Below are positions 1 through 64,000 of a DNA stretch of 64,000 nucleotides, piece by piece. How positions within the stretch are numbered: position 1 is the first letter of the stretch; each line of letters begins with the position of its first letter. A model generated the notes under the pieces. It worked only from the letters and a program-made list of their open reading frames with translations, made no database searches and had not been told where the DNA came from. Both the position numbers and the translations under genes were made by a program. The DNA lies in contig CALSNJ010000002.1 of the NCBI GenBank assembly GCA_943787745.1, positions 248,001 through 312,000 on the forward strand. Direction: 5' to 3'. Source of the stretch: an uncultured Alphaproteobacteria bacterium (GTDB lineage Bacteria; Pseudomonadota; Alphaproteobacteria; UBA6615).

Positions 1-23
1 TAAACCGACACCACAGTGCGATA

Positions 24-413
24 ATGGTCAGTAGTTTCAAAAGTGCCGAAGTCTGTAACCGGATCGCGCCGCGCGCATCCGATGATGATTCTGATGACGA
101 TATTGGCGGCGGCGGGACCGGTGACACTGGTATCGCCACCAAAACCAGAACCAAGACGAAGAAACCGTCGATGTACAAGGTTCTGATGCTCAATGACGAT
201 TACACGCCGATGGAATTCGTCGTGATGGTGATTGAGCAGTTCTTTTCAAAGTCCCACGACGAAGCCATACAGATCATGCTTCACGTCCATCAGAAAGGCG
301 TGGGGATATGTGGTGTCTTTACCTATGAAGTAGCAGAGACCAAGGTCACTCAGGTCATGGATTATGCGCGAAAGAATCAACACCCGTTGCAGTGTACTCT
401 TGAGAAGGATTGA
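24..413 (+). CDS. clpS: ATP-dependent Clp protease adaptor ClpS
   Basis: ClpS is the adaptor that recognises N-degron substrates (N-terminal Leu, Phe, Tyr, Trp) and hands them to ClpA. The conserved core starts near residue 48 ([20 protein letters not shown]) and continues through the HVHQKG and [12 protein letters not shown] segments to the C-terminus. Before it lies an Asp-rich and Gly-rich flexible arm (residues 18-35), normal for ClpS, whose N-terminal extension enters the ClpA pore. At 129 aa it is somewhat longer than most relatives. No in-frame stop lies between the window edge and this ATG, so a start further upstream cannot be excluded. clpA follows after 62 nt. Confidence 0.95.
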
Positions 414-475
414 ACTGCGGCGCATTGTTTGACGTAAGGATGACGAAGCCCTCACGCGAAAGGTAATCTTCGCAA

Positions 476-2830
476 ATGTTGTCTCAGAATTTGGAACAGT
501 CATTACATCGTGCCCTGTCGCTCGCCAATGAGCGTCACCACGAGTACGCAACCCTGGAACATCTTCTTCTGTCCCTGACCGAAGATCAGGATGCTGTGGC
601 TGTGTTGCGCGCCTGCGGGGTTGATATCGACCATCTGCGCCGTGACCTGTCCGAATATATTGACGAGGAGCTCTCCAGCCTGATCACGAGCCGGGTTGAG
701 GAGTCAAAGCCGACCGCCGGGTTCCAGCGCGTTCTGCAGCGGGCGGCGATCCATGTGCAGTCTTCCGGCCGTGAAGAGGTGACCGGTGCAAATGTCCTGG
801 TCGCTATTTTCTCAGAGCGTGAGAGCCATGCTGTCTATTTCCTGCAGCAGCAGGAGATGACCCGTCTGGATGCCGTCAACTACATCTCTCATGGCATTGC
901 CAAGGTTCCCGGTCATGAAGACGTTCGTCCTGTTCACGGTGCCGAGGAAGAGGGTGTCGACGGCGACACCGTTGTCAAAAAGGGCCAGGAAGCCCTGAGT
1001 GCGTATTGCGTGCATCTCAACCAGAAGGCAGAAGACGGCGATATCGATCCGCTGATTGGTCGTGAGCATGAAGTTGAGCGCACCATTCAGATCCTTGCCC
1101 GGCGCACCAAGAACAACCCGCTTTACGTGGGGGATCCCGGCGTTGGCAAGACGGCTATCGCTGAGGGCCTTGCCAAGCGCATCGTCGATGGTGAAGTCCC
1201 CGAGGTTCTCGCAGACGCCCAGATATTTGCTCTCGATATGGGAGCGCTGCTTGCAGGCACGCGCTACCGCGGTGACTTTGAGGAACGCCTGAAGGCGGTC
1301 ATCACCGAAATCGAAGATATGGAGGGCTCGGTGCTCTTCATCGATGAAATCCACACGATCATCGGCGCCGGGGCTACATCCGGCGGTGCCATGGATGCGT
1401 CGAACCTTCTCAAGCCAGCCCTGGCCAGCGGCAAGCTGCGTTGTATTGGGTCGACGACCTACAAGGAGTATCGGAGCTACTTCGAGAAAGACCGCGCCTT
1501 GGTGCGCCGCTTCCAGAAGATCGACGTGAACGAACCTTCGGTCGAGGATGCCGTGAAGATCCTGCGTGGCATCAAGCCCAATTACGAAAAGCATCATGAT
1601 GTCCGGTTCACAGATCAGGCGATCCGCACGGCTGTTGAACTGTCGGCACGCTACATCAATGATCGCAAGCTTCCCGACAGCGCGATCGACGTAATTGACG
1701 AGAGCGGGGCTGCCCAGGCGCTGCTTTCACCGTCGAAGCGCAAGAAGACGATCAGCGTGAAAGATATCGAGGCGGTGGTTGCAAAAATCGCCCGCATCCC
1801 GCCAAAAACCGTCAATCGCGACGACAAGGCTGCGCTTGAGAATCTCGAACGTGATCTCAAGACCATGGTATTTGGTCAGGACGATGCGATCACCGCACTT
1901 TCGGGCGCGATCAAGCTCGCCCGTGCGGGCCTGCGTGAGCCCGAAAAGCCCATTGGCGCCTATCTGTTCTCCGGACCGACCGGTGTTGGCAAAACCGAAG
2001 CCGCCCGGCAGCTGGCCCGTTCGCTGGGTGTTGAGCTCACGCGGTTCGATATGTCCGAATACATGGAGCGTCATTCCATCTCGCGCCTGATTGGTGCTCC
2101 GCCGGGATATGTCGGTTTTGATCAGGGTGGTTTGCTGACCGATGCCATCGATCAGCACCCGCATCAGGTGCTGCTGCTCGATGAAATCGAAAAAGCCCAT
2201 CCCGACCTGTTCAACATCCTTTTGCAGGTGATGGATTACGGCAAGCTGACCGATCACAACGGCAAGACCGTCGACTTCCGCAATGTGATCCTGATCATGA
2301 CCACCAATGCCGGTGCGGCCGATCTGGCCAAGCATGCCATGGGCTTTGGCTCGGGTGTGCGTCAGGGCGATGATGAAGAAGCCATCAACAAGCTCTTCAC
2401 GCCGGAGTTCCGCAATCGTCTCGACGCGGTGATCGGGTTCAACAATTTGTCCCCCGATGTGATGGGGCATGTGGTCGACAAGTTCGTCATGCAGCTCGAA
2501 GCCCAGCTCGAAGATCGCAACGTCACTATCAATCTGGATGACGATGCGCGTGCCTGGCTGGCGAAGAAGGGCTACGATCCGCAGTTCGGTGCCCGACCGC
2601 TCGCGCGTGTCATTCAGGAAAGCCTGAAACAGCCGCTGGCCGAGGAATTGCTCTTTGGCAAGCTGACCAAGGGTGGCGCTGTGGAGGTTGGCGAAGACGA
2701 CGGCAAGCTGACCTTCAGCTACAAGGAAGACAAGCCGTCCGGAGATGGCGGGTCTGGCAAAAAGCAGAAGAAGCCGAGCCCGGATGATTCCGGTGACGGC
2801 GACAAGGAACCAGCGCTGGTCGAAAAGTAG
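476..2830 (+). CDS. clpA: ATP-dependent Clp protease ATP-binding subunit ClpA
   Basis: Hsp100 AAA+ unfoldase that threads substrates into ClpP; with ClpS just upstream it degrades N-degron proteins. The Clp N-domain opens with the typical [10 protein letters not shown]-like stretch (here [20 protein letters not shown]). The D1 Walker A (GDPGVGKT) is at residues 219-226 and is followed by Walker B LFIDEIH; the D2 Walker A (GPTGVGKT) is at 500-507 and is followed by [10 protein letters not shown]. The C-terminal D2-small domain is complete. At 784 aa it exceeds E. coli ClpA (758 aa) because of a 40-residue Lys/Asp/Gly-rich tail that looks unstructured. Translation starts at an ATG that matches the family N-terminus. 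Confidence 0.97.
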
Positions 2831-2847
2831 GCGCCCGATTGCTGCTG

Positions 2848-2870
2848 CGGGCGGGTTTGTATCCCGCCCC
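2848..2870. terminator. possible hairpin between convergent clpA and DUF482 gene
   Basis: A perfect 7-bp GC stem (gggcggg/cccgccc) with a 7-nt loop sits in the 53-nt gap between two converging genes. There is no T-tract on either side, so this is a terminator only by position. Confidence 0.35.
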
Positions 2871-2883
2871 CTAACTTGAGAGA

Positions 2884-4044
2884 CTAGTCTTCCTGGCGAT
2901 AGGGCAGGTGCTCGGCGTAGGATTCCATTTCCCAGTCCACTTCCCGTTCTTCTTCCTGGCAGAAGCGTGCGACAGCGTCGCGGAAGCTTTCGTTGGGAAT
3001 GTAGTGTCCTGAATAGGTCGTGACCGGCTCGTAGCCGCGCTGGATCTTGTGGGGACCTTGTGTTCCGGCCTCGACGGTCGAGAGCTTGTTGTCGATCGCG
3101 TATTCGATGGCCTGATAGTAGCAGGCCTCGAAATGCAGGAAGCGGAAGTCCCCCAGACAGCCCCAGTTGCGTCCGTAAAGCGCGTCCGAGCCCTTGAGGT
3201 TCAGGGCACCGGCAACGGGCAGGCCATCCATGTCTGCCATGACCAACACGATCTTGTGGCCCAAACGCGCCTGTGCGGCCTCAAAGAATTCGCGCGTCAG
3301 ATAGGGATAGCCCCATTTGCGATCATAGGTATCGACGTAGAATTGATAGAAGGCGTCCCAGTGTTCGGGTTTGATCTCGTCGCCGGTGAGCGGACGGACG
3401 CGGATGCCCTGATCCGAGACCTGACGCCGTTCCTTGCGGATCATCTTCCGCTTGCGGCTGGTGAGTGCACCCAGGAAATCATCGAAGGTTTCATAGCCGC
3501 GATTGTGCCAGTGAAACTGGCGACCAACGCGCGGAATCCAGTCCGCAATTCCCATGATCTGGTGTTCGCGTTCCGTGCAGAAGGTGACGTGGACTGAAGA
3601 CACTTCGAGCTTTTGGCATACGGTTTCCAGTGCGCGCAGCAATGTCAGGCGCGCGTCGTCGGAATCTGGTCCCGTTCCGGCCAATAGCCGCGGACCGGTG
3701 ACGGGCGAGAAAGGCGCTGCCACCTGCATTTTGGGGTAGTAGCGGCCGCCCGCACGCTCCCAGGCATGGGCCCAGCCGTGATCGAACACATACTCGCCCT
3801 GTGAATGGCTCTTCAGATACATGGGGGCGGCGGCCACGATGTCACCGTTGGTTTCCTCGACAACGATGTGTTGGGGCAGCCAGCCAGCCTCATTCTTTGC
3901 GCAACCGGTTTCCTCCAGCGCATGGAGGAACTGATGGCTCACGAAGGGGTTGTCATCACCCGCGAGTTTCTCCCATGTGTCGGCCGGGATATCTGCGATA
4001 TTTTCAACGATACGGGCGGAAAGTGCTGTGTCACCGTCTGGCAT
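2884..4044 (-). CDS. DUF482 family (FemAB/GNAT-like) protein
   Basis: A 386-aa soluble protein of the DUF482 family (also described as peptidogalycan biosynthesis-like, GNAT fold). The N-terminal region holds the family stretch with NPFVSHQFLHALEETG near residues 32-47, then QHIVVEE and the acyltransferase-like FDHGWAHAWERAG. The second half carries YGRNWGC and an FEACYYQAIEYAI-like helix. The biochemical role of the family is not established, so no substrate is named. It starts 9 nt after the stop of the cation exporter gene, making it the last gene of a three-gene minus-strand unit ridA, exporter, DUF482. Confidence 0.85.
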   Translation of the reverse strand: MPDGDTALSARIVENIADIPADTWEKLAGDDNPFVSHQFLHALEETGCAKNEAGWLPQHIVVEETNGDIVAAAPMYLKSHSQGEYVFDHGWAHAWERAGGRYYPKMQVAAPFSPVTGPRLLAGTGPDSDDARLTLLRALETVCQKLEVSSVHVTFCTEREHQIMGIADWIPRVGRQFHWHNRGYETFDDFLGALTSRKRKMIRKERRQVSDQGIRVRPLTGDEIKPEHWDAFYQFYVDTYDRKWGYPYLTREFFEAAQARLGHKIVLVMADMDGLPVAGALNLKGSDALYGRNWGCLGDFRFLHFEACYYQAIEYAIDNKLSTVEAGTQGPHKIQRGYEPVTTYSGHYIPNESFRDAVARFCQEEEREVDWEMESYAEHLPYRQED

Positions 4045-4053
4045 GGTGTCAGT

Positions 4054-4983
4054 TTAGCTGGTCGGTGAGGCGGGACCAAGCGATGCCTCGTCGTGGTCCG
4101 GGAACTCGAACTCCAGAGTCGAGTGCCCGATTTGGAATTCGGCCTCGAGTTTATCCTTGATGGCCTTTTTGATGGCTTCCATCTGGCCCATGTCATGGCG
4201 CGAGATCACGATATGGGCTTCGAGTGAGCGGCGATGTTCGTCGATGTTCCAGATATGGACATGGTGGACATCGCGCACGCTGTCGGTGGATTGCAGGTGT
4301 TCTGTCACTTCGGCCACATCGATTTCCTGGGGAACGGCCTGCATCAGGATATTGACCGCCTTGGGAATTTCGATGGCTGCCTGAAGCAGGATGTATCCGG
4401 CAATTGCCAGCGTGACGATGGCGTCGATAAACAGCCAGCCATAGAGAATGATCAGGGTGCCGGCGATGATGACGCCGACCGAGGCCAGCGCATCAGAGAA
4501 GTTGTGAATGAACGCCGCGCGGATATTCATCGACGTGCGCGACATGGCATAGGTCAGCGCCATGGTGGCGACATCAACCACCAGCGCGATCCCGGCAATA
4601 ATGACAACGATCCAGCCTTCCACAGGCTGCGGGTCAAGCAGACGGTCGATGGCCTCGATCACCAGAAAAATGCCGATGAAAATCAGCCAGGTCAGATTGA
4701 AGAACGCGCCGATCATTTCGGCCCGTCCATGCCCATAGGTATGGTTGGCGTCGGCAGGCTGCCGGGCGATCTTGCGGGCGAGCAGAGCAATCGCCAGCGC
4801 GGCGGCATCGGACAAATTGTGGATGGCATCCGCGATCAGCGCGAGACTGCCAGAAAATACCCCGCCGATGATCTGGGCGACGGTCAGGAGCACATTGACG
4901 GCTATGGCAAAGACAAGCTTGCGATCACCGCCCGGTGTATCGGGCGGGACCGGGCCGTGAGAGTGGTGATGCAGTCCTGCCAA
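4054..4983 (-). CDS. cation diffusion facilitator family transporter (zinc/divalent metal efflux)
   Basis: Inner-membrane proton/metal antiporter of the CDF family. Six hydrophobic helices span about residues 22-195, and a soluble metal-sensing C-terminal domain follows (about 205-295). The two metal-site motifs are HNLSD (His55, Asp59) and HNFSD (His160, Asp164), the HD-HD arrangement of CzcD/ZnT-type zinc exporters as opposed to the DD-HD of YiiP. A His-rich N-terminus (LHHHSHG) and a HTYGHGR loop between helices 2 and 3 fit metal handling. The length of 309 aa is normal. It lies 15 nt downstream of ridA and 9 nt upstream of the DUF482 gene, so the three are likely cotranscribed. Confidence 0.92.
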   Translation of the reverse strand: MAGLHHHSHGPVPPDTPGGDRKLVFAIAVNVLLTVAQIIGGVFSGSLALIADAIHNLSDAAALAIALLARKIARQPADANHTYGHGRAEMIGAFFNLTWLIFIGIFLVIEAIDRLLDPQPVEGWIVVIIAGIALVVDVATMALTYAMSRTSMNIRAAFIHNFSDALASVGVIIAGTLIILYGWLFIDAIVTLAIAGYILLQAAIEIPKAVNILMQAVPQEIDVAEVTEHLQSTDSVRDVHHVHIWNIDEHRRSLEAHIVISRHDMGQMEAIKKAIKDKLEAEFQIGHSTLEFEFPDHDEASLGPASPTS

Positions 4984-4998
4984 GTCCGTCTCGAACGA

Positions 4999-5466
4999 TC
5001 AGGCGACTTCGAACACAGCTTCCACTTCGACAGCAACGCCGCTGGGAAGGGAGGCCATGCCGACGGCGGCACGGGCATGTTGCCCGGCATCGCCGAAGAC
5101 CTCACCAAAGAGGTCTGAAGCCCCATTCACAACCTTTGGCGGGTCCTTGAAATCGGGCGTGCAGGCCACGAAGCCCGTAAGTTTCACAACCTGTGTGATG
5201 CGATCCAGGTCTCCACCGAGGGCGATCTTGGCCTGCGCAAGAATAGCGAGCGCGCAAACGCGTGCCGCTGCAGCGCCTTCTTCGATGCTGATGTCCTTGC
5301 CAAGGTGACCGATCCAGGCCGGTTTCCCATCAACCATGGGGACCTGTCCGGAGATGAACAACAGGTTTCCCGTCTGGACAAAGGGCACGTAGTTGCCGCC
5401 CGGTGTGCTGGCGGGGGGCAGTTCGATGCCAAGTTCGTTGAGGCGTGCGTCGATGGTACCGGCCAT
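4999..5466 (-). CDS. RidA family (YjgF/YER057c/UK114) protein
   Basis: RidA proteins hydrolyse reactive enamine/imine intermediates released by PLP enzymes such as IlvA. The sequence has the hallmark FISGQVP near residue 38, the helix AARVCALAILAQ and the anion-binding Arg in HARAAVGMASLP near residue 133. At 155 aa it belongs to the longer subgroup that carries an N-terminal extension, so deaminase activity is likely but not certain. The ATG is followed by the expected N-terminus. It is the first gene of the minus-strand unit with the metal exporter and DUF482. Confidence 0.88.
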   Translation of the reverse strand: MAGTIDARLNELGIELPPASTPGGNYVPFVQTGNLLFISGQVPMVDGKPAWIGHLGKDISIEEGAAAARVCALAILAQAKIALGGDLDRITQVVKLTGFVACTPDFKDPPKVVNGASDLFGEVFGDAGQHARAAVGMASLPSGVAVEVEAVFEVA

Positions 5467-5554
5467 GTGGGAGGTCTCCTGTCAGACATGGTTGTGTTGG
5501 GATAAGACTAGCGGCTTGCTCGCTCCCGGGTAAGGGATTTGCGTGCGTGCCATC

Positions 5555-5591
5555 AAAAAAACCGGGGTGCGCCTACCTTTGCACACCCCGG
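5555..5591 (-). terminator. rho-independent terminator downstream of nrdJ
   Basis: Read on the minus strand, a stem of eight GC-rich pairs (ccggggtg/caccccgg), extended by two more pairs after one mismatch, is followed directly by seven T residues (plus-strand A run at 5555-5561). It lies 90 nt beyond the nrdJ stop and separates nrdJ from ridA. Confidence 0.85.
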
Positions 5592-5681
5592 AGGTCAGGG
5601 AGGAGAGTGTGACCCGGTGCCAATCGGACTGGCAGGGGGTCGACTATTCGAGCCATCGGGGTCCGGCCCCGCTCGAATTAC

Positions 5682-8600
5682 TCAGCTACACCCGCTGGTA
5701 CCGCCACAGGTGTCGCATTTCATGCATGTCCCGTTACGTAAGAGCGTGAAGTTTCCGCATTCGCCGCAGGCGTCGCCCTCGTAACCTTTGAGGCGTGCCT
5801 GACGAACGCGCATGGAGCGTTCTTCCTGAACCACATATTCCAGGTCGAGCTGTTGTTGGGCTGCGCTGGGCAATGGCGTCACGACGGTTTCGATGTCGCC
5901 GGTCGTCATGCCGTCTGTGCCTGTCGCCCCGACTGTGGCGTGGGCTTCGGGCGCCTGCTGGACTGGTTCCAGCTCGCGGAGGCCACCCTCGATTACAGAC
6001 AGCGTGCTTCTGCGCACATAGCCTGTGCTGACCACGGACTCTGTCAGCTTGGACAGCGGCGGAAGCCCGTCATCGGATTCACCCCGGCCCATCGTGTCCG
6101 GTTCCAGGTCGTCGATCTCGACATGGGCGAGATCGTTGCGGCCGAGATAGCTGATTGCCAGTTCACGGAAGACATAGTCGAGGATGGAACTCGCCATCTT
6201 GATTGTGTCGTTGCCTTCCACAGGTCCTGAAGGTTCGAAACGGGTGAAGGTATAGGCGTCGACAAACTCTTCCAGGGGCACGCCATATTGCAGGCCGATG
6301 GAAACCGCGATGGCGAAGTTGTTCATCAGCGACCGGAAGGCTGCACCTTCCTTGTGCATGTCGAGGAAGACTTCACCAATGGAACCATCATCATATTCAC
6401 CGGTCCGGATATAGACCTTATGGCCGCCGACGATGGCCTTCTGGGTATAGCCCTTACGTCGATGGGGCAGCTTGTGACGATCAACCTCGCGTTCGACGAT
6501 ACGCTCGACGATACGTTCGGCGACCATCTCTGCACGGCGACCGTTCGGGGCGTCGAGCAACTCGTCGAGCGTTTCATCAGCGTCGTCATTCTCGTCCGCG
6601 AGAAGCTGTGATTGCAGCGGCTGGCTGAGCTTCGAGCCATCACGATAGAGCGCATTGGCCTTGAGGCCCAGACGCCATGACAGCATATAGGCTTCGGCGC
6701 ATTCGTCGACATTGGCGCTGTTGGGCATGTTGATCGTCTTGGAGATCGCCCCGGAAATGAACGGCTGGGACGCCGCCATCATGCGGATGTGACTGTCGAC
6801 AGAGAGGAAGCGCTTACCAATTTTGCCGCATGGATTGGCGCAGTCGAAGACCGACAGGTGTTCGTCCTTGAGGTGAGGGGCGCCTTCCAGTGTCATTGTG
6901 CCACAAGCGTGGTTGTTGGCGGCAGCGATCTGCTCTTCGGTGAAGCCGATGGCCGTCAGCAGGTCGAACGACATGTCGTCGAGCTTGTTGGCATCCAGTC
7001 CAAGGGTTTCTGTGCAGAAGGCCGCACCAAGCGTCCATTTGTTGAAGGCAAAGCGAATATCGAAAGCTGTTCCCAGGCCTTCCTCAATTGCTGCGATCTG
7101 TTCGTCACCGAAGCCTTTCTCGGCCAGAGTGGCATGATTGATGGAAGGTGCGTCGGCAAGTGACCCATAGCCCACGGCATAGTTTGCCATCTCGTCAATC
7201 TGCTTGGGTGTGTACCCCAGATTTTGCAGCGCCTGTGGCACCATGCGGTTGATGATTTTGAAGTAACCGCCGCCGGCAAGTTTCTTGAACTTCACCAGCG
7301 CGAAGTCCGGCTCGATGCCTGTTGTGTCGCAATCCATGACCAGTCCGATGGTGCCGGTCGGTGCCACAACAGTGGTTTGGGCATTGCGGTAACCATGCTC
7401 TTCACCAAGCTCCAGGGCACGGTCCCAGGCCAACTTGGCCGCTTCTGCGATCGGTGTGTCCGGGCAGTTGGCATGGTCGAGCGGCACGGGCAGGGTGGCA
7501 AGATTCTCATAGCCCTTGGCTTCGCCGTGCGCCGCACGACGATGGTTGCGGATGACCCGCAGCATATCATCGGCGTTCTTTTCGTAACCGGGGAAGGTCC
7601 CGAGTTCTTCGGCCATCTCGGCTGAGGTCGCGTAGCATGTACCGGTCATCAGTGCCGTGATCGAAGCACAGAGTGCGCGGCCTTCGTCACTGTCATAGGA
7701 AAAGCCCGAAGCCATGAGCAGGCCGCCAATGTTGGCGTACCCCAGACCAAGTGTGCGGAACTCGTAGCTCAGTTGTGCGATTTCCTTGGACGGGAATTGC
7801 GCCATCAGCACGGAAATTTCCAACGTGACAGTCCACAGGCGAACAGCATGGGTGAAACCATCCACGTCGAAGCTGCCGTCGTCATCGCGGAACGTCATCA
7901 GGTTCAGGGATGCGAGATTGCACGCTGTATCATCGAGGAACATGTACTCCGAACACGGGTTCGAAGCATTGATCCGACCCGATTGTGGGCAGGTGTGCCA
8001 GTCGTTGATCGTCGTGTCGTACTGGATTCCCGGGTCGGCACAGGACCATGCGGCGTAGGAGACTTTGTCCCAGAGTTCGCCGGCATCAACTGTTTTTGCG
8101 ACGCTGCCATCCGTCCGGCTCGTGAGATCCCAGGATCCGCCGGTTTCGACGGCTTTGAGGAAATCATCGGTCACGCGGACCGAGTTGTTGGAGTTCTGAC
8201 CTGCAACGGTCAGATAGGCATCGGAATCCCAGTCGGTGTCATAGGTCGGGAACACAAGCTCCTTGAAGCCTTGCTGGGCGAACTGGATAACGCGCTGCGC
8301 ATAATTGTCGGGCACCATCGCCTTGCGGGCGGCGCGGATCGCTTTCTTGAGGGCCGGGTTTTCGGCTGGCTGGAACCGTTCGTCACCGTCTGGTGCATCA
8401 TCACCGTTGCAGGCTTCCATGATGGCGGTGAGGTGAAGTTTGCAGGTTTTCGAACCTGTCACCAGCGCGGCGACCTTCTGCTCTTCGAGGACCTTCCACT
8501 CAATGTATTCTTCGATATCGGGATGATCGATATCCACCACGACCATCTTGGCAGCGCGTCTGGTTGTGCCACCTGACTTGATTGCGCCGGCAGCGCGGTC

Positions 8601-9383
8601 GCCGATCTTGAGGAAACTCATCAGACCGGAGGATTTGCCACCGCCTGAGAGCGCCTCGTTGGATCCGCGAATTTGGGAGAAGTTCGAACCCGTTCCTGAG
8701 CCGTATTTGAACAGCCGGGCTTCGCGAACCCATAGGTCCATAATGCCACCGTCGCCCACCAGATCATCAGCCACGGACTGAATGAAGCAGGCATGGGGCT
8801 GCGGGTGTTCATAGGCGCTTTTGGACTTGGTCAGTTTACCGGTTTCAAAATCCACGTAGTGGTGGCCCTGACCGGGACCGTCGATGCCATAGGCCCAGTG
8901 CAGTCCGGTGTTGAACCACTGTGGGCTGTTCGGCGCGGCCATCTGGCTGGCGAGCATAAAGCGCATTTCGTCGTAATAGGCGCTCGCGTCTTCGGCAGAA
9001 TCAAAATAGCCGCCCTTCCAGCCCCAATAGGCCCAGGTGCCGGCCAGACGATCGAAGACCTGCCGGGCATCACTTTCACCACCTGAGCGTTTTGCCGCAG
9101 AGAGTTTCTTGAGCTTTGCCTCGTCGGGCTGCTGACGCCAGAGAAACTCCGGCACATCCTTTTCGACAACAGGTTTCAGGCGGGCAGGGACGCCTGCCTT
9201 GCGAAAGTATTTTTGCGCCAGGATATCGCAAGCGACCTGTGTCCATGCTGCTGGCACAGCAATATCTTCTGCTGCAAAGACCACGGAGCCGTCCGGATTG
9301 CGGATTTCACTCGACGTGGTGCGAAATTCGATGTCTGCGTACGGGCTTGCACCCTCAGTCGTAAAGCGGCGTTCTATCCGCAT
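5682..9383 (-). CDS. nrdJ: vitamin B12-dependent (class II) ribonucleotide reductase
   Basis: Reduces ribonucleotides to deoxyribonucleotides using adenosylcobalamin, so DNA precursor synthesis does not depend on oxygen. The N-terminus [20 protein letters not shown] is typical, which is why the ATG at 9381-9383 is chosen over a longer frame; a purine-rich gggggaagag precedes it. Landmarks are [20 protein letters not shown] in the barrel, a [19 protein letters not shown] segment, and a C-terminal cysteine-rich tail ([20 protein letters not shown]) for re-reduction. Length of 1233 aa is normal. It stands alone between a 344-nt intergenic region and its own terminator; NrdR, the usual repressor, is encoded at 57.6 kb. 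Confidence 0.97.
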
Positions 9384-9727
9384 CTCTTCCCCCAAACCGG
9401 CGCGTGCTGGCTGCGCCAAAACAAAATGAGCCAAGGTAACTGCGCACAAACTCGCCGTTGGTTTTGCGGTGCAGCCCCCGTCGAGTTTGTGGCAAATTCA
9501 TGGAATTGGCATGAAAAACACTAAATCTCGACAATTAGGCAGGCTAAACCACAAGATATTTGCGCCGCAACCACATTTTGGGTCATGCGGCAGATATTCG
9601 TCTACATTGTGTAGTAAATCAGATCGGTGTCTCTATTCGAGAATTCCAATCATCATGCTGGACCAGACGCGCCATCGGGTGCGATAGTCCGGCCAATTCG
9701 TTGCGTGAACAGGGACTTGCAAGCGAT
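9384..9727. other. intergenic region between divergent nrdJ and NDUFA12 gene
   Basis: About 344 nt with no credible gene; it must hold both divergent promoters. A perfect inverted repeat ctaca-ttg-tgtag lies at 9602-9614. Two related gatatt cores (9555-9560 and 9593-9598) lie 38 nt apart. Neither matches the 16-bp NrdR box well enough to call. I see no convincing cobalamin riboswitch (no B12 box on the minus strand). Confidence 0.5.
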
Positions 9728-10081
9728 ATGGCGACAATTGGAACGTTGCTTCGAACCATGATCTCGGGTCAGCTCGTCGGCACCGATCAGTTCGACAACA
9801 AATATTACCGGGGACGCACGCGCAATCGGTACAACCGGGAGCGCCGCTGGGTCATCTATAAGGGCCGTCCGGAGGCCAGCAAGGTGCCGCCGGAATGGCA
9901 TTCATGGTTGCATCATCTGAGCGATACGCCGCTCGATGAAAGCAATCGCCATGAATGGCAGAAAGACCATGTCCCCAATTTGACCGGAACACGTGCGGCC
10001 TATCACCCGCCTGGCAGTGTTCTGGCTGAAGGTGAGCGCAAGCGTGGAACCGGGGACTATGAGCCCTGGACGCCGCAATAG
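9728..10081 (+). CDS. NADH:ubiquinone oxidoreductase subunit NDUFA12 homologue
   Basis: Accessory subunit of respiratory complex I, shared by alphaproteobacteria and mitochondria (B17.2 family). The core is recognisable from VGTDQFDNKYYRGR near residue 20 through RRWVIYKG, PPEWHSWLHH and WQKDHVPNLTGT to a YHPPGS ending. The ATG at 9728 gives 117 aa and begins at the family N-terminus (MATIGTLLRT); the longer upstream frame has no family similarity. No other complex I gene is nearby, which is usual for this subunit. The MCE genes follow 48 nt downstream and may be cotranscribed. Confidence 0.93.
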   Translation: MATIGTLLRTMISGQLVGTDQFDNKYYRGRTRNRYNRERRWVIYKGRPEASKVPPEWHSWLHHLSDTPLDESNRHEWQKDHVPNLTGTRAAYHPPGSVLAEGERKRGTGDYEPWTPQ

Positions 10082-10129
10082 CCGCGCCATTACTCCAAGT
10101 CGTCCAAGGCCTCCGATGAGCCAAACATC

Positions 10130-10615
10130 ATGAACACAGCAGCGCGCCGCGAAATTCGAGACGTCGTTGTTGGCCTTTGTGTGAGTGTGGCCATTGTTTT
10201 GGCGCTGGTTCTTGTTTTTGGGCCGCCACTTCTGGCGCGAACCACCACTTATGAAGTGCACGCCTCATTCCAGAGGGCCGACGGATTGTCTGTTGGCAGC
10301 CCCGTACGGGCAGCCGGAGTTACAGTCGGCAAAGTGGTTGCCATGGAACTGGCCGACGGGTTTCGGGTTCGCGCCACCTTCTCAATCGACAGAGAGGTCG
10401 TGCTTGATACCGATGCAAGCGCAGCGATTGTCACCGACGGCATATTTGGCGAGAAGCTCGTTCAGATTGATATCGGGGGTGGCGAAGACAATATTCCTGA
10501 TGGCGGCACCATCTCTTTCACCGAGGATGCTTTAATCATCGATGATTTGCTGGAACTCATAATTTCTCAGGCCCGCGCCAAGCGTGAGGCCGGCAAAACG
10601 GAGAGCGATCAATGA
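10130..10615 (+). CDS. MCE/MlaD domain protein, divergent paralogue
   Basis: A membrane-anchored periplasmic protein with one N-terminal transmembrane helix (about residues 14-35) and one MCE domain (about 41-130), shown by the pattern FQRADGLSVGSPVRAAGVTVGKV and later IVTDGIFGEKLVQIDIG. Such domains form hexameric rings that move phospholipids between membranes. At 161 aa it is the size of MlaD. It overlaps the next gene, a closer MlaD homologue, by 4 nt (ATGA), so the two are translationally coupled and may form a mixed ring. No MlaE permease or MlaF ATPase lies alongside. Its exact role is inferred from the domain only. Confidence 0.8.
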   Translation: MNTAARREIRDVVVGLCVSVAIVLALVLVFGPPLLARTTTYEVHASFQRADGLSVGSPVRAAGVTVGKVVAMELADGFRVRATFSIDREVVLDTDASAAIVTDGIFGEKLVQIDIGGGEDNIPDGGTISFTEDALIIDDLLELIISQARAKREAGKTESDQ

Positions 10616-11061
10616 AACGTGGTGCTGTTGAAACCATTCTGGGTGCGTTGGTGCTCGCAGTTGCGATTGGCTTCGTTATCTTTGGCGCCCGTGTGATCGA
10701 TGTGCAGGCGGATGGCGGCTATCAGTTACAAGCGCGGTTCCTGAAAGTTGGCGGTCTCGAACGCGGCAGTGATGTCCGTATTTCGGGGGTCAAGATTGGT
10801 TCTGTGGTGGAACGCACTCTCGACGCCGAGACATTCGAAGCCGTGGTTACTTTCACTGTGCGCGAAGATGTAAGTCTGCCTGCCGATACCGAAGCCGGTA
10901 TTACTGCAGAGGGGCTGTTGGGCGGAAAATATCTTCGTCTGTTTCCAGGCCAGTCGGAGCAAACGCTCAGTGCGGGTTCGGATATTGCACGCACGCGAGA
11001 CTTTCAGGCGCTCGAAGATACTGTCTCGGAAATCATTTTCCTCGCCACGGATGCGAACTGA
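10612..11061 (+). CDS. mlaD: outer membrane lipid asymmetry maintenance protein MlaD
   Basis: Phospholipid-binding MCE subunit of the Mla retrograde lipid transport complex, anchored in the inner membrane. An N-terminal helix (about residues 6-25) is followed by a single MCE domain containing LKVGGLERGSDVRISGVKIGSV and ITAEGLLGGKYLRLFPG. The C-terminal helix TVSEIIFLA would line the ring pore. At 149 aa it is typical for alphaproteobacterial MlaD. It starts within the stop of the preceding MCE gene and is followed by the DUF2155 gene, a familiar alphaproteobacterial order. Confidence 0.9.
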   Translation: MKRGAVETILGALVLAVAIGFVIFGARVIDVQADGGYQLQARFLKVGGLERGSDVRISGVKIGSVVERTLDAETFEAVVTFTVREDVSLPADTEAGITAEGLLGGKYLRLFPGQSEQTLSAGSDIARTRDFQALEDTVSEIIFLATDAN

Positions 11062-11113
11062 TCATTTTGTTGCGCGTACCGGGGCATCAGTCTGACACGT
11101 GGATATCATTGGC

Positions 11114-11539
11114 ATGAAGTTTCTCAATTTCCGGCTTACGAGCATGTTTTGTGCTGTGACGCTGTGTGCCGTGCCGGCATTTGCGCAGACTCCGGAAAGC
11201 CAGGACGCACCCGCCACAACTGGCGCAGTGTTGCAGGGGCTCGACAAGGTGACGGCGCGGATTTCGACCTTCAACGTTCCCTTTGATCGGCTTTTTGCGT
11301 TTGGCAGCCTGACCATTCAGGTGCGTGCGTGCCACAAAACGCCCCCTACCGAGGCGCCTGAAAGCACAGCTTTTCTGGAAATTGATGAGAGTTTCGAAAG
11401 CGCCGCCGACCAGAGATTGTTCAGTGGCTGGATGTTTGCGTCCAGTCCTGCTGTCTCAGCTCTCGAGCATCCGGTCTACGATGTTTGGGTTGTCGACTGT
11501 ATAAAAGCATCCAACTCGTCGGCGGACAGCCCGGGCTGA
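11114..11539 (+). CDS. DUF2155 domain protein, exported
   Basis: A small exported protein of unknown function. A signal peptide covers about the first 25 residues ([10 protein letters not shown], then a hydrophobic stretch ending VPAFA-Q). The DUF2155 core follows: [43 protein letters not shown] and [11 protein letters not shown]. Two conserved cysteines (in VRAC and VDC) could form a disulfide. The ATG at 11114 is preferred to a GTG 15 nt upstream because the signal peptide then has a normal n-region. The last 64 nt overlap the 3' end of aat on the opposite strand. Confidence 0.87.
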
Positions 11540-12126
11540 AAATCAGCGTTGGCCTTGAGGGCCTCGGCAAGCCGGTTCTTGTACTCTGCCCGATCAATCT
11601 CGATCGTCCCGAATTGTGTCAGGTGGTCCGTCACAAACTGGCTGTCGAGCAGGACGTAACCGCTTTTTCGGAGTCGGGCAGCCAGATGGCAAAGTGCAAT
11701 CTTGCTGGCGTCGCGGGCCCGCGTGAACATGCTTTCTCCGAAGAACGCGCCACCAAGTGAAACGCCGTAGAGACCGCCGACCAGTTCACCGTCCAGCCAG
11801 CATTCGACCGAATGGGCAAACCCCATTTCGAACAGCGCTCCGTAAAGGCGCTCGATCTCGTCATTGATCCATGTTTCAGGACGCGCGCCCTGCGGTTCGG
11901 CACAACCGCGAATGGTACCGATAAAGTCAGAATCGCACCGGACCTCATAGGGGGTGTTTCGCAGGGTTTTTCGCAGGCGACGGGGAACGTGAAATGAGTC
12001 CAGAGGGATAATTCCACGCGCGTCGGGATCGATCCAGTAGAGGTCCGGATCGTTGCGGCTTTCGGCCATCGGGAAGATCCCGCTGGCATATGCGCCAAGA
12101 AGCAATTGTGGGGTCAAACCCGCCAT
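11476..12126 (-). CDS. aat: leucyl/phenylalanyl-tRNA-protein transferase
   Basis: Adds Leu or Phe from charged tRNA to proteins with N-terminal Lys or Arg, creating N-degrons read by ClpS (encoded at the start of the window). Family motifs include [15 protein letters not shown], the [12 protein letters not shown] block, [31 protein letters not shown] and FFGESMF. The ATG at 12124-12126 ([10 protein letters not shown]) is chosen; a TTG three codons earlier directly abuts the accC stop. Neither has a clear SD. It is the last gene of aroQ-accB-accC-aat, and its 3' end overlaps the DUF2155 gene tail to tail by 64 nt. Confidence 0.95.
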
Positions 12127-12135
12127 GAGACGCAA

Positions 12136-13476
12136 CTACGATGTTTCGACGAAACTCTCGAGCCAATGAATATCATAGTCGGCGGCAGCAAAGGAGGGAT
12201 TGTCGACAAGCCTTTGATGCAACGGGATGGTCGTGGAGATACCGCTCACCGCCATTTCGCCCAGCGAGCGTCGCAATCGCATGATGGCCTCGTCGCGATT
12301 ACGCCCGTGAACAATAAGCTTGGCCACCAGACTGTCGTAGTACGGTGGTATTCGGTAGCCCGCATATAATGCTGAATCGACCCGCACCCCCAGGCCACCA
12401 GGCGCATGATACTCCTCGATCAGTCCCGGGGAGGGTGCGAAGCTGACAGGATCCTCAGCATTGATCCGGCATTCTATGGCGTGACCTTCCATCACCACGT
12501 CTTCCTGAGTGATGGAAAGTTTGGCACCTGCGGCAATACGGATCATCTCCGCGACGATGTCGAAATTGCAGATCATCTCTGTGATTGGATGCTCGACCTG
12601 CACCCGGGTGTTCATCTCAATGAAGAAAAACTCGCCGTTCTCATAAAGAAACTCAAAGGTTCCCGCGCTGCGGTAGTTCATTTTGGCGGTTGCCTCGGCG
12701 CAGATCGTGCCGATCTTTTCGCGGGTCGCATCATCCAGAACAGGGCAGGGGGCTTCTTCGAGAACTTTTTGATGTTTGCGTTGGAGCGAGCAATCACGCT
12801 CGAACAAATGAACGGCATTTCCCTGACCGTCGCCGATCACTTGCACTTCGACATGTCTGGGGTGGGCGAGATATTTTTCGATATAGACCGTGGCATCGCC
12901 GAAATTTGACTCTGCCTCCCGGCTCGCCATCTTGAATGCTGTTTCTATATCGGCCTCATGCTCAACGACTTTCATGCCACGCCCGCCGCCGCCTGATGCC
13001 GCCTTGACGATGACCGGATATCCGATTTCTCCGGCGATCCGGCTCGCATCCGCAACGCTTTCGACGGCGCCCAGGGAGCCCGGGACAACGGGAACGCCTG
13101 TGGCACGCATGGCGTCTTTGGCCGCGACCTTGTCGCCCATTGTTGCGATCGAGTCTGATGTCGGGCCAATAAAGGCCATGCCGTGTTCCTCAACGATGCG
13201 CGCGAAGTTCGCGTTCTCGGACAAAAATCCATAGCCGGGATGAATCGCGTCCGCGCCGGTCAGCGTGGCAGCAGACAGAATCGCGGGGACGTTCAGATAG
13301 CTCTCCGCCGCGGAAGGTGGACCGATGCATACGCTTTCATCGGCGAGGCGGACATGCATCGCATAAGAATCAGCCGTTGAATGGACGGCGACGGTGGAAA
13401 TTCCCATTTCCTTGCAGGCGCGGTGGATCCGCAGCGCGATCTCACCCCGGTTCGCGATCAGAACCTTTTTGAACAT
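12136..13476 (-). CDS. accC: acetyl-CoA carboxylase, biotin carboxylase subunit
   Basis: ATP-grasp enzyme that carboxylates biotin on AccB, the first half-reaction of malonyl-CoA synthesis for fatty acids. It starts [20 protein letters not shown], and has ATP-binding [14 protein letters not shown] near residue 160, the catalytic [11 protein letters not shown] near 290, and [11 protein letters not shown] near 330. Its 446 aa are full length. It lies 21 nt downstream of accB, and aat follows, the usual alphaproteobacterial order. Confidence 0.98.
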
Positions 13477-13497
13477 TGTTGGTCCGATCCGGGTCGG

Positions 13498-13950
13498 TTA
13501 TTCGACGATGGCGAGCAACTCGCCAAACTCGACCGGCTGCCCGTTGGTCACTGCGATGCTGGAAACGGTTCCGCCATGGGGTGCCTTGACTTCATTGAAG
13601 GTCTTCATCGCCTCGATCAACATCAGCGTCTGACCCTGCGTGACGGTGTCGCCAGCTTTGATCAAAGGCGGGTCGCCGGGGGATTGGGAAAGATAGACGG
13701 TGCCGACCATCGGGGACGACACAGCCCCGGGTTGGTTTGCATCATCGCCCGCCGCAGATATTGCTGGCGAACCAGCCGCTGGCGTTGCTGCCGGAGCAGT
13801 GATGGCCGTCGATGAAGCCGCAGCAGCTGGACGTGCCACGCGAATGCGTTTGCCGCCGTCCTCATACTCGATCTCACCCAATCCGGTTTCAGCAAGCAGG
13901 TCAGAAAGTTTGCGGACAAGTTCTGAATCAATATCGAACGGGTCACTCAT
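13498..13950 (-). CDS. accB: acetyl-CoA carboxylase biotin carboxyl carrier protein
   Basis: Carries the biotin that shuttles CO2 from AccC to the carboxyltransferase. An N-terminal helical domain is joined by an Ala/Pro-rich linker (about residues 41-70) to a C-terminal biotinyl domain with the site IEAMKTFNEV; Lys116 is biotinylated. At 150 aa it is normal. It sits 6 nt after aroQ and 21 nt before accC. A biotin importer gene, bioY, is also in the window but is not linked. Confidence 0.97.
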   Translation of the reverse strand: MSDPFDIDSELVRKLSDLLAETGLGEIEYEDGGKRIRVARPAAAASSTAITAPAATPAAGSPAISAAGDDANQPGAVSSPMVGTVYLSQSPGDPPLIKAGDTVTQGQTLMLIEAMKTFNEVKAPHGGTVSSIAVTNGQPVEFGELLAIVE

Positions 13951-13956
13951 GTTTAT

Positions 13957-14403
13957 CTACAAGTCCATACGTGCTGCGAGCGCGTCAATCGCGAGCAAAT
14001 AGCTCATGGGGCCAAACCCACACACAACACCTGTTGCAGCCGCGCTGATATAGGACTTATGTCGGAACTCTTCCCGGGCGAAGATATTGGAGAGGTGAAC
14101 TTCAACAATCGGAATGTCGAGCAGACGAAGCGCGTCATGCACGGCAACCGATGTGTGTGTGTAGGCCCCGGCGTTGATGGCAAGTCCGGCCGCCGATATG
14201 CGGGCTTCTTGAATCCAGGCTACAAGTTCACCTTCGTGATTGGATTGCCGGAATTCGAGATCAAGATTGGCGGTCTCAGCTGCATCCCGACAACGTTGTT
14301 CGATGTCTGCCAGAGACTCCCCGCCGTAGATACCTGGCTCGCGTTCGCCAAGCAGGTTGAGGTTGGGGCCGTTCAGGATCCAGATGGAAGGGCGCGTTGC
14401 CAC
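13957..14403 (-). CDS. aroQ: type II 3-dehydroquinate dehydratase
   Basis: Third step of the shikimate pathway, 3-dehydroquinate to 3-dehydroshikimate. The sequence shows [19 protein letters not shown] with catalytic Tyr26, then [11 protein letters not shown], the [17 protein letters not shown] block and [22 protein letters not shown] at 14401-14403 gives 148 aa, the family length, and starts just before the first strand; an ATG 72 nt upstream would add an arm without family similarity, but SD support is weak for both. First gene of the aroQ-accB-accC-aat unit, divergent from the decarboxylase gene. Confidence 0.93.
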
Positions 14404-14559
14404 GTGTTTTCGTCCCAGAGTTGTAAGTCTTGTGCCGGTTACCACGACCCCGCGATTCAGGGCAATGAACCGCACAGGCGTAATGATTGTCTGGCGACGA
14501 AAAAAGACGCTTCAATCTGGCCGGGATTCGACTATAACGCGCCACCGCTCGGGTAAAGG

Positions 14560-15702
14560 ATGAGCCGCATGACAGCAAGAATCGATGCATTTCTGGCCAG
14601 TGAGGCTCCGGCGACGCCCTGCATGATCGTCGATCTGGAGCAGGTGGAAGCGAACTTCCGTGACATGAGAGAAATGGCGCCGTGGGCAGAGGTCTACTAT
14701 GCGGTGAAAGCAAACCCTGCACGCCCTGTTCTGACAACACTCAACAAATCAGGGTGCGCCTTTGATGCCGCGAGTTTGGCAGAAATCATGGCTTGCCTCG
14801 AAGCAGGGGTTCCAGCTTCGAAGATTTCCTATGGGAACACGGTCAAAAAATCTGTCGATATCACCGCTGCCCATGATCTTGGCGTTGACCTATTTGCCAT
14901 CGACAGTTTGGGTGAGATCGAGAAGCTTGCGGTTGCGGCCCCTGGCGCGAAAGTTTTCTGTCGCATCGTTGTTGCGAATGACGGTGCGCGTTGGCCGCTG
15001 ACCCGTAAATTCGGCTGTGCGCCGGACGAAGCAGCGCCGCTTTTGCGCGCGGCAAAGGCAGCCGGCCTTATACCCGCGGGGCTGTCATTTCATGTCGGCA
15101 GTCAGCAGACCGAACCCGAGCGTTGGCGCGAAGGCATCAGCCGCTGCGCGGCGATATTCGAACAGCTTGCGCTTGATGGTGTTGCTTTGGAGTTGATCAA
15201 TCTGGGGGGCGGATTTCCTGTGCCATATCGCAATGATGATGGGCCCGGTTTGGCCGAGGTCTTCGCGGCGATCGGGCGGGCGTTGTCAGAATCTTTTGGT
15301 GATGAAGTTCCGCGTGTCTTGATGGAGCCTGGGCGCGCCATCGTGGCATCTGCGGGAAAACTGCGGAGTGAGGTCATTCTGGTCACCGAGCGCATCTATG
15401 GCGGGCGCCAGCGTTGGGTGTATCTGGATGTGGGTCGATATGGCGGCCTGGCGGAGACCGAGGGTGAGGCAATTCAGTATCAACTGGAGTTTGATGACAT
15501 GTCGGCAGACATGACGCCGTCCGTGGTGGCGGGGCCGACCTGTGACAGTCATGACGTGCTCTATGAAGATGCGTTGTACGAATTGCCTGTGACGCTGAAA
15601 GCTGGAGATTTCGTCACGTTCCGGAATACCGGTGCATATACGTCGACCTACGCTTCGATCGGGTTCAACGGGTTTGCGCCGCTCCACGAGCATTTTCTCT
15701 AG
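14560..15702 (+). CDS. type III PLP-dependent decarboxylase (ornithine/lysine decarboxylase-like)
   Basis: Alanine-racemase-fold decarboxylase that makes putrescine or cadaverine for polyamine synthesis. PLP is bound by Lys50 in VYYAVKANPARP. The SFHVGSQQ segment near residue 178, the LGGGFPVPY glycine loop near 223 and EPGR near 264 bind cofactor and substrate. The catalytic loop GPTCDSHDVLYE near residue 331 has the Cys and Asp that complete the active site across the dimer. At 380 aa it is the short bacterial form. Ornithine is the likeliest substrate, but lysine is possible. Its last 38 nt overlap the marR gene on the other strand. Confidence 0.92.
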   Translation: MSRMTARIDAFLASEAPATPCMIVDLEQVEANFRDMREMAPWAEVYYAVKANPARPVLTTLNKSGCAFDAASLAEIMACLEAGVPASKISYGNTVKKSVDITAAHDLGVDLFAIDSLGEIEKLAVAAPGAKVFCRIVVANDGARWPLTRKFGCAPDEAAPLLRAAKAAGLIPAGLSFHVGSQQTEPERWREGISRCAAIFEQLALDGVALELINLGGGFPVPYRNDDGPGLAEVFAAIGRALSESFGDEVPRVLMEPGRAIVASAGKLRSEVILVTERIYGGRQRWVYLDVGRYGGLAETEGEAIQYQLEFDDMSADMTPSVVAGPTCDSHDVLYEDALYELPVTLKAGDFVTFRNTGAYTSTYASIGFNGFAPLHEHFL

Positions 15703-16174
15703 ATGCTGTGACTTCAGTTTCCTGCTGGAGTTTGGTGAGTAGTCTGTCGAGTTGGGCTCGCTCGCTCTGGCTGAGTGTGTGCAACAAGTCAGCCTCATGG
15801 GCCAGTGCGACGGGCACGATTTCGTCATGCACCCGTTGTCCTGCAGCCGTCAGCTCCAAAATGGTCCGGCGGCGGTCATCGGGGTCGGTTTTTCGGGTGA
15901 TGAACTTGCGGGCGAGCAAGGTAGTTGCGGCGCGACTGATAGTAACCTTGTCCATTGCTGTCTGATGACACAAGCCGGTTGCCGTGTTGGCGCCGAAACG
16001 GCCAAGTACAGCCATGACACGCCATTCAGGAACCCGCAGACCGAACCCTGCCTCGTAGTCTTGCGCTATGGCATTGCTGACACGGTTGGCCAGCACGGAC
16101 AGTCGGTAGGGGAGAAAGGTCTCGAGAACCAGATGCTCTGGAGCGTCCTTGTTCGCGGATCGGGAGCGTGTCAT
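15665..16174 (-). CDS. MarR family transcriptional regulator
   Basis: Dimeric winged-helix repressor. Dimerisation helices flank a wHTH core: VPEWRVMAVLGRFG (about residues 40-53), recognition helix MDKVTISRAATTLLARKFI (about 65-83), then wing DPDDRRRTILELTAAG. The ATG at 16174 gives 169 aa; a longer TTG-initiated frame would begin inside the probable operator. The ligand is unknown. A 22-bp palindrome right upstream of the start suggests autoregulation. Its 3' end overlaps the convergent decarboxylase gene by 38 nt, so the two transcripts could interfere. Confidence 0.87.
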   Translation of the reverse strand: MTRSRSANKDAPEHLVLETFLPYRLSVLANRVSNAIAQDYEAGFGLRVPEWRVMAVLGRFGANTATGLCHQTAMDKVTISRAATTLLARKFITRKTDPDDRRRTILELTAAGQRVHDEIVPVALAHEADLLHTLSQSERAQLDRLLTKLQQETEVTASRENARGAAQTR

Positions 16175-16187
16175 CGGGTCATCAACT

Positions 16188-16209
16188 ATTCGTTGCAAGT
16201 GAAACGAAT
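16188..16209. promoter_or_regulatory. palindromic operator candidate upstream of marR gene
   Basis: Perfect 7-bp inverted repeat attcgtt (16188-16194) and aacgaat (16203-16209) with an 8-nt spacer, 14 nt upstream of the chosen marR start codon. The size and position match MarR-family autoregulatory operators; binding is inferred. Confidence 0.6.
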
Positions 16210-16231
16210 TTAGATTTGGCGACCCATGTCG

Positions 16232-16888
16232 TCAATCCAGCCCGTCGAGATGATCGCGGATGAGAGTGAATACATCCTCGAACATTTCACTCGTTAGGCG
16301 GCCGGTATTCGTGTTGTAGCGTGAGCAATGATAGCTGTTGGCCAGCATGATATTGCGCTCACCATTGGCAACCTCATAGGACGCGGCGTGAATGAATTTC
16401 AACGCGGATTGTTTGTAGCCCAAAGTTGCCAGGATCGCTTTATGCGCCAGCCCGCCGAGTGCCAAAACGACTTCCAGTTTTGGCATGGCTGCGATTTCAG
16501 CTGCAAAGAATGGGCGGCAGGCCACGACCTCTGCACCAATGGGTTTGTTCTGGGGTGGAACACAGCGGACCGCATTGGTAATGCGACAGTCGATAAGCTC
16601 GAGACCATCATCGGGCGATGCTTTGAATTCACCTTTGGAGAATCCGAACTTTTCAAGTGTCGGATACAACAGGTCGCCCGCATAATCCCCTGTAAAGGGC
16701 CGGGCTGTCCGATTGGCCCCCTTCAGGCCTGGCGCGAGACCTACGATCAGCAGTCGTGCATCGGGGCTTCCGAAGCTGGGGACCGGCCCGTTGTGGAAAT
16801 CGGGAAACTTTGCTGCATTCTGAGTTCGAAACTCAGCCAGACGCGGGCATAGAGGGCAGTCATGGGTTGGTTCATGTGGTGTCGGCAT
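16232..16888 (-). CDS. uracil-DNA glycosylase, family 5 (UdgB type)
   Basis: Removes uracil, and in this family often hypoxanthine and other deaminated bases, from DNA. Motif A is GLAPGLKGANRTARPFTGD (residues 50-68), which has no polar catalytic Asp/Asn/Glu at the usual position, as expected for family 5. Four cysteines, C11, C14, C109 and C124, have the spacing of the 4Fe-4S ligands of families 4 and 5. The motif near the C-terminus, NSYHCSRYNTNTGRLT, carries the leucine-loop His. At 218 aa it is complete. The NYN protein gene ends 2 nt before its start codon, so they are one operon. Confidence 0.92.
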   Translation of the reverse strand: MPTPHEPTHDCPLCPRLAEFRTQNAAKFPDFHNGPVPSFGSPDARLLIVGLAPGLKGANRTARPFTGDYAGDLLYPTLEKFGFSKGEFKASPDDGLELIDCRITNAVRCVPPQNKPIGAEVVACRPFFAAEIAAMPKLEVVLALGGLAHKAILATLGYKQSALKFIHAASYEVANGERNIMLANSYHCSRYNTNTGRLTSEMFEDVFTLIRDHLDGLD

Positions 16889-16890
16889 GA

Positions 16891-17535
16891 TCAGGCCGCC
16901 GAGTTTTTATCGACGGATACCTTATCGTCGTCTTCGAACTCGTCATCGAAGTCATCGTAGTAGTCATCATCATCATCGTAACCATCATCACTGTTGGCAG
17001 GGCGATGGGAACGTTCACGTGCGATATCACCGCGCAGGGATTTCAGATCAACAAAACTGTCTGCTTGCCGACGCAATTCATCCGCGATTGTCGCTGTGTT
17101 GCTGGACGTGGTGCTGATCACAGTGACGCGAGCTCCGCGACGCTGTGCGGCAGCAATCAGACTGCGATAGCTTCCGTTGCCGGAAAACAGAACGATGTGG
17201 TCAACTTTTTCGGCGATTTCGAGCATGTCGACGGCCAGATCAACGTCAATTGAATTTCGGATGCGTCGGCGGCCGGCTGTGTCCGTGAAAGCCTTGGCCG
17301 GTTTGGTCACCAATGTGTATCCGTTGTAGTCGAGCCAGTCGACGAGTGGTCGAATGGGGGAGTATTCCTGATCCTCGATCAGCACAGTGTAGTAGTAAGC
17401 TCGGACGAGGTTCGAGCGGGTCTGGAAAAGCGAAAGTAGTTTCTTGTAATCGATGTCGAAATCCAGCCCCCGGGCGGTTGCATAGAGATTTGCACCATCT
17501 ATAAAAACGACTGTTTTTTCATTGTCCTTGAGCAC
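16891..17535 (-). CDS. NYN/LabA-like (DUF88) protein with altered acidic motif
   Basis: PIN-like NYN-fold protein of the LabA/DUF88 group. The first metal motif FIDGANLY (Asp13, Asn16) and the second IDVDLAVDML (Asp97, Asp99, Asp103) are intact. The third, normally SGDGDF in this subgroup, reads SGNGSY here (Asn120, Ser122), so two acidic metal ligands are missing. The C-terminus from about residue 178 is a highly acidic low-complexity tail rich in Asp and Tyr. It precedes the uracil-DNA glycosylase gene by 2 nt. The fold assignment is firm, but RNase activity is doubtful. Confidence 0.88.
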   Translation of the reverse strand: MLKDNEKTVVFIDGANLYATARGLDFDIDYKKLLSLFQTRSNLVRAYYYTVLIEDQEYSPIRPLVDWLDYNGYTLVTKPAKAFTDTAGRRRIRNSIDVDLAVDMLEIAEKVDHIVLFSGNGSYRSLIAAAQRRGARVTVISTTSSNTATIADELRRQADSFVDLKSLRGDIARERSHRPANSDDGYDDDDDYYDDFDDEFEDDDKVSVDKNSAA

Positions 17536-17711
17536 GCTGTTAAATTCCTTTGTGCAATCAGACGCCAGAGCGTCGTAAGTGAATATCTGTTGAATATATG
17601 ACCGCGGAACCGCGCGGTTGCTTTGAATGGCGGGTTAGATAGCCCGAGCCGGAAACCCTGTCCAGCCGTCCACCACAGTGACAATCAACCTTTGTGGGGA
17701 AGAGGAAGAAT

Positions 17712-18218
17712 ATGATCTTGATCGGGCTCGGCGCCAATCTTCCCAGTGTCAGTCACGGCGCGCCGCGCCAGACCCTTGAGGCTGCGCTTATCGCTTTGGA
17801 GGGGCACCAGATCAAAGTCTCGAACCGCTCCCGCTGGTATACAACCGCTCCGGTTCCGGTGTCAGACCAGCCACATTTCGTTAATATTGTGGTTTCGGTG
17901 ACGACGAATCTGGCAGCGGGGGCGTTGTTGCAGGCGTTACATCACGTTGAAGATACGTTCGGGCGTGTTCGCGAAGCGCGGAATGCTGCGCGTGTGCTGG
18001 ATATCGATCTTCTCGACTACAACGGTTTGATTTCGCTGGAATGGCCGGTTTTGCCGCATCCACGTATGGATCAGCGCGCATTTGTGTTGGTTCCGTTGCG
18101 CGATATCGTACCTGATTGGGTACATCCGGCGACTGGGCGCGGGATTGATGCGCTGCTTGCCGAAGCTTCCGACCTGTCGGGCGTTGAGCTTCTGGATGAC
18201 GAGATTACAACGCGCTGA
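17712..18218 (+). CDS. folK: 2-amino-4-hydroxy-6-hydroxymethyldihydropteridine diphosphokinase
   Basis: Transfers pyrophosphate from ATP to hydroxymethyl-dihydropterin in folate synthesis. It starts MILIGLGANLPS and contains SRWYTTAPVPVSDQPHFVNI, where the pterin pocket lies, and RVLDIDLLDYNG with the two Mg-binding Asp residues near 98-100. The ATG at 17712 is taken because gaggaag lies just upstream; a GTG 18 nt earlier is inside that SD. At 168 aa it is normal. rpoZ follows after 85 nt. Confidence 0.95.
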   Translation: MILIGLGANLPSVSHGAPRQTLEAALIALEGHQIKVSNRSRWYTTAPVPVSDQPHFVNIVVSVTTNLAAGALLQALHHVEDTFGRVREARNAARVLDIDLLDYNGLISLEWPVLPHPRMDQRAFVLVPLRDIVPDWVHPATGRGIDALLAEASDLSGVELLDDEITTR

Positions 18219-18238
18219 ACCCTATTGCGCCTAAACGG

Positions 18239-18267
18239 TTGGCTTCCCGTGATTTTGGGCCTATATA
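18239..18267 (+). promoter_or_regulatory. candidate sigma-70 promoter of rpoZ
   Basis: TTGGCT at 18239-18244 and TATATA at 18262-18267 are separated by 17 nt, about 37 nt ahead of the rpoZ ATG. Pattern match only. Confidence 0.45.
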
Positions 18268-18303
18268 ACTGCCAACCCCCTATTCAGGCTCGGAGAAATT
18301 TGA

Positions 18304-18696
18304 ATGGCCCGCGTCACAGTTGAAGATTGCATTGAACGTATTCCCAACCGCTTCGATCTGGTTATGGTCGCCGGTCAGCGCGCGCGTGAGATTTCGGCGG
18401 GAGCGCCGATCACTGTTGAGCGCGACAACGACAAGAACCCCGTTATTGCACTGCGAGAGATCGCCGACGAGACCGTCGAGATTGCAAGTCTGCAGGAATC
18501 TTTGATCGCGGGTCAGCAGAAACATGTCGAGTTCGACCTTCCTGAAGAGGAAGAAGTCATCGAGTTGCTCGAATCCGAAACCCACGTCGCTGGTGTTGTT
18601 CCCGATGCACCGCTCGCGGATGGTGAGGAAGGCTCCGAGGACGGCATGCCGCAGATGCGTTTCGAGGACGCTGTCGACGAAAGCCCGGATAACTGA
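18304..18696 (+). CDS. rpoZ: RNA polymerase omega subunit
   Basis: Helps assemble the beta-prime subunit and takes part in ppGpp sensing in many proteobacteria. The core is [20 protein letters not shown] through [12 protein letters not shown] and [11 protein letters not shown] (to about residue 60). The rest of the 130 residues is an acidic C-terminal extension with [12 protein letters not shown], commonly seen in alphaproteobacteria. It directly precedes the (p)ppGpp synthetase/hydrolase gene, with a strong terminator between, so the two are separate transcripts. Confidence 0.97.
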
Positions 18697-18762
18697 TCGC
18701 TTTTTGCTTCAGATAGAGGCGTTTGACGCCCTGCAATCAAATTTTCGCCCACGCGAACGAGC

Positions 18763-18795
18763 GCCCGAGCACATTTTAATGTGTTCGGGCTTTTT
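18763..18795 (+). terminator. rho-independent terminator after rpoZ
   Basis: A 12-bp stem gcccgagcacat/atgtgttcgggc with one G-T pair and a TTTA loop is followed by TTTTT. It lies 66 nt after the rpoZ stop and 33 nt before the rsh start. Confidence 0.9.
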
Positions 18796-18827
18796 CGTGC
18801 ACGCCGTTTCATGGCTATGATGTTCTC

Positions 18828-21011
18828 ATGATGCGTCAATTTGAACTTGTTGAGAAAGTTCGTGCCTACGATCCGAGTGCGGATGAGGATGCGCTGAACC
18901 GTGCCTATGTCTTTGCGATGAAGGCGCATGGGGCGCAGACCCGGGCTTCGGGCGACCCCTATTTCAGTCATCCGCTGGAAGTTGCGGGCATCCTGACCAA
19001 CTACCATCTTGATACGGCTTCGATCATCACAGCGCTCCTGCATGACACAATCGAAGACACCGAGGCCACGACTGAGGAAATCACTGAACTCTTCGGTGAA
19101 GAGGTCGCGCAGTTGGTCGATGGCGTGACGAAGCTGACCCAGCTTGAGTTGCAATCCGACCGTGCCAAGCAGGCAGAAAACTTCCGCAAATTGTTGCTGG
19201 CAATGAGCAAGGATATCCGTGTCCTCCTGGTCAAGCTGGCTGACCGTTTACACAATATGCGTACGCTGCATCATGTGCCGAAAGAAGAGCGCCGCCATCG
19301 CATTGCCCATGAGACGATGGACATCTACGCGCCGCTGGCCGAACGCATCGGCATGCACGACATCAAGGATGAATTGGAGGACCGGGCGTTTCGTGAGCTT
19401 TATCCTGATGCACGGGATTCGATCACACGCCGCCTCGAATTCCTGCGATCTGAAGGTGAAAGCGTTGTTGAGGCCGTACTCGGCGAGTTGCGCGATGTGT
19501 TCGCTGAAGCGGGGATTGAAGTGAATATCGCCGGGCGTGAGAAATCGCCCTATTCGATCTGGCGAAAGATGCAGCGGACCCATTCATCTGTCGAACAATT
19601 ATCCGATATCATTGCCTTTCGCGTGGTCGTGCCGACGGTGCCGGATTGTTATCAGGCGTTGGGCGTCGTGCACGGGCGCTATCAGGTCGTGCCCGGAAGA
19701 TTCAAAGACTACATTTCGACGCCAAAACCGAATGGTTATCGGTCATTGCACACCAGCGTGATTGGCCTCGCCGATCACCGTATCGAAATTCAGATCCGGA
19801 CTCAGGACATGCACGACGTGGCCGAACGGGGTGTTGCAGCACACTGGGTTTACAAGGAAACCGGCTCGGGCCCGGCGTCTGATGCGGTGCGGGAAGAGAA
19901 CCGTCAGTATCGCTGGCTTCAGGAGCTTCTCGAGATCCTAGAGAACGCTGTGGCGCCGGAAGACTTTCTCGCCCATACGCGCATGGAGATGTTTTCCGAT
20001 CAGGTCTTCTGCTTTTCCCCGCGCGGGGAAGTGTATTCGCTGCCGCGCGGCGCAACGCCGATCGACTTTGCTTATGCCGTCCATACCGATATTGGTGACA
20101 AAAGTGTCGGTGCGAAAATCAACGGGCGCAACATGCCGCTGCGCACGGTTCTGCAAAACGGGGATCAGGTCGAAATCCTGATATCCAAGAACCAGACACC
20201 GTCCCCGGACTGGGAAAAACTTGTCGTCACGGGCAAGGCGCGCTCTCGCATTCGGCGCGTGCTGCGTGAAGCCGAGATGCGCCAGTATGTTGATCTGGGC
20301 CGTGGAATTGTCGGCAAGGGGTTTGACCGGATTGGGGAAACGCTCGACGGCGCGTCTTTTGACAAAGCCCTGAAGGAATTCCATGCGGATTCGACCGACG
20401 ATCTGTTCGCGATGGTTGGGCAGGGCGTTTACACCGGACGAGATGTGGCCCGGGCGGTGTTCCCGGACAAGGTCAAAGACGAATCTGCAATGAAGAACGC
20501 AGCTTCGATATTTTCACTGCGTCGCAAGAAACGCCTGCCGACCGGGGATGGCAAACATGCCGTTCCGATCAGCGGTCTGACGCCTGGCATCGCCGTGCAT
20601 ATGGCCAAGTGCTGCTACCCGCTGCCCGGAGATCGCATTGTGGGTGTCATGACAACCGGCAAGGGCGTGACCATTCACACCATAGATTGCATGACTCTCG
20701 AGGCTTTCGCAGATAGTCCGGAACGTTGGGTGGATGTGTCCTGGGATCCGGATTCTGATCTGGGAACAACCGATCTGGTCAGCCGTCTGAACATTACGCT
20801 GGTCAATGAGCCGGGGAGTCTCGCGGAGATGGCTGCGACCATTGCCAGCGCCCACGGCAATATTTCAAATCTGAAGTTTACCAACCGGACGGCGGACTTC
20901 TTCGATATGGTCGTTGATATTGAAGTCGCTGACGCCAAACACCTGAACAACATTGTGACGACTTTGCACGGACATAGATCAGTCAGCACTGTCGAGCGCG
21001 CCCGCAGCTGA
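18828..21011 (+). CDS. rsh: bifunctional (p)ppGpp synthetase/hydrolase RelA/SpoT
   Basis: Makes and degrades the stringent-response alarmone (p)ppGpp. The N-terminal HD hydrolase domain is intact (HPLEVAGIL with His48, LLHDTIEDT with His72, Asp73, Glu76, Asp77). The synthetase domain (about residues 230-350) contains RFKDYISTPKPNGYRSLHT; the RxKD form at 291-294 is the one found in bifunctional enzymes, not EXDD of dedicated RelA. TGS (about 405-465) and C-terminal ACT (about 655-727) regulatory domains follow. At 727 aa it is typical of the single alphaproteobacterial Rsh. It is followed by pdxJ 73 nt later. Confidence 0.97.
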   Translation: MMRQFELVEKVRAYDPSADEDALNRAYVFAMKAHGAQTRASGDPYFSHPLEVAGILTNYHLDTASIITALLHDTIEDTEATTEEITELFGEEVAQLVDGVTKLTQLELQSDRAKQAENFRKLLLAMSKDIRVLLVKLADRLHNMRTLHHVPKEERRHRIAHETMDIYAPLAERIGMHDIKDELEDRAFRELYPDARDSITRRLEFLRSEGESVVEAVLGELRDVFAEAGIEVNIAGREKSPYSIWRKMQRTHSSVEQLSDIIAFRVVVPTVPDCYQALGVVHGRYQVVPGRFKDYISTPKPNGYRSLHTSVIGLADHRIEIQIRTQDMHDVAERGVAAHWVYKETGSGPASDAVREENRQYRWLQELLEILENAVAPEDFLAHTRMEMFSDQVFCFSPRGEVYSLPRGATPIDFAYAVHTDIGDKSVGAKINGRNMPLRTVLQNGDQVEILISKNQTPSPDWEKLVVTGKARSRIRRVLREAEMRQYVDLGRGIVGKGFDRIGETLDGASFDKALKEFHADSTDDLFAMVGQGVYTGRDVARAVFPDKVKDESAMKNAASIFSLRRKKRLPTGDGKHAVPISGLTPGIAVHMAKCCYPLPGDRIVGVMTTGKGVTIHTIDCMTLEAFADSPERWVDVSWDPDSDLGTTDLVSRLNITLVNEPGSLAEMAATIASAHGNISNLKFTNRTADFFDMVVDIEVADAKHLNNIVTTLHGHRSVSTVERARS

Positions 21012-21084
21012 CCACGACACGCCTTGACCTTCCATCCGAGAAGTTCGATTCTACCGTCTGTTCCCGAAACCATGAGACAGTTCA

Positions 21085-21852
21085 ATGGCTTCTGATCTGC
21101 GCCTCGGCGTCAATGTTGATCATGTGGCGACCATCCGCAACGCCCGCGGTGGCGGTCTGCCCGACCCTGTCCGTGCGGCGCGCGCCGCCGCGGCAGCAGG
21201 CGCTGACAGCATTGTTGCCCACCTGCGCGAGGACCGACGGCACATCTCGGATGATGACCTCATCCGCTTGCTTGAGGCCATCGATATCCCGCTAACCCTT
21301 GAAATGGCGGCGACCGATGAGATGCTGGATATTGCGCTTCGTCATGCGCCTCATGCGGTTTGCATTGTGCCCGAACGGCGTGAGGAGCGAACCACAGAAG
21401 GTGGCCTCGATGTGGTCGGAGGTCACAATCACCTCAAGCGGTTTGTCGATGACCTTGGTGAACGCGGTGCCATTGTTTCCATGTTCATTGAGCCCGATCG
21501 CGCGCAGCTTGATGCGTCGCGTTCTATCGGTGCTCCGGCTGTCGAAATTCATGTTGGTGCCTATTGTGATGCCCTGTCGGAAGGGGATACGGAGGAGGCT
21601 GAGCGGCTTTATGCCCGGATCGAGGATGCCGCAGAATATGGAACCGGGATCGGTCTGAAGATGCATGCCGGACATGGCATAACCTTTGATACCGTCGGGC
21701 CAATTGCGGCAATCAAAGAGATAGAAGAACTCAACATCGGTCACTTTTTGATTGGTGAAGCCATCTTTGGTGGCCTCGACAGCTCAATCAAGCGCATGCG
21801 TGCGCTGATGGACAAGGCCCGGGCGGATTCACTGGGCGAGGCCAGCGCATGA
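21085..21852 (+). CDS. pdxJ: pyridoxine 5'-phosphate synthase
   Basis: Last step of DXP-dependent vitamin B6 synthesis, condensing 3-amino-2-oxopropyl phosphate with DXP. The barrel opens [18 protein letters not shown], continues with [12 protein letters not shown] and [19 protein letters not shown], and closes with [13 protein letters not shown] and [11 protein letters not shown]. At 255 aa it is slightly longer than E. coli PdxJ (243 aa), at the C-terminus. It overlaps acpS by 4 nt (ATGA), giving the classical pdxJ-acpS pair. Confidence 0.97.
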
Positions 21853-22301
21853 GTGAAGACAACCCCGTAAAGCCACCTGTTCCGATGTATCCCATGATTA
21901 TCGGACTGGGGAGTGACCTGATTGATATCACGCGTGTTGAACGGACTCTCGAGCGGTTCGGAGATCGCTTCACGATGCGTTGCTTTACAGAAACGGAGCG
22001 GGTGAAGTCTGACCGCCGCCTCAAGCGTGCCGACAGCTACGCCAAGCGCTATGCCGCCAAAGAAGCATGTTCCAAAGCACTGGGCACAGGGTTTCGCAAA
22101 GGTGTGTTCTGGTGCGATATGGGAGTGATCAACCTTCCATCAGGAAAGCCGACAATGCATCTGACAAATGGTGCCGCTGCGCGCCTGGCTGAAATCACGC
22201 CGCCGGGTATGAAACCACTTATCGAACTGTCCATTACGGACGAACCGCCCCTGGCGCAGGCGATTGTCATCATCTCTGCGATTCCCGATATCGTGGACTA
22301 G
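21849..22301 (+). CDS. acpS: holo-[acyl-carrier-protein] synthase
   Basis: Transfers 4'-phosphopantetheine from CoA to acyl carrier protein. The catalytic motifs are [20 protein letters not shown] and [16 protein letters not shown], with the Mg-binding Asp and Glu. The ATG overlapping the pdxJ stop gives 150 aa with a 15-residue extra N-terminus; an ATG at 21894 (MIIGLGSDL) would give the canonical start but has no SD, so the upstream start is kept. Coupled to pdxJ; lepB follows after 105 nt. Confidence 0.95.
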
Positions 22302-22406
22302 GACACCATGGCATGGCTGCGCTGTTCCTTTCGTGACTGGCGCAATCGCCGTGACGCGTTTAGAAACCGCGTTTCCGCTGCGGTATGAAGTTGCAAAGGT
22401 CGTAGA

Positions 22407-23150
22407 ATGTCGAAAGACAAGAAACAGAAATCAGGCGGCACGTTCGAGACGTTGCGCACAATTGTCTACGCCTTGCTGATTGCCGGGGTGGTGCGGGCTT
22501 TTCTGTTCCAGCCTTTCAATATTCCTTCGGGCTCGATGATTCCGACCTTGTTGATTGGTGACTACCTTTTCGTCTCGAAATACTCATACGGCTATAGTCG
22601 GTACTCGTTTCCATTCGGCGTGGGTTTTTTCTCCGGCCGGATATTTGGCAGTGCGCCGGAGCGTGGCGACGTTGCGGTGTTCCGTCATCCGCCGACCAAT
22701 CGGGATGATTTCATCAAGCGCCTTGTGGGGGTGCCGGGGGATCGCATTCAAATGATCAACGGCCGCTTGCATCTCAACGGTGAGATTGTGCCGCGGCGTC
22801 GGATTGAGGATCATCTTTCACGTGATTTCCGCGGCAGCGTGCGCCGTGTGCCGCAATATGAGGAAACGCTCCCCGGTGGTAGGACCTATACGATTCGTGA
22901 GGGCCTTGCCGATCGTGGCGGAGTCGATAACACGCGTGAATTTGTTGTGCCGCCGGGAAACTATTTCGCCATGGGCGACAATCGCGATGACAGCAATGAC
23001 AGCCGCAGCTGGGGGTTTGTCCCCGACCAGAACCTCATCGGGCGTGCCGAGATGATCTTCTTCTCCACAGATGGTTCAGCAGGCTGGCTGAAGCCATGGG
23101 GCTGGATCCAGGCGACGCGTTTCAATCGCATTTTTGATTCCATCGATTGA
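22407..23150 (+). CDS. lepB: signal peptidase I
   Basis: Inner-membrane Ser/Lys protease that cleaves signal peptides from exported proteins. One N-terminal transmembrane helix (about residues 15-35) leads to the catalytic PSGSMIPTL with Ser43; general base Lys104 is in DFIKRLVGVPGD. The MGDNRDDSNDSRSWGFV motif near 192-207 completes the S26 family pattern. At 247 aa it is normal for this class. The TGA stop overlaps the rnc ATG by 1 nt. Confidence 0.97.
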   Translation: MSKDKKQKSGGTFETLRTIVYALLIAGVVRAFLFQPFNIPSGSMIPTLLIGDYLFVSKYSYGYSRYSFPFGVGFFSGRIFGSAPERGDVAVFRHPPTNRDDFIKRLVGVPGDRIQMINGRLHLNGEIVPRRRIEDHLSRDFRGSVRRVPQYEETLPGGRTYTIREGLADRGGVDNTREFVVPPGNYFAMGDNRDDSNDSRSWGFVPDQNLIGRAEMIFFSTDGSAGWLKPWGWIQATRFNRIFDSID

Positions 23151-23818
23151 TGGCTAAGGGCCCCGCCATTGAAGAGTTGTTCGGGACGCTGGGTCACCGC
23201 TTTTCCAACCGTGGCCTTTTGATTCGGGCGCTCAGTCATTCGAGTGTGGCAGGGCCGGAATCCTATGAGAGACTGGAGTTTCTCGGAGATCGTGTGCTGG
23301 GACTGGTTGTGGCGCAATTGCTGCTCGAGCGGTTTCCGGCCGAAAATGAAGGTGAAATCGGACGTCGGTTTGCGGCCTTGGTGCAGGCCAGCACGCTGGC
23401 CCGGGTGGGTGCGGATATCGGCGTTGAGCGTTTTGCGCGCGTGTCCCCGGGTGTGCTGAACGAAAACATCGTGGCCGATATGGTCGAAGCACTGATTGCG
23501 GCCGTCTATCTGGATGGTGGTATGACTTCTGCGGAAGCCTTTATCCGTCGGATTTGGGACCCGTTGGTGGAACAAAAGTCTCGGCCACCACGAGACCCAA
23601 AGACGGCATTGCAGGAATGGGCGCAGTCAAAAGGGCATGGATTGCCCGTATATAGTGATGTCGGCCGCCGTGGCCCCGATCACCAACCGGAGTTTACCGT
23701 GGAAGTATCACTGGAAGGTCAGGAACCGGCGCGTGCGTCCGGACCAAGCAAGCGCGCTGCTGAGCAGGATGCCGCTGCTGGGATGTTGGCCCGGCTGGGG
23801 GTCAAGCAAGATGCCTGA
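23150..23818 (+). CDS. rnc: ribonuclease III
   Basis: Double-strand-specific endoribonuclease for rRNA and mRNA processing. The catalytic signature ERLEFLGDRVL lies at residues 40-50, and ENIVADMVEALIAAVYLDGG at about 105-124 supplies the second acidic cluster. A double-stranded RNA-binding domain (about 150-220) ends in SKRAAEQDAAAGMLARL. The ATG at 23150 is used; the TTG just before it is in-frame but inside lepB. It overlaps lepB by 1 nt and era by 8 nt, so the three genes are tightly coupled. Confidence 0.97.
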   Translation: MAKGPAIEELFGTLGHRFSNRGLLIRALSHSSVAGPESYERLEFLGDRVLGLVVAQLLLERFPAENEGEIGRRFAALVQASTLARVGADIGVERFARVSPGVLNENIVADMVEALIAAVYLDGGMTSAEAFIRRIWDPLVEQKSRPPRDPKTALQEWAQSKGHGLPVYSDVGRRGPDHQPEFTVEVSLEGQEPARASGPSKRAAEQDAAAGMLARLGVKQDA

Positions 23819-24713
23819 CGGACAGACAAACTGCGGTGTCGTGTCGGTGCTCGGCGCGCCCAATGCCGGCAAATCAACTTTGGTCAATCGATTGGTCGGC
23901 GCCAAAGTCTCGATTGTCTCACCGAAGGTTCAGACGACACGAATTCGCGTGCGGGGTGTAGCCCTGCGGGAGAACACGCAAATCGTCTATGTCGATACGC
24001 CGGGTATTTTTGTGCCCAAGCGACGGCTGGACCGGGCGATGGTGGACGCCGCCTGGAGCGGTGCATCCGATGCAGATGCCGTCATCCTGCTGGTGGACGC
24101 CAAGCGCGGCGTAGATCCCGATACGCGACGCATTGCCGAAGGCTTGAAGGAACGGGGAGGGCCGGTCACGCTTGTCATCAACAAGGTGGATACGGTTCGC
24201 CGGGAAGTCCTGCTTGCACTGGCCGACGAACTCAATGGGTTGGTGGATTTTGACCGTACGTTCATGATTTCAGCACTCAATGGCAGTGGGGTGATTGATC
24301 TGGAAGAAGAACTCGCCAGTCGTATGCCCGTGGGTCCCTGGCTGTTTCCAGAGGATGAAATTTCAGATTTGCCGCAACGCCTGCTGGCCGCCGAACTCAC
24401 CCGCGAAAAAGCCTATCTCTACCTTCATCAGGAATTGCCCTATGCCCTGGCCGTCGGCACGGAGAGCTGGGAGGATTTCGAGAATGGCAGTGTGCGGATT
24501 GAGCAGGCGATCACGGTCGCGCGCGAATCTCACAAGGGCATTGTGGTCGGCAAAGGCGGTCAAATGATCCGCCGCATTCGTTCTGAGGCTCAAGAGGAAC
24601 TGGCGGAGCTGCTGGGGCGAGAAGTGCATTTGTTTGTGCGCGTGAAGGTGCGGGAAAAATGGGCAGAAGATCCCGGACATTTCCGCGAATGGGGCCTTCG
24701 CTTCGACGCGTGA
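23811..24713 (+). CDS. era: GTPase Era
   Basis: GTPase with a KH domain that binds 16S rRNA during 30S assembly. GTPase motifs are G1 GAPNAGKST (residues 15-23), G3 DTPG and G4 NKVD. The KH motif GIVVGKGGQMIRRI lies near residue 245 and the protein ends with the conserved EKWAEDPGHFREWGL. The ATG at 23811, 8 nt inside rnc, gives 300 aa; the longer frame is simply rnc sequence in another frame. recO follows 80 nt later. Confidence 0.97.
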   Translation: MPDGQTNCGVVSVLGAPNAGKSTLVNRLVGAKVSIVSPKVQTTRIRVRGVALRENTQIVYVDTPGIFVPKRRLDRAMVDAAWSGASDADAVILLVDAKRGVDPDTRRIAEGLKERGGPVTLVINKVDTVRREVLLALADELNGLVDFDRTFMISALNGSGVIDLEEELASRMPVGPWLFPEDEISDLPQRLLAAELTREKAYLYLHQELPYALAVGTESWEDFENGSVRIEQAITVARESHKGIVVGKGGQMIRRIRSEAQEELAELLGREVHLFVRVKVREKWAEDPGHFREWGLRFDA

Positions 24714-24793
24714 GCCCATGGGAACCTGCCCGCATTGCCACGGCGCGACAAAGTATGTTCCATGAAAGCCTACTGATGGGTTGAGAAAACCAA

Positions 24794-25561
24794 ATGGATT
24801 GGCGTGACGAAGGTATCGTGCTGGCTGCGCGGCCGCATGGTGAGGGAGCTGCGGTGGTGCAGTTGCTCACGCGCGACCACGGGCGTCACGCGGGCCTGAT
24901 GCATGGCGGAGACTCGCGCAGCAAACGTGGGATTGTTCAGCCCGGCAACCTCGTCGATGCTGTCTGGCGTGCACGCCTGACCGAGCATCTCGGTCGATAC
25001 ACCATTGAGCCCGTACGTCATGTGGCCGCGCAGTTCATGGATGACCCGGCCCGACTGGCCGCGTTATCGGCAGCTTGCGCGGTTGTCGAAGCGGTGATCC
25101 CCGAACGTGAACCGCATCCCGGACTGTATGCTGCGACGGGTGCTTTGCTCGATGCGCTTTCGGGCGGGGAGCGTGATATATGGCCAGCGGTTTATATTCA
25201 GTGGGAGCTTGGCCTGCTTCACGAGCTCGGCTTTGGACTTGATCTGGGCTCGTGTGCGGCGACTGGTGAAACCGAGAATCTGATTTATGTAAGTCCGCGT
25301 ACCGGTCGGGCTGTATCACGTGCGGCGGGAGAGCCCTACCGCGAGCGTATGCTGACCCTGCCATCCTTCCTGCGCCCGGATGGGCGGGGTGGAGGGGCCG
25401 ATGACGCAGATTTTGCCGCGGGATTGAAGCTGACAGGTTTTTTTCTGGCGCGTCATGCATTTGATCCGCTTGATCGTGGGCTGCCCGCGGCCCGCGAGCG
25501 TCTGGATGTGCTGATCTCGCGATCATCGGAAAGCACGGAATCGCCTTCTGCTGATTGTTGA
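24794..25561 (+). CDS. recO: DNA repair protein RecO
   Basis: Mediator that loads RecA on SSB-coated DNA in the RecF pathway. The N-terminal OB-fold starts MDWRDEGIVLAARPHGEGAAVV, with LLTRDHGRHAGL next, and the helical region contains IQWELGLLHELGFGLDL, a well-kept RecO motif. The paired cysteines of the zinc-binding forms are not evident (one Cys at SCAATGET). At 255 aa it is of normal length. The rnc-era-recO order is widespread. Confidence 0.94.
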   Translation: MDWRDEGIVLAARPHGEGAAVVQLLTRDHGRHAGLMHGGDSRSKRGIVQPGNLVDAVWRARLTEHLGRYTIEPVRHVAAQFMDDPARLAALSAACAVVEAVIPEREPHPGLYAATGALLDALSGGERDIWPAVYIQWELGLLHELGFGLDLGSCAATGETENLIYVSPRTGRAVSRAAGEPYRERMLTLPSFLRPDGRGGGADDADFAAGLKLTGFFLARHAFDPLDRGLPAARERLDVLISRSSESTESPSADC

Positions 25562-25614
25562 GGTGAATCAGGCGCGGGGCCTACAAGGAGCATCTGTTCA
25601 CTGGAGAATTTAAG

Positions 25615-27837
25615 ATGACTGTTGTTGGTGGCGGTGTGCGTCAGGAAGCATTCAAGGATGCGCTTAGTGAGCGCTATCTGAGCTATGCACTGTCCACGAT
25701 TATGGCGCGATCCCTGCCGGATGTGCGCGATGGTCTGAAACCGGTGCATCGCCGTTTGTTGCATGCGATGCGTCAGCTCAAGCTCGATCCGGATCAGGGC
25801 TACAAGAAATGTGCCCGTGTGGTGGGTGATGTCATGGGTAAATACCATCCCCATGGCGATCAGGCGATTTACGATGCACTGGTGCGTCTGGCACAGGAGT
25901 TTGCGGTTCGGTATCCGCTGGTCGACGGTCAGGGCAATTTCGGCAATGTCGACGGCGATAATGCAGCGGCGATGCGCTACACCGAGGCGCGCATGACCGA
26001 AGTCGCGCAAGCCTTGCTTGATGGCATCGACGAAGATGCCGTGGATTTTCGCGAAACCTATGACGGCGAGGGCAGCGAGCCGGTTGTTCTGCCATCAAAC
26101 TTTCCGAACCTGCTGGCAAATGGTGCGACCGGCATTGCGGTGGGTATGGCGAGCAGTATTCCACCCCATAATGTCGGTGAAATTTGCGATGCGCTGGCTC
26201 ATTTGCTGAAAACGCCCAACGCGACCATCGCAAAGCTCGTGGATTTTATGCCGGGACCCGATTTCCCGACCGGTGGAAAGCTGGTGGAAGACCGCGCGAC
26301 GGTCGCAGAAGCCTATGCTTCGGGTCGCGGCAGCTTTCGGGTTCGTGCCCAATGGGTGAGCGAGGATCTCGGTCGCGGTCAGTATCAGGTCGTGATCACC
26401 GAAATTCCTTATCAGGTTCAGAAAGCACGTCTGATCGAGCGCATCGCCGAGCTGATGCACAATCGCAAGCTCCCGCTATTGGGCGATATTCGCGATGAAT
26501 CCGCCGAAGACATTCGGCTTGTGCTGGAGCCCAAAAGCCGGAATGTCACGGCTGAGATGTTGATGGAGAGCCTGTTCCGCAATACGGAAATGGAATCGCG
26601 CTTTTCGCTGAACATGAATGTGCTCGACGCGGATCATGTACCGCGTGTCATGAATTTGCGTGAAGTCCTGCAAGCATACATCGATCACCGTCACAACGTG
26701 TTGATCCGCCGGACCAAACACCGGCTGGAGAAAATCACCGATCGCCTGAATGTTCTGAAAGGCTACATGGTCGTTTTCCTCAATCTGGATGAGGTGATTG
26801 CGATCATTCGCGAAGAAGATGACCCGCGTGCGGTCATGAAGAAGCGCTGGGACCTCAATGATGCGCAGGTCGATGCCATTCTCAACATGCGTTTGCGGTC
26901 TTTGCGCCGGCTCGAGGAAATCGCAATTCGCGAAGAGATCGAAGGACTTGAGGGGGAACAGAAGTCTCTCAAAGGCCTCCTCAAAGACAAGGCCAGGCGA
27001 ATCAAGCATCTGGCCGGTGAAGTTGCAGACTTGAAAAAGGCCTTTGGTCAGAAAACCGAGCTCGGCAAGCGACGGACAGAGATTGGCGACGCGCCGGATC
27101 CCGTGGCCGTGCCGGTTGAGGCCATGATCGAACGCGAGCCGGTCACCGTTGTGTGTTCTGAAAAAGGCTGGGTCCGTGCCATCCGCGGTCACGGTCTGGA
27201 TCAGACTGAGCTGAAGTTCAAGGAAGGTGACAAAGGGCGTTTTGCTGTTGAGGCCGAAACGACGGATAAGCTTCTGGTGTTCGGCACCAATGGGCGTTTC
27301 TACACTGTGGGGATCGACAAGCTTCCCGGTGGCCGGGGGCATGGCGAGCCATTGCGGCTGATGTTCGATATGGGGAACGATGCCGATATTGTCTCGCTGC
27401 ATGTCTACAAACCGGGTGCCAAACTTGTTGTGGCGTCCAGTGACGGACGCGGTTTTGTCGTGGGCGAGGATGATGTCATTGCCCAGACCAAGAACGGGAA
27501 ACTGGTCCTCAACGTGAAGGGTGATGTGGAGGCGGCGGCCTGTGGCCCGGCAGAGGGCGACCATCTCGCGGTACTTGGTAAAAAGCGCAAACTTCTGGTC
27601 TTCCCGCTGTCCGAATTGCCGGAAATGTCACGTGGTCGTGGGGTAAAGCTCCAAAGCTACTCGGGCGACAGTCTTGCAGATGTGGCGGTCTTCACCATGA
27701 AGGAGGGCCTGACGACCCAGACAGGGGACCGACATCGGACATTTACTGCTGATGAGCTCGCCGAATGGATCGGAAAACGCGCCCAGGCAGGGCGTAAGGT
27801 TCCACGCGGTTTCCCGGCGGCACCGCGGTTCAGTTGA
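25615..27837 (+). CDS. parC: DNA topoisomerase IV subunit A
   Basis: Cuts and religates DNA to decatenate daughter chromosomes together with ParE. The N-terminal domain includes [22 protein letters not shown]-type sequence, a helix-turn-helix with [19 protein letters not shown], and the active-site Tyr122 in AMRYTEARM. The quinolone-contact position equivalent to E. coli Ser80 is Gln83. The C-terminal six-bladed region is of ParC type, with no GyrA box (QRRGGKG) visible. At 740 aa it is full length. No parE is in the window. Confidence 0.95.
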
Positions 27838-27915
27838 CCGGTGCCCCATATTGTCGGGATGTGGTGAAGCTGATAACAGTCTCAACGTGAATTTCATCCG
27901 TCCAACCGGAGACAA

Positions 27916-28509
27916 ATGATGCAAGCAGTCCCGGGCAGCGCGCCCACATTGATCAACGCCCTTTGGCCCCGTGAAACCGGCGGCCTGCTTCGGCTGGCTC
28001 TACTGGCTTTTGCGGGAAGCATTTTGATGGCCCTGTCGGCAAAGGTGCAGGTGCCCATGTGGCCGGTGCCAATGACCATGCAAACATTTGCCGTGCTGGT
28101 GATTGCGATGGCTTATGGCGCGCGTTTGGCGGGCGCAACCATTTTGCTCTATCTGGCTGAAGGCGCGATCGGATTGCCGGTTTTCGCAAGCGGTGGCGGT
28201 GTGCTTTACATGGCGGGCCCGACCGGCGGTTATCTCGCAGGATTCCTTGTTGCCGCTGTTCTTGTTGGATGGCTCGCAGAGCGCGGTTGGGACCGGAACG
28301 TGGTTTTGACCTTCCTGGCCAACATGGCAGGTACAGCAATCATTTTTGCGCTGGGTGTGGCCTGGTTGTCCGGCATTGTTGGCGGGCTTGAGAAGGCTAT
28401 CGTTGCGGGGTTCCAGCCGTTTATTGCTGGTGCGTTCGTTAAGATTGCTCTGGCCGCTGCCGTGCTCCCGCTGGTTTGGAAGCTTTTGCCCAAGCGATCT
28501 GCTGACTAG
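27916..28509 (+). CDS. bioY: biotin transporter BioY
   Basis: Membrane S-component for biotin uptake. Six hydrophobic helices span the 197 residues. Family motifs are AKVQVPMWPVPMTMQTFAVL near residues 38-57, GARLAGATILLYLAEGAIGLP, and FASGGGVLYMAGPTGGYLAGFL near 94-115. An SD-like ggag lies 7 nt before the ATG. No EcfA or EcfT genes are alongside, so this is either a solitary BioY or uses energising subunits encoded elsewhere. No BioR-type site (ttatctataa) is seen in the 78-nt upstream gap. Confidence 0.95.
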   Translation: MMQAVPGSAPTLINALWPRETGGLLRLALLAFAGSILMALSAKVQVPMWPVPMTMQTFAVLVIAMAYGARLAGATILLYLAEGAIGLPVFASGGGVLYMAGPTGGYLAGFLVAAVLVGWLAERGWDRNVVLTFLANMAGTAIIFALGVAWLSGIVGGLEKAIVAGFQPFIAGAFVKIALAAAVLPLVWKLLPKRSAD

Positions 28510-28530
28510 ATAAAGCGATGTGTTCAATGA

Positions 28531-28559
28531 AAACGGCCGCCTTTTGGGCGGCCGTTTTT
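28531..28559. terminator. bidirectional terminator between bioY and the TRAP permease gene
   Basis: A perfect 10-bp stem aacggccgcc/ggcggccgtt with a 5-nt loop, a T run after it on the plus strand and an A run before it, so it can end both convergent transcripts. Confidence 0.9.
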
Positions 28560-28578
28560 GATTCAGATGGTCATGCGA

Positions 28579-31242
28579 TCAGAAGTTCAGGGAGATATCC
28601 CTGTGGACGGCCAGGCAGGATGCCATATCGCCAATATGTTCTGACGGCAGGCGTTCCTGCAGGCGAAGGCCAATCGTGTCGGCGAGAGTATCGCTGTAAG
28701 TCGTGAGTGGTGTTGCCAGTTCTGCGGCGGCGCGGGTCCGCCACTCGAGTTCTTCCAAATACAATGCGACAGCCTTGCTGGCTTCCACGACAGCTTTTTC
28801 GGGATTTGGTGTCCGTGCAGTCAGCGCGCGACGTGCTTGCGTCAGAGGGGCACGAATCCGGCTTGTGTCTGTGAGACGGGCCAGTGAAGATTCTGTGGCC
28901 TTCAGCGTCTCTATGGCCTGATCACCGGACTGCGCAGCAAGCGCACCAGGGAGATTACTCACTTGCTCTTTCACAGCGGCAAAGTCTTCCGAGCCCGCAA
29001 TAATCTCGCGCAGTTCCAGGATAGGCTCATAGGCCTGGTCGACATTTCGCCGATAAGTCAGGCGTGCTTTCTTCACAGCGCTCGAAAGCGTCGTATAGCG
29101 TTTGCGTGCATCGTCCCATTCAGTCGGCAGTCCGGCCTCAAGCACTTTCTGCTCGGCCTGTAGTTTGAGGATCAGATCCTCCATGTCGGCCGTTTCGGTG
29201 CTGGTGAATTCACCGTTGCGTTTGTCCTGACGTAGTTCTTCGCGATGTTCCTTGATCTCGGCAATGTGGTCGCGGATATCGGCCTGCATACGCCGGACAC
29301 TGATATGGAGCGGCCGATATTCGGGAACGTAGTCTGCGAGGTCGCGCTCGCTCTCACGAATGTCTTCGACCAATTGGAAGGTCGCGAGGGCTTTGGTGAA
29401 ACTGTCGTTGATTTCCTTCAACCGTTTGGGGGGCAGATAACTGAAATCGAGTGTTTTCCCACTGTCAATCGCCGCGACGAGTTCCGGTCGCCGTTCATCG
29501 TAGATCGGGAACAGCCGTTCTTCGATGCATTGCTGGAGCCGCGGGTTCTTTGGAGGCGGAGCCGTTTCAGCTGACAGGAAAGACTTGTTGGGCAGGAAGT
29601 TCACCAGCGAGGGGAAGTTGCCGACGATTGCCAGACCCAGAAGCTGGAGCCCGATAAAGGCTGCCACGCCCTTGTACATGGACGTGGTTTTGACAATGGC
29701 TGGCGCAACACCGCGTAAATAGAAGAGCGCGAACCCGAAGGGTGGGGTCAGGAACGATGTCTGCATGTTGACGCCGATCATGACGCCAAGCCAAACCGCA
29801 GTGATATTTGCGGACGGATCCTGCAGCAGGATCGGTGCGACGATCGGAACCACCACAACGGCGATCTCGATAAAGTCGAGGAAGAAGCCGAGGACGAAGA
29901 TCACGGCCATGACCACGATAAACTGGGTCCAGAAACCACCCGGCAGGCTTTCCAGAAATCCCTTCACCAGTTCTTCGCCACCAAAGGCACGGAACGCAGC
30001 TGTCAGCATGGCTGCGCCAAGCAGGATGATGAAGACCATCGAGGTGGTTTTAGCGGTCTCGATCATGACACTGCGCATGGTGTCGTCGATCTTGTGGACT
30101 CGCCAACCGCTCCACAGCACTGCGGACAGGAATGCCACAACGGCGGCGACCGCGAGCAGAATTCCGAACAGATCATTGCCGGTATCGATGCTCTTTATGT
30201 TGAGATCAAAGTTTTCCAACAGGACGAAGACAACAACAACGGCAGCAATGGCGATCAGGGCCGGTACATAGGTGAGGCGGTTGCCTTCGGTAAGGCGATA
30301 GCCGGCCATGATGATCGCGCCAACCGCACCGATGGCACCAGCCTGGTTTACAGTCGCGATGCCCATGATGATCGAACCGAGAACCGCGAGGATCAGTGCC
30401 AGCGGCGGGATCAGAACGAGGAATACGCGCAGCGCAAACCGAAGATTATAGGCACCGTCGTGACGGACGGCTGGCGCGCTTTTCGGGCGGATCAGCGCAA
30501 AAATAAGGATATAGGCGAGATACAGACCGACGAGCACGAGGCCGGGCAGGAACGCACCCAGGAACATGTCACCGGCACTTGTTGAGGCGATGTCGAACTC
30601 ACCGGGCATGGTAAACTCGCCCGTGGCTTCCTTGTATTCGGCTTTTCGTGCCGTACTGGCCTGATCCGAGGCGCTCGAGAGCTGATCGGCTAGGATGATG
30701 AGCACGATTGAGGGTGGGATGATCTGCCCGAGTGTGCCGGAGGCCGCGATGGTTCCTGTCGCGAGAGAATGAGAATAATTGTTACGCAGCATCGCTGGCA
30801 GGGAAATCAGTCCCATCGCCACAACGGTTGCACCAACAATGCCTGTGGTCGCCGCAAGCAGAGCGCCAACAATCACCACAGACATGCCCAGACCACCGGG
30901 AACAGGCCCGAAAAGCTGTGCCATGGTGACCAGCAGGTCTTCTGCGATCTTTGACCGCTGCAGCATGATGCCCATGAAGACAAACAGCGGAATGGCTATC
31001 AGGGTATCGCGCTCGACTTCCCAGTAGATTCCTCGGAAATTCGTGACGCCGGCGGTCAGCCACTGAATGGGCCCGTCCTGTGCGAAATAGCTTCCCGTAT
31101 CCCCGGTGAAAGCCCACCCAAACAGGGAGGCCAATGCGATTGTCAGAATGGCCGAACCGGGCAGTGCGAATGCCACCGGGTAACCCATGGCCAGAGCACT
31201 GGCCATAAGCAAAACCAGAACGGCGATGAAGAAGACTTCCAT
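28579..31242 (-). CDS. TRAP transporter large permease (DctM-like) with long C-terminal extension
   Basis: Membrane subunit that drives sodium-coupled solute uptake in a TRAP transporter. Residues 1-550 are DctM-like with about 14 hydrophobic helices; TTGIVGATVVAMGLISLPAM, GTLGQIIPPSIVLIILA and the C-terminal FFLDFIEIAVVVVPIVAP and NMQTSFLTPPFGFALFYLRG mark the mannitol/chloroaromatic-like branch. Two features are unusual. Residues about 318-385 form an inserted pair of helices. Residues 551-887 form a hydrophilic, mostly helical extension with charged coiled-coil-like stretches (for example RRMQADIRDHIAEIKEHREE), absent from the usual 425-450-aa DctM. There is no frameshift; one open frame covers both parts. 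It lies 26 nt after the small subunit gene. Confidence 0.88.
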   Translation of the reverse strand: MEVFFIAVLVLLMASALAMGYPVAFALPGSAILTIALASLFGWAFTGDTGSYFAQDGPIQWLTAGVTNFRGIYWEVERDTLIAIPLFVFMGIMLQRSKIAEDLLVTMAQLFGPVPGGLGMSVVIVGALLAATTGIVGATVVAMGLISLPAMLRNNYSHSLATGTIAASGTLGQIIPPSIVLIILADQLSSASDQASTARKAEYKEATGEFTMPGEFDIASTSAGDMFLGAFLPGLVLVGLYLAYILIFALIRPKSAPAVRHDGAYNLRFALRVFLVLIPPLALILAVLGSIIMGIATVNQAGAIGAVGAIIMAGYRLTEGNRLTYVPALIAIAAVVVVFVLLENFDLNIKSIDTGNDLFGILLAVAAVVAFLSAVLWSGWRVHKIDDTMRSVMIETAKTTSMVFIILLGAAMLTAAFRAFGGEELVKGFLESLPGGFWTQFIVVMAVIFVLGFFLDFIEIAVVVVPIVAPILLQDPSANITAVWLGVMIGVNMQTSFLTPPFGFALFYLRGVAPAIVKTTSMYKGVAAFIGLQLLGLAIVGNFPSLVNFLPNKSFLSAETAPPPKNPRLQQCIEERLFPIYDERRPELVAAIDSGKTLDFSYLPPKRLKEINDSFTKALATFQLVEDIRESERDLADYVPEYRPLHISVRRMQADIRDHIAEIKEHREELRQDKRNGEFTSTETADMEDLILKLQAEQKVLEAGLPTEWDDARKRYTTLSSAVKKARLTYRRNVDQAYEPILELREIIAGSEDFAAVKEQVSNLPGALAAQSGDQAIETLKATESSLARLTDTSRIRAPLTQARRALTARTPNPEKAVVEASKAVALYLEELEWRTRAAAELATPLTTYSDTLADTIGLRLQERLPSEHIGDMASCLAVHRDISLNF

Positions 31243-31268
31243 GTTGCGTTTCCGTCCGGGATTAAGGG

Positions 31269-32318
31269 CTAGGGCGCCGGTTGTTCAGGTGGTTTCGGTT
31301 TCCCGGGTTCGCCGCGAAGGTCGGCAACGCTCGAGAGGAAATAACTGGTGAACTGCACCATCATCGAAACAGCGAATACGGCGAGGAAACCCGCCATGAG
31401 GTATTTGACGTAAAGACCAAAGCCGCTTTGGGAGGTCTCAAAGCTGAGCAGCGGACTGTTGATGACCGTGGCCTTCCCCGCCATCCCCATGGAGAGAATG
31501 ATCCAGCAGAGCGGCAGTCCCAGCAGCAAGGCACCTATTGAGTTTGTCCATGCTTTGCCGCGTTCACTGAACCCTGTGTAGAGAACGTCGACACGAACAT
31601 GCCCCTCTTCGGTCAGCGTGTAGGCGCTCGCGAACAGAAACAGCGCGGCGTACCAGAACCGGACAAGGTCCCCCATGAACGCTTGTTCATATGAAAATAT
31701 GAAACGCGCGATGACGATCTGAAGCTCCGCGATCACAACCAGCAGGGCCAGCCATGCAAAACCGAGCGTCCGCGTGAAGTATGCAATCACCAGCGATACA
31801 ACAATCAGCGGATAGTGCACGAAGGCACCGCGGAATCGCGACAGTCCAAGTTCTGTGGTGAGTTTGTCACCGACGAAATAGGAAAGGAAACCCTCGACAC
31901 GCAGGAACGAGATGACGGTGTCTGCAATGCCAATCAAAAGAACCGACCAGAACGCAGCGCGAATTATGAACGCGGAAAGCGCGGAAAGGTTGGCCGAATC
32001 CACCCGCAAGCCGCGCTGTGGAGTCCCGATTACATAAGCGGCGACCAGTCCGATCAGCACGACATAGAGCAGTATTTGAAGCCACCCGAGAAGGGGTGCG
32101 CCTTCTGGCAATGGCTTGTTGAGAGCTTCTGCGCCAAACCATTGCAGGTGTGAGAACAGGTTCCCGATCCCGGGCCAGTCCTGCCAGAATGTGAGGTAAT
32201 TGTTGAGCAGGAAACCAGCACAGATGGCGATGATCGACAGGGCAAAAATCCGGAGTGCGAGACCTCCGAAGTCACCAATTTTTGCGGGCTGTACGTCGCC
32301 GAGAGTGGTAGCCGTCAT
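31269..32318 (-). CDS. TRAP transporter small permease (DctQ-like), enlarged
   Basis: Small membrane subunit of the TRAP transporter. The C-terminal half resembles DctQ (RFIFSYEQAFMGDLVRFWYAALFLFASAYTLTEEGHVRVDV), where EEGHVRVDV is the family core. The N-terminal half adds about 170 residues and further helices, for roughly eight hydrophobic segments in 349 aa compared with four in about 170 aa for ordinary DctQ. The ATG at 32318 is used because ggggga lies upstream; a TTG 18 nt earlier is in frame. The binding protein gene lies upstream with a terminator hairpin between. Confidence 0.85.
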   Translation of the reverse strand: MTATTLGDVQPAKIGDFGGLALRIFALSIIAICAGFLLNNYLTFWQDWPGIGNLFSHLQWFGAEALNKPLPEGAPLLGWLQILLYVVLIGLVAAYVIGTPQRGLRVDSANLSALSAFIIRAAFWSVLLIGIADTVISFLRVEGFLSYFVGDKLTTELGLSRFRGAFVHYPLIVVSLVIAYFTRTLGFAWLALLVVIAELQIVIARFIFSYEQAFMGDLVRFWYAALFLFASAYTLTEEGHVRVDVLYTGFSERGKAWTNSIGALLLGLPLCWIILSMGMAGKATVINSPLLSFETSQSGFGLYVKYLMAGFLAVFAVSMMVQFTSYFLSSVADLRGEPGKPKPPEQPAP

Positions 32319-32415
32319 ACTGTCTGTTTCCCCCAAAATTCCAAGGACAAGGCTAAGCCAATAGAGACCCTGCTGTCTGTGTGGAAATTTGTCACATATT
32401 CGTCAGGCACACATG

Positions 32416-32443
32416 GAAAACGGAGCCAAGGGGGCTCCGTTTT
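32416..32443 (-). terminator. terminator between TRAP binding-protein and permease genes
   Basis: Read on the minus strand, an 11-bp stem aaaacggagcc/ggctccgtttt with a 5-nt loop ends in TTTT. It lies about 25 nt after the dctP stop and 97 nt before the dctQ start, so it may let only part of the transcription through to the permease genes. Confidence 0.8.
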
Positions 32444-32466
32444 CTCGTGTGCTTGATGCGTTGGGA

Positions 32467-33567
32467 CTAAAGTCCAAGAACGCGGTTGCGCTGGGCAACG
32501 TAGGCCTGGTCCGAAATGTTCGTCCAGCCACCGACTTCCTCACGTGCTTTGAGGAAGCTGGCGTGAATGCGAGCCGCAAGATCGCTGTGCGCGACGACTT
32601 CGCTGAACACTTCGTCAGCAGCAGTGCCGAAGCTGTCATAGATCTCGTCAGAGAACTCGCGCAGTTCAACACCGTTGTTGTTGATCAGCTGTGCGAGTGA
32701 CGCGCCGTTCTTGGCGTTGTACTCGGACATCATGACGTCATTTTCCATCGAAGCAGCGGCTTCAATCAGCAGCTTGTCAGACGGTGACAGCTTGCCCCAG
32801 AACGACGCGTTCAGTCCGACGGCCAGCATTGAGCCCGGCTCATGCATGCCCGGATAGTAGTAGAACTTCGCAGCTTCGTAGAACTTCATGACCTGGTCGT
32901 TCCAGGGACCAACCCATTCGGTTGCGTCGATGGCGCCGGAAACGAGGTTCTCATAAATCTGACCACCCGGCAGGGAAACAGGAGAGGCACCCAGCTTGGC
33001 CATGACGTCACCGCCGAGGCCCGGGATACGCATCTTCAGACCCTTGAGGTCGTCTGCTGTGTTGATTTCCTTGTTGAACCAGCCGCCCATCTGGACGCCG
33101 GTGTTGCCGCACATGAGACCCTTGAGGTCGAACTCGGCACCGAGCTCGTCCCAGAGTTCCTGACCACCACCAAAGCGGATCCAGGCGTTCATCTCGGTAT
33201 AGGTCAGGCCAAACGGAACGGCTGTGAAATATGCCCAGCCCGGATGCTTGCCTTTCCAGTAATAGTCAGCGGCGTGATAGCCCTGAGCGTTCCCGGATGC
33301 GACTTCGTCGAAGGAGTCGAACGCACCAACGCGCTCACCTGCTGCGAAATATTCGACCTCGATACGACCGTCACTCATGGTGCGGAGGCGGTCTGCGAAA
33401 CGCTGTGCGCCTGTCCCAAGGCCCGGGAAATCACGCGGCCATGTGCTGACCATTGCGAATTCGACGCGCTCCTGCGCGATTGCCGGTTTTGGGAAAGCGG
33501 ATGCGGCAGCAGCAGCGCCGGTCACACCGGCTAGGCCTGCGGCCTTGATAAACTTACGTCGTTCCAT
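32467..33567 (-). CDS. TRAP transporter substrate-binding protein (TakP/DctP-like)
   Basis: Periplasmic solute receptor. A twin-arginine signal (MERRKFIKAAG, then Ala-rich helix ending KPAIAQ, about residue 31) suggests export folded. The mature part resembles the alpha-keto-acid binding protein TakP: GNTGVQMGGWFNKEINTADDLKGLKMRIPG near residues 154-183 and ATEWVGPWND near 214-223, both in the ligand site. At 366 aa it is normal. The substrate class (2-oxo acid or related carboxylate) is inferred from family resemblance only. First gene of the TRAP operon. Confidence 0.92.
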   Translation of the reverse strand: MERRKFIKAAGLAGVTGAAAAASAFPKPAIAQERVEFAMVSTWPRDFPGLGTGAQRFADRLRTMSDGRIEVEYFAAGERVGAFDSFDEVASGNAQGYHAADYYWKGKHPGWAYFTAVPFGLTYTEMNAWIRFGGGQELWDELGAEFDLKGLMCGNTGVQMGGWFNKEINTADDLKGLKMRIPGLGGDVMAKLGASPVSLPGGQIYENLVSGAIDATEWVGPWNDQVMKFYEAAKFYYYPGMHEPGSMLAVGLNASFWGKLSPSDKLLIEAAASMENDVMMSEYNAKNGASLAQLINNNGVELREFSDEIYDSFGTAADEVFSEVVAHSDLAARIHASFLKAREEVGGWTNISDQAYVAQRNRVLGL

Positions 33568-33634
33568 GAATTGCTCCCTGGGGTGCTTGTTGATGTTTTA
33601 GCTTCTGCCGGAGGGGTCTTGCAGCCGACAAAAA

Positions 33635-33666
33635 ATTTTCTTCTCACAGATGCGGTTGCAGCTGTG
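33635..33666 (-). terminator. possible terminator downstream of bpt
   Basis: On the minus strand a 9-bp stem with one mismatch (cacagctgc/gcatctgtg, loop aacc) is followed about 8 nt later by a T-rich run (attttttg). It is weak, but is the only terminator-like element in the 175-nt gap between bpt and the TRAP gene. Confidence 0.3.
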
Positions 33667-33742
33667 GGGTGTTGGATCGAACATATGACAGCGTTAGGGG
33701 GCGTGCAACGGCGCGCGCCTAGACGAAAGTATGAGGGTTTCG

Positions 33743-34486
33743 TTAGCGCGGAGAGTTGGAATCGGGCAGCGGACCTGTCTGCCAGCCGTTGGTTCCAAGA
33801 TGCTCAACTGGTTTGAAGCGGCTCTTGTAAGTCATCTTGGCGCATTCTGCGATCCAGTAGCCGAGATAGAGATGATCAAGTCCACGGGCACGTGCACGCT
33901 CCAGAAGCCAAAGCACGCAAAACGTGCCGAGGCTGCGTTGCTCTTCATCTGGCTCAAAATAGCTGTAGACCGCCGAATAGCCGTGGGTGAGGACATCTGT
34001 AAGGCACGCGCCCAGAAGTCGTCCTTCAGAATCACGAATGGTCATCAGTTCTGTCTGGACGACGGAGTCCTCAATCATGGAGCGAAAATCGGAGAATGAC
34101 ATGGTGGCCATCTCGCCGCCGCTATGGCGGGCGTTCTGATAACGCGTGAACAGTTCGTAATGCTCTTCCGAAGCACGCGCGATAGAAATGGCGACGTGAA
34201 GGTCGGAATTCTTGTTCCACACACGACGTTGTGACCGCGTCATTTCAAATTCGGGCACCGGGATTCGGACCGGGACGCATCCGTTGCACCCCGGGCATGC
34301 CGGCCGATAGACAATGTGATGTGAACGTCGGAACCCGGCTTGGGCAAGCTGGTCGTGCAGCCGTTGCGCCTGTGTGCCGTTCAGTTCGGTAAACAGGTTA
34401 CGTTCCACGCGGCCAGCCAGATACGGGCACGGCATGGGGCCCGTTCGATAGAACGTGAGTGGTGGTTTGGGCGTCTGGCTCGTCAT
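33743..34486 (-). CDS. bpt: leucyl/arginyl-tRNA-protein transferase (Bpt/Ate family)
   Basis: Attaches Leu (Bpt) or Arg (Ate) from charged tRNA to proteins with acidic N-terminal residues, feeding the ClpS-ClpA N-degron route. Cysteines typical of the family are in MPCPYLAGRVERNLF (Cys20) and PACPGCNGCVPVRIP (Cys64, Cys67, Cys70). The C-terminal acyltransferase-like half contains YSYFEPDEEQRSLGTFCVLW and LYLGYWIAECAKMTYKSRFKP. At 247 aa it is full length. Leu specificity is assumed from bacterial homologues; dual Leu/Arg activity is possible. Confidence 0.92.
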   Translation of the reverse strand: MTSQTPKPPLTFYRTGPMPCPYLAGRVERNLFTELNGTQAQRLHDQLAQAGFRRSHHIVYRPACPGCNGCVPVRIPVPEFEMTRSQRRVWNKNSDLHVAISIARASEEHYELFTRYQNARHSGGEMATMSFSDFRSMIEDSVVQTELMTIRDSEGRLLGACLTDVLTHGYSAVYSYFEPDEEQRSLGTFCVLWLLERARARGLDHLYLGYWIAECAKMTYKSRFKPVEHLGTNGWQTGPLPDSNSPR

Positions 34487-34629
34487 GGTGCCATCCGGTG
34501 GCGCTATCGTGAATCAGCCTGAACTCTATCGGGTTCAACGAGGTCGTGCAAAACCATGGGCGGGCCAATTAGATGACATTTTTCGGACTTTGTGTTTGGC
34601 GCCAACGCGGAGGTCGGCTGGCAAACGGG

Positions 34630-35700
34630 TTAGCCCGGGACGTTTGTGGTCTCAAGTTCCGTTTTTTGCGACGGTTCTGGCGCCAGCTCATTCGCGCCAA
34701 GCTCGCTGGGCGTGAGCGTATCTTGAATGTTCACCGGCACCGCGTTCTCGCGCAGCAGGACGATACTAATCCGACGATTGCGTTCGCTTTCGGGGTCGTC
34801 CGGGAGAAGTGGATCAGTGTCCGCGCGACCTTGAACAAGCGCGATGCGATCTGATTCCAGACCTGCATCGATCAACAGGCGGCGTGCGGAGTTCGCGCGG
34901 TCGGAACTGAGTTCCCAGTTCGTGTAGCCGTCCTGTGAACGGTAGGCGCGGGAATCGGTGTAGCCGCTGATCGAAATCTTATGCGGGAGTTGCCCGACGG
35001 CTCGTGTCACCAGTTGCACCAGATTGCGGGTTTGCTGGTTTGGTTTGGAACTGCCCAGCGCAAACATGGAATAGCCCTTCTGGTCCACCAATTGTATGCG
35101 CAGTCCTTCGGGCGTCTGCTCAACCATCAGGCTGTCCTGAAGTTCGAGAAGTTCGGGCACATTCTCAATCGCCTGCCGAAGACTTTCAGCGGCCGCTTCG
35201 AATTGCTCCTGCTCGCGGGCGGCCATGGCTTCCTTGAGAGCACCCTCGTCAAGCTCGCCGCTCTCAGGCTTCTCGGTGGTTCCGTTCTCGGCAAACTCGG
35301 TTGTCCCGTTTTCGGGTAACTCGGTTTCTCCAACATCTCCGGTGGCAAATTCGATGCTTTCTTCGCCGCCTTCACCATCGCCTGAGGCGAGAGGGGGAAG
35401 GGGGACGCTGGCCCCATCGCTGGGGCCGCCCATGGAGGTCATAGAGCCGTCAATAGCCACGGTCTTGCCGCCAAGAATTCCGCCAGCGCCGCTCTTGGGA
35501 GAGGAAATGGATTCCGGTGAGAAATAGTCAGCAATCCCGTTGCGTTGTTCCTCGGTGGTCGCGTTCAGCAACCACAGCAGCAGGAAAAACGCCATCATCG
35601 CGGTCACGAAGTCAGCATAGGCGACTTTCCAGGCCCCACCATGATGACCATGGCCGTGGCCTTTGACCTTCTTGATGATAATGGTTTGCTGTTCAGCCAT
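34630..35700 (-). CDS. motB: flagellar motor stator protein MotB
   Basis: Stator subunit that couples proton flow to flagellar rotation and anchors the stator to peptidoglycan. Proton-carrying Asp30 is at the start of the single transmembrane helix (KVAYADFVTAMMAFFLLLWLL). A periplasmic linker follows, with a short duplicated segment (ENGTTE twice, about residues 132-144). The OmpA-like peptidoglycan-binding domain (about 195-310) contains ISISGYTDSRAY and NWELSSDRANSARRLL. At 356 aa it is longer than E. coli MotB (308 aa). motA precedes it by 27 nt on the same strand. No other flagellar structural genes are adjacent. Confidence 0.96.
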   Translation of the reverse strand: MAEQQTIIIKKVKGHGHGHHGGAWKVAYADFVTAMMAFFLLLWLLNATTEEQRNGIADYFSPESISSPKSGAGGILGGKTVAIDGSMTSMGGPSDGASVPLPPLASGDGEGGEESIEFATGDVGETELPENGTTEFAENGTTEKPESGELDEGALKEAMAAREQEQFEAAAESLRQAIENVPELLELQDSLMVEQTPEGLRIQLVDQKGYSMFALGSSKPNQQTRNLVQLVTRAVGQLPHKISISGYTDSRAYRSQDGYTNWELSSDRANSARRLLIDAGLESDRIALVQGRADTDPLLPDDPESERNRRISIVLLRENAVPVNIQDTLTPSELGANELAPEPSQKTELETTNVPG

Positions 35701-35727
35701 TCTGGCGCTCTAGAGCTCGCTTCGACG

Positions 35728-36591
35728 CTATGACGCAGCGGGCGCGTTTTCGGTCGCTTCTTCGAGTTCGGCAAAAGTCGGGCGAAACGAACTTAGCAGT
35801 GTCTTGCGGGCGAACTCGACGGAGACAGCAGGCGCGTTGCCCTGCACATGGGCCAGAATACCGGCCTTCAGACAGATCAGATATTTGCTGTTGGCTTCCT
35901 GTGCGACTTTGATGGCGCTCGACAGCGGGCCCACGAAACCATAGGCGAGAAGAATACCAAGGAATGTGCCGACCAGTGCGCCACCAATGAGTTTGCCAAG
36001 CACCTCGGGGGGTTCGGTGATCGACCCCATGGTTTTGATAATGCCGAGCACGGCGGCCACAATGCCGAGCGCAGGGAAACCGTCACCAAGATTGGTCATC
36101 GCCGTAGCGGTCTGCTCGTCTTCGAGATGATGGACGTCGAGTTCTTCGTCCATCAGGGCCTCGAGTTCGTGCGCGTTCTCGATGCCCAGAGTGACCAGAC
36201 GCAGGTAGTCACAGAAGAACTCGACGGCATGATGGTTGTGTACGAAGGACGGGAAGTTGGCGAACAGTTCGCTTTCTTCCGGGTTTTCAATATGCGGCTC
36301 TAGCGCCAGATTGCCCTTGGTCTTGGCGAGCTTGAACGTCGCATACATCATCGAAAGAAGTTCGAGGTAGTCAGCTTTGGAGTTCGACGGGCCCTTCAGG
36401 GCAGTCTTGAATCCTTTGCCTGTGGTTTTGAGAACGTGTTTCGGGTTCGCCGTGATGTAAGCACCGACGCCGGCACCACCGATAATCACGAGTTCAAATG
36501 GCTGATAGAGAACGGCGAGCTTGCCACCCATGGCGACATAGCCGCCCAGAACACAGCCAAGCACAACAACCCATCCGATAATTACAAGCAT
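35728..36591 (-). CDS. motA: flagellar motor stator protein MotA
   Basis: Ion-channel subunit of the stator, four transmembrane helices with a large cytoplasmic loop that pushes on FliG. Family motifs include GWVVVLGCVLGGYVAMGG, ELVIIGGAGVGAYI, and near the C-terminus GDGFPALGIVAAVLGIIKTM and GALVGTFLGILLAYGFVGPL. The ATG at 36591 (MLVIIGWVVV) starts directly at the first helix and gives 287 aa, the family size; the longer frame adds an unrelated 46-residue arm. It is followed by motB. Confidence 0.96.
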   Translation of the reverse strand: MLVIIGWVVVLGCVLGGYVAMGGKLAVLYQPFELVIIGGAGVGAYITANPKHVLKTTGKGFKTALKGPSNSKADYLELLSMMYATFKLAKTKGNLALEPHIENPEESELFANFPSFVHNHHAVEFFCDYLRLVTLGIENAHELEALMDEELDVHHLEDEQTATAMTNLGDGFPALGIVAAVLGIIKTMGSITEPPEVLGKLIGGALVGTFLGILLAYGFVGPLSSAIKVAQEANSKYLICLKAGILAHVQGNAPAVSVEFARKTLLSSFRPTFAELEEATENAPAAS

Positions 36592-36662
36592 AGTTCTGTG
36601 GTCCCGTTGGAACGTGAAAATTCCGTGAGGCTCAGAGTGCGCGAGAGTGGTTAAGAACCCGT

Positions 36663-37889
36663 TTAGCTCGTTGAGATTCCGGTGACGTCGCTCAAAAGAC
36701 GGGTGGGAAGGTTGGCAGCGTCTAAACATGCAACGATTTCAGCGGCATGGCTGGCGTTTCGTGTTTCCACCACAACATCCAGATCTGTCTGCTTCACGGG
36801 GACGTCATAGAACATGCGCTGGTGGACGATTTCGACGATGTTGCCGCCGGCATCGCCGATCAGACGGCTGACAGCCGCGAGCTGGCCCGGTGAATCGCTG
36901 ATCTGTACCCGCAAACGCACCATCTGACCGCCCCGCACAAGTCCGCGGAGCAGCACCGAGGCAAACACCCGCATATCGATATTGCCGCCACTGATCATCA
37001 GGCCGACTTGTCTACCGAAAAACCTCTCCCGGTCCCCCATGACCACGCCCAGTGGCGCGGCACCCGCTCCTTCGGCAACCAGTCGGCCGGTGTCGGCCAG
37101 GATTTCGACAGCATGTTCTATGGTCGCCTCTTCGAGCACCACAATATCGTCCACCAGCTCCCGTACAATGGGCAGTGTTCGTGTGCCGGGGGTTTTGACG
37201 GCGATACCTTCGGCCAGTGTGGTGCCACGGCTGTTGACCATTTGTCCGTTGATCGCTGCGTTCATGGTTGCATAGGAAGCAGCCTCAACTCCGATGATCT
37301 CCAGACCGGGGTTTCGATCCTTCATTGCCAGCGCGCAGCCTGCGATAAGCCCGCCGCCACCAATGGGAATGATGACACAGTCGAGATCAGGGGCGTCGGC
37401 AATCATCTCCAGCCCGGCCGTGCCCTGTCCGGCTATGATCAGGTCGTCATCATAGGGGTGAATAAAGGTCAGTCCTTCATCGGCGACCAGTCGCTCGGTG
37501 TGTACCTGTGCATCTGCAAGTGTGTCGCCTTCCAGAATAACGCGTGCGCCATAGCGCTCTGTGGATTCGACCTTTGCAAAGGGTGTGTCACGTGGCATCA
37601 CGATGGTTGCAGGGATGCCCATGCGTTCAGAGAAATAGGCAACGCCCTGGGCGTGATTGCCCGCTGAGCAGGCGATGACACCCTTGGTCACCTTTGGGTC
37701 AAGGGCGCCGAACCGGTTGCGGGCACCGCGTACCTTGAATGAGCCGGTCAGTTGCAGGCTCTCCAGTTTCAGCCGTAGATCGCAGCCGACCACTTTTGAG
37801 AGGCTGGGCGATTCAACCGTGGGGGTGTGCAACACATCTCCAGCGATCCGATCTGCCGCAGTTTCAATATCGGTGATCGTGATGCTCAT
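36663..37889 (-). CDS. ilvA: threonine ammonia-lyase with C-terminal ACT domain
   Basis: PLP enzyme converting L-threonine to 2-oxobutyrate and ammonia (isoleucine synthesis or threonine breakdown). The catalytic Lys52 is in GSFKVRGARN, the phosphate loop is SAGNHAQGVAYF and the glycine loop is PIGGGGLIAGCA. An ACT-like domain occupies about residues 330-408 (RLRVQISDSPGQLAAVSRLI). At 408 aa this is the short, single-ACT type rather than the 514-aa E. coli IlvA, so catabolic use is possible. Its ATG overlaps the penicillin acylase gene stop by 4 nt, so it is coupled to that gene. Confidence 0.94.
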   Translation of the reverse strand: MSITITDIETAADRIAGDVLHTPTVESPSLSKVVGCDLRLKLESLQLTGSFKVRGARNRFGALDPKVTKGVIACSAGNHAQGVAYFSERMGIPATIVMPRDTPFAKVESTERYGARVILEGDTLADAQVHTERLVADEGLTFIHPYDDDLIIAGQGTAGLEMIADAPDLDCVIIPIGGGGLIAGCALAMKDRNPGLEIIGVEAASYATMNAAINGQMVNSRGTTLAEGIAVKTPGTRTLPIVRELVDDIVVLEEATIEHAVEILADTGRLVAEGAGAAPLGVVMGDRERFFGRQVGLMISGGNIDMRVFASVLLRGLVRGGQMVRLRVQISDSPGQLAAVSRLIGDAGGNIVEIVHQRMFYDVPVKQTDLDVVVETRNASHAAEIVACLDAANLPTRLLSDVTGISTS

Positions 37890-40270
37890 GGCGTTAATGT
37901 GAGTTCTGACAGGGCGGTTCTGCGAAGGGTTTCCTGATCGCCTTTTAGCACGATGTAGTCGCCTGCAGCCCAAGCCTGTGCCAGATCGGAGAAATGCGGA
38001 GACATCATTATGCCCGATTGGCCGGGGGCAATCATGTATCGGGCATCGCCGGGGGCAGCCATGTCGAAGAGCGCGCGCAGTCCCGGGCCGTGGACATGGG
38101 GGAAACGACCATCACCCATGGACCGGTAAGTGCCGCGATTGATTGTATGGTTACCACCGCCGGTGGAGACGTTCGGACCAAGAAAACCGGACAAAGGCCC
38201 CGCGAACCGCAGGAGTGGATGCGCAAAGGAGGCAATATGTGAGTTGCCCCAGCGCCATTCTTCGCGATGGTAACCCTGGCTGCTTTCGATGGTGCCGAGT
38301 GCCCGAGTGAGGGCGATTGAAACAGTGGTTTCACATGAGTCCGGATGGGTGGTTGTGACATCGTCACACCAGGATGAATTACCTGAAATCATATTGGAGA
38401 GCACGTGCACAGGCGCGCCGCGATAGTCGTTCGCGCGTTCGCCCAACTCATCGTCGATCAGTTGCTTTCGCAGTGTGTCAGCAAACGCCGCATAGAGAAG
38501 TGGCGCTGTTGCGTCCTTGGACATGCTGCCATCCCAGTTTTTCAGTAATCGTGTCACTTCGGTGTCTTTGCCACCGTTGGTGAAAGGACTTGTCGTCGCT
38601 TCGATGAGTGTCAGGGCCCCGAGGGAAACCACATCATTCTGGATAGCTGCGAAGCTATCAAGGGTGTGAAGGGACGATTCTGCCAGCAGGTCTTTAATGC
38701 GCTGTGCGCGAAACCCCTCGGGCCAGTCATTGGCGATGACGTGTGGATAGTCGCGCGCCGCAACGCGGTTGTTGGCATTGATGATCACGCTGCTTTCGGG
38801 GTTTTCGAGCTGTGGAAGGTCATCGAAGGGAATGAAACCCGCCCAGTCGTTGGCGCCCGTCCAGCCCTCATGAGGTATGTTTCCGGGACCGCCGGGGCGG
38901 ATGGGCACGCGCCCGGCTGCGACAAACCCGAAACTGCCGTCGGTGTGGGCATAAGCGACGTTTTGCATGGGGGCGTGAAAGCCCCGCAAAGCATTTCGAA
39001 AATCCGACACTGTTTGCGCCGTGTTCATACCGAAGATGGCGTTGGCGGTGTGGTCGTCTTCCCGCAGAGCGGCGAAGGACAGGGCGATGACATATCCCGA
39101 GCCAGCGACCTCTCCAGAATCAGGCGAGATATCCGAAATCACAGGGCCGTGCCGGGTGGACCTGACAACCAGCCGTTCGGGTGTGCCGCGTCCACGCACT
39201 TTGATCTCTTCGATGCGGGTCTCGAAAGGCAGGCTGCCGTTCGGCGTGAGGTACTGCCCGGGATCATCGGGATGCAGCTTTTCGATGAACAGATCCTGAG
39301 TGTCGGCATGGGTCGTTGTCAGTCCCCAGGACAGGTGCCCGTTCTGGCCGACCATGAAGAACGGCTGGCCGGGGATAGCAGCACCGGAGGCCTTGAAGTC
39401 GGGCGTCACGATCCGGGCCAGATGCCACATGCCCGGCGCGGTCAGGCCGAGATGGGGGTCATTGGCCAGAAGCGGTTTTCCGGATGCACTGCGTGCGCCG
39501 GAAACGATCCATTCGTTGGAGGCGCTGGCTTCGGGAAAGATGTCCGGAATCGAAGACGCCATCGCCGCGAGCTGTTTTTGGACACCCGGCGCAATGGCCA
39601 TGGTCGTTGGCGCATCTTCTGGTTCGTCGGGCCAGAGGTCGCGGAGCTGTTTGGGGCTGAGGGTCTCCGAGAGCTGGGCTTTGAGAATTTCTGTCCGCCA
39701 GTCGCCCGAAAGAAGAAGCGCCATCAATCTGACCCAGGCCGCGCTGTCCGCCGCGCGCCAGGGCTCGGGTGTGATCCCGAGGACGATCAGTTCCGCCGGG
39801 CGTTGGGTGTTGGGGTCCAGCAGCCAGGCATTTACGCCTTCGACATAGGCATCGAGCGCCGCGCGCGCTTCGGGGGAGAGCGTGGCGACGGAGGATTCAG
39901 CCAGCCGGTAAAGGCCGAGCGTACGCATGAAGCGATCACCGCGGAGCCCAAGAGGGCCAATGATTTCAGACAAGCGCCCGGCTGCGGTACGCCGCGCCAA
40001 CTCCATCTGGAAAAAACGATCCTGTGCGTGGACGTAGCCGAGTGCCCGGTAAGCGTCGTGCTGTGTGTCGGCGAAGATATGGGGGACGCTGTGTTGATCC
40101 CGTATGACCGAAACAGTGCCCGCAAGACCCGCAATTGTGGGGGATCCACTGGTGTCGGTTGGCTCTGTAATAAAGATAAGCGCGACAATGGCTAGGGCCA
40201 GAACCGCTAGTCCCGAGACGACGGAAACGAGGATGGCCAGCGGTGCAAAAACCCATCGGAAAATACGCAA
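37886..40270 (-). CDS. penicillin acylase family (Ntn hydrolase) protein
   Basis: Periplasmic or membrane-bound amidohydrolase of the penicillin G acylase/AHL acylase superfamily, made as one chain and self-cleaved before the nucleophile. The nucleophile is Ser251 in EASASNEWIVSG, giving an alpha chain of about 250 residues (including linker) and a beta chain of about 544. The N-terminus holds a hydrophobic helix (about residues 12-35) without a clear cleavage site, so it may stay anchored. Beta-chain motifs include LLANDPHLGL and GHLSWGLTTTHADTQDLFIE. Substrates in this family run from beta-lactams to acyl-homoserine lactones; none is assigned. Three nt separate it from the upstream GNAT gene. 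Confidence 0.93.
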   Translation of the reverse strand: MRIFRWVFAPLAILVSVVSGLAVLALAIVALIFITEPTDTSGSPTIAGLAGTVSVIRDQHSVPHIFADTQHDAYRALGYVHAQDRFFQMELARRTAAGRLSEIIGPLGLRGDRFMRTLGLYRLAESSVATLSPEARAALDAYVEGVNAWLLDPNTQRPAELIVLGITPEPWRAADSAAWVRLMALLLSGDWRTEILKAQLSETLSPKQLRDLWPDEPEDAPTTMAIAPGVQKQLAAMASSIPDIFPEASASNEWIVSGARSASGKPLLANDPHLGLTAPGMWHLARIVTPDFKASGAAIPGQPFFMVGQNGHLSWGLTTTHADTQDLFIEKLHPDDPGQYLTPNGSLPFETRIEEIKVRGRGTPERLVVRSTRHGPVISDISPDSGEVAGSGYVIALSFAALREDDHTANAIFGMNTAQTVSDFRNALRGFHAPMQNVAYAHTDGSFGFVAAGRVPIRPGGPGNIPHEGWTGANDWAGFIPFDDLPQLENPESSVIINANNRVAARDYPHVIANDWPEGFRAQRIKDLLAESSLHTLDSFAAIQNDVVSLGALTLIEATTSPFTNGGKDTEVTRLLKNWDGSMSKDATAPLLYAAFADTLRKQLIDDELGERANDYRGAPVHVLSNMISGNSSWCDDVTTTHPDSCETTVSIALTRALGTIESSQGYHREEWRWGNSHIASFAHPLLRFAGPLSGFLGPNVSTGGGNHTINRGTYRSMGDGRFPHVHGPGLRALFDMAAPGDARYMIAPGQSGIMMSPHFSDLAQAWAAGDYIVLKGDQETLRRTALSELTLTP

Positions 40271-40273
40271 GGC

Positions 40274-40729
40274 TTAACCCTGTATGTCGACCTGATAGGT
40301 CTTCCACGGCGTTGCGTGGGCCACACGATCATAGAACCCCCGGCCACGATAATTGTCCTCGGCTGTAAACCAGCGCAACCATGCCCAGTTTCGGGTGTGT
40401 CCGAGTTCCGCGATCGCATTCACAAGAGCATCCGCGGCACCGTTGCCCCGGCAATCCTCTAGAACGAAGAGGTCATCAAGAAACCCGGCGCGGGAGCCAG
40501 ACAAGGGACGCGGCAAATCCCTGAAATGGGCAAGGCCGATTGCACGACCGTCTTCATCCCGGGCCAGAAGGCACTCGGTCGCTTCAGAAGGGTCGTTGAT
40601 CCAGACCCAGACGATCTCGATGATCGCTGCATCATCCGGCATTTTGTAAAAGCGACGATATCCTTCGAACAACGCAGCCCATGCGGCCTTGTCTTCGGGG
40701 AGAGGAGGTCCGACGGTGATCTGAGCCAT
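40274..40729 (-). CDS. GNAT family N-acetyltransferase
   Basis: Acetyl-CoA-dependent acyltransferase fold, 151 aa. The acetyl-CoA loop is FVLEDCRGNGAADALVNAIAE (Q/RxxGxG/A-like), and WLRWFTAEDNYRGRGFYDRVA near the C-terminus is the usual beta5-alpha4 part. The substrate is unknown. First gene of a GNAT, penicillin acylase, ilvA unit with a 3-nt gap after it. Confidence 0.9.
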   Translation of the reverse strand: MAQITVGPPLPEDKAAWAALFEGYRRFYKMPDDAAIIEIVWVWINDPSEATECLLARDEDGRAIGLAHFRDLPRPLSGSRAGFLDDLFVLEDCRGNGAADALVNAIAELGHTRNWAWLRWFTAEDNYRGRGFYDRVAHATPWKTYQVDIQG

Positions 40730-40816
40730 GAATTGTAACCGTACTGAGCCGATGTTGGTGGTGTATCCGGCATGGGCTACCTTCCCACCGGTTTCGTTTA
40801 AGGGTAGAGGCTCTCC

Positions 40817-41659
40817 ATGATGCGGTCACGTTCTTTCCGGGCGCAGGATCAGGCCGGTGGTCACAATCTCCATTACACCGAATGGGGTGACGCAGACGCG
40901 CCGGTCATTCTTTGTATTCATGGGCTGACCCAGAACGCGCGTTCTTTTGATGTGATCGCGGCTGAGTTGGCTGAAACTCATAGAATCATCTGTCTTGATG
41001 TGGTTGGACGCGGCGAGAGTGACTGGCTGACCGATCCCATGCATTACGGCTTCCCGCAATATGTTGCGGATACCTATGCCTTGATCGCGCATCTTGGTGT
41101 TCCCGCGGTCGATCTTGTGGGGACATCTATGGGCGGGATCATTGGTATGTTTCTCGCCGCGCAGCAGGGGACACCCGTCCAGCGTCTCGTGCTCAATGAT
41201 GTGGGGCCTTTCGTTCCTCGTGAAGCCGTTGAAAGAATTCGGGATTATGTCGGGACCGATCCCGATTTTCCCGACCTCAAGGCCTATGAGGAATACCTAC
41301 GTTATATCTGGTCACCCTTTGGAGTGCTGTCCGATGATCAGTGGCGTCATTTGGCCGCGACGTCGTCACGTACGACGGAGACCGGCGCCATATCGCCCAA
41401 CTATGACCCTGACATTCGCCAGCCCCTGATCGCGGCACCGATTGAAGACGCAGACCTTTGGGCATTCTGGGATGTGATATCGGCTCCCACTCTGGTGCTG
41501 CGCGGCGCCCGCTCTGATCTGCTGACAGCCGACATCGCAAGCCAAATGATGAAACGGGGTCCGAAGGCCCAGGTCGTCACCTTCGAAGGCGTGGGGCACG
41601 CGCCGGCTCTCATGGCGCCTGATCAGGTCGAAGTCATCCAGCGGTTCCTGTCAGAATGA
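40817..41659 (+). CDS. alpha/beta hydrolase
   Basis: Soluble hydrolase of the alpha/beta fold. The oxyanion region is ILCIHGLTQNARSFD (residues 31-45), the nucleophile elbow is GTSMGG (Ser near residue 104), acid Asp is in VLRGARSDLL, and the catalytic His is in EGVGHAPAL near residue 261. At 280 aa it is normal. It could be an esterase or C-C hydrolase; no substrate can be named. The stop codon overlaps the next gene by 4 nt (ATGA). Confidence 0.92.
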   Translation: MMRSRSFRAQDQAGGHNLHYTEWGDADAPVILCIHGLTQNARSFDVIAAELAETHRIICLDVVGRGESDWLTDPMHYGFPQYVADTYALIAHLGVPAVDLVGTSMGGIIGMFLAAQQGTPVQRLVLNDVGPFVPREAVERIRDYVGTDPDFPDLKAYEEYLRYIWSPFGVLSDDQWRHLAATSSRTTETGAISPNYDPDIRQPLIAAPIEDADLWAFWDVISAPTLVLRGARSDLLTADIASQMMKRGPKAQVVTFEGVGHAPALMAPDQVEVIQRFLSE

Positions 41660-42627
41660 CACCAAACGATATCTCACTGCCGGTATTTCGTGAACGCGTG
41701 CCTTGGTTTGGTGGTGATCTGCAGACAGCGCGAAATGCATTGCGCCGGGATCACGCGAATCTTTCAAAATGGCCCGGGGCACGATTGTCATTCACGGCGC
41801 CGAATGGCGACCAACTCAGCGGTGTTCTGCACAACGCCGAAGGCGGGACGGAATGTCTGGTTGTGCTGGTGCATGGCCTGACGGGGTGCGAGGACAGCGC
41901 TTATGTCCGGGCCAGCGCGCAGCGTCTCTTGGGGGCGGGCCATGACGTGTTTCGTCTTAACCTGCGCGGCGCGGGGCCATCACGGCCGCACTGTCGGGCG
42001 ATGTATCACGCCGGGCGCAGTGATGACCTCCGTTTGGTTCTCGAAGGTTTGTTGTCAGCGGGCCAGGGTGTGAATGGTGTGTTTGCGATGGGGTATTCCT
42101 TGGGCGGTAATCTATTGCTCAAATATCTCGGCGAAGCGGGCGCGGCATCTCTGATCGACCGGGCGTTGTCTGTATCGGCTCCCATAAATCTGGCTGCCGC
42201 GTCAGCACGACTGGAAGCCCGACGAAACCGCGGTTATCACCGTTGGCTGCTCGACCGCATGAAGCAGGACTGGACCAGCGGACCACTCAATATTGAAACA
42301 TCGCAAATGGCAGCCCTGAAATCCGCGCAAACGATCCGTGAGTTCGACAACGACGTCGTGGCACCGCTGAATGGCTTTGCAGATGCTGCCGATTACTACA
42401 CGCAGAACGCATCGGGTGGCTTTTTGTCCCGGATATCAGTGCCGACACTTGTGCTGCATGCCGACAACGACCCGTGGATACCCGCCGATGCCTATCGTGC
42501 ATTGTCCGGACTGCCCGATTACCTTCGGGTCGAAATTACGCGTGGCGGCGGCCATGTCGGGTTTCACGGCGGGGCCGGGCGCTGGCATGACAATTGCGCG
42601 GTCGCATTCTTTCGGGATGCCCAATAA
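41656..42627 (+). CDS. YheT/ABHD family alpha/beta hydrolase
   Basis: Predicted hydrolase of the YheT group, related to eukaryotic ABHD1-3. It starts with a characteristic proline-rich arm, then LVVLVHGLTGCEDSAYVRASA (about residues 68-88), DVFRLNLRGAGPS, and the nucleophile elbow MGYSLGGNLLLKYLGE near residue 147. The His of the triad is in GGGHVGFHGG near the C-terminus. At 323 aa it is full length. Coupled to the preceding hydrolase by a 4-nt overlap. Function in bacteria is not established. Confidence 0.93.
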   Translation: MTPNDISLPVFRERVPWFGGDLQTARNALRRDHANLSKWPGARLSFTAPNGDQLSGVLHNAEGGTECLVVLVHGLTGCEDSAYVRASAQRLLGAGHDVFRLNLRGAGPSRPHCRAMYHAGRSDDLRLVLEGLLSAGQGVNGVFAMGYSLGGNLLLKYLGEAGAASLIDRALSVSAPINLAAASARLEARRNRGYHRWLLDRMKQDWTSGPLNIETSQMAALKSAQTIREFDNDVVAPLNGFADAADYYTQNASGGFLSRISVPTLVLHADNDPWIPADAYRALSGLPDYLRVEITRGGGHVGFHGGAGRWHDNCAVAFFRDAQ

Positions 42628-42653
42628 CTGGATTGTGAGTCCGGACGTATAAA

Positions 42654-42669
42654 TTTAGTCTTTGCTAAA
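42654..42669. promoter_or_regulatory. candidate MntR operator upstream of the manganese operon
   Basis: Inverted repeat tttag-tctttg-ctaaa lies 49 nt upstream of the first reading frame of the Mn transport operon, which encodes its own DtxR-family regulator. AT-rich arms of this type are common for MntR sites; binding is inferred. Confidence 0.5.
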
Positions 42670-42717
42670 CATGGAATGTGTGACTAACTTTTATCTTATG
42701 GAAATCTCCTTAAGGTT

Positions 42718-43647
42718 TTGCGGCCTGTGACACGCTCATCAACGCATACCGGTCTTTTGGCGCTGGCGACATTTGTCGTGTTGGCGGCGTTCCCCATGCA
42801 GGTCTTCGCGGCTGATAAATTCAAGGCCGTGACGACATTTACGGTGATTGCAGATATCGCGCGCAACGTCGCGGGTGATGCGGCTGTTGTGGAGTCCATC
42901 ACCAAGCCGGGAGCAGAAATCCACGACTATCAGCCCACGCCGCGCGATATCGTGCGCGCGAAAGATGCGGACCTCATTTTCTGGAATGGCCTCAATCTGG
43001 AACGTTGGTTTGAACGGTTCCTGCAGGATGTCGAGGGTGTTCCAAGTGTGGTTGTGTCGGAAGGCGTGGAGCCTCTCTCAATCTATGAAGGCCCCTACAC
43101 CGACAAGCCCAACCCGCATGCATGGATGTCGACTGAAAACGCCCTCATTTATATCAGGAATATTCGCGACGCCTTTGTGGCGCAGGACCCGGAGAATGCA
43201 AAAACCTACCGCCGGAATGCAGAGGTCTATTCTCAAAAGGTAAGGGCGATCAAATCCGATCTGATTGCAAGTCTCAGCCGGGTGCCGGCAGACAAACGCT
43301 ACCTTGTGACAAGTGAGGGCGCATTCAGCTATCTGGCCAAGGATCTGAAGATGAAAGAGATTTATCTCTGGCCAATGAATGCCGATCAGCAGGGCACGCC
43401 GCAGCAGGTTCGCAAGGTGATTGATATCGTGCGTCTGAACGACATTCCTGTTGTGTTCAGTGAGAGCACAATCTCAGACAAACCTGCCAGACAGGTGGCC
43501 TCCGAAACCGATGCTGTCTATGGCGGCGTCCTTTATGTGGACTCGCTGAGCGAGCCGGAGGGGAGTGTCCCGACCTATCTTGATTTGCTGCAAGTGACCA
43601 CGAACACCATCGCCGAAGGGTTTCGCAAAGCCCTGGGAAGCCAGTGA
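42718..43647 (+). CDS. mntA: manganese/iron ABC transporter substrate-binding protein
   Basis: Periplasmic metal-binding lipoprotein-like or soluble protein of the ZnuA/PsaA/SitA cluster. A signal peptide covers about residues 1-32 (ending VFAADK). Metal ligands are expected in [38 protein letters not shown] and [16 protein letters not shown]. At 309 aa it is complete. Start choice is open: TTG at 42718, or GTG at 42727, which has an aagg about 12 nt upstream. Mn is favoured over Zn because there is no His-rich loop and because mntR ends the operon. Confidence 0.93.
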
Positions 43648-44507
43648 TGAACATCATCGAACTGAACAATGTCGGTGTGACCTATCCCAATGGCCAGGTC
43701 GCGCTGGAGGGGGTGAACGCCACCCTGCGCACCGGTACCATCTGCGGTTTGGTTGGCGTGAATGGTGCGGGAAAGTCCACACTGTTCAAGGCTATTATGG
43801 GGTTCGTCAAACCAACGGTCGGCAAGGTTTCGATCGCCGGCCAGGAAGTGCGTCAGGCTCTGAAGAAGAACCTCGTTTCCTATGTCCCGCAAACAGAGGA
43901 AGTTGATTGGAACTTCCCGGTTCTGGTTGAAGATGTCGTGATGATGGGCCGTTACGGCCATATGGGGTTTATGCGCCGCCCGGCCCGGGCGGACCATCAG
44001 GCGGTTGATAACGCCTTGGAACGTGTCGACATGGGTGCCTACAAAAAGCGCCAGATCGGCGAGTTGAGCGGTGGGCAGAGAAAGCGTGTTTTTGTTGCGC
44101 GGGCGTTGGCGCAGGGCGGACAGATCATCCTGCTCGATGAGCCGTTTACGGGCGTGGACATCAAGACGGAAGAATCGCTGGTGGCGTTGTTTCGCTCGCT
44201 CGCACGGGAAGACCGTCTGATTCTGGTTTCGACCCACAATCTGGGGAGTGTGCCGAATTTTTGCGATGACGTGATGCTGATCAACCAGTCACTTCTCGCG
44301 CATGGCCCTGTCGAAACGACGTTTACGCAAAGCAATCTCGCAAAGGCGTTTGGCGGCATTTTGCGTCATCATCAGCTTGTCGGCGCCGACCTGCATGACG
44401 ATGAAGATCGCCGCAGCGTCACCGTTCTGACCGATGACGAGCGGCCGCTCGTTCTGTACGGCGAAGAGGGTGGTCAGAAGATCACCAAGCACGGGACCGA
44501 GGAATGA
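43647..44507 (+). CDS. mntB: manganese ABC transporter ATP-binding protein
   Basis: ATPase of the Mn/Fe uptake system. Walker A is GVNGAGKST near residue 38, the Q-loop is [13 protein letters not shown], the signature is [10 protein letters not shown], and Walker B is [12 protein letters not shown], with H-loop STHNLGS. At 286 aa it has a C-terminal tail longer than usual. The ATG at 43647 shares one nucleotide with the mntA stop; the gene overlaps the permease start by 4 nt. Confidence 0.95.
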
Positions 44508-45346
44508 TGGAACTCGCGCTCGAGCCCTTTGCCTACAACTACATGGTCAAAGCTATCTGGGTGAGCGCCCTTGTTGGTGGGGTCTGCGCCTTCCTGTCTG
44601 CCTATCTGATGCTGAAAGGCTGGTCGCTAATGGGGGATGCGCTGGCACATTCGATCGTGCCCGGTGTCGTGTTGTCCTATGCACTGGCATTGCCCTTTGC
44701 GATCGGTGCGTTCTTTGCGGGTATGCTGGCGGCGCTGAGCATGGCCATCGTCAAACAGCGAACACGATTGCGCGAAGATGCTGTCATCGGTCTGATTTTC
44801 ACCGCTTTCTTTGCAGCCGGGCTGCTCATGGTGTCCATCAACCCGACAGCCGTCAGCATACAAGCCATTATCTTCGGGAACATTCTGGCGATCTCGGATC
44901 AGGACATAAATCAGGTCGTCATTATTTCCGTCGTCTGCCTGATCGTATTGTGTGTGAAGTGGAAAGACCTGATGGCGGTCTTCTTTGATGAGAACCATGC
45001 ACGCAGCATTGGTCTTCGCGTGACCGCATTGAAGGTTTTGTTCTTCACACTTCTGAGCGCTGCCTGTGTCGCCGCGCTCCAGACGGTGGGGGCCATTCTG
45101 GTGATCGCCATGGTCGTGACACCCGGGGCGACAGCATATTTGCTTACGGACAAGTTCGACCGGCTGATTGTGATTGCTGTTTTGTTGGGAAGTGTGACCA
45201 GTGGCGTCGGTGCCTATGCGAGCTTTTTTCTGGATGCCAATCCCGGGGGGCTCATTGTCACGCTGCAAACGTTGATTTTCCTTAGCGTGTTTCTGTTCGC
45301 TCCCAAATATGGTTTTTTCAAAAGACGGGCAGCGGCCAATGGATAG
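44504..45346 (+). CDS. mntC: manganese ABC transporter permease, first subunit
   Basis: ABC-3 type integral membrane permease (ZnuB/SitC-like), about eight helices in 280 aa. It has the family segments [27 protein letters not shown] near residues 25-52, [20 protein letters not shown] near 87-106, and [21 protein letters not shown] near 190-211. An ATG doublet (44504 and 44507) leaves the exact start open. Both permeases show the same arrangement, so they are paralogues. Confidence 0.95.
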
Positions 45347-46187
45347 CCTGCTGTCATTCGTCGCCGAACCACTGGCATACGGGTTTATGCAACGTGCGTT
45401 GCTCATGTCGGTGCTGATCGCCGTTGTGTGCTCGATCTTCTCCTGTTTCCTCATTTTGAAGGGCTGGTCCCTGATGGGGGATGCCGTCTCACACGCCGTG
45501 TTGCCGGGGCTTGCTGTCGCCGTTGTGATCGGTATTCCGCTGGCGATCGGAGCGCTGATCGCGGGATTGTTCTGCGCCGTTGCGACCGGCTACATCAAGG
45601 AGAACAGCCGGGTCAAAGAAGACGCGGTCATGGGAATCATGTTCTCGGGCATGTTCGCGCTGGGGCTGGTGCTTCTGACGAAGATCGAAACAGACATACA
45701 TCTGCTGCATGTGTTGTTCGGGAGTGTGCTGGGCATCACAAACGCAGATCTGATCGAGGCTGGCAGTATCGCCATTCTGTGTTCCGCGATCATGCTGATC
45801 AAACGCAAGGATCTGATGCTCTATTGCTTTGACCCGGCGCATGCGAGCGTTATTGGTTTGCCGGTCAGATTGCTGCATTTCGGTCTGTTGATCCTTCTGG
45901 CTCTGACAATCGTTTCGTCCCTCAAGGCCGCGGGCATTGTGCTTGTGATTGCCATGTTGATCGCGCCGGGCGCGATCGGATTTATACTGGTGCGCTCCTT
46001 TGATAGAATGCTGATGATCGCTTTATCCGTGTCTGTTTTTTCCTGCATTGTCGGCACGATTGTGAGCTTCCATCTGGATGCTGCTACGGCACCGCTGATT
46101 GTAGTGATCCAGGCATGTTTTTTCGTACTCGCTATGATCTTCGGAAAACGCCGCGATACGGCAAAAGGATTGCTCAATGCCACCTAA
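45339..46187 (+). CDS. mntD: manganese ABC transporter permease, second subunit
   Basis: Second ABC-3 type permease, 282 aa, paralogous to the upstream one: [47 protein letters not shown] and AAGIVLVIAMLIAPGAIGFIL appear at corresponding positions. The ATG at 45339 starts [16 protein letters not shown] and overlaps the previous gene by 8 nt; a longer in-frame start inside mntC is rejected because its arm has no family match. The two permeases are probably a heterodimer. Confidence 0.94.
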   Translation: MDSLLSFVAEPLAYGFMQRALLMSVLIAVVCSIFSCFLILKGWSLMGDAVSHAVLPGLAVAVVIGIPLAIGALIAGLFCAVATGYIKENSRVKEDAVMGIMFSGMFALGLVLLTKIETDIHLLHVLFGSVLGITNADLIEAGSIAILCSAIMLIKRKDLMLYCFDPAHASVIGLPVRLLHFGLLILLALTIVSSLKAAGIVLVIAMLIAPGAIGFILVRSFDRMLMIALSVSVFSCIVGTIVSFHLDAATAPLIVVIQACFFVLAMIFGKRRDTAKGLLNAT

Positions 46188-46623
46188 AGCGCGGAAGAAA
46201 GCAGATCTGACCCTCGCGGATCCCAAAATACAGGCCAGCTGGTTTGCGCGCGTTCGCAGCGCACGTCAGACGGAAACAACAGAGGATTATGTTGAGCTCA
46301 TTGCAGACCTGATTGAGGTCCAGCAGGAGGCGCGCGCGAGCGACCTTGCCGCCCGGCTGGGCGTGTCGGCGCCGACCGTAAGCAATGCGGTCTCGCGGCT
46401 GCAGGATGAGGGCTATATCGAAAGCAAACCCTATCGTTCGATCTTCCTGACCGAGAAGGGCCGCAAGCTGGCGCGCAAGTGCAAGGAGCGTCACCAGATT
46501 ATACTGGAATTTCTCATTCGCTTGGGGGTCGATCCGGAAACAGCGGAGTTCGATGCCGAAGGGATCGAGCACCATATCAGCGAACAAACGCTCCAGCTGA
46601 TGAAGGAATTTGGTGGAAAGTAA
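46177..46623 (+). CDS. mntR: manganese-responsive transcriptional regulator MntR (DtxR family)
   Basis: Mn(II)-dependent repressor of manganese import. The wHTH covers about residues 35-85 (ARASDLAARLGVSAPTVSNAVSRLQDEGYI with SKPYRSIFLTEKGRKLA), and the dimerisation/metal half has KERHQIILEFLIRLGVD and EGIEHHISEQT. At 148 aa it is the short DtxR form lacking an SH3 domain. It overlaps the last permease by 11 nt, so it is repressed together with the transporter. A DtxR-like palindrome lies at the operon promoter (42654-42669). Confidence 0.94.
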   Translation: MPPKARKKADLTLADPKIQASWFARVRSARQTETTEDYVELIADLIEVQQEARASDLAARLGVSAPTVSNAVSRLQDEGYIESKPYRSIFLTEKGRKLARKCKERHQIILEFLIRLGVDPETAEFDAEGIEHHISEQTLQLMKEFGGK

Positions 46624-46672
46624 GCCAGCAGCTCGCTTTCCACCAATCCTGTCAGGTCATGCCGTCTCGCGC

Positions 46673-47332
46673 TTACTTTGGTTGCGGAACGATGCGCAGA
46701 TATGGCTTGGGAGCGTTCCAGCCGTCGGGATAGGCGACCTTTGCATCTTCATCTGAAACAGCGGGAAGGATGATGACGTCTTCGCCATCTTTCCAGTTCA
46801 CCGGCGTAGCGACTTTGTGGTCGGCTGTGAGCTGAATGGAATCAACCACACGCAGGATTTCATCAAAATTTCGGCCCGTGCTCATCGGATAAGAGAGGAT
46901 CAGCTTGACCTTCTTGTCGGGGCCGATGATGTAGACGTTGCGCACGGTGGCGTTGGTCGCCGCGGTCCGGCCCTCTGACGTTCCGGTCTCATCCGCCGGG
47001 AGCATGCCGTAAAGCTTGGCAACGGTGAGTTCGGTGTCGCCAATCATCGGATAGGTGACCTTGGCACCCTGGGTTTCCTCAATATCGGCCACCCATTTTG
47101 CATGGTTATCGACCGGGTCAACGCTCAGGCCAATGATCTTTACGTTCCGCTTGTCGAATTCCGGCTTCAGTTTGGCCATGTAGCCCAACTCGGTCGTGCA
47201 GACCGGTGTGAAATCCTTTGGGTGTGAGAAGAGGATGCCGTAGCTGTCGCCGAGCCAGTCATGGAACTTGATTGGGCCGTCGGTGGTCTGAGCTTCGAAG
47301 TCGGGGGCCGTGCTGCCGATTTGAACTGTCAT
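46673..47332 (-). CDS. 1-Cys peroxiredoxin (Prx6-type)
   Basis: Thiol peroxidase reducing H2O2 and alkyl hydroperoxides. The peroxidatic Cys45 is in HPKDFTPVCTTELG. The long C-terminal region (KVATPVNWKDGEDVIILP, then YPDGWNAPKPYLRI) is the Prx6/Rehydrin signature, and no resolving Cys is seen. At 219 aa it is normal. It converges on mntR; adjacency to a Mn import operon fits an oxidative-stress context but does not prove joint regulation. Confidence 0.95.
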   Translation of the reverse strand: MTVQIGSTAPDFEAQTTDGPIKFHDWLGDSYGILFSHPKDFTPVCTTELGYMAKLKPEFDKRNVKIIGLSVDPVDNHAKWVADIEETQGAKVTYPMIGDTELTVAKLYGMLPADETGTSEGRTAATNATVRNVYIIGPDKKVKLILSYPMSTGRNFDEILRVVDSIQLTADHKVATPVNWKDGEDVIILPAVSDEDAKVAYPDGWNAPKPYLRIVPQPK

Positions 47333-47491
47333 AGTCGTCTCTCCGCTTGGTTACCCGGGTTCAGGGGCGTGTCTGGACACGCACTGCGTTCTGCAGTCCT
47401 CGGGGAATATCCTGAGAATTAGTTAGAGCGCTATGAGATATTTAACAAGGCCCTGGTGGTAATAAAAAAAATCACACCAAAATACAGTAAT

Positions 47492-48076
47492 TTATTCGAT
47501 GCCGTTGTTCGTCTGCCAGTAAGCGATATGCGCCTGTATTTTTTCAAGAATCTCGGCGACCGGTGTGTCGAGACCGTATTGCTGGATCACAGGTTCCTGA
47601 ATGGCGAATTCGGCCGATATGAATTGTAGCCAGGAAAACGGGACTGGGGCCGTAGGCTTGATCTTTGGCGTCTCGACGAAGCGGAAGAGGAGGTAGGGCT
47701 TGCGTCGTGTCCGCGTGACAGATGCGACCAGACCGCGCCGGATCGAGCTGGAGTGCGCAATGTATTCGATATTTTCCCAAGGCACGGTGCCAACGACCCA
47801 TTCACGGACAAACACGCCGCTTTCATCAACGATCACCTGTGGGCGGCGATCGCGGACACGACGGAAGGTCCAAAGGGCCCAAAGGACCGCAGCGGCAACA
47901 AGGATCAAGGCAAAGCGCCAGGATTCGGGGCCTTGTTCTTTTGCTACTGATGGTATGAGGAGGCAAATCCCGCCGACGGCCAGAATGGCGAAGGTTCGGA
48001 GCAACTGAGTTTTGGCGCTGTAGCCAACCTGGAGCGGCGGCGGTGCTTTTGGACCGGCCTCAAGTTCAACTGTCAT
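47492..48076 (-). CDS. PH-like-domain membrane protein of unknown function
   Basis: A 194-aa protein I cannot assign with certainty. Two hydrophobic helices (about residues 28-45 and 58-75) are followed by a PQVIVDESGVFVREWVVGTVPWENIEYI stretch, a small beta domain of the type seen in bacterial PH-like (STM3941-like) membrane proteins. The C-terminus is an amphipathic helix. The ATG at 48076 overlaps the hemB 3' end by 11 nt, so it is cotranscribed with and coupled to hemB. Confidence 0.75.
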   Translation of the reverse strand: MTVELEAGPKAPPPLQVGYSAKTQLLRTFAILAVGGICLLIPSVAKEQGPESWRFALILVAAAVLWALWTFRRVRDRRPQVIVDESGVFVREWVVGTVPWENIEYIAHSSSIRRGLVASVTRTRRKPYLLFRFVETPKIKPTAPVPFSWLQFISAEFAIQEPVIQQYGLDTPVAEILEKIQAHIAYWQTNNGIE

Positions 48077-49082
48077 GGAGTAACCGGGCGGCATCGACCG
48101 CGAAATATGTGAGGACGCCGTTGCAACCGGCGCGTTTAAAGGCCATCAGGCTTTCGAGGACAACGCGATCATAGTCAAGCGCGCCATTGTCGGCCGCGAT
48201 GCGAAGCATCGCATACTCACCACTTACATTGTAGGCAAAGGTCGGGACGCCAAACCGTTCTTTCACCCGATAGACGATGTCGAGATACGGCAGGCCCGGT
48301 TTGACCATCACCATATCGGCACCTTCCTCGATATCGAGGGCGACTTCACGCAAGGCTTCGTCTGTGTTGGCCGGGTCCATCTGATAGGTGTCCTTGGTCT
48401 CACCTTTCAGGAAGCCCTTGCTTTCGATCGCGTCGCGGAAAGGGCCATAGAAGCCTGAGGAATACTTTGCAGCATAGGACATCAGAAGCACTTTCTCATG
48501 TCCTTCGCTGTCGAGAGCCTCGCGCAGAACTCCAATACGGCCATCCATCATGTCGGAAGGCGCAATAACATCGCAGCCTGCTTCGACCTGGACCAGGGCC
48601 TGTCGACATAGGGCCTCGAGGGTCTCGTCATTTTCCACATGACCATCGCGCACGATTCCGTCATGACCGTCGGAATTAAATGGATCGAGTGCCACATCGC
48701 ACATCACGCCCATATCCGGGTGGGCGTCTTTAATGGCACGCACGGCCTGACAAACCAGATTGTCGGGATTCCAGGCCTCTTCCGCACCGGGCGACTTGGC
48801 GGAAGCCGGCGTGGCGGGAAAGATCGCCACTGCCGGAATGCCCAGCGCTTTGGCCTCGGCAACGGCTGCGGGCAGGCGGTCGGGGGAATAGCGCACCACG
48901 CCAGGCATGGTCGGGACGGGCTCAATGTGATCCGTGCCTTCACACACGAAAACCGGCCAGATCAAGTCATCGGGTGTTAGCGTATTTTCGCGCACAAGGC
49001 GACGTGACCAGTCCCAGCGCCGGTTACGGCGCATGCGGGTTTGCGGAAATACACCAACGGGTGTTGAGGGGCCGCGTGACAT
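48066..49082 (-). CDS. hemB: delta-aminolevulinic acid dehydratase (porphobilinogen synthase)
   Basis: Condenses two 5-aminolevulinate molecules to porphobilinogen in tetrapyrrole synthesis. Schiff-base lysines are in LLMSYAAKYSSGFYGPFRDA and DMVMVKPGLPYLDI. The metal region reads CDVALDPFNSDGHDGIV, and lacks the three-cysteine zinc site of the human-type enzyme, so the Mg-type class is expected. At 338 aa it is complete. The ATG is well placed; a PH-like membrane protein gene overlaps its 3' end. Confidence 0.97.
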   Translation of the reverse strand: MSRGPSTPVGVFPQTRMRRNRRWDWSRRLVRENTLTPDDLIWPVFVCEGTDHIEPVPTMPGVVRYSPDRLPAAVAEAKALGIPAVAIFPATPASAKSPGAEEAWNPDNLVCQAVRAIKDAHPDMGVMCDVALDPFNSDGHDGIVRDGHVENDETLEALCRQALVQVEAGCDVIAPSDMMDGRIGVLREALDSEGHEKVLLMSYAAKYSSGFYGPFRDAIESKGFLKGETKDTYQMDPANTDEALREVALDIEEGADMVMVKPGLPYLDIVYRVKERFGVPTFAYNVSGEYAMLRIAADNGALDYDRVVLESLMAFKRAGCNGVLTYFAVDAARLLHDS

Positions 49083-49257
49083 GAAAACTCCAGGGTTTCA
49101 TCAGAAAGCGGCGCACCATAGCCGCAACGGTCCCGGCGGGCCAAGGCTCCAGCGTCTTCCGTCTCAAGCTTTTTTCAACGTATAGTTTAACAACGAGTGT
49201 GTATTTCAATTGCGTAAGAGGGTGTCGCGACAACAACAGACGAAGAGGGAGGGCGAA

Positions 49258-50499
49258 ATGGCGAAACCGAAGGTCATCGTTCAGATGTATCCGGTGTTAC
49301 CGGCAGAGGACGAAGACGACCGCGCTGCAAAGCGGCCAATCGGGCGAAACGGGGACATCTACAATCAGGTGCTTCATGGTTCGATAGACATCGTGAAAGC
49401 CGCCGATCAGTTGGGTGCCTGGGCGGTGAGCACCATCGAACATCACCTTCATTCCGAAGGCTATGAACTGGCCCCCAATCCGGGCGTTATCAACGCCATG
49501 TGGTCCCAGCATGTTGAAAATGCCCGCGTGGGCACGATCGGGTATGTGGCCGCGACCCGCGATCCGATCCGGATGGCCGAGGAAATGGCAGTCCTCGACC
49601 ACATGACCAACGGCAAGTATTTCGCAGGCTTTGCGCGCGGCTATCAGGCGCGCTGGGCACATATTCTGGGTCAGTATGTGGATGCGCAGGCAACGTCTTC
49701 AGACGGTGGCGCGGTGGATGAGCGCAACCGCGAACTGTTTGAGGAACGCGTGTTGCAGGTGGTCGATTGCTGGCGTGAAGAGACCGTCGCCTTTGATGGC
49801 AAATACTACAAGGCGCCCTATCCCTATGACAGCGGTGTTGAAAACTTCCCGGCTGCTGGTGTGGCGCAGCGGATGGGCGCGCCCGGTGAAATTGATGCGG
49901 ATGGCTCGACAGTGCGTCGTGTCTCGGTTGTCCCCAAACCCTATCAGGATCCGCACCCGCCGGTGTTTGTGGCCGTCAGTTCCAGCCCGGACTCAATCCG
50001 GTTCTGTGCTCGGAACGGGTTTTCGCCGGTCTATTTCACACCGACCGATCACCTTGTCGAACTGGCCAATGTGTATGTGGAGGAGGGGCGCAAACATGGC
50101 CGTGATCTGCAATTTGGTGCCAACCAGACGATTGTACGTTGGCCACATTTCTCCCGGGACAAGGCACATTTCCGTCAGCAACTCTCGGACTACGACGCAG
50201 AATTCTACAAGAATATCTATGGCTCCTTCTTTCCGTTTCTGGTCGATGGCGTTGAAACCCATGATGACCTGATCGATAGCATGGTGGGCACGGGCATCTT
50301 CATTGGCGGCTCGGTCGAAGACACGATTGCTGAATGGAAACAGACCCTTGAGCGGATTCCGGCGGAATACATCTGTCTGATCTGGCATTACGCGATGTGT
50401 CCGAAAGAAACCGTGATTGAAGAACTGGAAATCTTTATGGAGAAGGTTTTGCCAGAGCTTGAAATACCTGATTACGATCAGCTGCAAGCTGCGGAATAG
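49258..50499 (+). CDS. LLM class flavin-dependent oxidoreductase
   Basis: Bacterial luciferase-like monooxygenase (FMN-linked TIM barrel), 413 aa. It shows the LLM-type segments AADQLGAWAVSTIEHHLHSEGY near residues 50-71, RVGTIGYVAATRDPIRMAEEMAVLDHMTNGKYFAGFARGY (about 90-130), and a C-terminal GTGIFIGGSVEDTIAEW. The ATG at 49258 is preceded by gaggga. The substrate is unknown. It is a single-gene unit with a strong terminator. The order neighbours, hemB upstream (divergent) and ldtR downstream, do not suggest a pathway. Confidence 0.9.
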   Translation: MAKPKVIVQMYPVLPAEDEDDRAAKRPIGRNGDIYNQVLHGSIDIVKAADQLGAWAVSTIEHHLHSEGYELAPNPGVINAMWSQHVENARVGTIGYVAATRDPIRMAEEMAVLDHMTNGKYFAGFARGYQARWAHILGQYVDAQATSSDGGAVDERNRELFEERVLQVVDCWREETVAFDGKYYKAPYPYDSGVENFPAAGVAQRMGAPGEIDADGSTVRRVSVVPKPYQDPHPPVFVAVSSSPDSIRFCARNGFSPVYFTPTDHLVELANVYVEEGRKHGRDLQFGANQTIVRWPHFSRDKAHFRQQLSDYDAEFYKNIYGSFFPFLVDGVETHDDLIDSMVGTGIFIGGSVEDTIAEWKQTLERIPAEYICLIWHYAMCPKETVIEELEIFMEKVLPELEIPDYDQLQAAE

Positions 50500-50521
50500 C
50501 GGCATTTACGCTGATCTATCC

Positions 50522-50553
50522 AACCGGCAGGCTGCAACGCCTGCCGGTTTTTT
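50522..50553 (+). terminator. rho-independent terminator after the LLM oxidoreductase gene
   Basis: A perfect 11-bp stem aaccggcaggc/gcctgccggtt with a 6-nt loop, ending in six T residues, 22 nt after the stop codon. Confidence 0.93.
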
Positions 50554-50636
50554 CGTTTCTCGCTTAAGCCATCATTAACCCGCCGGTGTGAATATCATCG
50601 GCAGGAATTGCGCGCGAAATGCAGGAGACGCAGGCA

Positions 50637-51122
50637 ATGAAGCAAACATATCTTTCCACCATCGTTCTACTGGAACGGATGCATCGTCAGTTTCTTGAGG
50701 TGATCAAATCCGAACTGGAAGCACACGATATCCGTGACATCAACAACGTGCAGTCGTTGATCCTCTACAATATCGGTGGCGATGAGCTGACCGTCGGGGA
50801 ATTGACCTTGCGGGGCTATTATTTGGGCTCGAACGTGTCCTACAACGTGAAGAAGATGACTGAACACGGTTACCTCCATCAGGAGCGTTCATCTCATGAT
50901 CGTCGGTCAGTGCGTGTGCGCCTGACAGAAAAAGGGCTGGAGCTCAGCCGATTGCTTGAAACCATGTTCGAGCGCCATGTCGAGACGATCGCGGACAATA
51001 TCGACGAAGAGAAACTGGACGAAGCCAACGCTGCTTTGCGCGACGTGGAGAGGTTCTGGTTGCAGCAGCTTGGATTTGGCCCGCGTGTCGCCGAATTTTT
51101 TCGGGTCGAAACAGCCGCCTGA
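50637..51122 (+). CDS. ldtR: MarR-family transcriptional regulator LdtR
   Basis: Winged-helix regulator of the LdtR group, known in Liberibacter and rhizobia to control L,D-transpeptidase and stress genes. The first helices are LSTIVLLERMHRQFLEVIKSELEAHDIRDINNVQSLILYNIG in the region of residues 6-47, and the recognition helix is YYLGSNVSYNVKKMTEHGYL, then wing RSSHDRRSVRVRLTEKG. The ATG at 50637 is used because AGGAG lies about 10 nt upstream; an earlier in-frame ATG at 50619 has none. At 161 aa it is normal. Single gene with a terminator 36 nt later. Confidence 0.92.
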   Translation: MKQTYLSTIVLLERMHRQFLEVIKSELEAHDIRDINNVQSLILYNIGGDELTVGELTLRGYYLGSNVSYNVKKMTEHGYLHQERSSHDRRSVRVRLTEKGLELSRLLETMFERHVETIADNIDEEKLDEANAALRDVERFWLQQLGFGPRVAEFFRVETAA

Positions 51123-51157
51123 TACCTCTGCGGCTTTCATCTCCTGCGGAATACAGA

Positions 51158-51183
51158 AAGGGCGGCCTTGGGCCGCCCTTTTG
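51158..51183. terminator. terminator between ldtR and rpoH
   Basis: An 8-bp GC stem gggcggcc/ggccgccc with a 3-nt loop is flanked by AAA on one side and TTTT on the other. It stands between convergent genes and can serve both. Confidence 0.88.
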
Positions 51184-51207
51184 CTATTTAATACTGTCAC
51201 TGGCGGG

Positions 51208-52101
51208 TTAGACGACCAGATCGTTATCGAGAATGGCTTTGGCGTCGTCGCCATGCACAGCCATCGCAACTTTCAGCTTGTCGAGGGCCTTGGCCTCAAT
51301 CTGGCGAATGCGCTCCTTGCTGACCCCAAAACTCTCCCCAATGTCTGAAAGCGTATTCTTTTCTTCGCTCAGGAACCTTTGGACAATGATCTCGCGCTCG
51401 CGCTCGTTGAGGGTTTCCAGCGCATCCTCTACCCAGCCTGAACGAACCCGGCCGTCATGGTGGGAAGCGGTGATGTCTTCGGGGTTTGGGCCGTCATCAG
51501 GAAGGGCATCCTGAAATTCGAAATCATCGTCCTCACCATAGCTGGCATTGAGCGAATTATCCGGGCCACCGAGATGGGCCTCCATGCGCATGACGTCCTT
51601 GATTTTGACCTGGAGACGATCGGCGACCAGTTCGCGGTCGGCATCGGTCAATTCACCGTCCACTCCTGTGGCAATCTGGGCACGGACTTTGCGCAGGTTG
51701 AAGAACAGGCGCCGTTGTGCCGGCGTTGTTGCGACGCGCACGATGGAGGTGTTGCGCAGGATGTAGTCCTGTATTGCTGCCATGATCCACCAGGAGGCGT
51801 AAGTGGAGAAACGGGCATTGTGGGTCGTCTCGAACCGCTGGGCGGCTTCCATCAGGCCGATATTGCCTTCCTGGACCAGATCGCCGACCGGCAAACCGTA
51901 TCCCCGGAATTTCCACGCCATCTTGAGGACGTAACGGGCGTAGGCTTCGATCAGTTTGTGAAGCGCAGCTTCATCCTCCTCTTCACGCCAGAGGCGTGCG
52001 AGTTCGAATTCTTCCTCACGTTCAAGAATAGGGGCCTTCATGACGCGACTGGCGTAGCGACGGTTTCCCTGTTCGATAGCTTGTGATGCGAAAGCAGCCA
52101 T
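51208..52101 (-). CDS. rpoH: RNA polymerase sigma factor RpoH (sigma-32)
   Basis: Heat-shock sigma factor. Region 2 contains YVLKMAWKFRGYGLPVGDLVQEGNIGLMEAAQRFE and ARFSTYASWWIMAAIQDYIL, with the RpoH box QRRLFFNLRKVR in between region 2 and 3. Region 4.2 is NTLSDIGESFGVSKERIRQIEAKA. The ATG at 52101 (MAAFASQAIEQGNRRYA) is preceded by aaggaa and gives 297 aa; the longer frame is antisense promoter DNA. The upstream 200-nt region is shared with a divergent MarR gene and contains a repeated palindrome. Confidence 0.97.
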   Translation of the reverse strand: MAAFASQAIEQGNRRYASRVMKAPILEREEEFELARLWREEEDEAALHKLIEAYARYVLKMAWKFRGYGLPVGDLVQEGNIGLMEAAQRFETTHNARFSTYASWWIMAAIQDYILRNTSIVRVATTPAQRRLFFNLRKVRAQIATGVDGELTDADRELVADRLQVKIKDVMRMEAHLGGPDNSLNASYGEDDDFEFQDALPDDGPNPEDITASHHDGRVRSGWVEDALETLNEREREIIVQRFLSEEKNTLSDIGESFGVSKERIRQIEAKALDKLKVAMAVHGDDAKAILDNDLVV

Positions 52102-52171
52102 AATGTTGCATTCCTTTGACAAATCACCGTCAGGGTCTATATCGGAGCCATGGTCGGTGATTGTTTTGGTT

Positions 52172-52183
52172 TCGACTCGATAC
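52172..52183. repeat. 12-bp repeat, copy 1, upstream of rpoH
   Basis: tcgactcgatac occurs here and again at 52226-52237, same orientation, start to start 54 nt. It lies about 70 nt upstream of the rpoH start codon, in the gap between rpoH and the divergent MarR gene. Confidence 0.6.
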
Positions 52184-52223
52184 GAATAGAATATACGCTC
52201 GATCGGGTTCGCCAACAAGTCTA

Positions 52224-52237
52224 TATCGACTCGATAC
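52224..52237. promoter_or_regulatory. palindromic operator candidate (repeat copy 2)
   Basis: tatcga-c-tcgata is a perfect 13-bp palindrome (52224-52236) that includes copy 2 of the 12-bp repeat. It is 65 nt from the MarR start codon and 123 nt from the rpoH start. MarR-family binding is plausible but not shown. Confidence 0.5.
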
Positions 52238-52301
52238 TATCCATATGATCCAAAATAGATGCCAAAATCAGTGGATTATATAGTTTAGAAAAGAAGAGAG
52301 C

Positions 52302-52892
52302 ATGGGTTCGCAAGTTACTGATAATGCAGGCAAAGAGAGCCTTTCACGGCTCCTCGACCGTATCGGTCGGATGGCACGTGGTCTGCAGTATTGTCATGGC
52401 TTGAACCCGGCCCAGTGGGACAGTTTGCGGTTTGTCGCGCAGGCGAATCGCTTTTCACGGACGCCTGGTGCTCTCGCAATATTCCTTGGAACCACCAAAG
52501 GGACCGCCAGTCAGACTCTCAATGCGCTGGAGAAAAAGGGTTATCTGACCCGAGTTCCAGACCCCGACGACAAACGGGTCAAGCACATCGAGTTGACGCA
52601 AGCTGGCGCGGAATTGCTCGCCGAAGACCCGCTCAATTGCCTGGATGTCGCGATTGAAAGGCTACCGGCCGCAGTTGTGGACACCATGGCCAAGGGCCTT
52701 GGCGAACTCTGCGCAAACATGCAGGCGCGGTGTGGCGGTCAGGATATGGGAATCTGCACGTCGTGCGGTCATTTTCAGGGGGCCACCGATGACGGCAATA
52801 TGCGTTGCGGTTACAAGCAGGCGGATTTGTCCTGTGAAGACGCCAAACGCGTGTGCATCAACTTCGATCCGCTGGCGGTTAAAGACTGCTAA
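52302..52892 (+). CDS. MarR-family regulator with C-terminal cysteine cluster
   Basis: Winged-helix protein of MarR type, 196 aa. The helices and wHTH (about residues 40-105) include NPAQWDSLRFVAQANRFS, LAIFLGTTKGTASQTLNALEKKGYL and wing DPDDKRVKHIELTQAG. Beyond the normal MarR length (about 140 aa) comes a Cys-rich segment: Cys152 and Cys155 (CTSC), Cys169 (MRCGY), Cys178 (LSCED), Cys185 (VCINF), with further Cys at 144 and 196. The spacing suggests a Zn or Fe-S site and thus metal or redox sensing. Divergent from rpoH, with the repeated palindrome between them. Confidence 0.87.
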   Translation: MGSQVTDNAGKESLSRLLDRIGRMARGLQYCHGLNPAQWDSLRFVAQANRFSRTPGALAIFLGTTKGTASQTLNALEKKGYLTRVPDPDDKRVKHIELTQAGAELLAEDPLNCLDVAIERLPAAVVDTMAKGLGELCANMQARCGGQDMGICTSCGHFQGATDDGNMRCGYKQADLSCEDAKRVCINFDPLAVKDC

Positions 52893-52902
52893 CGCAGCCG
52901 TA

Positions 52903-54126
52903 TCAGGCTCCGGTGAACGACTGAATCCCTGTTTGGGCGCGCCCCAGGATCAGCGCATGAATGTCATGTGTGCCCTCGTAGGTGTTCACCGATTCCAGAT
53001 TCATCACATGCCGTATGACGTGGTACTCGTCCGAGATACCATTTCCGCCATGCATATCGCGCGCAACCCGGGCGATGTCGAGCGACTTGCCCGCGTTGTT
53101 CCGCTTCAGAAGTGAGATCATCTCCGGTGTGGATTTGTCCGCATCCATCAGACGACCCAGCTGCAGGCAGGAATGCAGGCCCAGCGTAATTTCGGTCTGC
53201 ATATCCGCCAGTTTCTTCTGGATCAGCTGATTGGCTGCCAGGGGGCGTCCGAACTGCTTGCGCTCCATGGTGTACTCGCGCGCGGCATGCCAGCAGAACT
53301 CTGCCGCACCCAGTGCGCCCCAGGAAATGCCGTAGCGCGCCTTGTTTAGGCAGCCAAATGGTCCTCCGAGACCGCGCGCATTGGGCAACTGGTTCTCCGC
53401 GGGCACGAAGACGTCGTCCATTGCAATTTCGCCGGTTGATGAGGCCCGCAGTGAGAATTTGCCTTCGATCTTGGGGGTGGAAATACCGTCCATGCCACGT
53501 TCGAGGATGAAGCCCCGAATGACGCCCTCGTCATCCTTGGCCCAGACAACGAAGACATCAGCGATCGGCGCGTTGGAAATCCACATCTTCGCGCCGTTTA
53601 GCAGGAAACCACCGTCGACGGATTTCGCACGGGTCACCATGCTTCCGGGGTCAGAGCCGTGATCGGGCTCGGTCAGGCCAAAAGCGCCAACCCATTCGCC
53701 GGTCGCAAGCTTGGGCAGGTACTTCATCCGCTGGTCTTCCGAGCCGTAAGCGTAAATCGGCCACATAACCAGAGAGGATTGCACCGAAAGTGCGGAGCGA
53801 TAGCCCGAGTCCACGCGTTCCACCTCACGCGCGATCAGTCCGTAACAGACATTGTTCACGCCAGCGCAACCGTACTTTTCCGGCAGGGTTGAGCCCAGCA
53901 GGCCAAGCTCCCCGAGTTCATTCATGATCTCGCGATGAAACACCTCGTTGCGATTGGCTTCGAGGACCCGGGGCATCAGCTTTTCCTGGGCATAAGCCTG
54001 CGCCGTGTCGCGCACCATCCGCTCCTCTTCGGTGAGCAATTCTTCTAGCAACAGCGGGTCTTCCCATTTGAAACGGGCTTTTTCGGCAGATTTTCCGGTG
54101 CCGGTGGATTCCGAAGCGAGACTCAT
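52903..54126 (-). CDS. gcdH: glutaryl-CoA dehydrogenase (acyl-CoA dehydrogenase)
   Basis: FAD enzyme that oxidises and decarboxylates glutaryl-CoA to crotonyl-CoA in lysine/tryptophan breakdown. The GCDH type is indicated by the catalytic Glu context [16 protein letters not shown], the Arg-containing [43 protein letters not shown] region and the WISNAPIAD segment. The ATG at 54126 (MSLASESTG) has GGAG 9 nt upstream; earlier in-frame ATG and GTG codons do not. At 407 aa it is normal. Its 3' end is 10 nt from the convergent MarR gene. Confidence 0.95.
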
Positions 54127-54243
54127 TTTGGGTAACTCCATTCTGAACTGGCGCACTGAACTGGCGTGTGTCTAGCAATGTGCCCTAGACGAACCATCTG
54201 GACATATCAACTTGTTCACGGGGTGAGACGATTCTGCGAACAC

Positions 54244-54630
54244 CTAGTCTGGCGTAACCGTTTCGAATTTGCCCGGGGATGCGATCTCCAGCAGTTCGCA
54301 ATCCTCGGACATCCAAAGAGCGTTATGCATGATGCCGTCGGGTTGATAGAAGCAGGAGCCTTTGGAGACCTCTATTTCGCCTTCTCCATCGAACCAGAAC
54401 CGCGCGGATCCCTGCAGGACATAAATCATCTGGAAATCAGTCATATGGGCGTGAACGCCCGTCTCATGGTCGGCTGATGGGTCTGCGATCCGGATGATGT
54501 GTGCGTCAAACGCGCCGCCTGTTGCCTCCTGGATACCAAGATCACGATATTCGAAGTCGGAGCGAAGGCCGGGTGTCCATTCGGCTGAATCCACATGCTT
54601 AACACTAAATTTGTGATTTGCTGATGTCAT
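54244..54630 (-). CDS. cupin domain protein
   Basis: Small single-domain cupin, 128 aa. The first cupin motif is GVHAHMTDFQMIYVLQG, with His residues near 61 and 65-like positions, and the second is KGSCFYQPDGIMHNALWMSEDCELLEI, so a metal site is possible (His, Gln, His). The role is unknown. It is separated from gcdH by 117 nt, in the same orientation, so it could be the first gene of a unit with gcdH. Confidence 0.85.
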   Translation of the reverse strand: MTSANHKFSVKHVDSAEWTPGLRSDFEYRDLGIQEATGGAFDAHIIRIADPSADHETGVHAHMTDFQMIYVLQGSARFWFDGEGEIEVSKGSCFYQPDGIMHNALWMSEDCELLEIASPGKFETVTPD

Positions 54631-54718
54631 GGCTTTATCCCACGTTGTTGGTTGTCCAACTATACGGCGGGAAAAGGCTTTGGAATACAGTTGTAGATCG
54701 CCTCACAAGGACGCCCCA

Positions 54719-54964
54719 ATGACGCCACGTCGCCGAACAAATCGAAACAGCAGAGGGCCCGGAGACGTCATCTTCGAGTTTTCGGCGATTGGCAATTCGG
54801 TGAAAGTTTCTGCCGTTGATTCACGAACCGGAACCGAAGTTTCGATAGTCGGTCCGGTCAACGCGGGTGAGTCCGCATTGCGCAACAATGCGATGGCGAA
54901 GCTGCGTTATGTCATGGAAAAGCGAAACCCCGTACCTCTGGTGTCGCGCGGGACATTTGCCTGA
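54719..54964 (+). CDS. small conserved alphaproteobacterial protein (DUF6898-like)
   Basis: An 81-aa protein with a basic N-terminus (MTPRRRTNRNSRG), then a beta-rich core VIFEFSAIGNSVKVSAVDSRTGTEVSIVGP and a C-terminal helix AMAKLRYVMEKR. I recognise the pattern as the short DUF6898-type family common in this class; the function is unknown. The ATG at 54719 follows aagga, whereas the longer frame from 54629 overlaps the cupin start. It converges on mucR with 30 nt between stops. Confidence 0.72.
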   Translation: MTPRRRTNRNSRGPGDVIFEFSAIGNSVKVSAVDSRTGTEVSIVGPVNAGESALRNNAMAKLRYVMEKRNPVPLVSRGTFA

Positions 54965-54994
54965 TTTGGATCTTTGGATGTGGTCCGCTGACGA

Positions 54995-55411
54995 TTAGGC
55001 GCGACGCTTGCCGAGGCCAATTTCCTTGGCAAAGGCAGATCGTTTCTTGGCGTAATTCGGCGCGACCATGGGGTAATCCGTCGGCAGCCCCCATTTTGAC
55101 CGGTACTCATCCGGCGTCATCCCATGTGTGGTGCGAAGATAACGCTTGAGCATTTTGAGCTGCTTGCCGTCTTCCAGGCAGACGATGTAGTCGGGCGTAA
55201 TTGATCGTTTGATCGGAACCGCTGGCTTCTGCTTTACCTTGGATACCGGGGTGCCGTTGCTGAGGCCTTCAAGGCTGTCATAAACCGACTGAATGACATC
55301 CGTAATCTGGGTGTCAGCCAATGTGTTGTTCCCGACATATGCCGTGACAACCTTCGTTGTGATGCGGAGCATATCTTCACGGGTTATTGGATCAGTCGCG
55401 TTTTCAGACAT
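54995..55411 (-). CDS. mucR: MucR/Ros family transcriptional regulator
   Basis: H-NS-like and zinc-finger-like global regulator of alphaproteobacteria (exopolysaccharide, motility, cell cycle). The N-terminal oligomerisation region is followed by the DNA-binding domain: IVCLEDGKQLKMLKRYLRTTHGMTPDEYRSKWGLP, then DYPMVAPNYAKKRSAFAKEIGLG. The finger has Cys and Asp in place of Cys-Cys and Tyr at the first His position, so it may not bind zinc, as seen in some homologues. The ATG at 55411 has ggaaaaag upstream and gives 138 aa. Confidence 0.93.
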   Translation of the reverse strand: MSENATDPITREDMLRITTKVVTAYVGNNTLADTQITDVIQSVYDSLEGLSNGTPVSKVKQKPAVPIKRSITPDYIVCLEDGKQLKMLKRYLRTTHGMTPDEYRSKWGLPTDYPMVAPNYAKKRSAFAKEIGLGKRRA

Positions 55412-55768
55412 TCTTTTTCCGGATCGGTTCTTGCAGTCTTTCGCTGCTGACATTCGTAATTGCATGGGTGGTTGGATACAGTCAACTCGCTATTTGAATA
55501 ATCATCAGTACTTTCATCAATTCTAAAGTAGTCGGCATTTTTGTTACATTGTGTCGATGGGTCGCCTGTAACATTCAATGGCAACTGTGCTGCATAAAAC
55601 TTGATCTGCACTGGAACGAAATTTGTGCGTTGCAGAAACCACTCGCATGGTGTTTTCCACACATTTAGACGCGAGAGCTTGTGTTTGGCTGGCAGCGGCA
55701 GACGAGATGTGGTAACTGACCTCTCAGCAGAAGTCTCTGCGTTTGCCACATTCAAACGGACTTGATGC
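55412..55768. other. 357-nt gene-free region between divergent mucR and rpiB
   Basis: I see no gene that fits, and no RNA structure I can name. It is more AT-rich than its neighbours. A near-repeat tgttacatt (55542-55550) and tgtaacatt (55567-55575) 25 nt apart, also readable as a 6-bp inverted pair gttaca/tgtaac, is the only obvious element. AT-rich sequence next to mucR fits autoregulation, which is known for the family. Confidence 0.5.
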
Positions 55769-56206
55769 ATGAGCGAAGGAACGATTGCGATCGCGTCCGA
55801 CCACGCTGGACCCTCTTTGAAGGAGGAGTTCAAGGCGGACCTCGAGAAACGCGGTTTTACAGTGCTTGATCTGGGCACCCACGGCGATGAGTCGGTCGAC
55901 TATCCGGACTACGGAAAGGCTGTCGGTGAAGCCGTCGCGTCGGGGAAAGCCGAGCGCGGTGTCGTGATTTGTGGCACCGGCATCGGAATATCGATTGCGG
56001 CCAACCGGATACCTGGGGTGCGCGCCGCCGTTGTCCATGATGTGACCTCGGCCAAGCTCGCGCGGGAGCACAATGACGCCAATGTCATGGCGCTTGGTGT
56101 GCGTGTTGTCGGACCTGAGGTGGCAATGGATTGTCTGGATGCATTTTTCACCACGGAATTTAGCGGCGGCGAACGTCATGTGCGCCGCATTGGAAAACTG
56201 GGATAG
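55769..56206 (+). CDS. rpiB: ribose 5-phosphate isomerase B
   Basis: Interconverts ribose 5-phosphate and ribulose 5-phosphate. The family starts IAIASDHAGPSLKEEFK, with DLGTHGDESVDYPDYGKAV, the catalytic Cys in GVVICGTGIGISIAANRIPG near residue 69 and the C-terminal HNDANVMALGVRVVG block. At 145 aa it is normal. It precedes glyA by 59 nt, as in many alphaproteobacteria. Confidence 0.97.
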   Translation: MSEGTIAIASDHAGPSLKEEFKADLEKRGFTVLDLGTHGDESVDYPDYGKAVGEAVASGKAERGVVICGTGIGISIAANRIPGVRAAVVHDVTSAKLAREHNDANVMALGVRVVGPEVAMDCLDAFFTTEFSGGERHVRRIGKLG

Positions 56207-56265
56207 CGCGTCAGCCGTAGAAGTTGAAAACGGGTGCGCATGAAATCAAGAGAACGAGGACGTAG

Positions 56266-57579
56266 ATGTCGATGACAACTGAAGCCGTGGCGACGGAGAA
56301 CAACTCCAACGCGTTATTTTCAAAGGGGCTGGCGGAAGCCGATCCGGATATTTTTGCGTCGATCAGTCGCGAGCTGAACCGCCAGCAAAATCAGGTTGAG
56401 TTGATTGCATCCGAGAACATCGTGTCGCGCGCAGTGATCGAGGCGATGGGCACGGTGCTGACGAACAAATACGCTGAAGGCTATCCCGGGCGCCGTTATT
56501 ACGGAGGGTGCGAGTTTGTTGACGAAGCCGAAACCCTTGCGATTGAGCGCGCCAAGGAATTGTTCGGGTGCGCGTTTGCCAATGTGCAGCCCCATTCGGG
56601 CGCGCAGGCCAATCAGGCGGTCTTCCTGGCTCTTTGCAAACCCGGTGATACAGTTCTTGGCATGTCGCTGGCCGCGGGCGGTCATCTCACGCATGGTGCC
56701 GCGCCGAACCTGTCGGGCAAATGGTTTAATGCGGTTCAATACGGGGTTCGCGCGGAAGATGCGCGGATCGATATGGATGAAGTTGCGCGGCTGGCCGATG
56801 AGCACAAACCAACCCTGATTGTCGCGGGCGGTTCAGCCTATCCGCGGGTGATCGACTTTGCGCGGTTCCGCGAAATCGCAGATTCGGTCGGGGCCCATCT
56901 GATGGTCGATATGGCGCATTTTTCTGGTCTGGTGGCTGGTGGCGCGCATCCCAGCCCGTTGCCGCACGCTCATGTCGTCACCACGACCACCCACAAAACA
57001 CTGCGCGGGCCGCGCGGAGGCATGATCCTCTCGAACGATGAGGATCTCGGCAAGAAGATCAATTCCGCAGTTTTCCCGGGATTGCAGGGTGGTCCGCTGA
57101 TGCATGTGATCGCGGCCAAGGCTGTCGCTTTCGGGGAAGCCCTCAAGCCTGAGTTCAAGACCTATGCGAGCAGCGTTGTTGAGAACGCACAAGCGCTTGC
57201 CGCAACGCTTGTTGATGGCGGTCTCGATATCGTCTCAGGAGGTACGGACACTCATTTGATGCTGGTTGATCTTCGGCCCAAAACCCTGACTGGGGACCGG
57301 ACAGAAGAGGCGCTCGAGCGCGCCGGATTGACCTGCAACAAGAACGGCATTCCGTTTGACCCGGAGAAACCGATGGTGACCTCTGGTGTGCGGCTTGGAA
57401 GTCCGGCCGCAACGACCCGCGGTTTTGGTGTGGCGGAGTTCCGTCTGGTGGGCGAATTGATTGTGGAAGTGCTTGATAGCCTTGCTGCCAATCCCGATGG
57501 TGACGCGCAGACTGAAGCCTCCGTGCGGCGGCGTGTCGAGGAATTGTGCGCGCGCTTTCCGATATACAATGCCGGCTGA
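56266..57579 (+). CDS. glyA: serine hydroxymethyltransferase
   Basis: PLP enzyme that converts serine and tetrahydrofolate to glycine and 5,10-methylene-tetrahydrofolate. The N-terminal [39 protein letters not shown], and PLP Lys244 in [15 protein letters not shown] are intact. The C-terminal [13 protein letters not shown] is also kept. At 437 aa it is slightly longer than E. coli GlyA (417 aa) at the N-terminus. gaggacgtag precedes the ATG. nrdR follows after 43 nt. Confidence 0.98.
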
Positions 57580-57622
57580 TTGCGGCGATACGACTGAATA
57601 GATATTCGGGGGAGAGAAATAG

Positions 57623-58102
57623 ATGCGCTGTCCGTTCTGTGGACATGAAGATACGCACGTGAAGGATTCACGGCCGACCGAGGACAATACGGCAATCCGT
57701 CGACGTCGTGCCTGCCCGGATTGTGGCGCGCGCTGGACAACGTTCGAACGTGTCCATTTGCGCGATCTTATGGTTGTCAAAAAGAACAATCAGCGGGTGC
57801 CGTTCGATCGTGACAAGCTTGAAGCTTCGATGCGCATTTCATTGCGTAAACGCCCGGTTGACCCTGATCGTGTGGATCGGGTTATCAGCGGAATCGTGCG
57901 CCGTCTGGAATCTTCTGGGGAGACGGATATCTCGACCGATGCCATCGGTGAAGCGGTCATGGATGCTTTGATGAATCTGGACTCAATCGCCTATGTCCGG
58001 TTCGCCTCAGTCTACAAGAATTTCCGTGAAGTGCGTGATTTCGAGGATTTCATCGGGAATGAGCGACTGTCCAAAGACGGCGAACTGATCGAAAACGATT
58101 GA
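57623..58102 (+). CDS. nrdR: transcriptional regulator NrdR
   Basis: Zn- and ATP/dATP-binding repressor of ribonucleotide reductase genes; nrdJ in this window is a likely target. The zinc ribbon is [15 protein letters not shown] with [12 protein letters not shown] (Cys3, Cys6, Cys31, Cys34), followed by the ATP cone ([29 protein letters not shown] to about residue 140). At 159 aa it is normal. Heads the nrdR-rib-nusB-thiL cluster, 33 nt upstream of ribD. Confidence 0.97.
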
Positions 58103-58135
58103 TCGGGGGCGGCTTTCGCCCGACCTTGTGGTCCC

Positions 58136-59260
58136 ATGAGCAGTGATCAGAACATTATGTTGACCGCATTGCGCCTGGCGCGGCGCGGATTGGGCAATGT
58201 CTGGCCGAACCCGGCTGTTGGCTGCGTTATTGTTTCTGCGGCTGAAAACGGCGGGCAGGTCCTCGGACGTGGCTGGACTCAGCCTGGTGGACGACCCCAT
58301 GCCGAAACAGTCGCTCTGGATCAGGCGCGCGCGCAATTCGGTGCGGCAGCATTGGTGGGCGCGCAGGTTTTTGTCACGCTTGAGCCATGCAGTCATACCG
58401 GGCGCACGCCGCCATGCGCCGATGCGCTGATTGATGCGGGTGTTGGCCGGGTCGTCATCGCTTGCGAGGACCCTGACCCTCGTGTGTCCGGCTCGGGAAC
58501 TGATCGTCTTAAGGCGGCTGGCCTGCAAGTCGAGACCGGACTTTGTCAACGCGAAGCCGAGACAGTGAATGCGGGGTTTATGACCCGTGTACGTGAGGGT
58601 CGTCCTCTCGTCACACTGAAAACCGCGACCACATCAGATGGTAGAATTGCCACGCGGACCGGGGAATCCCAATGGATCACCGGCAGTGCTGCCCGAGCAC
58701 ATGCGCATTTGATGCGCGCAACTCATGATGCGATTGCAGTTGGGGTTGGCACCGTTGCCTCGGATGATCCCAGTTTGACGTCAAGACTTCCGGGCCTTGA
58801 GAACCGCTCGCCTCTGCGGGTGGTTTTCGATTCAAACCTGCGCGTTTCGCCCAAAGCACAGGTGATCCGTACGGCGGGTGAAACCCCCACATGGGTGATT
58901 GCCTGTAAGGGCGCGGATGCCGGCCGTCGGCAGATGTTGGAGGGCGCGGGCGTCCATGTGGTTGAGGTTGCAAGCCAGGATGGGCATGTCGATCTGTCTG
59001 CAGCCCTGCAGGCGCTCGGGGAGGCGGGGATAACACGGCTGATGGTTGAAGGCGGTGCGCTGGTATCAACAGCGCTCCTGCGAGCCGGATTGGTTGATCA
59101 GCTCTATTGGTTCCGGGCCCCTTCGCTTATCGGAGGCGATGGTGTGCCGCCTTTTGGCGACCTCGGCGTGGAGGATATGTCGGAAGTACCGTCATTTAAG
59201 TCGGTTTCCAGCACACCAATTGGTGACGACACGCTGGATATTTTCGTGCGAGTGCCGTAA
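58136..59260 (+). CDS. ribD: bifunctional riboflavin biosynthesis protein RibD (deaminase/reductase)
   Basis: Deaminates and then reduces the pyrimidine intermediate of riboflavin synthesis. The N-terminal deaminase has the Zn motif HAETVALDQA near residue 53 and CSHTGRTPPCADALIDAG near residue 86. The C-terminal reductase (about 155-374) includes TLKTATTSDGRIATRTGESQWI and LMVEGGALVSTALL. At 374 aa it is complete. The stop lies 9 nt before ribE. Confidence 0.97.
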   Translation: MSSDQNIMLTALRLARRGLGNVWPNPAVGCVIVSAAENGGQVLGRGWTQPGGRPHAETVALDQARAQFGAAALVGAQVFVTLEPCSHTGRTPPCADALIDAGVGRVVIACEDPDPRVSGSGTDRLKAAGLQVETGLCQREAETVNAGFMTRVREGRPLVTLKTATTSDGRIATRTGESQWITGSAARAHAHLMRATHDAIAVGVGTVASDDPSLTSRLPGLENRSPLRVVFDSNLRVSPKAQVIRTAGETPTWVIACKGADAGRRQMLEGAGVHVVEVASQDGHVDLSAALQALGEAGITRLMVEGGALVSTALLRAGLVDQLYWFRAPSLIGGDGVPPFGDLGVEDMSEVPSFKSVSSTPIGDDTLDIFVRVP

Positions 59261-59269
59261 CCAAGCGCA

Positions 59270-59860
59270 ATGTTTACTGGAATCGTGACTGATGTCGGCC
59301 GGGTTACCCGGATTGATCAACTCGAAGTCGGCCGTCGCCTGACAATCGAAACAGCTTTTGAAACCTCTGGTATTGAGCTTGGGGCCTCGATTGCGTGCAA
59401 TGGTGCATGTTTGACTGCGGTGGAATTGACACCCAATCACTTTGCCGTTGATGTCTCGGGAGAGACCCTCGATAAGACAACAATTGGAACTTGGGCCGTC
59501 GGGACCAGAATTAATCTTGAACGCGCCCTGAAGGCTGCCGACGAACTCGGCGGACATCTCGTGCTCGGGCATGTCGATTGTGTTGGCGAAGTTGTACGGG
59601 TCGAGGCTGAAGGTGAGAATCACCGGGTTGGAATTGAGGTCCCGGATGACCTCAAGCACTATGTGGCATCGAAAGGGTCGATTACGGTCGACGGCGTCTC
59701 TCTCACGGTCAATGAAGTCGATGATCGGGTGTTTGGCGTAAACATAATTCCCCATACTTGGGATCATACCTCCTTTGCAGACCTGGAAGCAGGCGCAAGG
59801 GTGAACCTGGAAGTTGATGTGATCGCGCGCTACGTCGCCCGATTGCTGGAGCGAAAATAA
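59270..59860 (+). CDS. ribE: riboflavin synthase alpha subunit
   Basis: Dismutates two 6,7-dimethyl-8-ribityllumazine molecules to riboflavin. Two lumazine-binding repeats are visible: MFTGIVTDVGRVTRI with IACNGACLTAVELTPNHFAVDVSGETL (residues 1-90), and LGGHLVLGHVDCVGEV with SITVDGVSLTVNEVDDRVFGVNIIPHTWDHT (about 95-170). At 196 aa it is normal. The next gene starts 2 nt after its stop, at a GTG. Confidence 0.97.
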   Translation: MFTGIVTDVGRVTRIDQLEVGRRLTIETAFETSGIELGASIACNGACLTAVELTPNHFAVDVSGETLDKTTIGTWAVGTRINLERALKAADELGGHLVLGHVDCVGEVVRVEAEGENHRVGIEVPDDLKHYVASKGSITVDGVSLTVNEVDDRVFGVNIIPHTWDHTSFADLEAGARVNLEVDVIARYVARLLERK

Positions 59861-59862
59861 TC

Positions 59863-61041
59863 GTGGCTGAGAATACAGAAGACTTGAAGACCGTCTCGAA
59901 GCAGGACATTGAACGAGCGATGGAGGATGAGCAGATTCTCTCGCCGATCGAGGACATCATTGAGGATGCCCGAAACGGCAAGATGTTCATCCTGATCGAT
60001 GATGAGGATCGCGAGAATGAGGGAGATCTCGTTATTCCCGCGCAGATGGCGACCCCGGATGCCGTCAATTTCATGGCGACCCATGGTCGGGGCCTGATTT
60101 GTCTGACCTTGACGCGCGAGCGCACCAAGCAACTTGGCCTGCCGATGATGCCGCAGACCCATGGTCAGCGTTTGGCGACCAATTTCACTGTGTCCATTGA
60201 GGCCGCCGAAGGTGTCACGACGGGTATTTCCGCACCGGACCGTGCCCGCACGATTACGGTGGCGATTGATCCACGCACGACCGAAGCTGATATCGTGACC
60301 CCGGGGCACATATTCCCGCTTGCCGCGCGTGATGGCGGTGTTCTGGTCCGGGCTGGTCACACTGAGGCTGGTGTCGATATCGCGCGCCTCGCCGGGCTGA
60401 ACCCTTCAGCCGTGATCTGTGAGATCATGAACGACGATGGCACCATGTCTCGGCTGCCCGATCTTGTCGGGTTCGCCCAGTTTCATGGTCTCAAGATTGG
60501 CGCGATTGCCGATCTTATCGCTTATCGCCGGCGCAACGACCGTATTGTCGAGCGTCTGATGGAGCATACCTTCAACTCCCGCTTTGGCGGTGAGTTCAAG
60601 TGGCACATCTACCACAACACGGTCGAGTATGCTGAGCATCTGGCCATTGTGAAGGGAGAGATCGACCCGGACGAACCCGTCCTCGTGCGCATGCATTCCT
60701 TCAGTATTGGCACGGACGCTCTGGGCAGTCTGGATGCACCGGATTCCGGTGTTCTGCAGCAGTCGATGGAGATGATTGCCAAAGCGGGCAAGGGTGTGAT
60801 TGTGCTCATCCGTGATACGTCACCCAACGCGTTGTCCGAACGTATCCGTCGCGTGAAATCTGCACCAAGCAGTCCCGTGAATGAACTGCGCGACTACGGT
60901 GTTGGGGCTCAAATTCTTGCCGATCTGGGCGTGCGTGACATTATTCTTCTGTCCAATTCACAACGATCGATTGTGGGGCTCGAAGGTTTTGGTCTGCGTC
61001 TGGTGGAAACACGCCCGGTTCCGCTCGATGGTGGGAAATAG
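59863..61041 (+). CDS. ribB: 3,4-dihydroxy-2-butanone 4-phosphate synthase with degenerate GTP cyclohydrolase II-like domain
   Basis: The N-terminal RibB domain (about residues 28-230) is complete: ILIDDEDRENEGDLVIPA, ATHGRGLICLTL, GVTTGISAPDRARTI, GHIFPLAARDGGVLVRAGHTEAGVD and the ICEIMNDDGTM Mg site. The C-terminal RibA-like domain (about 245-392) has lost the zinc site: the cysteines of the usual CLTGDxFGSxRCDCG are replaced in HSFSIGTDALGSLDAPDSG. So only butanone phosphate synthase activity is expected (RibBX-like). A 392-aa protein. It begins with GTG. No separate ribA is in the window; GTP cyclohydrolase II must be encoded elsewhere. Confidence 0.95.
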   Translation: MAENTEDLKTVSKQDIERAMEDEQILSPIEDIIEDARNGKMFILIDDEDRENEGDLVIPAQMATPDAVNFMATHGRGLICLTLTRERTKQLGLPMMPQTHGQRLATNFTVSIEAAEGVTTGISAPDRARTITVAIDPRTTEADIVTPGHIFPLAARDGGVLVRAGHTEAGVDIARLAGLNPSAVICEIMNDDGTMSRLPDLVGFAQFHGLKIGAIADLIAYRRRNDRIVERLMEHTFNSRFGGEFKWHIYHNTVEYAEHLAIVKGEIDPDEPVLVRMHSFSIGTDALGSLDAPDSGVLQQSMEMIAKAGKGVIVLIRDTSPNALSERIRRVKSAPSSPVNELRDYGVGAQILADLGVRDIILLSNSQRSIVGLEGFGLRLVETRPVPLDGGK

Positions 61042-61050
61042 GAGGGTTTG

Positions 61051-61515
61051 ATGTCGGATCAGCCACACATCATGATCGCAGTGTCGCGATACTATGAAGA
61101 GGTCGCCAGCGAGTTACTGGCCGGTACACTTGGTGTTCTCGAGGATGCAGACGCCAGCCACGAACTTTATGAAATTCCCGGGGCTTTTGAAATCCCTGCC
61201 TCGATCGCGATTGCGATGCGGTCACCGGAGTTCTCTGGCGGGCGCCGCCGTTTTGACGGCTATATCGCGCTTGGATGCGTTATTCGGGGTGAGACCACGC
61301 ATTATGATTATGTGTGCGGTGAGGCTGCACGGGGATTGCAAGATCTTGCGACCCGCCATTGCCTGGCGCTCGGTTTTGGTGTCCTGACGACCGAAAACAT
61401 GGATCAGGCTATGGCGCGGGCTGCCGTTGACCGGGGAAATAAGGGGGCTGACGCAGCCAATGCCTGTCTCAGGATGGTTGAGTTCAAACGCCAGTTCCGA
61501 ATGTTTCCCCGCTAA
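61051..61515 (+). CDS. ribH: 6,7-dimethyl-8-ribityllumazine synthase
   Basis: Joins the pyrimidine and the butanone phosphate to form lumazine. Motifs include YEIPGAFEIPASI, ALGCVIRGETTHYDYVCGEAARGLQ with catalytic His near residue 93, and FGVLTTENMDQAMARA. The ATG at 61051 has ggagg 5 nt before it and gives 154 aa; a TTG one codon earlier is rejected. The TAA stop overlaps the nusB ATG by 1 nt. Confidence 0.97.
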   Translation: MSDQPHIMIAVSRYYEEVASELLAGTLGVLEDADASHELYEIPGAFEIPASIAIAMRSPEFSGGRRRFDGYIALGCVIRGETTHYDYVCGEAARGLQDLATRHCLALGFGVLTTENMDQAMARAAVDRGNKGADAANACLRMVEFKRQFRMFPR

Positions 61516-62051
61516 TGCCCGCTGATAACGAAGCGCCCTCGGGCGGAAACCGTAAGGCGGCTGCGTCTGCGCGCGGTGCGGCACGATTGATGGCTGTTCA
61601 GGCCCTGTATCAGATAGAAATTCGTGGCGGAACGGCTGACGCCACCGTCATGGAGTTTCTCGAGCACCGCACGGAAATCGTCGATGAGGACGGGGACGAA
61701 AAAATCCGCCTGGAAGCGGACAAAGAATTGTTCGTCGACCTCGTGCGTGGCGTGGTCCGCGAAAAAACGAACATCGAGACCGTGCTTGATAGCCTGCTCG
61801 ATGGGGGAGGCACCGCAGAACGTCTCGAACCTTTGTTGCGGGCAATCATGAAGGCGGGAATATTTGAACTGCAGACCCGCTCAGACATTCCGGCCAAGGT
61901 CGTGATCAGCGAATATGTTCATCTGACAGATGCGTTTTTCGACAGTCGCGAACCCGGGCTAGTAAACGCGGTTCTTGATCGCTTGGCCCGCGTTCTGCGG
62001 GAAGATGAAGTTTCGAATAAGGATACGGCAGGGGATGGCGCGGGCCATTGA
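61515..62051 (+). CDS. nusB: transcription antitermination protein NusB
   Basis: RNA-binding partner of NusE/S10 in rRNA antitermination. The helical family starts ARGAARLMAVQALYQIEIRGG (about residues 19-39) and includes FVDLVRGVVREKTNIETVL, LEPLLRAIMKAGIFELQTRSDIPAKVVISEYVHLTDAFFDSREPGLVNAVLDRLAR. At 178 aa it is somewhat longer than the E. coli protein (139 aa), by an N-terminal arm and inserts. It overlaps ribH by 1 nt and thiL by 17 nt. Confidence 0.96.
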   Translation: MPADNEAPSGGNRKAAASARGAARLMAVQALYQIEIRGGTADATVMEFLEHRTEIVDEDGDEKIRLEADKELFVDLVRGVVREKTNIETVLDSLLDGGGTAERLEPLLRAIMKAGIFELQTRSDIPAKVVISEYVHLTDAFFDSREPGLVNAVLDRLARVLREDEVSNKDTAGDGAGH

Positions 62052-63048
62052 CGAGTTCGACCTGATTGCACGGTATTTTGCGCCGCTTGCGCGCGATATG
62101 CCCGGTGCAATGGGGTTGCTCGATGATGCAGCTGTGTTGCGCCCCGCAGAGGGCTGTGAACTCGTTGTGTCTGCAGATGCCATTGTTGCAGGTGTGCATT
62201 TTCTGGAGACATCGACACCGTTCGAAATTGCGCAGCGGGCCCTTCGTGTAAATCTCTCTGATATTGCAGCCAAGGGAGCCATTCCGCTTGGCTACACTCT
62301 GACAGTTCAGTTGCCTGAAACGATCAACGAGGCGTGGCTGGCAGACTTTGCCGCGGGGCTGTCATCTGATCAGCAGGAATTCGGGTTTGGGTTGCTCGGC
62401 GGGGACACAACGCGTACGCCAGGTCCTCTCACTTTAAGCATTAATATATTCGGTCAATCCGTTGTAAATAAAGTAATAAAAAGGTCCGGCGCATTGTCTG
62501 ATGATGATGTTTACGTGACTGGTACGATCGGCGATGCGTTTCTGGGGTTGGCCTTGGAAAAGGGTGACGTTTCAGCTCGTGTTGATGAGGATCGCGCGGC
62601 ATTGATCGATCGCTTCCGACTGCCGCAACCACGCGTTGCGTTGGGGGCGAAACTCGTCGGCCATGCCGGGGCGTCCGCGGATGTTTCGGACGGCCTGATT
62701 GCTGATCTTGGCCATATTTGCCGGGCGTCGGAACTGCATGCGGAGATCCGTTTGGACGACGTGCCTTTGTCGGAAGCGGCGCGTCGGTTGGTAACGGACA
62801 ATCAACCATTGCACCTTAGTCTGCTAAGCGGTGGAGATGATTATGAAATCGTTTTCACTGCTCCGCAGGCCGCACGTGCAGACCTGAACAGTTTGTCAGG
62901 CGAGGTGGGGGTCCCGATTACGCGAATCGGCCATATGGCCGTTCGTGAAACTGGTACGCGACCCGTTGCAGTGATCGACGGGTCGGGTGATCAGCTTGAG
63001 GCAGGTGATGACGGATACCGACACTTCAAAGCAGCAGAGCCGCGCTGA
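62035..63048 (+). CDS. thiL: thiamine-monophosphate kinase
   Basis: Phosphorylates thiamine monophosphate to the active diphosphate. It starts RAIDEFDLIARYFAPLARDMPGAMGLLDDAAVL, has the ATP and metal sites in VVSADAIVAGVHF, LSDIAAKGAIPLGYTL, LGGDTTRTPGPL and DVSDGLIADLGHIC, and SLLSGGDDYEIVFTAP near residue 262. The ATG at 62035, 17 nt inside nusB, gives 337 aa; the longer frame begins well inside nusB. Its last 41 nt overlap the downstream FliL-like gene. Confidence 0.96.
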   Translation: MARAIDEFDLIARYFAPLARDMPGAMGLLDDAAVLRPAEGCELVVSADAIVAGVHFLETSTPFEIAQRALRVNLSDIAAKGAIPLGYTLTVQLPETINEAWLADFAAGLSSDQQEFGFGLLGGDTTRTPGPLTLSINIFGQSVVNKVIKRSGALSDDDVYVTGTIGDAFLGLALEKGDVSARVDEDRAALIDRFRLPQPRVALGAKLVGHAGASADVSDGLIADLGHICRASELHAEIRLDDVPLSEAARRLVTDNQPLHLSLLSGGDDYEIVFTAPQAARADLNSLSGEVGVPITRIGHMAVRETGTRPVAVIDGSGDQLEAGDDGYRHFKAAEPR

Positions 63049-63571
63049 GGGCGAGGCCGCAATCCGCGCCATGCGTGCGGGTGAAGACCCCAATGCCGTT
63101 CCCGAGAAAAAGAGCAGAAAGAAGCTGCTTGTATTGATCCTTATGATCCTGCTCGTCGCGGGAGGCGGGGCCGCCTACAAATTTGTGTTGGCGAAGGACG
63201 AGACGAGCCTCGCAGAAGTTCCCGAACCAGAACCCGAAGACGTTGTGCCGGTGGAGATGGTTTACATCGAACTGGATCCGCTTTTTGTGCCGTTTGAGAC
63301 GGTGAACGGGCAACGACACAAGATTGTCGTGGTGCTCTCTCTGGAGGTCGGACGTGAAGACTTCGGCGGCCAGCGGGTGCGGTCTTTGCTGCCGAGGTTG
63401 CGTGAGGCCTATGTCCGCTCTCTGACGTCGCGGCCTTTTCCCGGGACAGACGAAGGTTCCATCAAGACGGTCTATTTGAAGAACCGCATTCGTGCTGAAA
63501 ACAACCGGATTCTGGGCACCGGCGTCGTCAATGACGTGCTGGTGCGCGATATCCGCGTTCTGCCGGGCTAG
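63008..63571 (+). CDS. FliL-like membrane-anchored protein
   Basis: A 187-aa protein with a basic cytoplasmic N-terminus, one transmembrane helix (about residues 41-59, KKLLVLILMILLVAGGGAAY), an acidic linker (EVPEPEPEDV), then a FliL-type beta domain: VYIELDPLFVPFETVNGQRHKIVVVLSLEV and LPRLREAYVRSLTSRPFPG. FliL proteins surround the flagellar motor. The ATG at 63008 has gagg 6 nt upstream and overlaps thiL by 41 nt. Whether it serves the motor or another machine is open; motA and motB are 27 kb away. Confidence 0.82.
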   Translation: MTDTDTSKQQSRAEGEAAIRAMRAGEDPNAVPEKKSRKKLLVLILMILLVAGGGAAYKFVLAKDETSLAEVPEPEPEDVVPVEMVYIELDPLFVPFETVNGQRHKIVVVLSLEVGREDFGGQRVRSLLPRLREAYVRSLTSRPFPGTDEGSIKTVYLKNRIRAENNRILGTGVVNDVLVRDIRVLPG

Positions 63572-63580
63572 GGGGCTGCG

Positions 63581-64000
63581 ATGACACCGTGTGTGCGCTG
63601 GTTCATTTCTCCTGCCTTTGTTGTGGGGCTGGCAATCGTTTTGTTGTTGGTCGCCTTGATCACGAATGCGCAAGCAGCAGACCCACCCGAGGAAGAGAAC
63701 CCCAGCGGTCTTTCCGAACACCACTATGTGCGTCTTGATGCGATCACCGTCACGCTGTTTGGGGATGGCAGTGTTGTTGGTCTCTACACCGTCGCTGCGA
63801 CTTTGGAGATTGCTGAGGCCGATCAGCGTTCATTGGTCACGGCCGCACGTTCGCGCCTGCGGGATGCCATGATTGTGGAGCTCCACAAGCTTCTGGCACG
63901 TCGCAAGGGTATCGAGGTTCCTCTTGATGCTGTGAAGTACCGACTCCGCAATGTGGCTCAAAAAACTCTGGGAAAAGACATTGTGGTCGATCTGTTTGTG
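63581..64000 (+). CDS. FliL-like exported or membrane-anchored protein, partial at window edge
   Basis: An open frame from ATG 63581 runs through the window end (140 codons, no stop). The N-terminus has a hydrophobic segment (residues about 7-28, FISPAFVVGLAIVLLLVALI) followed by AQAADPPEEE, so a signal peptide or anchor is likely. The rest, LDAITVTLFGDGSVVGLYTVAATLEIA and later KYRLRNVAQKTLGKDIVVDLFV, again looks FliL-like. It starts 9 nt after the preceding gene, so the pair is likely one operon. 3' end not seen. Confidence 0.72.
   Translation, partial: MTPCVRWFISPAFVVGLAIVLLLVALITNAQAADPPEEENPSGLSEHHYVRLDAITVTLFGDGSVVGLYTVAATLEIAEADQRSLVTAARSRLRDAMIVELHKLLARRKGIEVPLDAVKYRLRNVAQKTLGKDIVVDLFV

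Follow-up and report, generated by a model that had tools for sequence, protein, structure and literature searches.

What might a hydrophilic helical domain of about 330 residues do at the end of the large permease subunit of a TRAP transporter? The question is raised by a locus found in the window analysed here, a 64,000-nucleotide stretch of DNA from an uncultured Alphaproteobacteria bacterium (contig CALSNJ010000002.1), in which the extended dctM gene lies next to the genes of an enlarged small subunit, dctQ, and of a binding protein, dctP. Their coordinates and those of the features discussed below are collected in Table 1.

Table 1. Features of the extended TRAP locus, in positions of the window
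Feature	Position	Strand	Basis
dctM, extended TRAP large subunit	28579..31242	-	887 aa; Pfam DctM 211 bits; AlphaFold2
DctM membrane core, residues 1-557, SiaM fold	29572..31242	-	PpSiaM superposition, Foldseek
Extra ~15-residue loop stretch after TM2, residues ~57-71	31030..31074	-	Alignment with ~520-aa DctMs; model helices
Extra 14-residue loop stretch, residues ~201-214	30601..30642	-	Alignment with ~520-aa DctMs
Two-TM insert, residues 318-385	30088..30291	-	Present in L030-L038, absent from ~430-aa DctMs
C-terminal helical extension, residues 558-887	28582..29571	-	AlphaFold2 of residues 555-887 alone
Codon of invariant Cys572, start of extension	29527..29529	-	Cys in 70/70 proteins
Codon of invariant Cys876, end of extension	28615..28617	-	Cys in 70/70 proteins
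Conserved C-terminal tail HRDISLNF, residues 880-887	28582..28605	-	Conservation up to the final residue
dctQ, enlarged small subunit	31269..32336	-	355 aa from TTG; Pfam DctQ at 208-329 only
N-terminal extension of DctQ, ~165-185 aa	31761..32318	-	Absent from ~175-224 aa DctQs
dctP, TakP-like TRAP binding protein	32467..33567	-	366 aa; Pfam DctP 179 bits; predicted Tat signal

The single frame described in the original prediction proved to be a clean one: it begins with ATG and runs through its 887 codons without any internal stop. The hmmscan match to the Pfam family PF06808 (DctM) places the protein among the TRAP large subunits, and its score against the NCBIfam model TIGR00786 (259.6) is slightly below the cut-off of 268.45. 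The AlphaFold2 model of the full chain (mean pLDDT 84.3, pTM 0.79) superposes on PpSiaM (7qha_B) with a Z-score of 40.3 and an rmsd of 2.7 Å over 421 residues (model range 6–556; Foldseek TMt 0.86). This structural alignment stops at residue 556, and the membrane part thus ends near residue 557, close to the predicted boundary at about residue 550. A two-helix insert had also been presented as a feature which ordinary TRAP transporters lack. The insert is indeed present, but it is not unusual, since it was found in every ordinary DctM relative of about 520 residues that was compared, and it could therefore be dismissed as a special trait. Two loop insertions, at residues ~57–71 and ~201–214, are confined to the extended clade in the alignment with these ~520-residue DctMs, and both should be periplasmic according to the SiaM topology.

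The extension itself (47 K/R and 57 D/E) is as hydrophilic and helical as had been anticipated. When residues 555–887 are folded alone by AlphaFold2, almost all of the domain is helical, with a mean pLDDT of 91.5 and a pTM of 0.82. Long predicted helices (567–596, 605–676, 681–703 and 709–749) are followed by a small four-helix bundle at about 749–841, and then by a conserved C-terminal segment; in the full-chain model the helices reach 72 residues, which corresponds to ~105 Å if straight. The domain begins with a proline-rich linker, ETAPPPKNPRLQxC, and closes on the conserved end RLQ(D/E)RL...C..HRDISLxF. Column conservation averages about 50%, the best-conserved parts being both ends and the patches near 642–650 and 706–740, and the least conserved the hairpin-turn stretch of the coiled coil, residues 676–700 (0.37). 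A set of 15 relatives keeps the extension, invariant residues included, as do 69 full-length proteins taken from named genome records; judged from these alignments, its conservation is far beyond chance. The confidence of the tail, residues 880–887, differs strongly between the isolated domain (pLDDT 34–54) and the full chain (about 85). This gain, observed only when the membrane part is present, suggests that the tail folds back and packs onto it.

No known domain could be recognised in this part of the protein. The Pfam hmmscan search detects nothing in the last ~330 residues of dctM, NCBIfam gives weak coiled-coil noise with no match above a curated cut-off, and 31 members of the extension compared with Pfam yield low-scoring hits spread over many coiled-coil families, with no named domain. 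Searches for a solved homologue by sequence likewise returned coiled-coil noise and nothing convincing, and the best Foldseek match to a solved fold has an E-value of 0.23. Residues ~749–841 resemble bundles of the BRIL (cytochrome b562) and SMBP type with VIA-align Z-scores of 10–12 (rmsd 2.0–3.0 Å over 81–97 residues), values which are within the chance range for helical folds, helical bundles becoming convincing from about 13. The extension is thus a domain with neither a Pfam or NCBIfam name nor a clear match to a solved fold. A free-standing or otherwise fused version was not found in the 780-odd genomes searched; among the weak matches, the one in genome G230 was read and turned out to be coiled-coil noise. 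There is also no plasmid copy covering 80% of the extended protein.

On which side of the membrane does this domain lie? A regulatory role had been considered likely for a cytoplasmic location, where the domain would sense or gate transport from inside, and it is general knowledge that hydrophilic charged helices are often seen in cytoplasmic regulatory domains. Two lines of evidence run counter to this placement. SiaM, as represented by PpSiaM, has an N-out/C-out topology (PMC9971032) and, since the core superposes on it up to residue 556, the residues after 557 should be periplasmic. The second line comes from the cysteines C572 and C876, which are invariant in a domain otherwise conserved by half, and which are the sole cysteines of the protein in 40 of the 70 extended proteins. 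They are most naturally read as forming a structural disulfide, which would imply an oxidising compartment and provides an independent pointer to the periplasm. The extension is therefore most likely located on the periplasmic face, in view of the homology of topology and of the invariant cysteines, and a cytoplasmic regulatory domain looks very improbable.

It was also necessary to consider whether two unrelated genes could have been fused by an assembly or frame artefact. Nothing was found to support such an origin, the probability of which is negligible. The same fusion recurs at near-constant length in at least 80 loci from independent genome records, and it can thus be taken as real, as predicted. 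Among 60 relatives, dctM is found at full length, with 61–81% identity, in its own family and in a second family. A scan with the extension only, on one genome per species (GTDB 220), gave 149 loci, and 80 of them were retained. Where these are untruncated, the genes stand in the order P-Q-M and the M protein measures 878–890 residues in nearly all of them; the few that read longer do so through upstream starts only. The owners include isolates of Roseibium/Labrenzia and Pannonibacter, Rhodospirillales, Kiloniellaceae, Magnetovibrio, Defluviicoccus and a Pelagibacteraceae MAG, as well as, within the gammaproteobacteria, Osedax symbionts and Chromatiales; all those found so far are Proteobacteria. 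In a tree of the cores built with a quick method, a branch with full support (SH-aLRT 100) sets all the extended proteins (57/57) apart, and a single origin of the extended dctM would be the simplest reading. The original prediction had asked whether the extension might prove to be a common, named domain: it is fairly common, about 8% of 385 genomes sampled across the class carrying it, yet it is unnamed in Pfam and NCBIfam.

Several observations on the loci can be added. In a Rhodobiaceae MAG (L118:5340-7996), the extended dctM is split over two overlapping frames, by a frameshift or a sequencing error. An ordinary Q-M pair (DctQ of 175–184 residues, DctM of ~520–600 residues) stands directly behind the extended P-Q-M set in four loci (L062:8035-10182, L080:8057-10176, L084:6446-8577 and L110:8059-10201), so that two QM pairs seem to share a single binding-protein gene, or to follow it. 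The source genome itself holds a dozen or more TRAP loci. Three of its long DctM frames, of 830, 736 and 743 residues (L145:487-2979 on contig C5, L146:683-2893 on C7 and L147:911-3142 on C2, respectively), were examined as further extended dctM genes and rejected, since they look like TAXI-type fused QM permeases without the extension. In line with this, the extension search of the genomes of the class gives a single match in the source genome (G000).

The small subunit of the system is unusual as well. The first codon of the dctQ frame is a TTG (32336); relatives begin at the ATG at 32318, and the real DctQ is probably the 349-residue protein starting there. The Pfam DctQ family (PF04290, 38.6 bits against a cut-off of 28.3) identifies it as a TRAP small subunit through its C-terminal part. 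The N-terminal extension, with no clear Pfam family, would carry about four TM segments according to hydropathy, and ten of its residues are invariant (R29, P55, G136, D139, S143, R146, E148, R169, H174 and P176). DctQ measures about 320–390 residues in the extended systems, against about 175–224 beside the unextended ~520-residue DctMs. The small subunit, which had been described as doubled, is therefore enlarged (349–355 residues here), but not duplicated: hhalign gives a probability of 0.3% to a relationship between its N-terminal and DctQ halves, and an internal duplication could be discarded. The two enlargements are tightly linked. The 385 genomes of the class comprise 31 with a true M-extension (a count which excludes the chance coiled-coil match of G230), 32 with a Q-extension and 30 with both, and the three exceptions (G131, G030 and G059) are loci cut by contig ends. 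One genome, G129, holds two M-extensions and two Q-extensions. The M- and Q-extensions thus strictly co-occur.

The third component, dctP, provides the TakP-like binding protein which had been noted next to the permease. It matches PF03480 as well as a TAT signal model, and its alignment with TakP (2hzk) scores 245 bits. The residues which bind the sodium and the 2-oxo acid (pyruvate) in TakP, Y100, Q156, R177, E214, W215 and E240 (PMC1839085), correspond to Y103, Q159, R180, E217, W218 and E243 in dctP. All six are identical, and across 61 binding proteins from extended systems their conservation is 95% or more; the substrate class is therefore likely to be that of sodium-bound 2-oxo acids. 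Comparison of the binding proteins of extended systems with those of eight ordinary ones, most of them partial, reveals 35 signature positions, which are densest at residues 187–232. This clade-specific cluster (32872-33009, protein P0003) includes K228, where a glycine is found in 8/8 ordinary proteins, and E231, where these have K, R or Q. It possibly marks a docking surface, or mere descent. No fixed fourth gene is evident among the 13 neighbourhoods listed, hence the partner of the extension is probably to be found within P-Q-M.

Taken together, the strict association between the M- and Q-extensions, the expected periplasmic exposure, the lack of a fixed fourth gene and the precedent of the TAXI claw lead us to favour a docking platform. 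The TAXI-TRAP transporter VcGluQM has a C-terminal periplasmic claw for which contact with the binding protein is predicted (PMC11574862). By likeness to this claw, the large subunit would most likely have gained a periplasmic arm, along with the four-TM enlargement of DctQ, to dock, orient or retain its binding protein, a reading to which we assign a probability of about 0.45. The TakP-like protein would gather its substrate, probably a sodium-bound 2-oxo acid, in the periplasm and, like its counterparts in other TRAP systems, pass it on to the Q-M elevator. The helical domain of M, probably closed by the disulfide, would stand on the periplasmic face, and would form with the periplasmic loops of the Q-extension and the lengthened M loops an enlarged platform, which holds, orients or retains the binding protein while the substrate is transferred. 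The clade-specific M loops, also expected in the periplasm from the SiaM topology, and the 35 signature positions of the binding proteins count in favour of docking. On the other side, unextended QM pairs serve TakP-like proteins as well (L030-L038), the signature positions may be clade markers only, and conservation is low over much of the coiled-coil part, as it would be in a spacer. A stronger version, in which the arm and the Q-extension would form a permanent cage, the (possibly dimeric, TakP-like) binding protein being tethered instead of diffusing, is rather unlikely; no description of such a mechanism was found for the TRAP family.

The main rival to docking is a structural or oligomerising role in the periplasm, where the arm and the Q-extension would enlarge and stiffen the stator, or link two transporters to each other, and would not themselves bind the P protein. 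This is a possibility, if a doubtful one. The strict co-occurrence of both extensions is in line with it, the simplest role for the roughly four TM helices gained by Q would be to enlarge the membrane scaffold, and coiled-coil-like helices with a little-conserved middle suit such a function. Moreover, elevator relatives of the VcINDY type are dimeric with large interfaces, and SiaQM is not tightly dimeric (PMC10942642). Bracing leaves unexplained, however, why the M loop insertions, the domain bounded by the two cysteines and the conserved polar patches should all face the periplasm, and why the tail is conserved up to its final residue. The length of the helices also brings to mind an envelope anchor, an arm extending to the peptidoglycan or to an outer-membrane partner and placing the transporter under a porin or a receptor. 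All owners found so far, being Proteobacteria, do have an outer membrane. The turn of the coiled-coil hairpin is nevertheless the least conserved part of the domain, no peptidoglycan-binding or other known domain was detected with Pfam, and the operon lacks a conserved fourth gene in the neighbourhoods listed, so that this anchor appears improbable, more so than bracing or a permanent cage.

The docking reading bears on an open question, namely the way in which TRAP transporters recognise their binding protein and cause it to open. The structures considered here are those of TRAP membrane parts, the tripartite complexes being models. As a natural system, the widespread subfamily with the arm and the enlarged Q is of use here, since its contact with the P protein may be large and stable enough to be solved; its owners include marine groups (Roseibium, Rhodospirillales, a Pelagibacteraceae MAG, Osedax symbionts). 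With the domain libraries used, the extended dctM is recognised merely as an ordinary large permease. In the open literature searched, which comprised open-access papers and a small part of the preprints, the TAXI claw is the only C-terminal extension of a TRAP large subunit that was found. The paired M arm and enlarged Q is undescribed so far in the literature searched, the underlying DctP-type TRAP transporter being a known type of system.

How does this system compare with those already characterised? It shares with PpSiaPQM and HiSiaPQM the P-Q-M set, the elevator fold of DctM and the DctQ and DctP families, and differs from them by the ~330-residue helical domain of M, the predicted four-TM N-terminus of Q and the two longer M loops. 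The closest relatives of its core are the ~520-residue DctMs of L030-L038 (about 46–53% identity), which have the same two-TM insert and the same kind of binding protein. These lack the C-terminal extension and stand beside a short DctQ, and the extended proteins form a group separate from them (SH-aLRT 100). As regards the binding protein alone, the likeness is to TakP of Rhodobacter sphaeroides, with all six sodium/pyruvate ligands retained (PMC1839085). The claw of VcGluQM, which belongs to DUF3394, is mainly beta and is inserted between the penultimate and the final TM helix, within an extension that adds three TMs. In contrast, the M-extension is all-helical in the models and C-terminal to the last TM, and DUF3394 has no hmmscan match in dctM up to E = 1; the two domains are unrelated. 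They have in common to be C-terminal accessory domains of a permease, on the periplasmic side, and the claw is proposed to grip its binding protein (PMC11574862), much as the helical arm would do here.

Follow-up and report, generated by a model that had tools for sequence, protein, structure and literature searches.

The MarR family comprises winged-helix regulators for which the binding of small ligands is classical. The AdcR and ZitR regulators are metal-dependent members that bind zinc in the core of the protein, and the sensing cysteine of OhrR-type regulators is located in the core as well. Among the upstream inputs of RpoH2-type sigma factors, which are common in Alphaproteobacteria, the best studied is the RpoE–ChrR system, which feeds oxidative stress into RpoHII of Rhodobacter sphaeroides. 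The RpoH2 paralogue of this organism serves singlet-oxygen stress and the RpoHII regulon includes a glutathione-dependent reduction system (PMC3441632). ArnR of corynebacteria is a winged helix–turn–helix (wHTH) regulator with a cysteine-based C-terminal sensory domain; it is reported to carry three conserved cysteines (179, 193 and 223), to bind a [4Fe-4S] cluster and to lose DNA binding with NO (PMC12343034). MarR proteins that sense sulfane sulfur have also been reported (PMC11211675).

The locus described here lies in a 64,000-nucleotide stretch of genomic DNA (the window) of an uncultured alphaproteobacterium and consists of a MarR-family gene and a divergent gene for sigma-32 (Table 1). 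With the MarR family the encoded protein shares the winged-helix core, palindromes beside its own gene and a divergent likely target, and it differs from that family by an extra C-terminal four-cysteine module. By analogy its working principle resembles that of ArnR, a comparison that draws on the description of ArnR and sets its three cysteines against four with a CxxC pair, whereas by family the protein is a MarR regulator. The likeness to RpoE–ChrR lies in the proposed oxidative-stress input to an RpoH2 paralogue; RpoE–ChrR is an ECF sigma/anti-sigma pair, whereas here a divergent MarR gene adjoins rpoH2. We lean slightly towards the view that the protein represses both rpoH2 and its own gene, with a four-cysteine metal centre that would sense oxidants, electrophiles, NO or metal status. 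More tentatively, and with a little less than even confidence, we propose an undescribed proteobacterial MarR subfamily with a C-terminal metal-centre sensor (Fe–S or redox-labile zinc) which would control thiol-redox operons via TAKCGASTCGMTA and may have been recruited to the divergent rpoH2 in one alphaproteobacterial lineage. Among the matches listed for the open-licence literature (titles and the beginnings of abstracts) we found no description of the MarR protein, its tail or the rpoH pairing, nor were the operator letters found in that literature; the family is apparently uncharacterised.

Table 1. Features of the marR–rpoH2 locus, in window coordinates
Feature	Position	Strand	Remarks
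RpoH2-type sigma-32	51208..52101	-	likely start ATG 52101; mechanical ORF begins TTG 52218
Promoter-like TTTGAC-N16-CTATAT towards marR	52115..52142	+	hexamers conserved, spacer less; not in the standard scan's list
Candidate operator 1, TTTCGACTCGATA	52170..52182	.	one mismatch to palindrome TATCGASTCGATA; aligned in close homologues
Promoter-like CTTGTT-N17-GTATAT towards rpoH, between the operators	52191..52219	-	inferred, analyst-chosen pattern; not in the standard scan's list
Candidate operator 2, perfect palindrome TATCGACTCGATA	52224..52236	.	54 bp from operator 1; aligned in close homologues
Promoter-like TTGGCA-N18-GATAGT towards rpoH, alternative	52236..52265	-	the standard scan's only one
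MarR-family regulator P0001 with C-terminal 4-Cys module	52302..52892	+	196 aa, ATG start; Pfam match, full-length AlphaFold2 model
C-terminal 4-Cys module, residues 144-191	52731..52874	+	invariant Cys in 22/22 rows; pLDDT 90-92 blocks
Invariant Cys codons	C152 52755-52757, C155 52764-52766, C169 52806-52808, C185 52854-52856	+	A1 alignment

The MarR protein matches MarR_2 (PF12802, 52.7 bits against a cut-off of 27) and PF01047 (41.7 bits, cut-off 24.6). Its full-length AlphaFold2 model (mean pLDDT 89.1, pTM 0.80) has the MarR winged-helix fold, the best VIA-align match being MepR (Z 13.8, rmsd 4.9, 136 residues); the aligned rows span residues 1–153, mainly 1–145, and both Foldseek and VIA-align are uninformative on the tail. 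None of the profiles tested for named metal or redox types of MarR protein fits, and in the NCBIfam search no MarR equivalog reaches its cut-off and no named type is assigned. The AdcR-type zinc profile NF038251 (cut-off 175 bits) gives no match at E up to 0.1, which distinguishes the protein from AdcR and ZitR despite the shared fold, and scores of 21.5, 17.8 and 19 bits with the relatives L118, L142 and L127, respectively. The OhrR equivalog NF052638, a model of vibrio OhrR, reaches 20.2 bits against a cut-off of 200, and the Pfam family Rrf2, which covers the Rrf2/IscR Fe–S regulators, finds no match at E up to 0.1.

The sequence-only reading had pointed to five cysteines clustered behind a normal MarR core (152, 155, 169, 178 and 185, spaced CxxC-x13-C-x8-C-x6-C) as suggestive of a zinc or Fe–S site. 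Their positions are correct, and five others (31, 113, 137, 144 and 196) bring the total to ten. In alignment A1, which contains the window protein and 21 of the 24 loci from a whole-protein search of the genome collection (L003, L016 and L020 were dropped as near-copies), C152, C155, C169 and C185 are cysteine in all 22 rows at identities down to 35%, one of the six search peptides behind these loci, NMRCGYKQ, falling within the tail. Each of the other positions is cysteine in a part of the rows (C178 in 10, C31 in 9, C113 in 13, C137 in 11, C144 in 10 and C196 in 8), and the MarR core is without any invariant cysteine, in contrast to OhrR and other cysteine-sensing MarR regulators with which the proposed redox sensing by cysteines is shared. 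A five-cysteine site is rejected since C178 is lineage-specific; the tail nevertheless retains its metal-site-like character, with four invariant cysteines as ligand candidates and a confidently predicted small beta fold. Judged from the alignments, the cluster is not a product of chance and has a four-cysteine core.

Across a set of 79 tails (A3) the module follows the pattern CxxC-x(9-22)-C-x15-C. The rows of A3 were picked by the four-cysteine pattern and its four invariant columns are therefore given by construction; also absent from it are L131, whose fourth cysteine lies in another frame, and L001, L008, L009, L012 and L140. All 79 tails have x15 as the last spacing, though the selecting pattern permitted 14–16, and the loop between C155 and C169 ranges from 9 to 22 residues. 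In the full-length model residues 151–190 fall in pLDDT blocks of 90–92 and comprise short strands, a short helix and the last cysteine, while the 48-residue tail predicted alone gives a poor model (pLDDT 57). Because the cysteines are invariant, the x15 spacing is constant and the full-length model is confident, we regard the tail, as modelled, as an ordered four-cysteine module. Searches of Pfam, NCBIfam and PDB sequences found no family that covers it above the cut-off: the 79 tails yield weak and scattered Pfam matches only (best E 0.0035), and the best E-values of the PDB profile searches are 0.83 and 1.3.

These matches below the cut-off are mostly to zinc ribbons (Zn_ribbon_LapB in 4 of the 79 members, DZR_2 in 3 and HscB_4_cys in 1), and loops of variable length, such as that between C155 and C169, are common in many structural zinc folds. 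Both points favour a purely structural zinc that would stiffen the C-terminal end, with a small ligand in the MarR pocket as the signal and rpoH2 and the regulator itself still repressed. We consider this rather unlikely, given that one weak match each goes to Fer2 and BssC_TutF, the latter of which we take to be an Fe–S family like the former, and that thiol-redox genes stand beside many of the relatives without rpoH (see below), with no set of genes that would indicate one ligand.

The sequence-only reading had also called for a search for other MarR proteins with the same tail. Such proteins were found in number, and the tail is no one-off addition. With tail profile A2 it was detected in at least 40 of the 289 alphaproteobacterial genomes sampled and in at least 26 of 397 genomes sampled across the phylum, of which 12 lie outside the class; the per-genome counts are lower bounds, as part of the candidates was scored, and 60 of the 62 new tail places were fetched (not those of G461 and G559). 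A tblastn search with a member from Shinella matched 144 of 72,556 plasmid records, mostly from Phaeobacter and Enterobacter, 135 of which cover at least 80% of the query, and members from Agarilytica and Enterobacter (gamma) and Polaromonas (beta) carry the four cysteines (five regions read of the 144 plasmid records). At the loci read, nearly every tail forms the end of a MarR ORF. The exceptions are L099, a four-cysteine tail remnant with no MarR core in frame, and L105, in which serine replaces the fourth cysteine and the MarR frame continues into a transporter-like ORF. Judged from the sequences, the tail thus marks a broad subfamily of MarR proteins in alphaproteobacterial genomes and on beta- and gammaproteobacterial plasmids. 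A search for relatives yielded 22 MarR places, 19 of which reach the tail; since the three others, which are more distant (L167, L168 and L169, one in G034 and two in G058; 38–49% identity in the core) end without it, the tail is, on this comparison, a separable module that can be gained or lost. These three genes offer a natural comparison for the contribution of the tail.

The genes beside those relatives that lack rpoH bear on what the centre might be. Neighbours were counted as blast clusters across 89 loci, near-copies included, and the cluster representatives were scanned with profiles. An AhpC/TSA-like protein with a CPGC motif stands beside relatives at 17 of the 89 loci, a 76-aa glutaredoxin-like protein at 11, DUF2024 at 6 and a MOSC protein, so annotated in two plasmids, in a cluster of 4. 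Glutaredoxin-like, DUF2024 and Rof (Rho modulator) genes are divergent from the four-cysteine MarR gene in L158 (a plasmid of Enterobacter sp. 638), L142, L144 and L146; L158 holds a perfect TATCGACTCGATA between the divergent genes, and the operator pattern described below is absent from the other three. A protoglobin gene is divergent in L019 and in L096 (Agarilytica). In L117 the gene for the Fe–S scaffold Nfu follows downstream of the relative together with DUF6522, in a blast cluster of five loci of which L117 is the one scanned. A protein of about 246 aa that looks exported is found near the four-cysteine MarR genes at 24 of the 89 loci (e.g. L147, L014, L018, L022 and L118); the one representative scanned has no Pfam or NCBIfam match, and the survey singles it out as a frequent neighbour. 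The recurring theme is thiol redox, perhaps NO or Fe–S, and some neighbours do not fit it. The glutathione-dependent reduction system in the RpoHII regulon of R. sphaeroides (PMC3441632) is in keeping with this theme.

The four cysteines are likely to hold a metal. As to which, the Pfam leanings are mostly towards zinc ribbons while the Nfu and protoglobin neighbours lean towards Fe–S. A [4Fe-4S] or [2Fe-2S] cluster that senses O2, NO or Fe–S status, much as ArnR or IscR does in principle, could be accommodated by four cysteines with such spacing, and ArnR provides the precedent of a wHTH protein with an NO-responsive cluster. It is a possibility to which we give less than even weight, if somewhat more than to the structural zinc, because no known Fe–S domain is matched above the cut-off in the Pfam and PDB sequence searches and the five Nfu/DUF6522 loci are confined to one subclade. 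Alternatively, the cysteines might act without metal as a thiol switch that forms a disulfide, a persulfide or an adduct with a low-molecular-weight thiol. OhrR and the MarR proteins that sense sulfane sulfur would be the models, and both the latter precedent and the thiol-redox neighbours agree with this reading; we judge it improbable, as four invariant cysteines in a compact C-terminal fold, with none in the MarR core, resemble a metal site more closely than a one- or two-cysteine switch. A redox or metal signal is proposed for the preferred metal centre because of the thiol-redox genes beside the non-rpoH relatives and the established function of RpoH2; we regard a redox signal as an evenly balanced proposition.

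The sequence-only reading had placed the MarR gene divergent from rpoH and had suggested that it could link redox or metal status to the heat-shock sigma factor. The arrangement is borne out: the neighbour on the minus strand exceeds the cut-off of the RpoH model NF005693 (PRK07500; 332.5 bits against 315) and falls short of that of TIGR02392 (285.4 against 323.1), which makes it RpoH2-type by a rule of our own under which some RpoH1 genes also pass NF005693. The link to rpoH gains from synteny across a whole clade and from two conserved palindromes, and the label needs to be narrowed to an RpoH2-type factor. A gene for rpoH is divergent from a four-cysteine marR at 34 loci among the 89, namely L017 and the 33 of the blast cluster. 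In a tree of 84 MarR rows, which leaves out L003, L016, L020, L099, L105 and L140, 33 rows including that of the window form one clade (SH-aLRT 99) whose members are all rpoH-linked, and the label changes twice on the tree compared with a mean of 26.7 after shuffling; L155 is rpoH-linked outside the clade, with an RpoH1-type gene. In 22 of the 23 partner genomes examined, the gene linked to marR is of the RpoH2 type (254–297 bits on TIGR02392), and 21 of these 22 also hold a separate RpoH1 of at least 358 bits, above the TIGR02392 cut-off, G264 having a fragment only. The pairing is a minority arrangement: it occurs in 22 of the 289 genomes of the class, 131 of which encode an RpoH that exceeds the cut-off of NF005693, RpoH1 genes among them, and the majority of genomes with an RpoH2-type gene do without this partner.

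The pairing might reflect a shared ancestry of the neighbourhood with no regulation at all. Other neighbours are indeed syntenic, namely an LdtR-like gene at 14 loci and an acyl-CoA dehydrogenase in close relatives; rpoH, however, is divergent across the whole clade whereas these are kept at fewer of its loci, and palindromes lie between the two genes at 30 of the 33 rpoH-linked loci examined (L017 counted), which makes an accident of ancestry very improbable. The LdtR-like gene is a second MarR gene (window positions 50619–51122, plus strand, convergent with rpoH; 186 bits, cut-off 250), and its 14 loci near rpoH are counted among the 89. In the genome to which the window belongs (G000, 97.9% complete) no RpoH1-type gene was found, nor any sigma-32 other than the MarR-paired RpoH; RpoH1 exceeds the cut-off in four of the six same-genus genomes searched, G000 among the six. 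The missing RpoH1 is either an assembly gap or a real loss.

The region between marR and rpoH contains two copies of the 13-bp palindrome TATCGA-S-TCGATA. Many close homologues show the same pair at comparable distances, and variants (e.g. TAGCGAGTCGCTA) occur upstream of distant ones. Scanning with the pattern T[AT][TGA]CGA[CG]TCG[ACT][AT]A covered the 89 loci less L003, L016, L020, L099 and L105. In the derivation set 18 of 21 loci have sites, with 29 in 7,140 bp of upstream sequence and 0 in 196,977 bp elsewhere; of the 63 independent loci 30 have sites, the upstream 21,420 bp containing 40 and the remaining 590,313 bp 2, and the reversed control gives 0 upstream. We consider it very likely from these counts that the palindromes are the operators of the MarR protein. 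As the pattern is absent from 33 of the 63 independent loci, the operators, on this evidence, drift or differ in many relatives; the rpoH-linked loci L107, L121 and L155 also lack it. Within its own 3.27-Mb assembly TWTCGASTCGATA occurs solely at the two intergenic places, and the palindrome with up to two mismatches is found at 31 places compared with 21 for the reversed control. Because this form is found nowhere else and the looser matches are close to the control, the regulator looks, from the genome sequence, local and dedicated. A wider regulon in this genome was considered and set aside: apart from the intergenic pair and a single-mismatch site there is little sign of further targets. 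The latter site, TATCGAGTCGGTA (L160, G000:C2:1505572-1505584), is close to the start of a membrane-protein-like ORF and to an enoyl-ACP-reductase-like gene, each so classified by eye.

Two promoter readings towards rpoH can be drawn relative to these candidate operators. Operator 1 would cover the start site of the CTTGTT-N17-GTATAT element, and the start site of the alternative TTGGCA-N18-GATAGT element would fall in operator 2; since an operator covers the start site in either reading, the layout would suit repression. The standard promoter scan found 1 element compared with 0.5 expected in shuffles. L002 lacks the −10-like part along with most of the sequence that separates the operators. 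The element that faces marR overlaps the ribosome-binding region of rpoH, and its conservation is therefore ambiguous. An Rfam search of positions 51000–54000 gave nothing at the gathering threshold.

The protein very likely regulates its own gene and the adjoining sigma-factor gene. Put together, the mechanism that we slightly favour would run as follows. A dimeric MarR-type repressor would bind the two 13-bp palindromes in the promoter region that marR and the divergent rpoH2 have in common and thereby repress both genes. C152, C155, C169 and C185 would hold one metal centre, either zinc or an Fe–S cluster; oxidants, electrophiles, NO or the loss of the metal would alter this centre and with it the dimer; the operators would then be freed, RpoH2 would be made and its stress regulon switched on. 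An activator rather than a repressor role is possible. If the scheme is true, a metal-centre switch would directly gate an alternative heat-shock sigma factor, and such a direct and conserved wiring of a metal-centre MarR protein to RpoH2 would come as a surprise to the specialist: a clade-wide, metal-centre-like MarR regulator with a candidate operator would constitute a second, simple input into this type of sigma factor. The candidate operator and the tail profile also provide a target set for many genes that are annotated just as ‘MarR family regulator’.

Elsewhere in the window, about 6 kb from the MarR gene, positions 45309–46623 encode a DtxR/MntR-like regulator (PF01325, PF02742), whose gene overlaps the end of an ORF that by eye resembles a membrane permease; this is possibly a metal-uptake locus.
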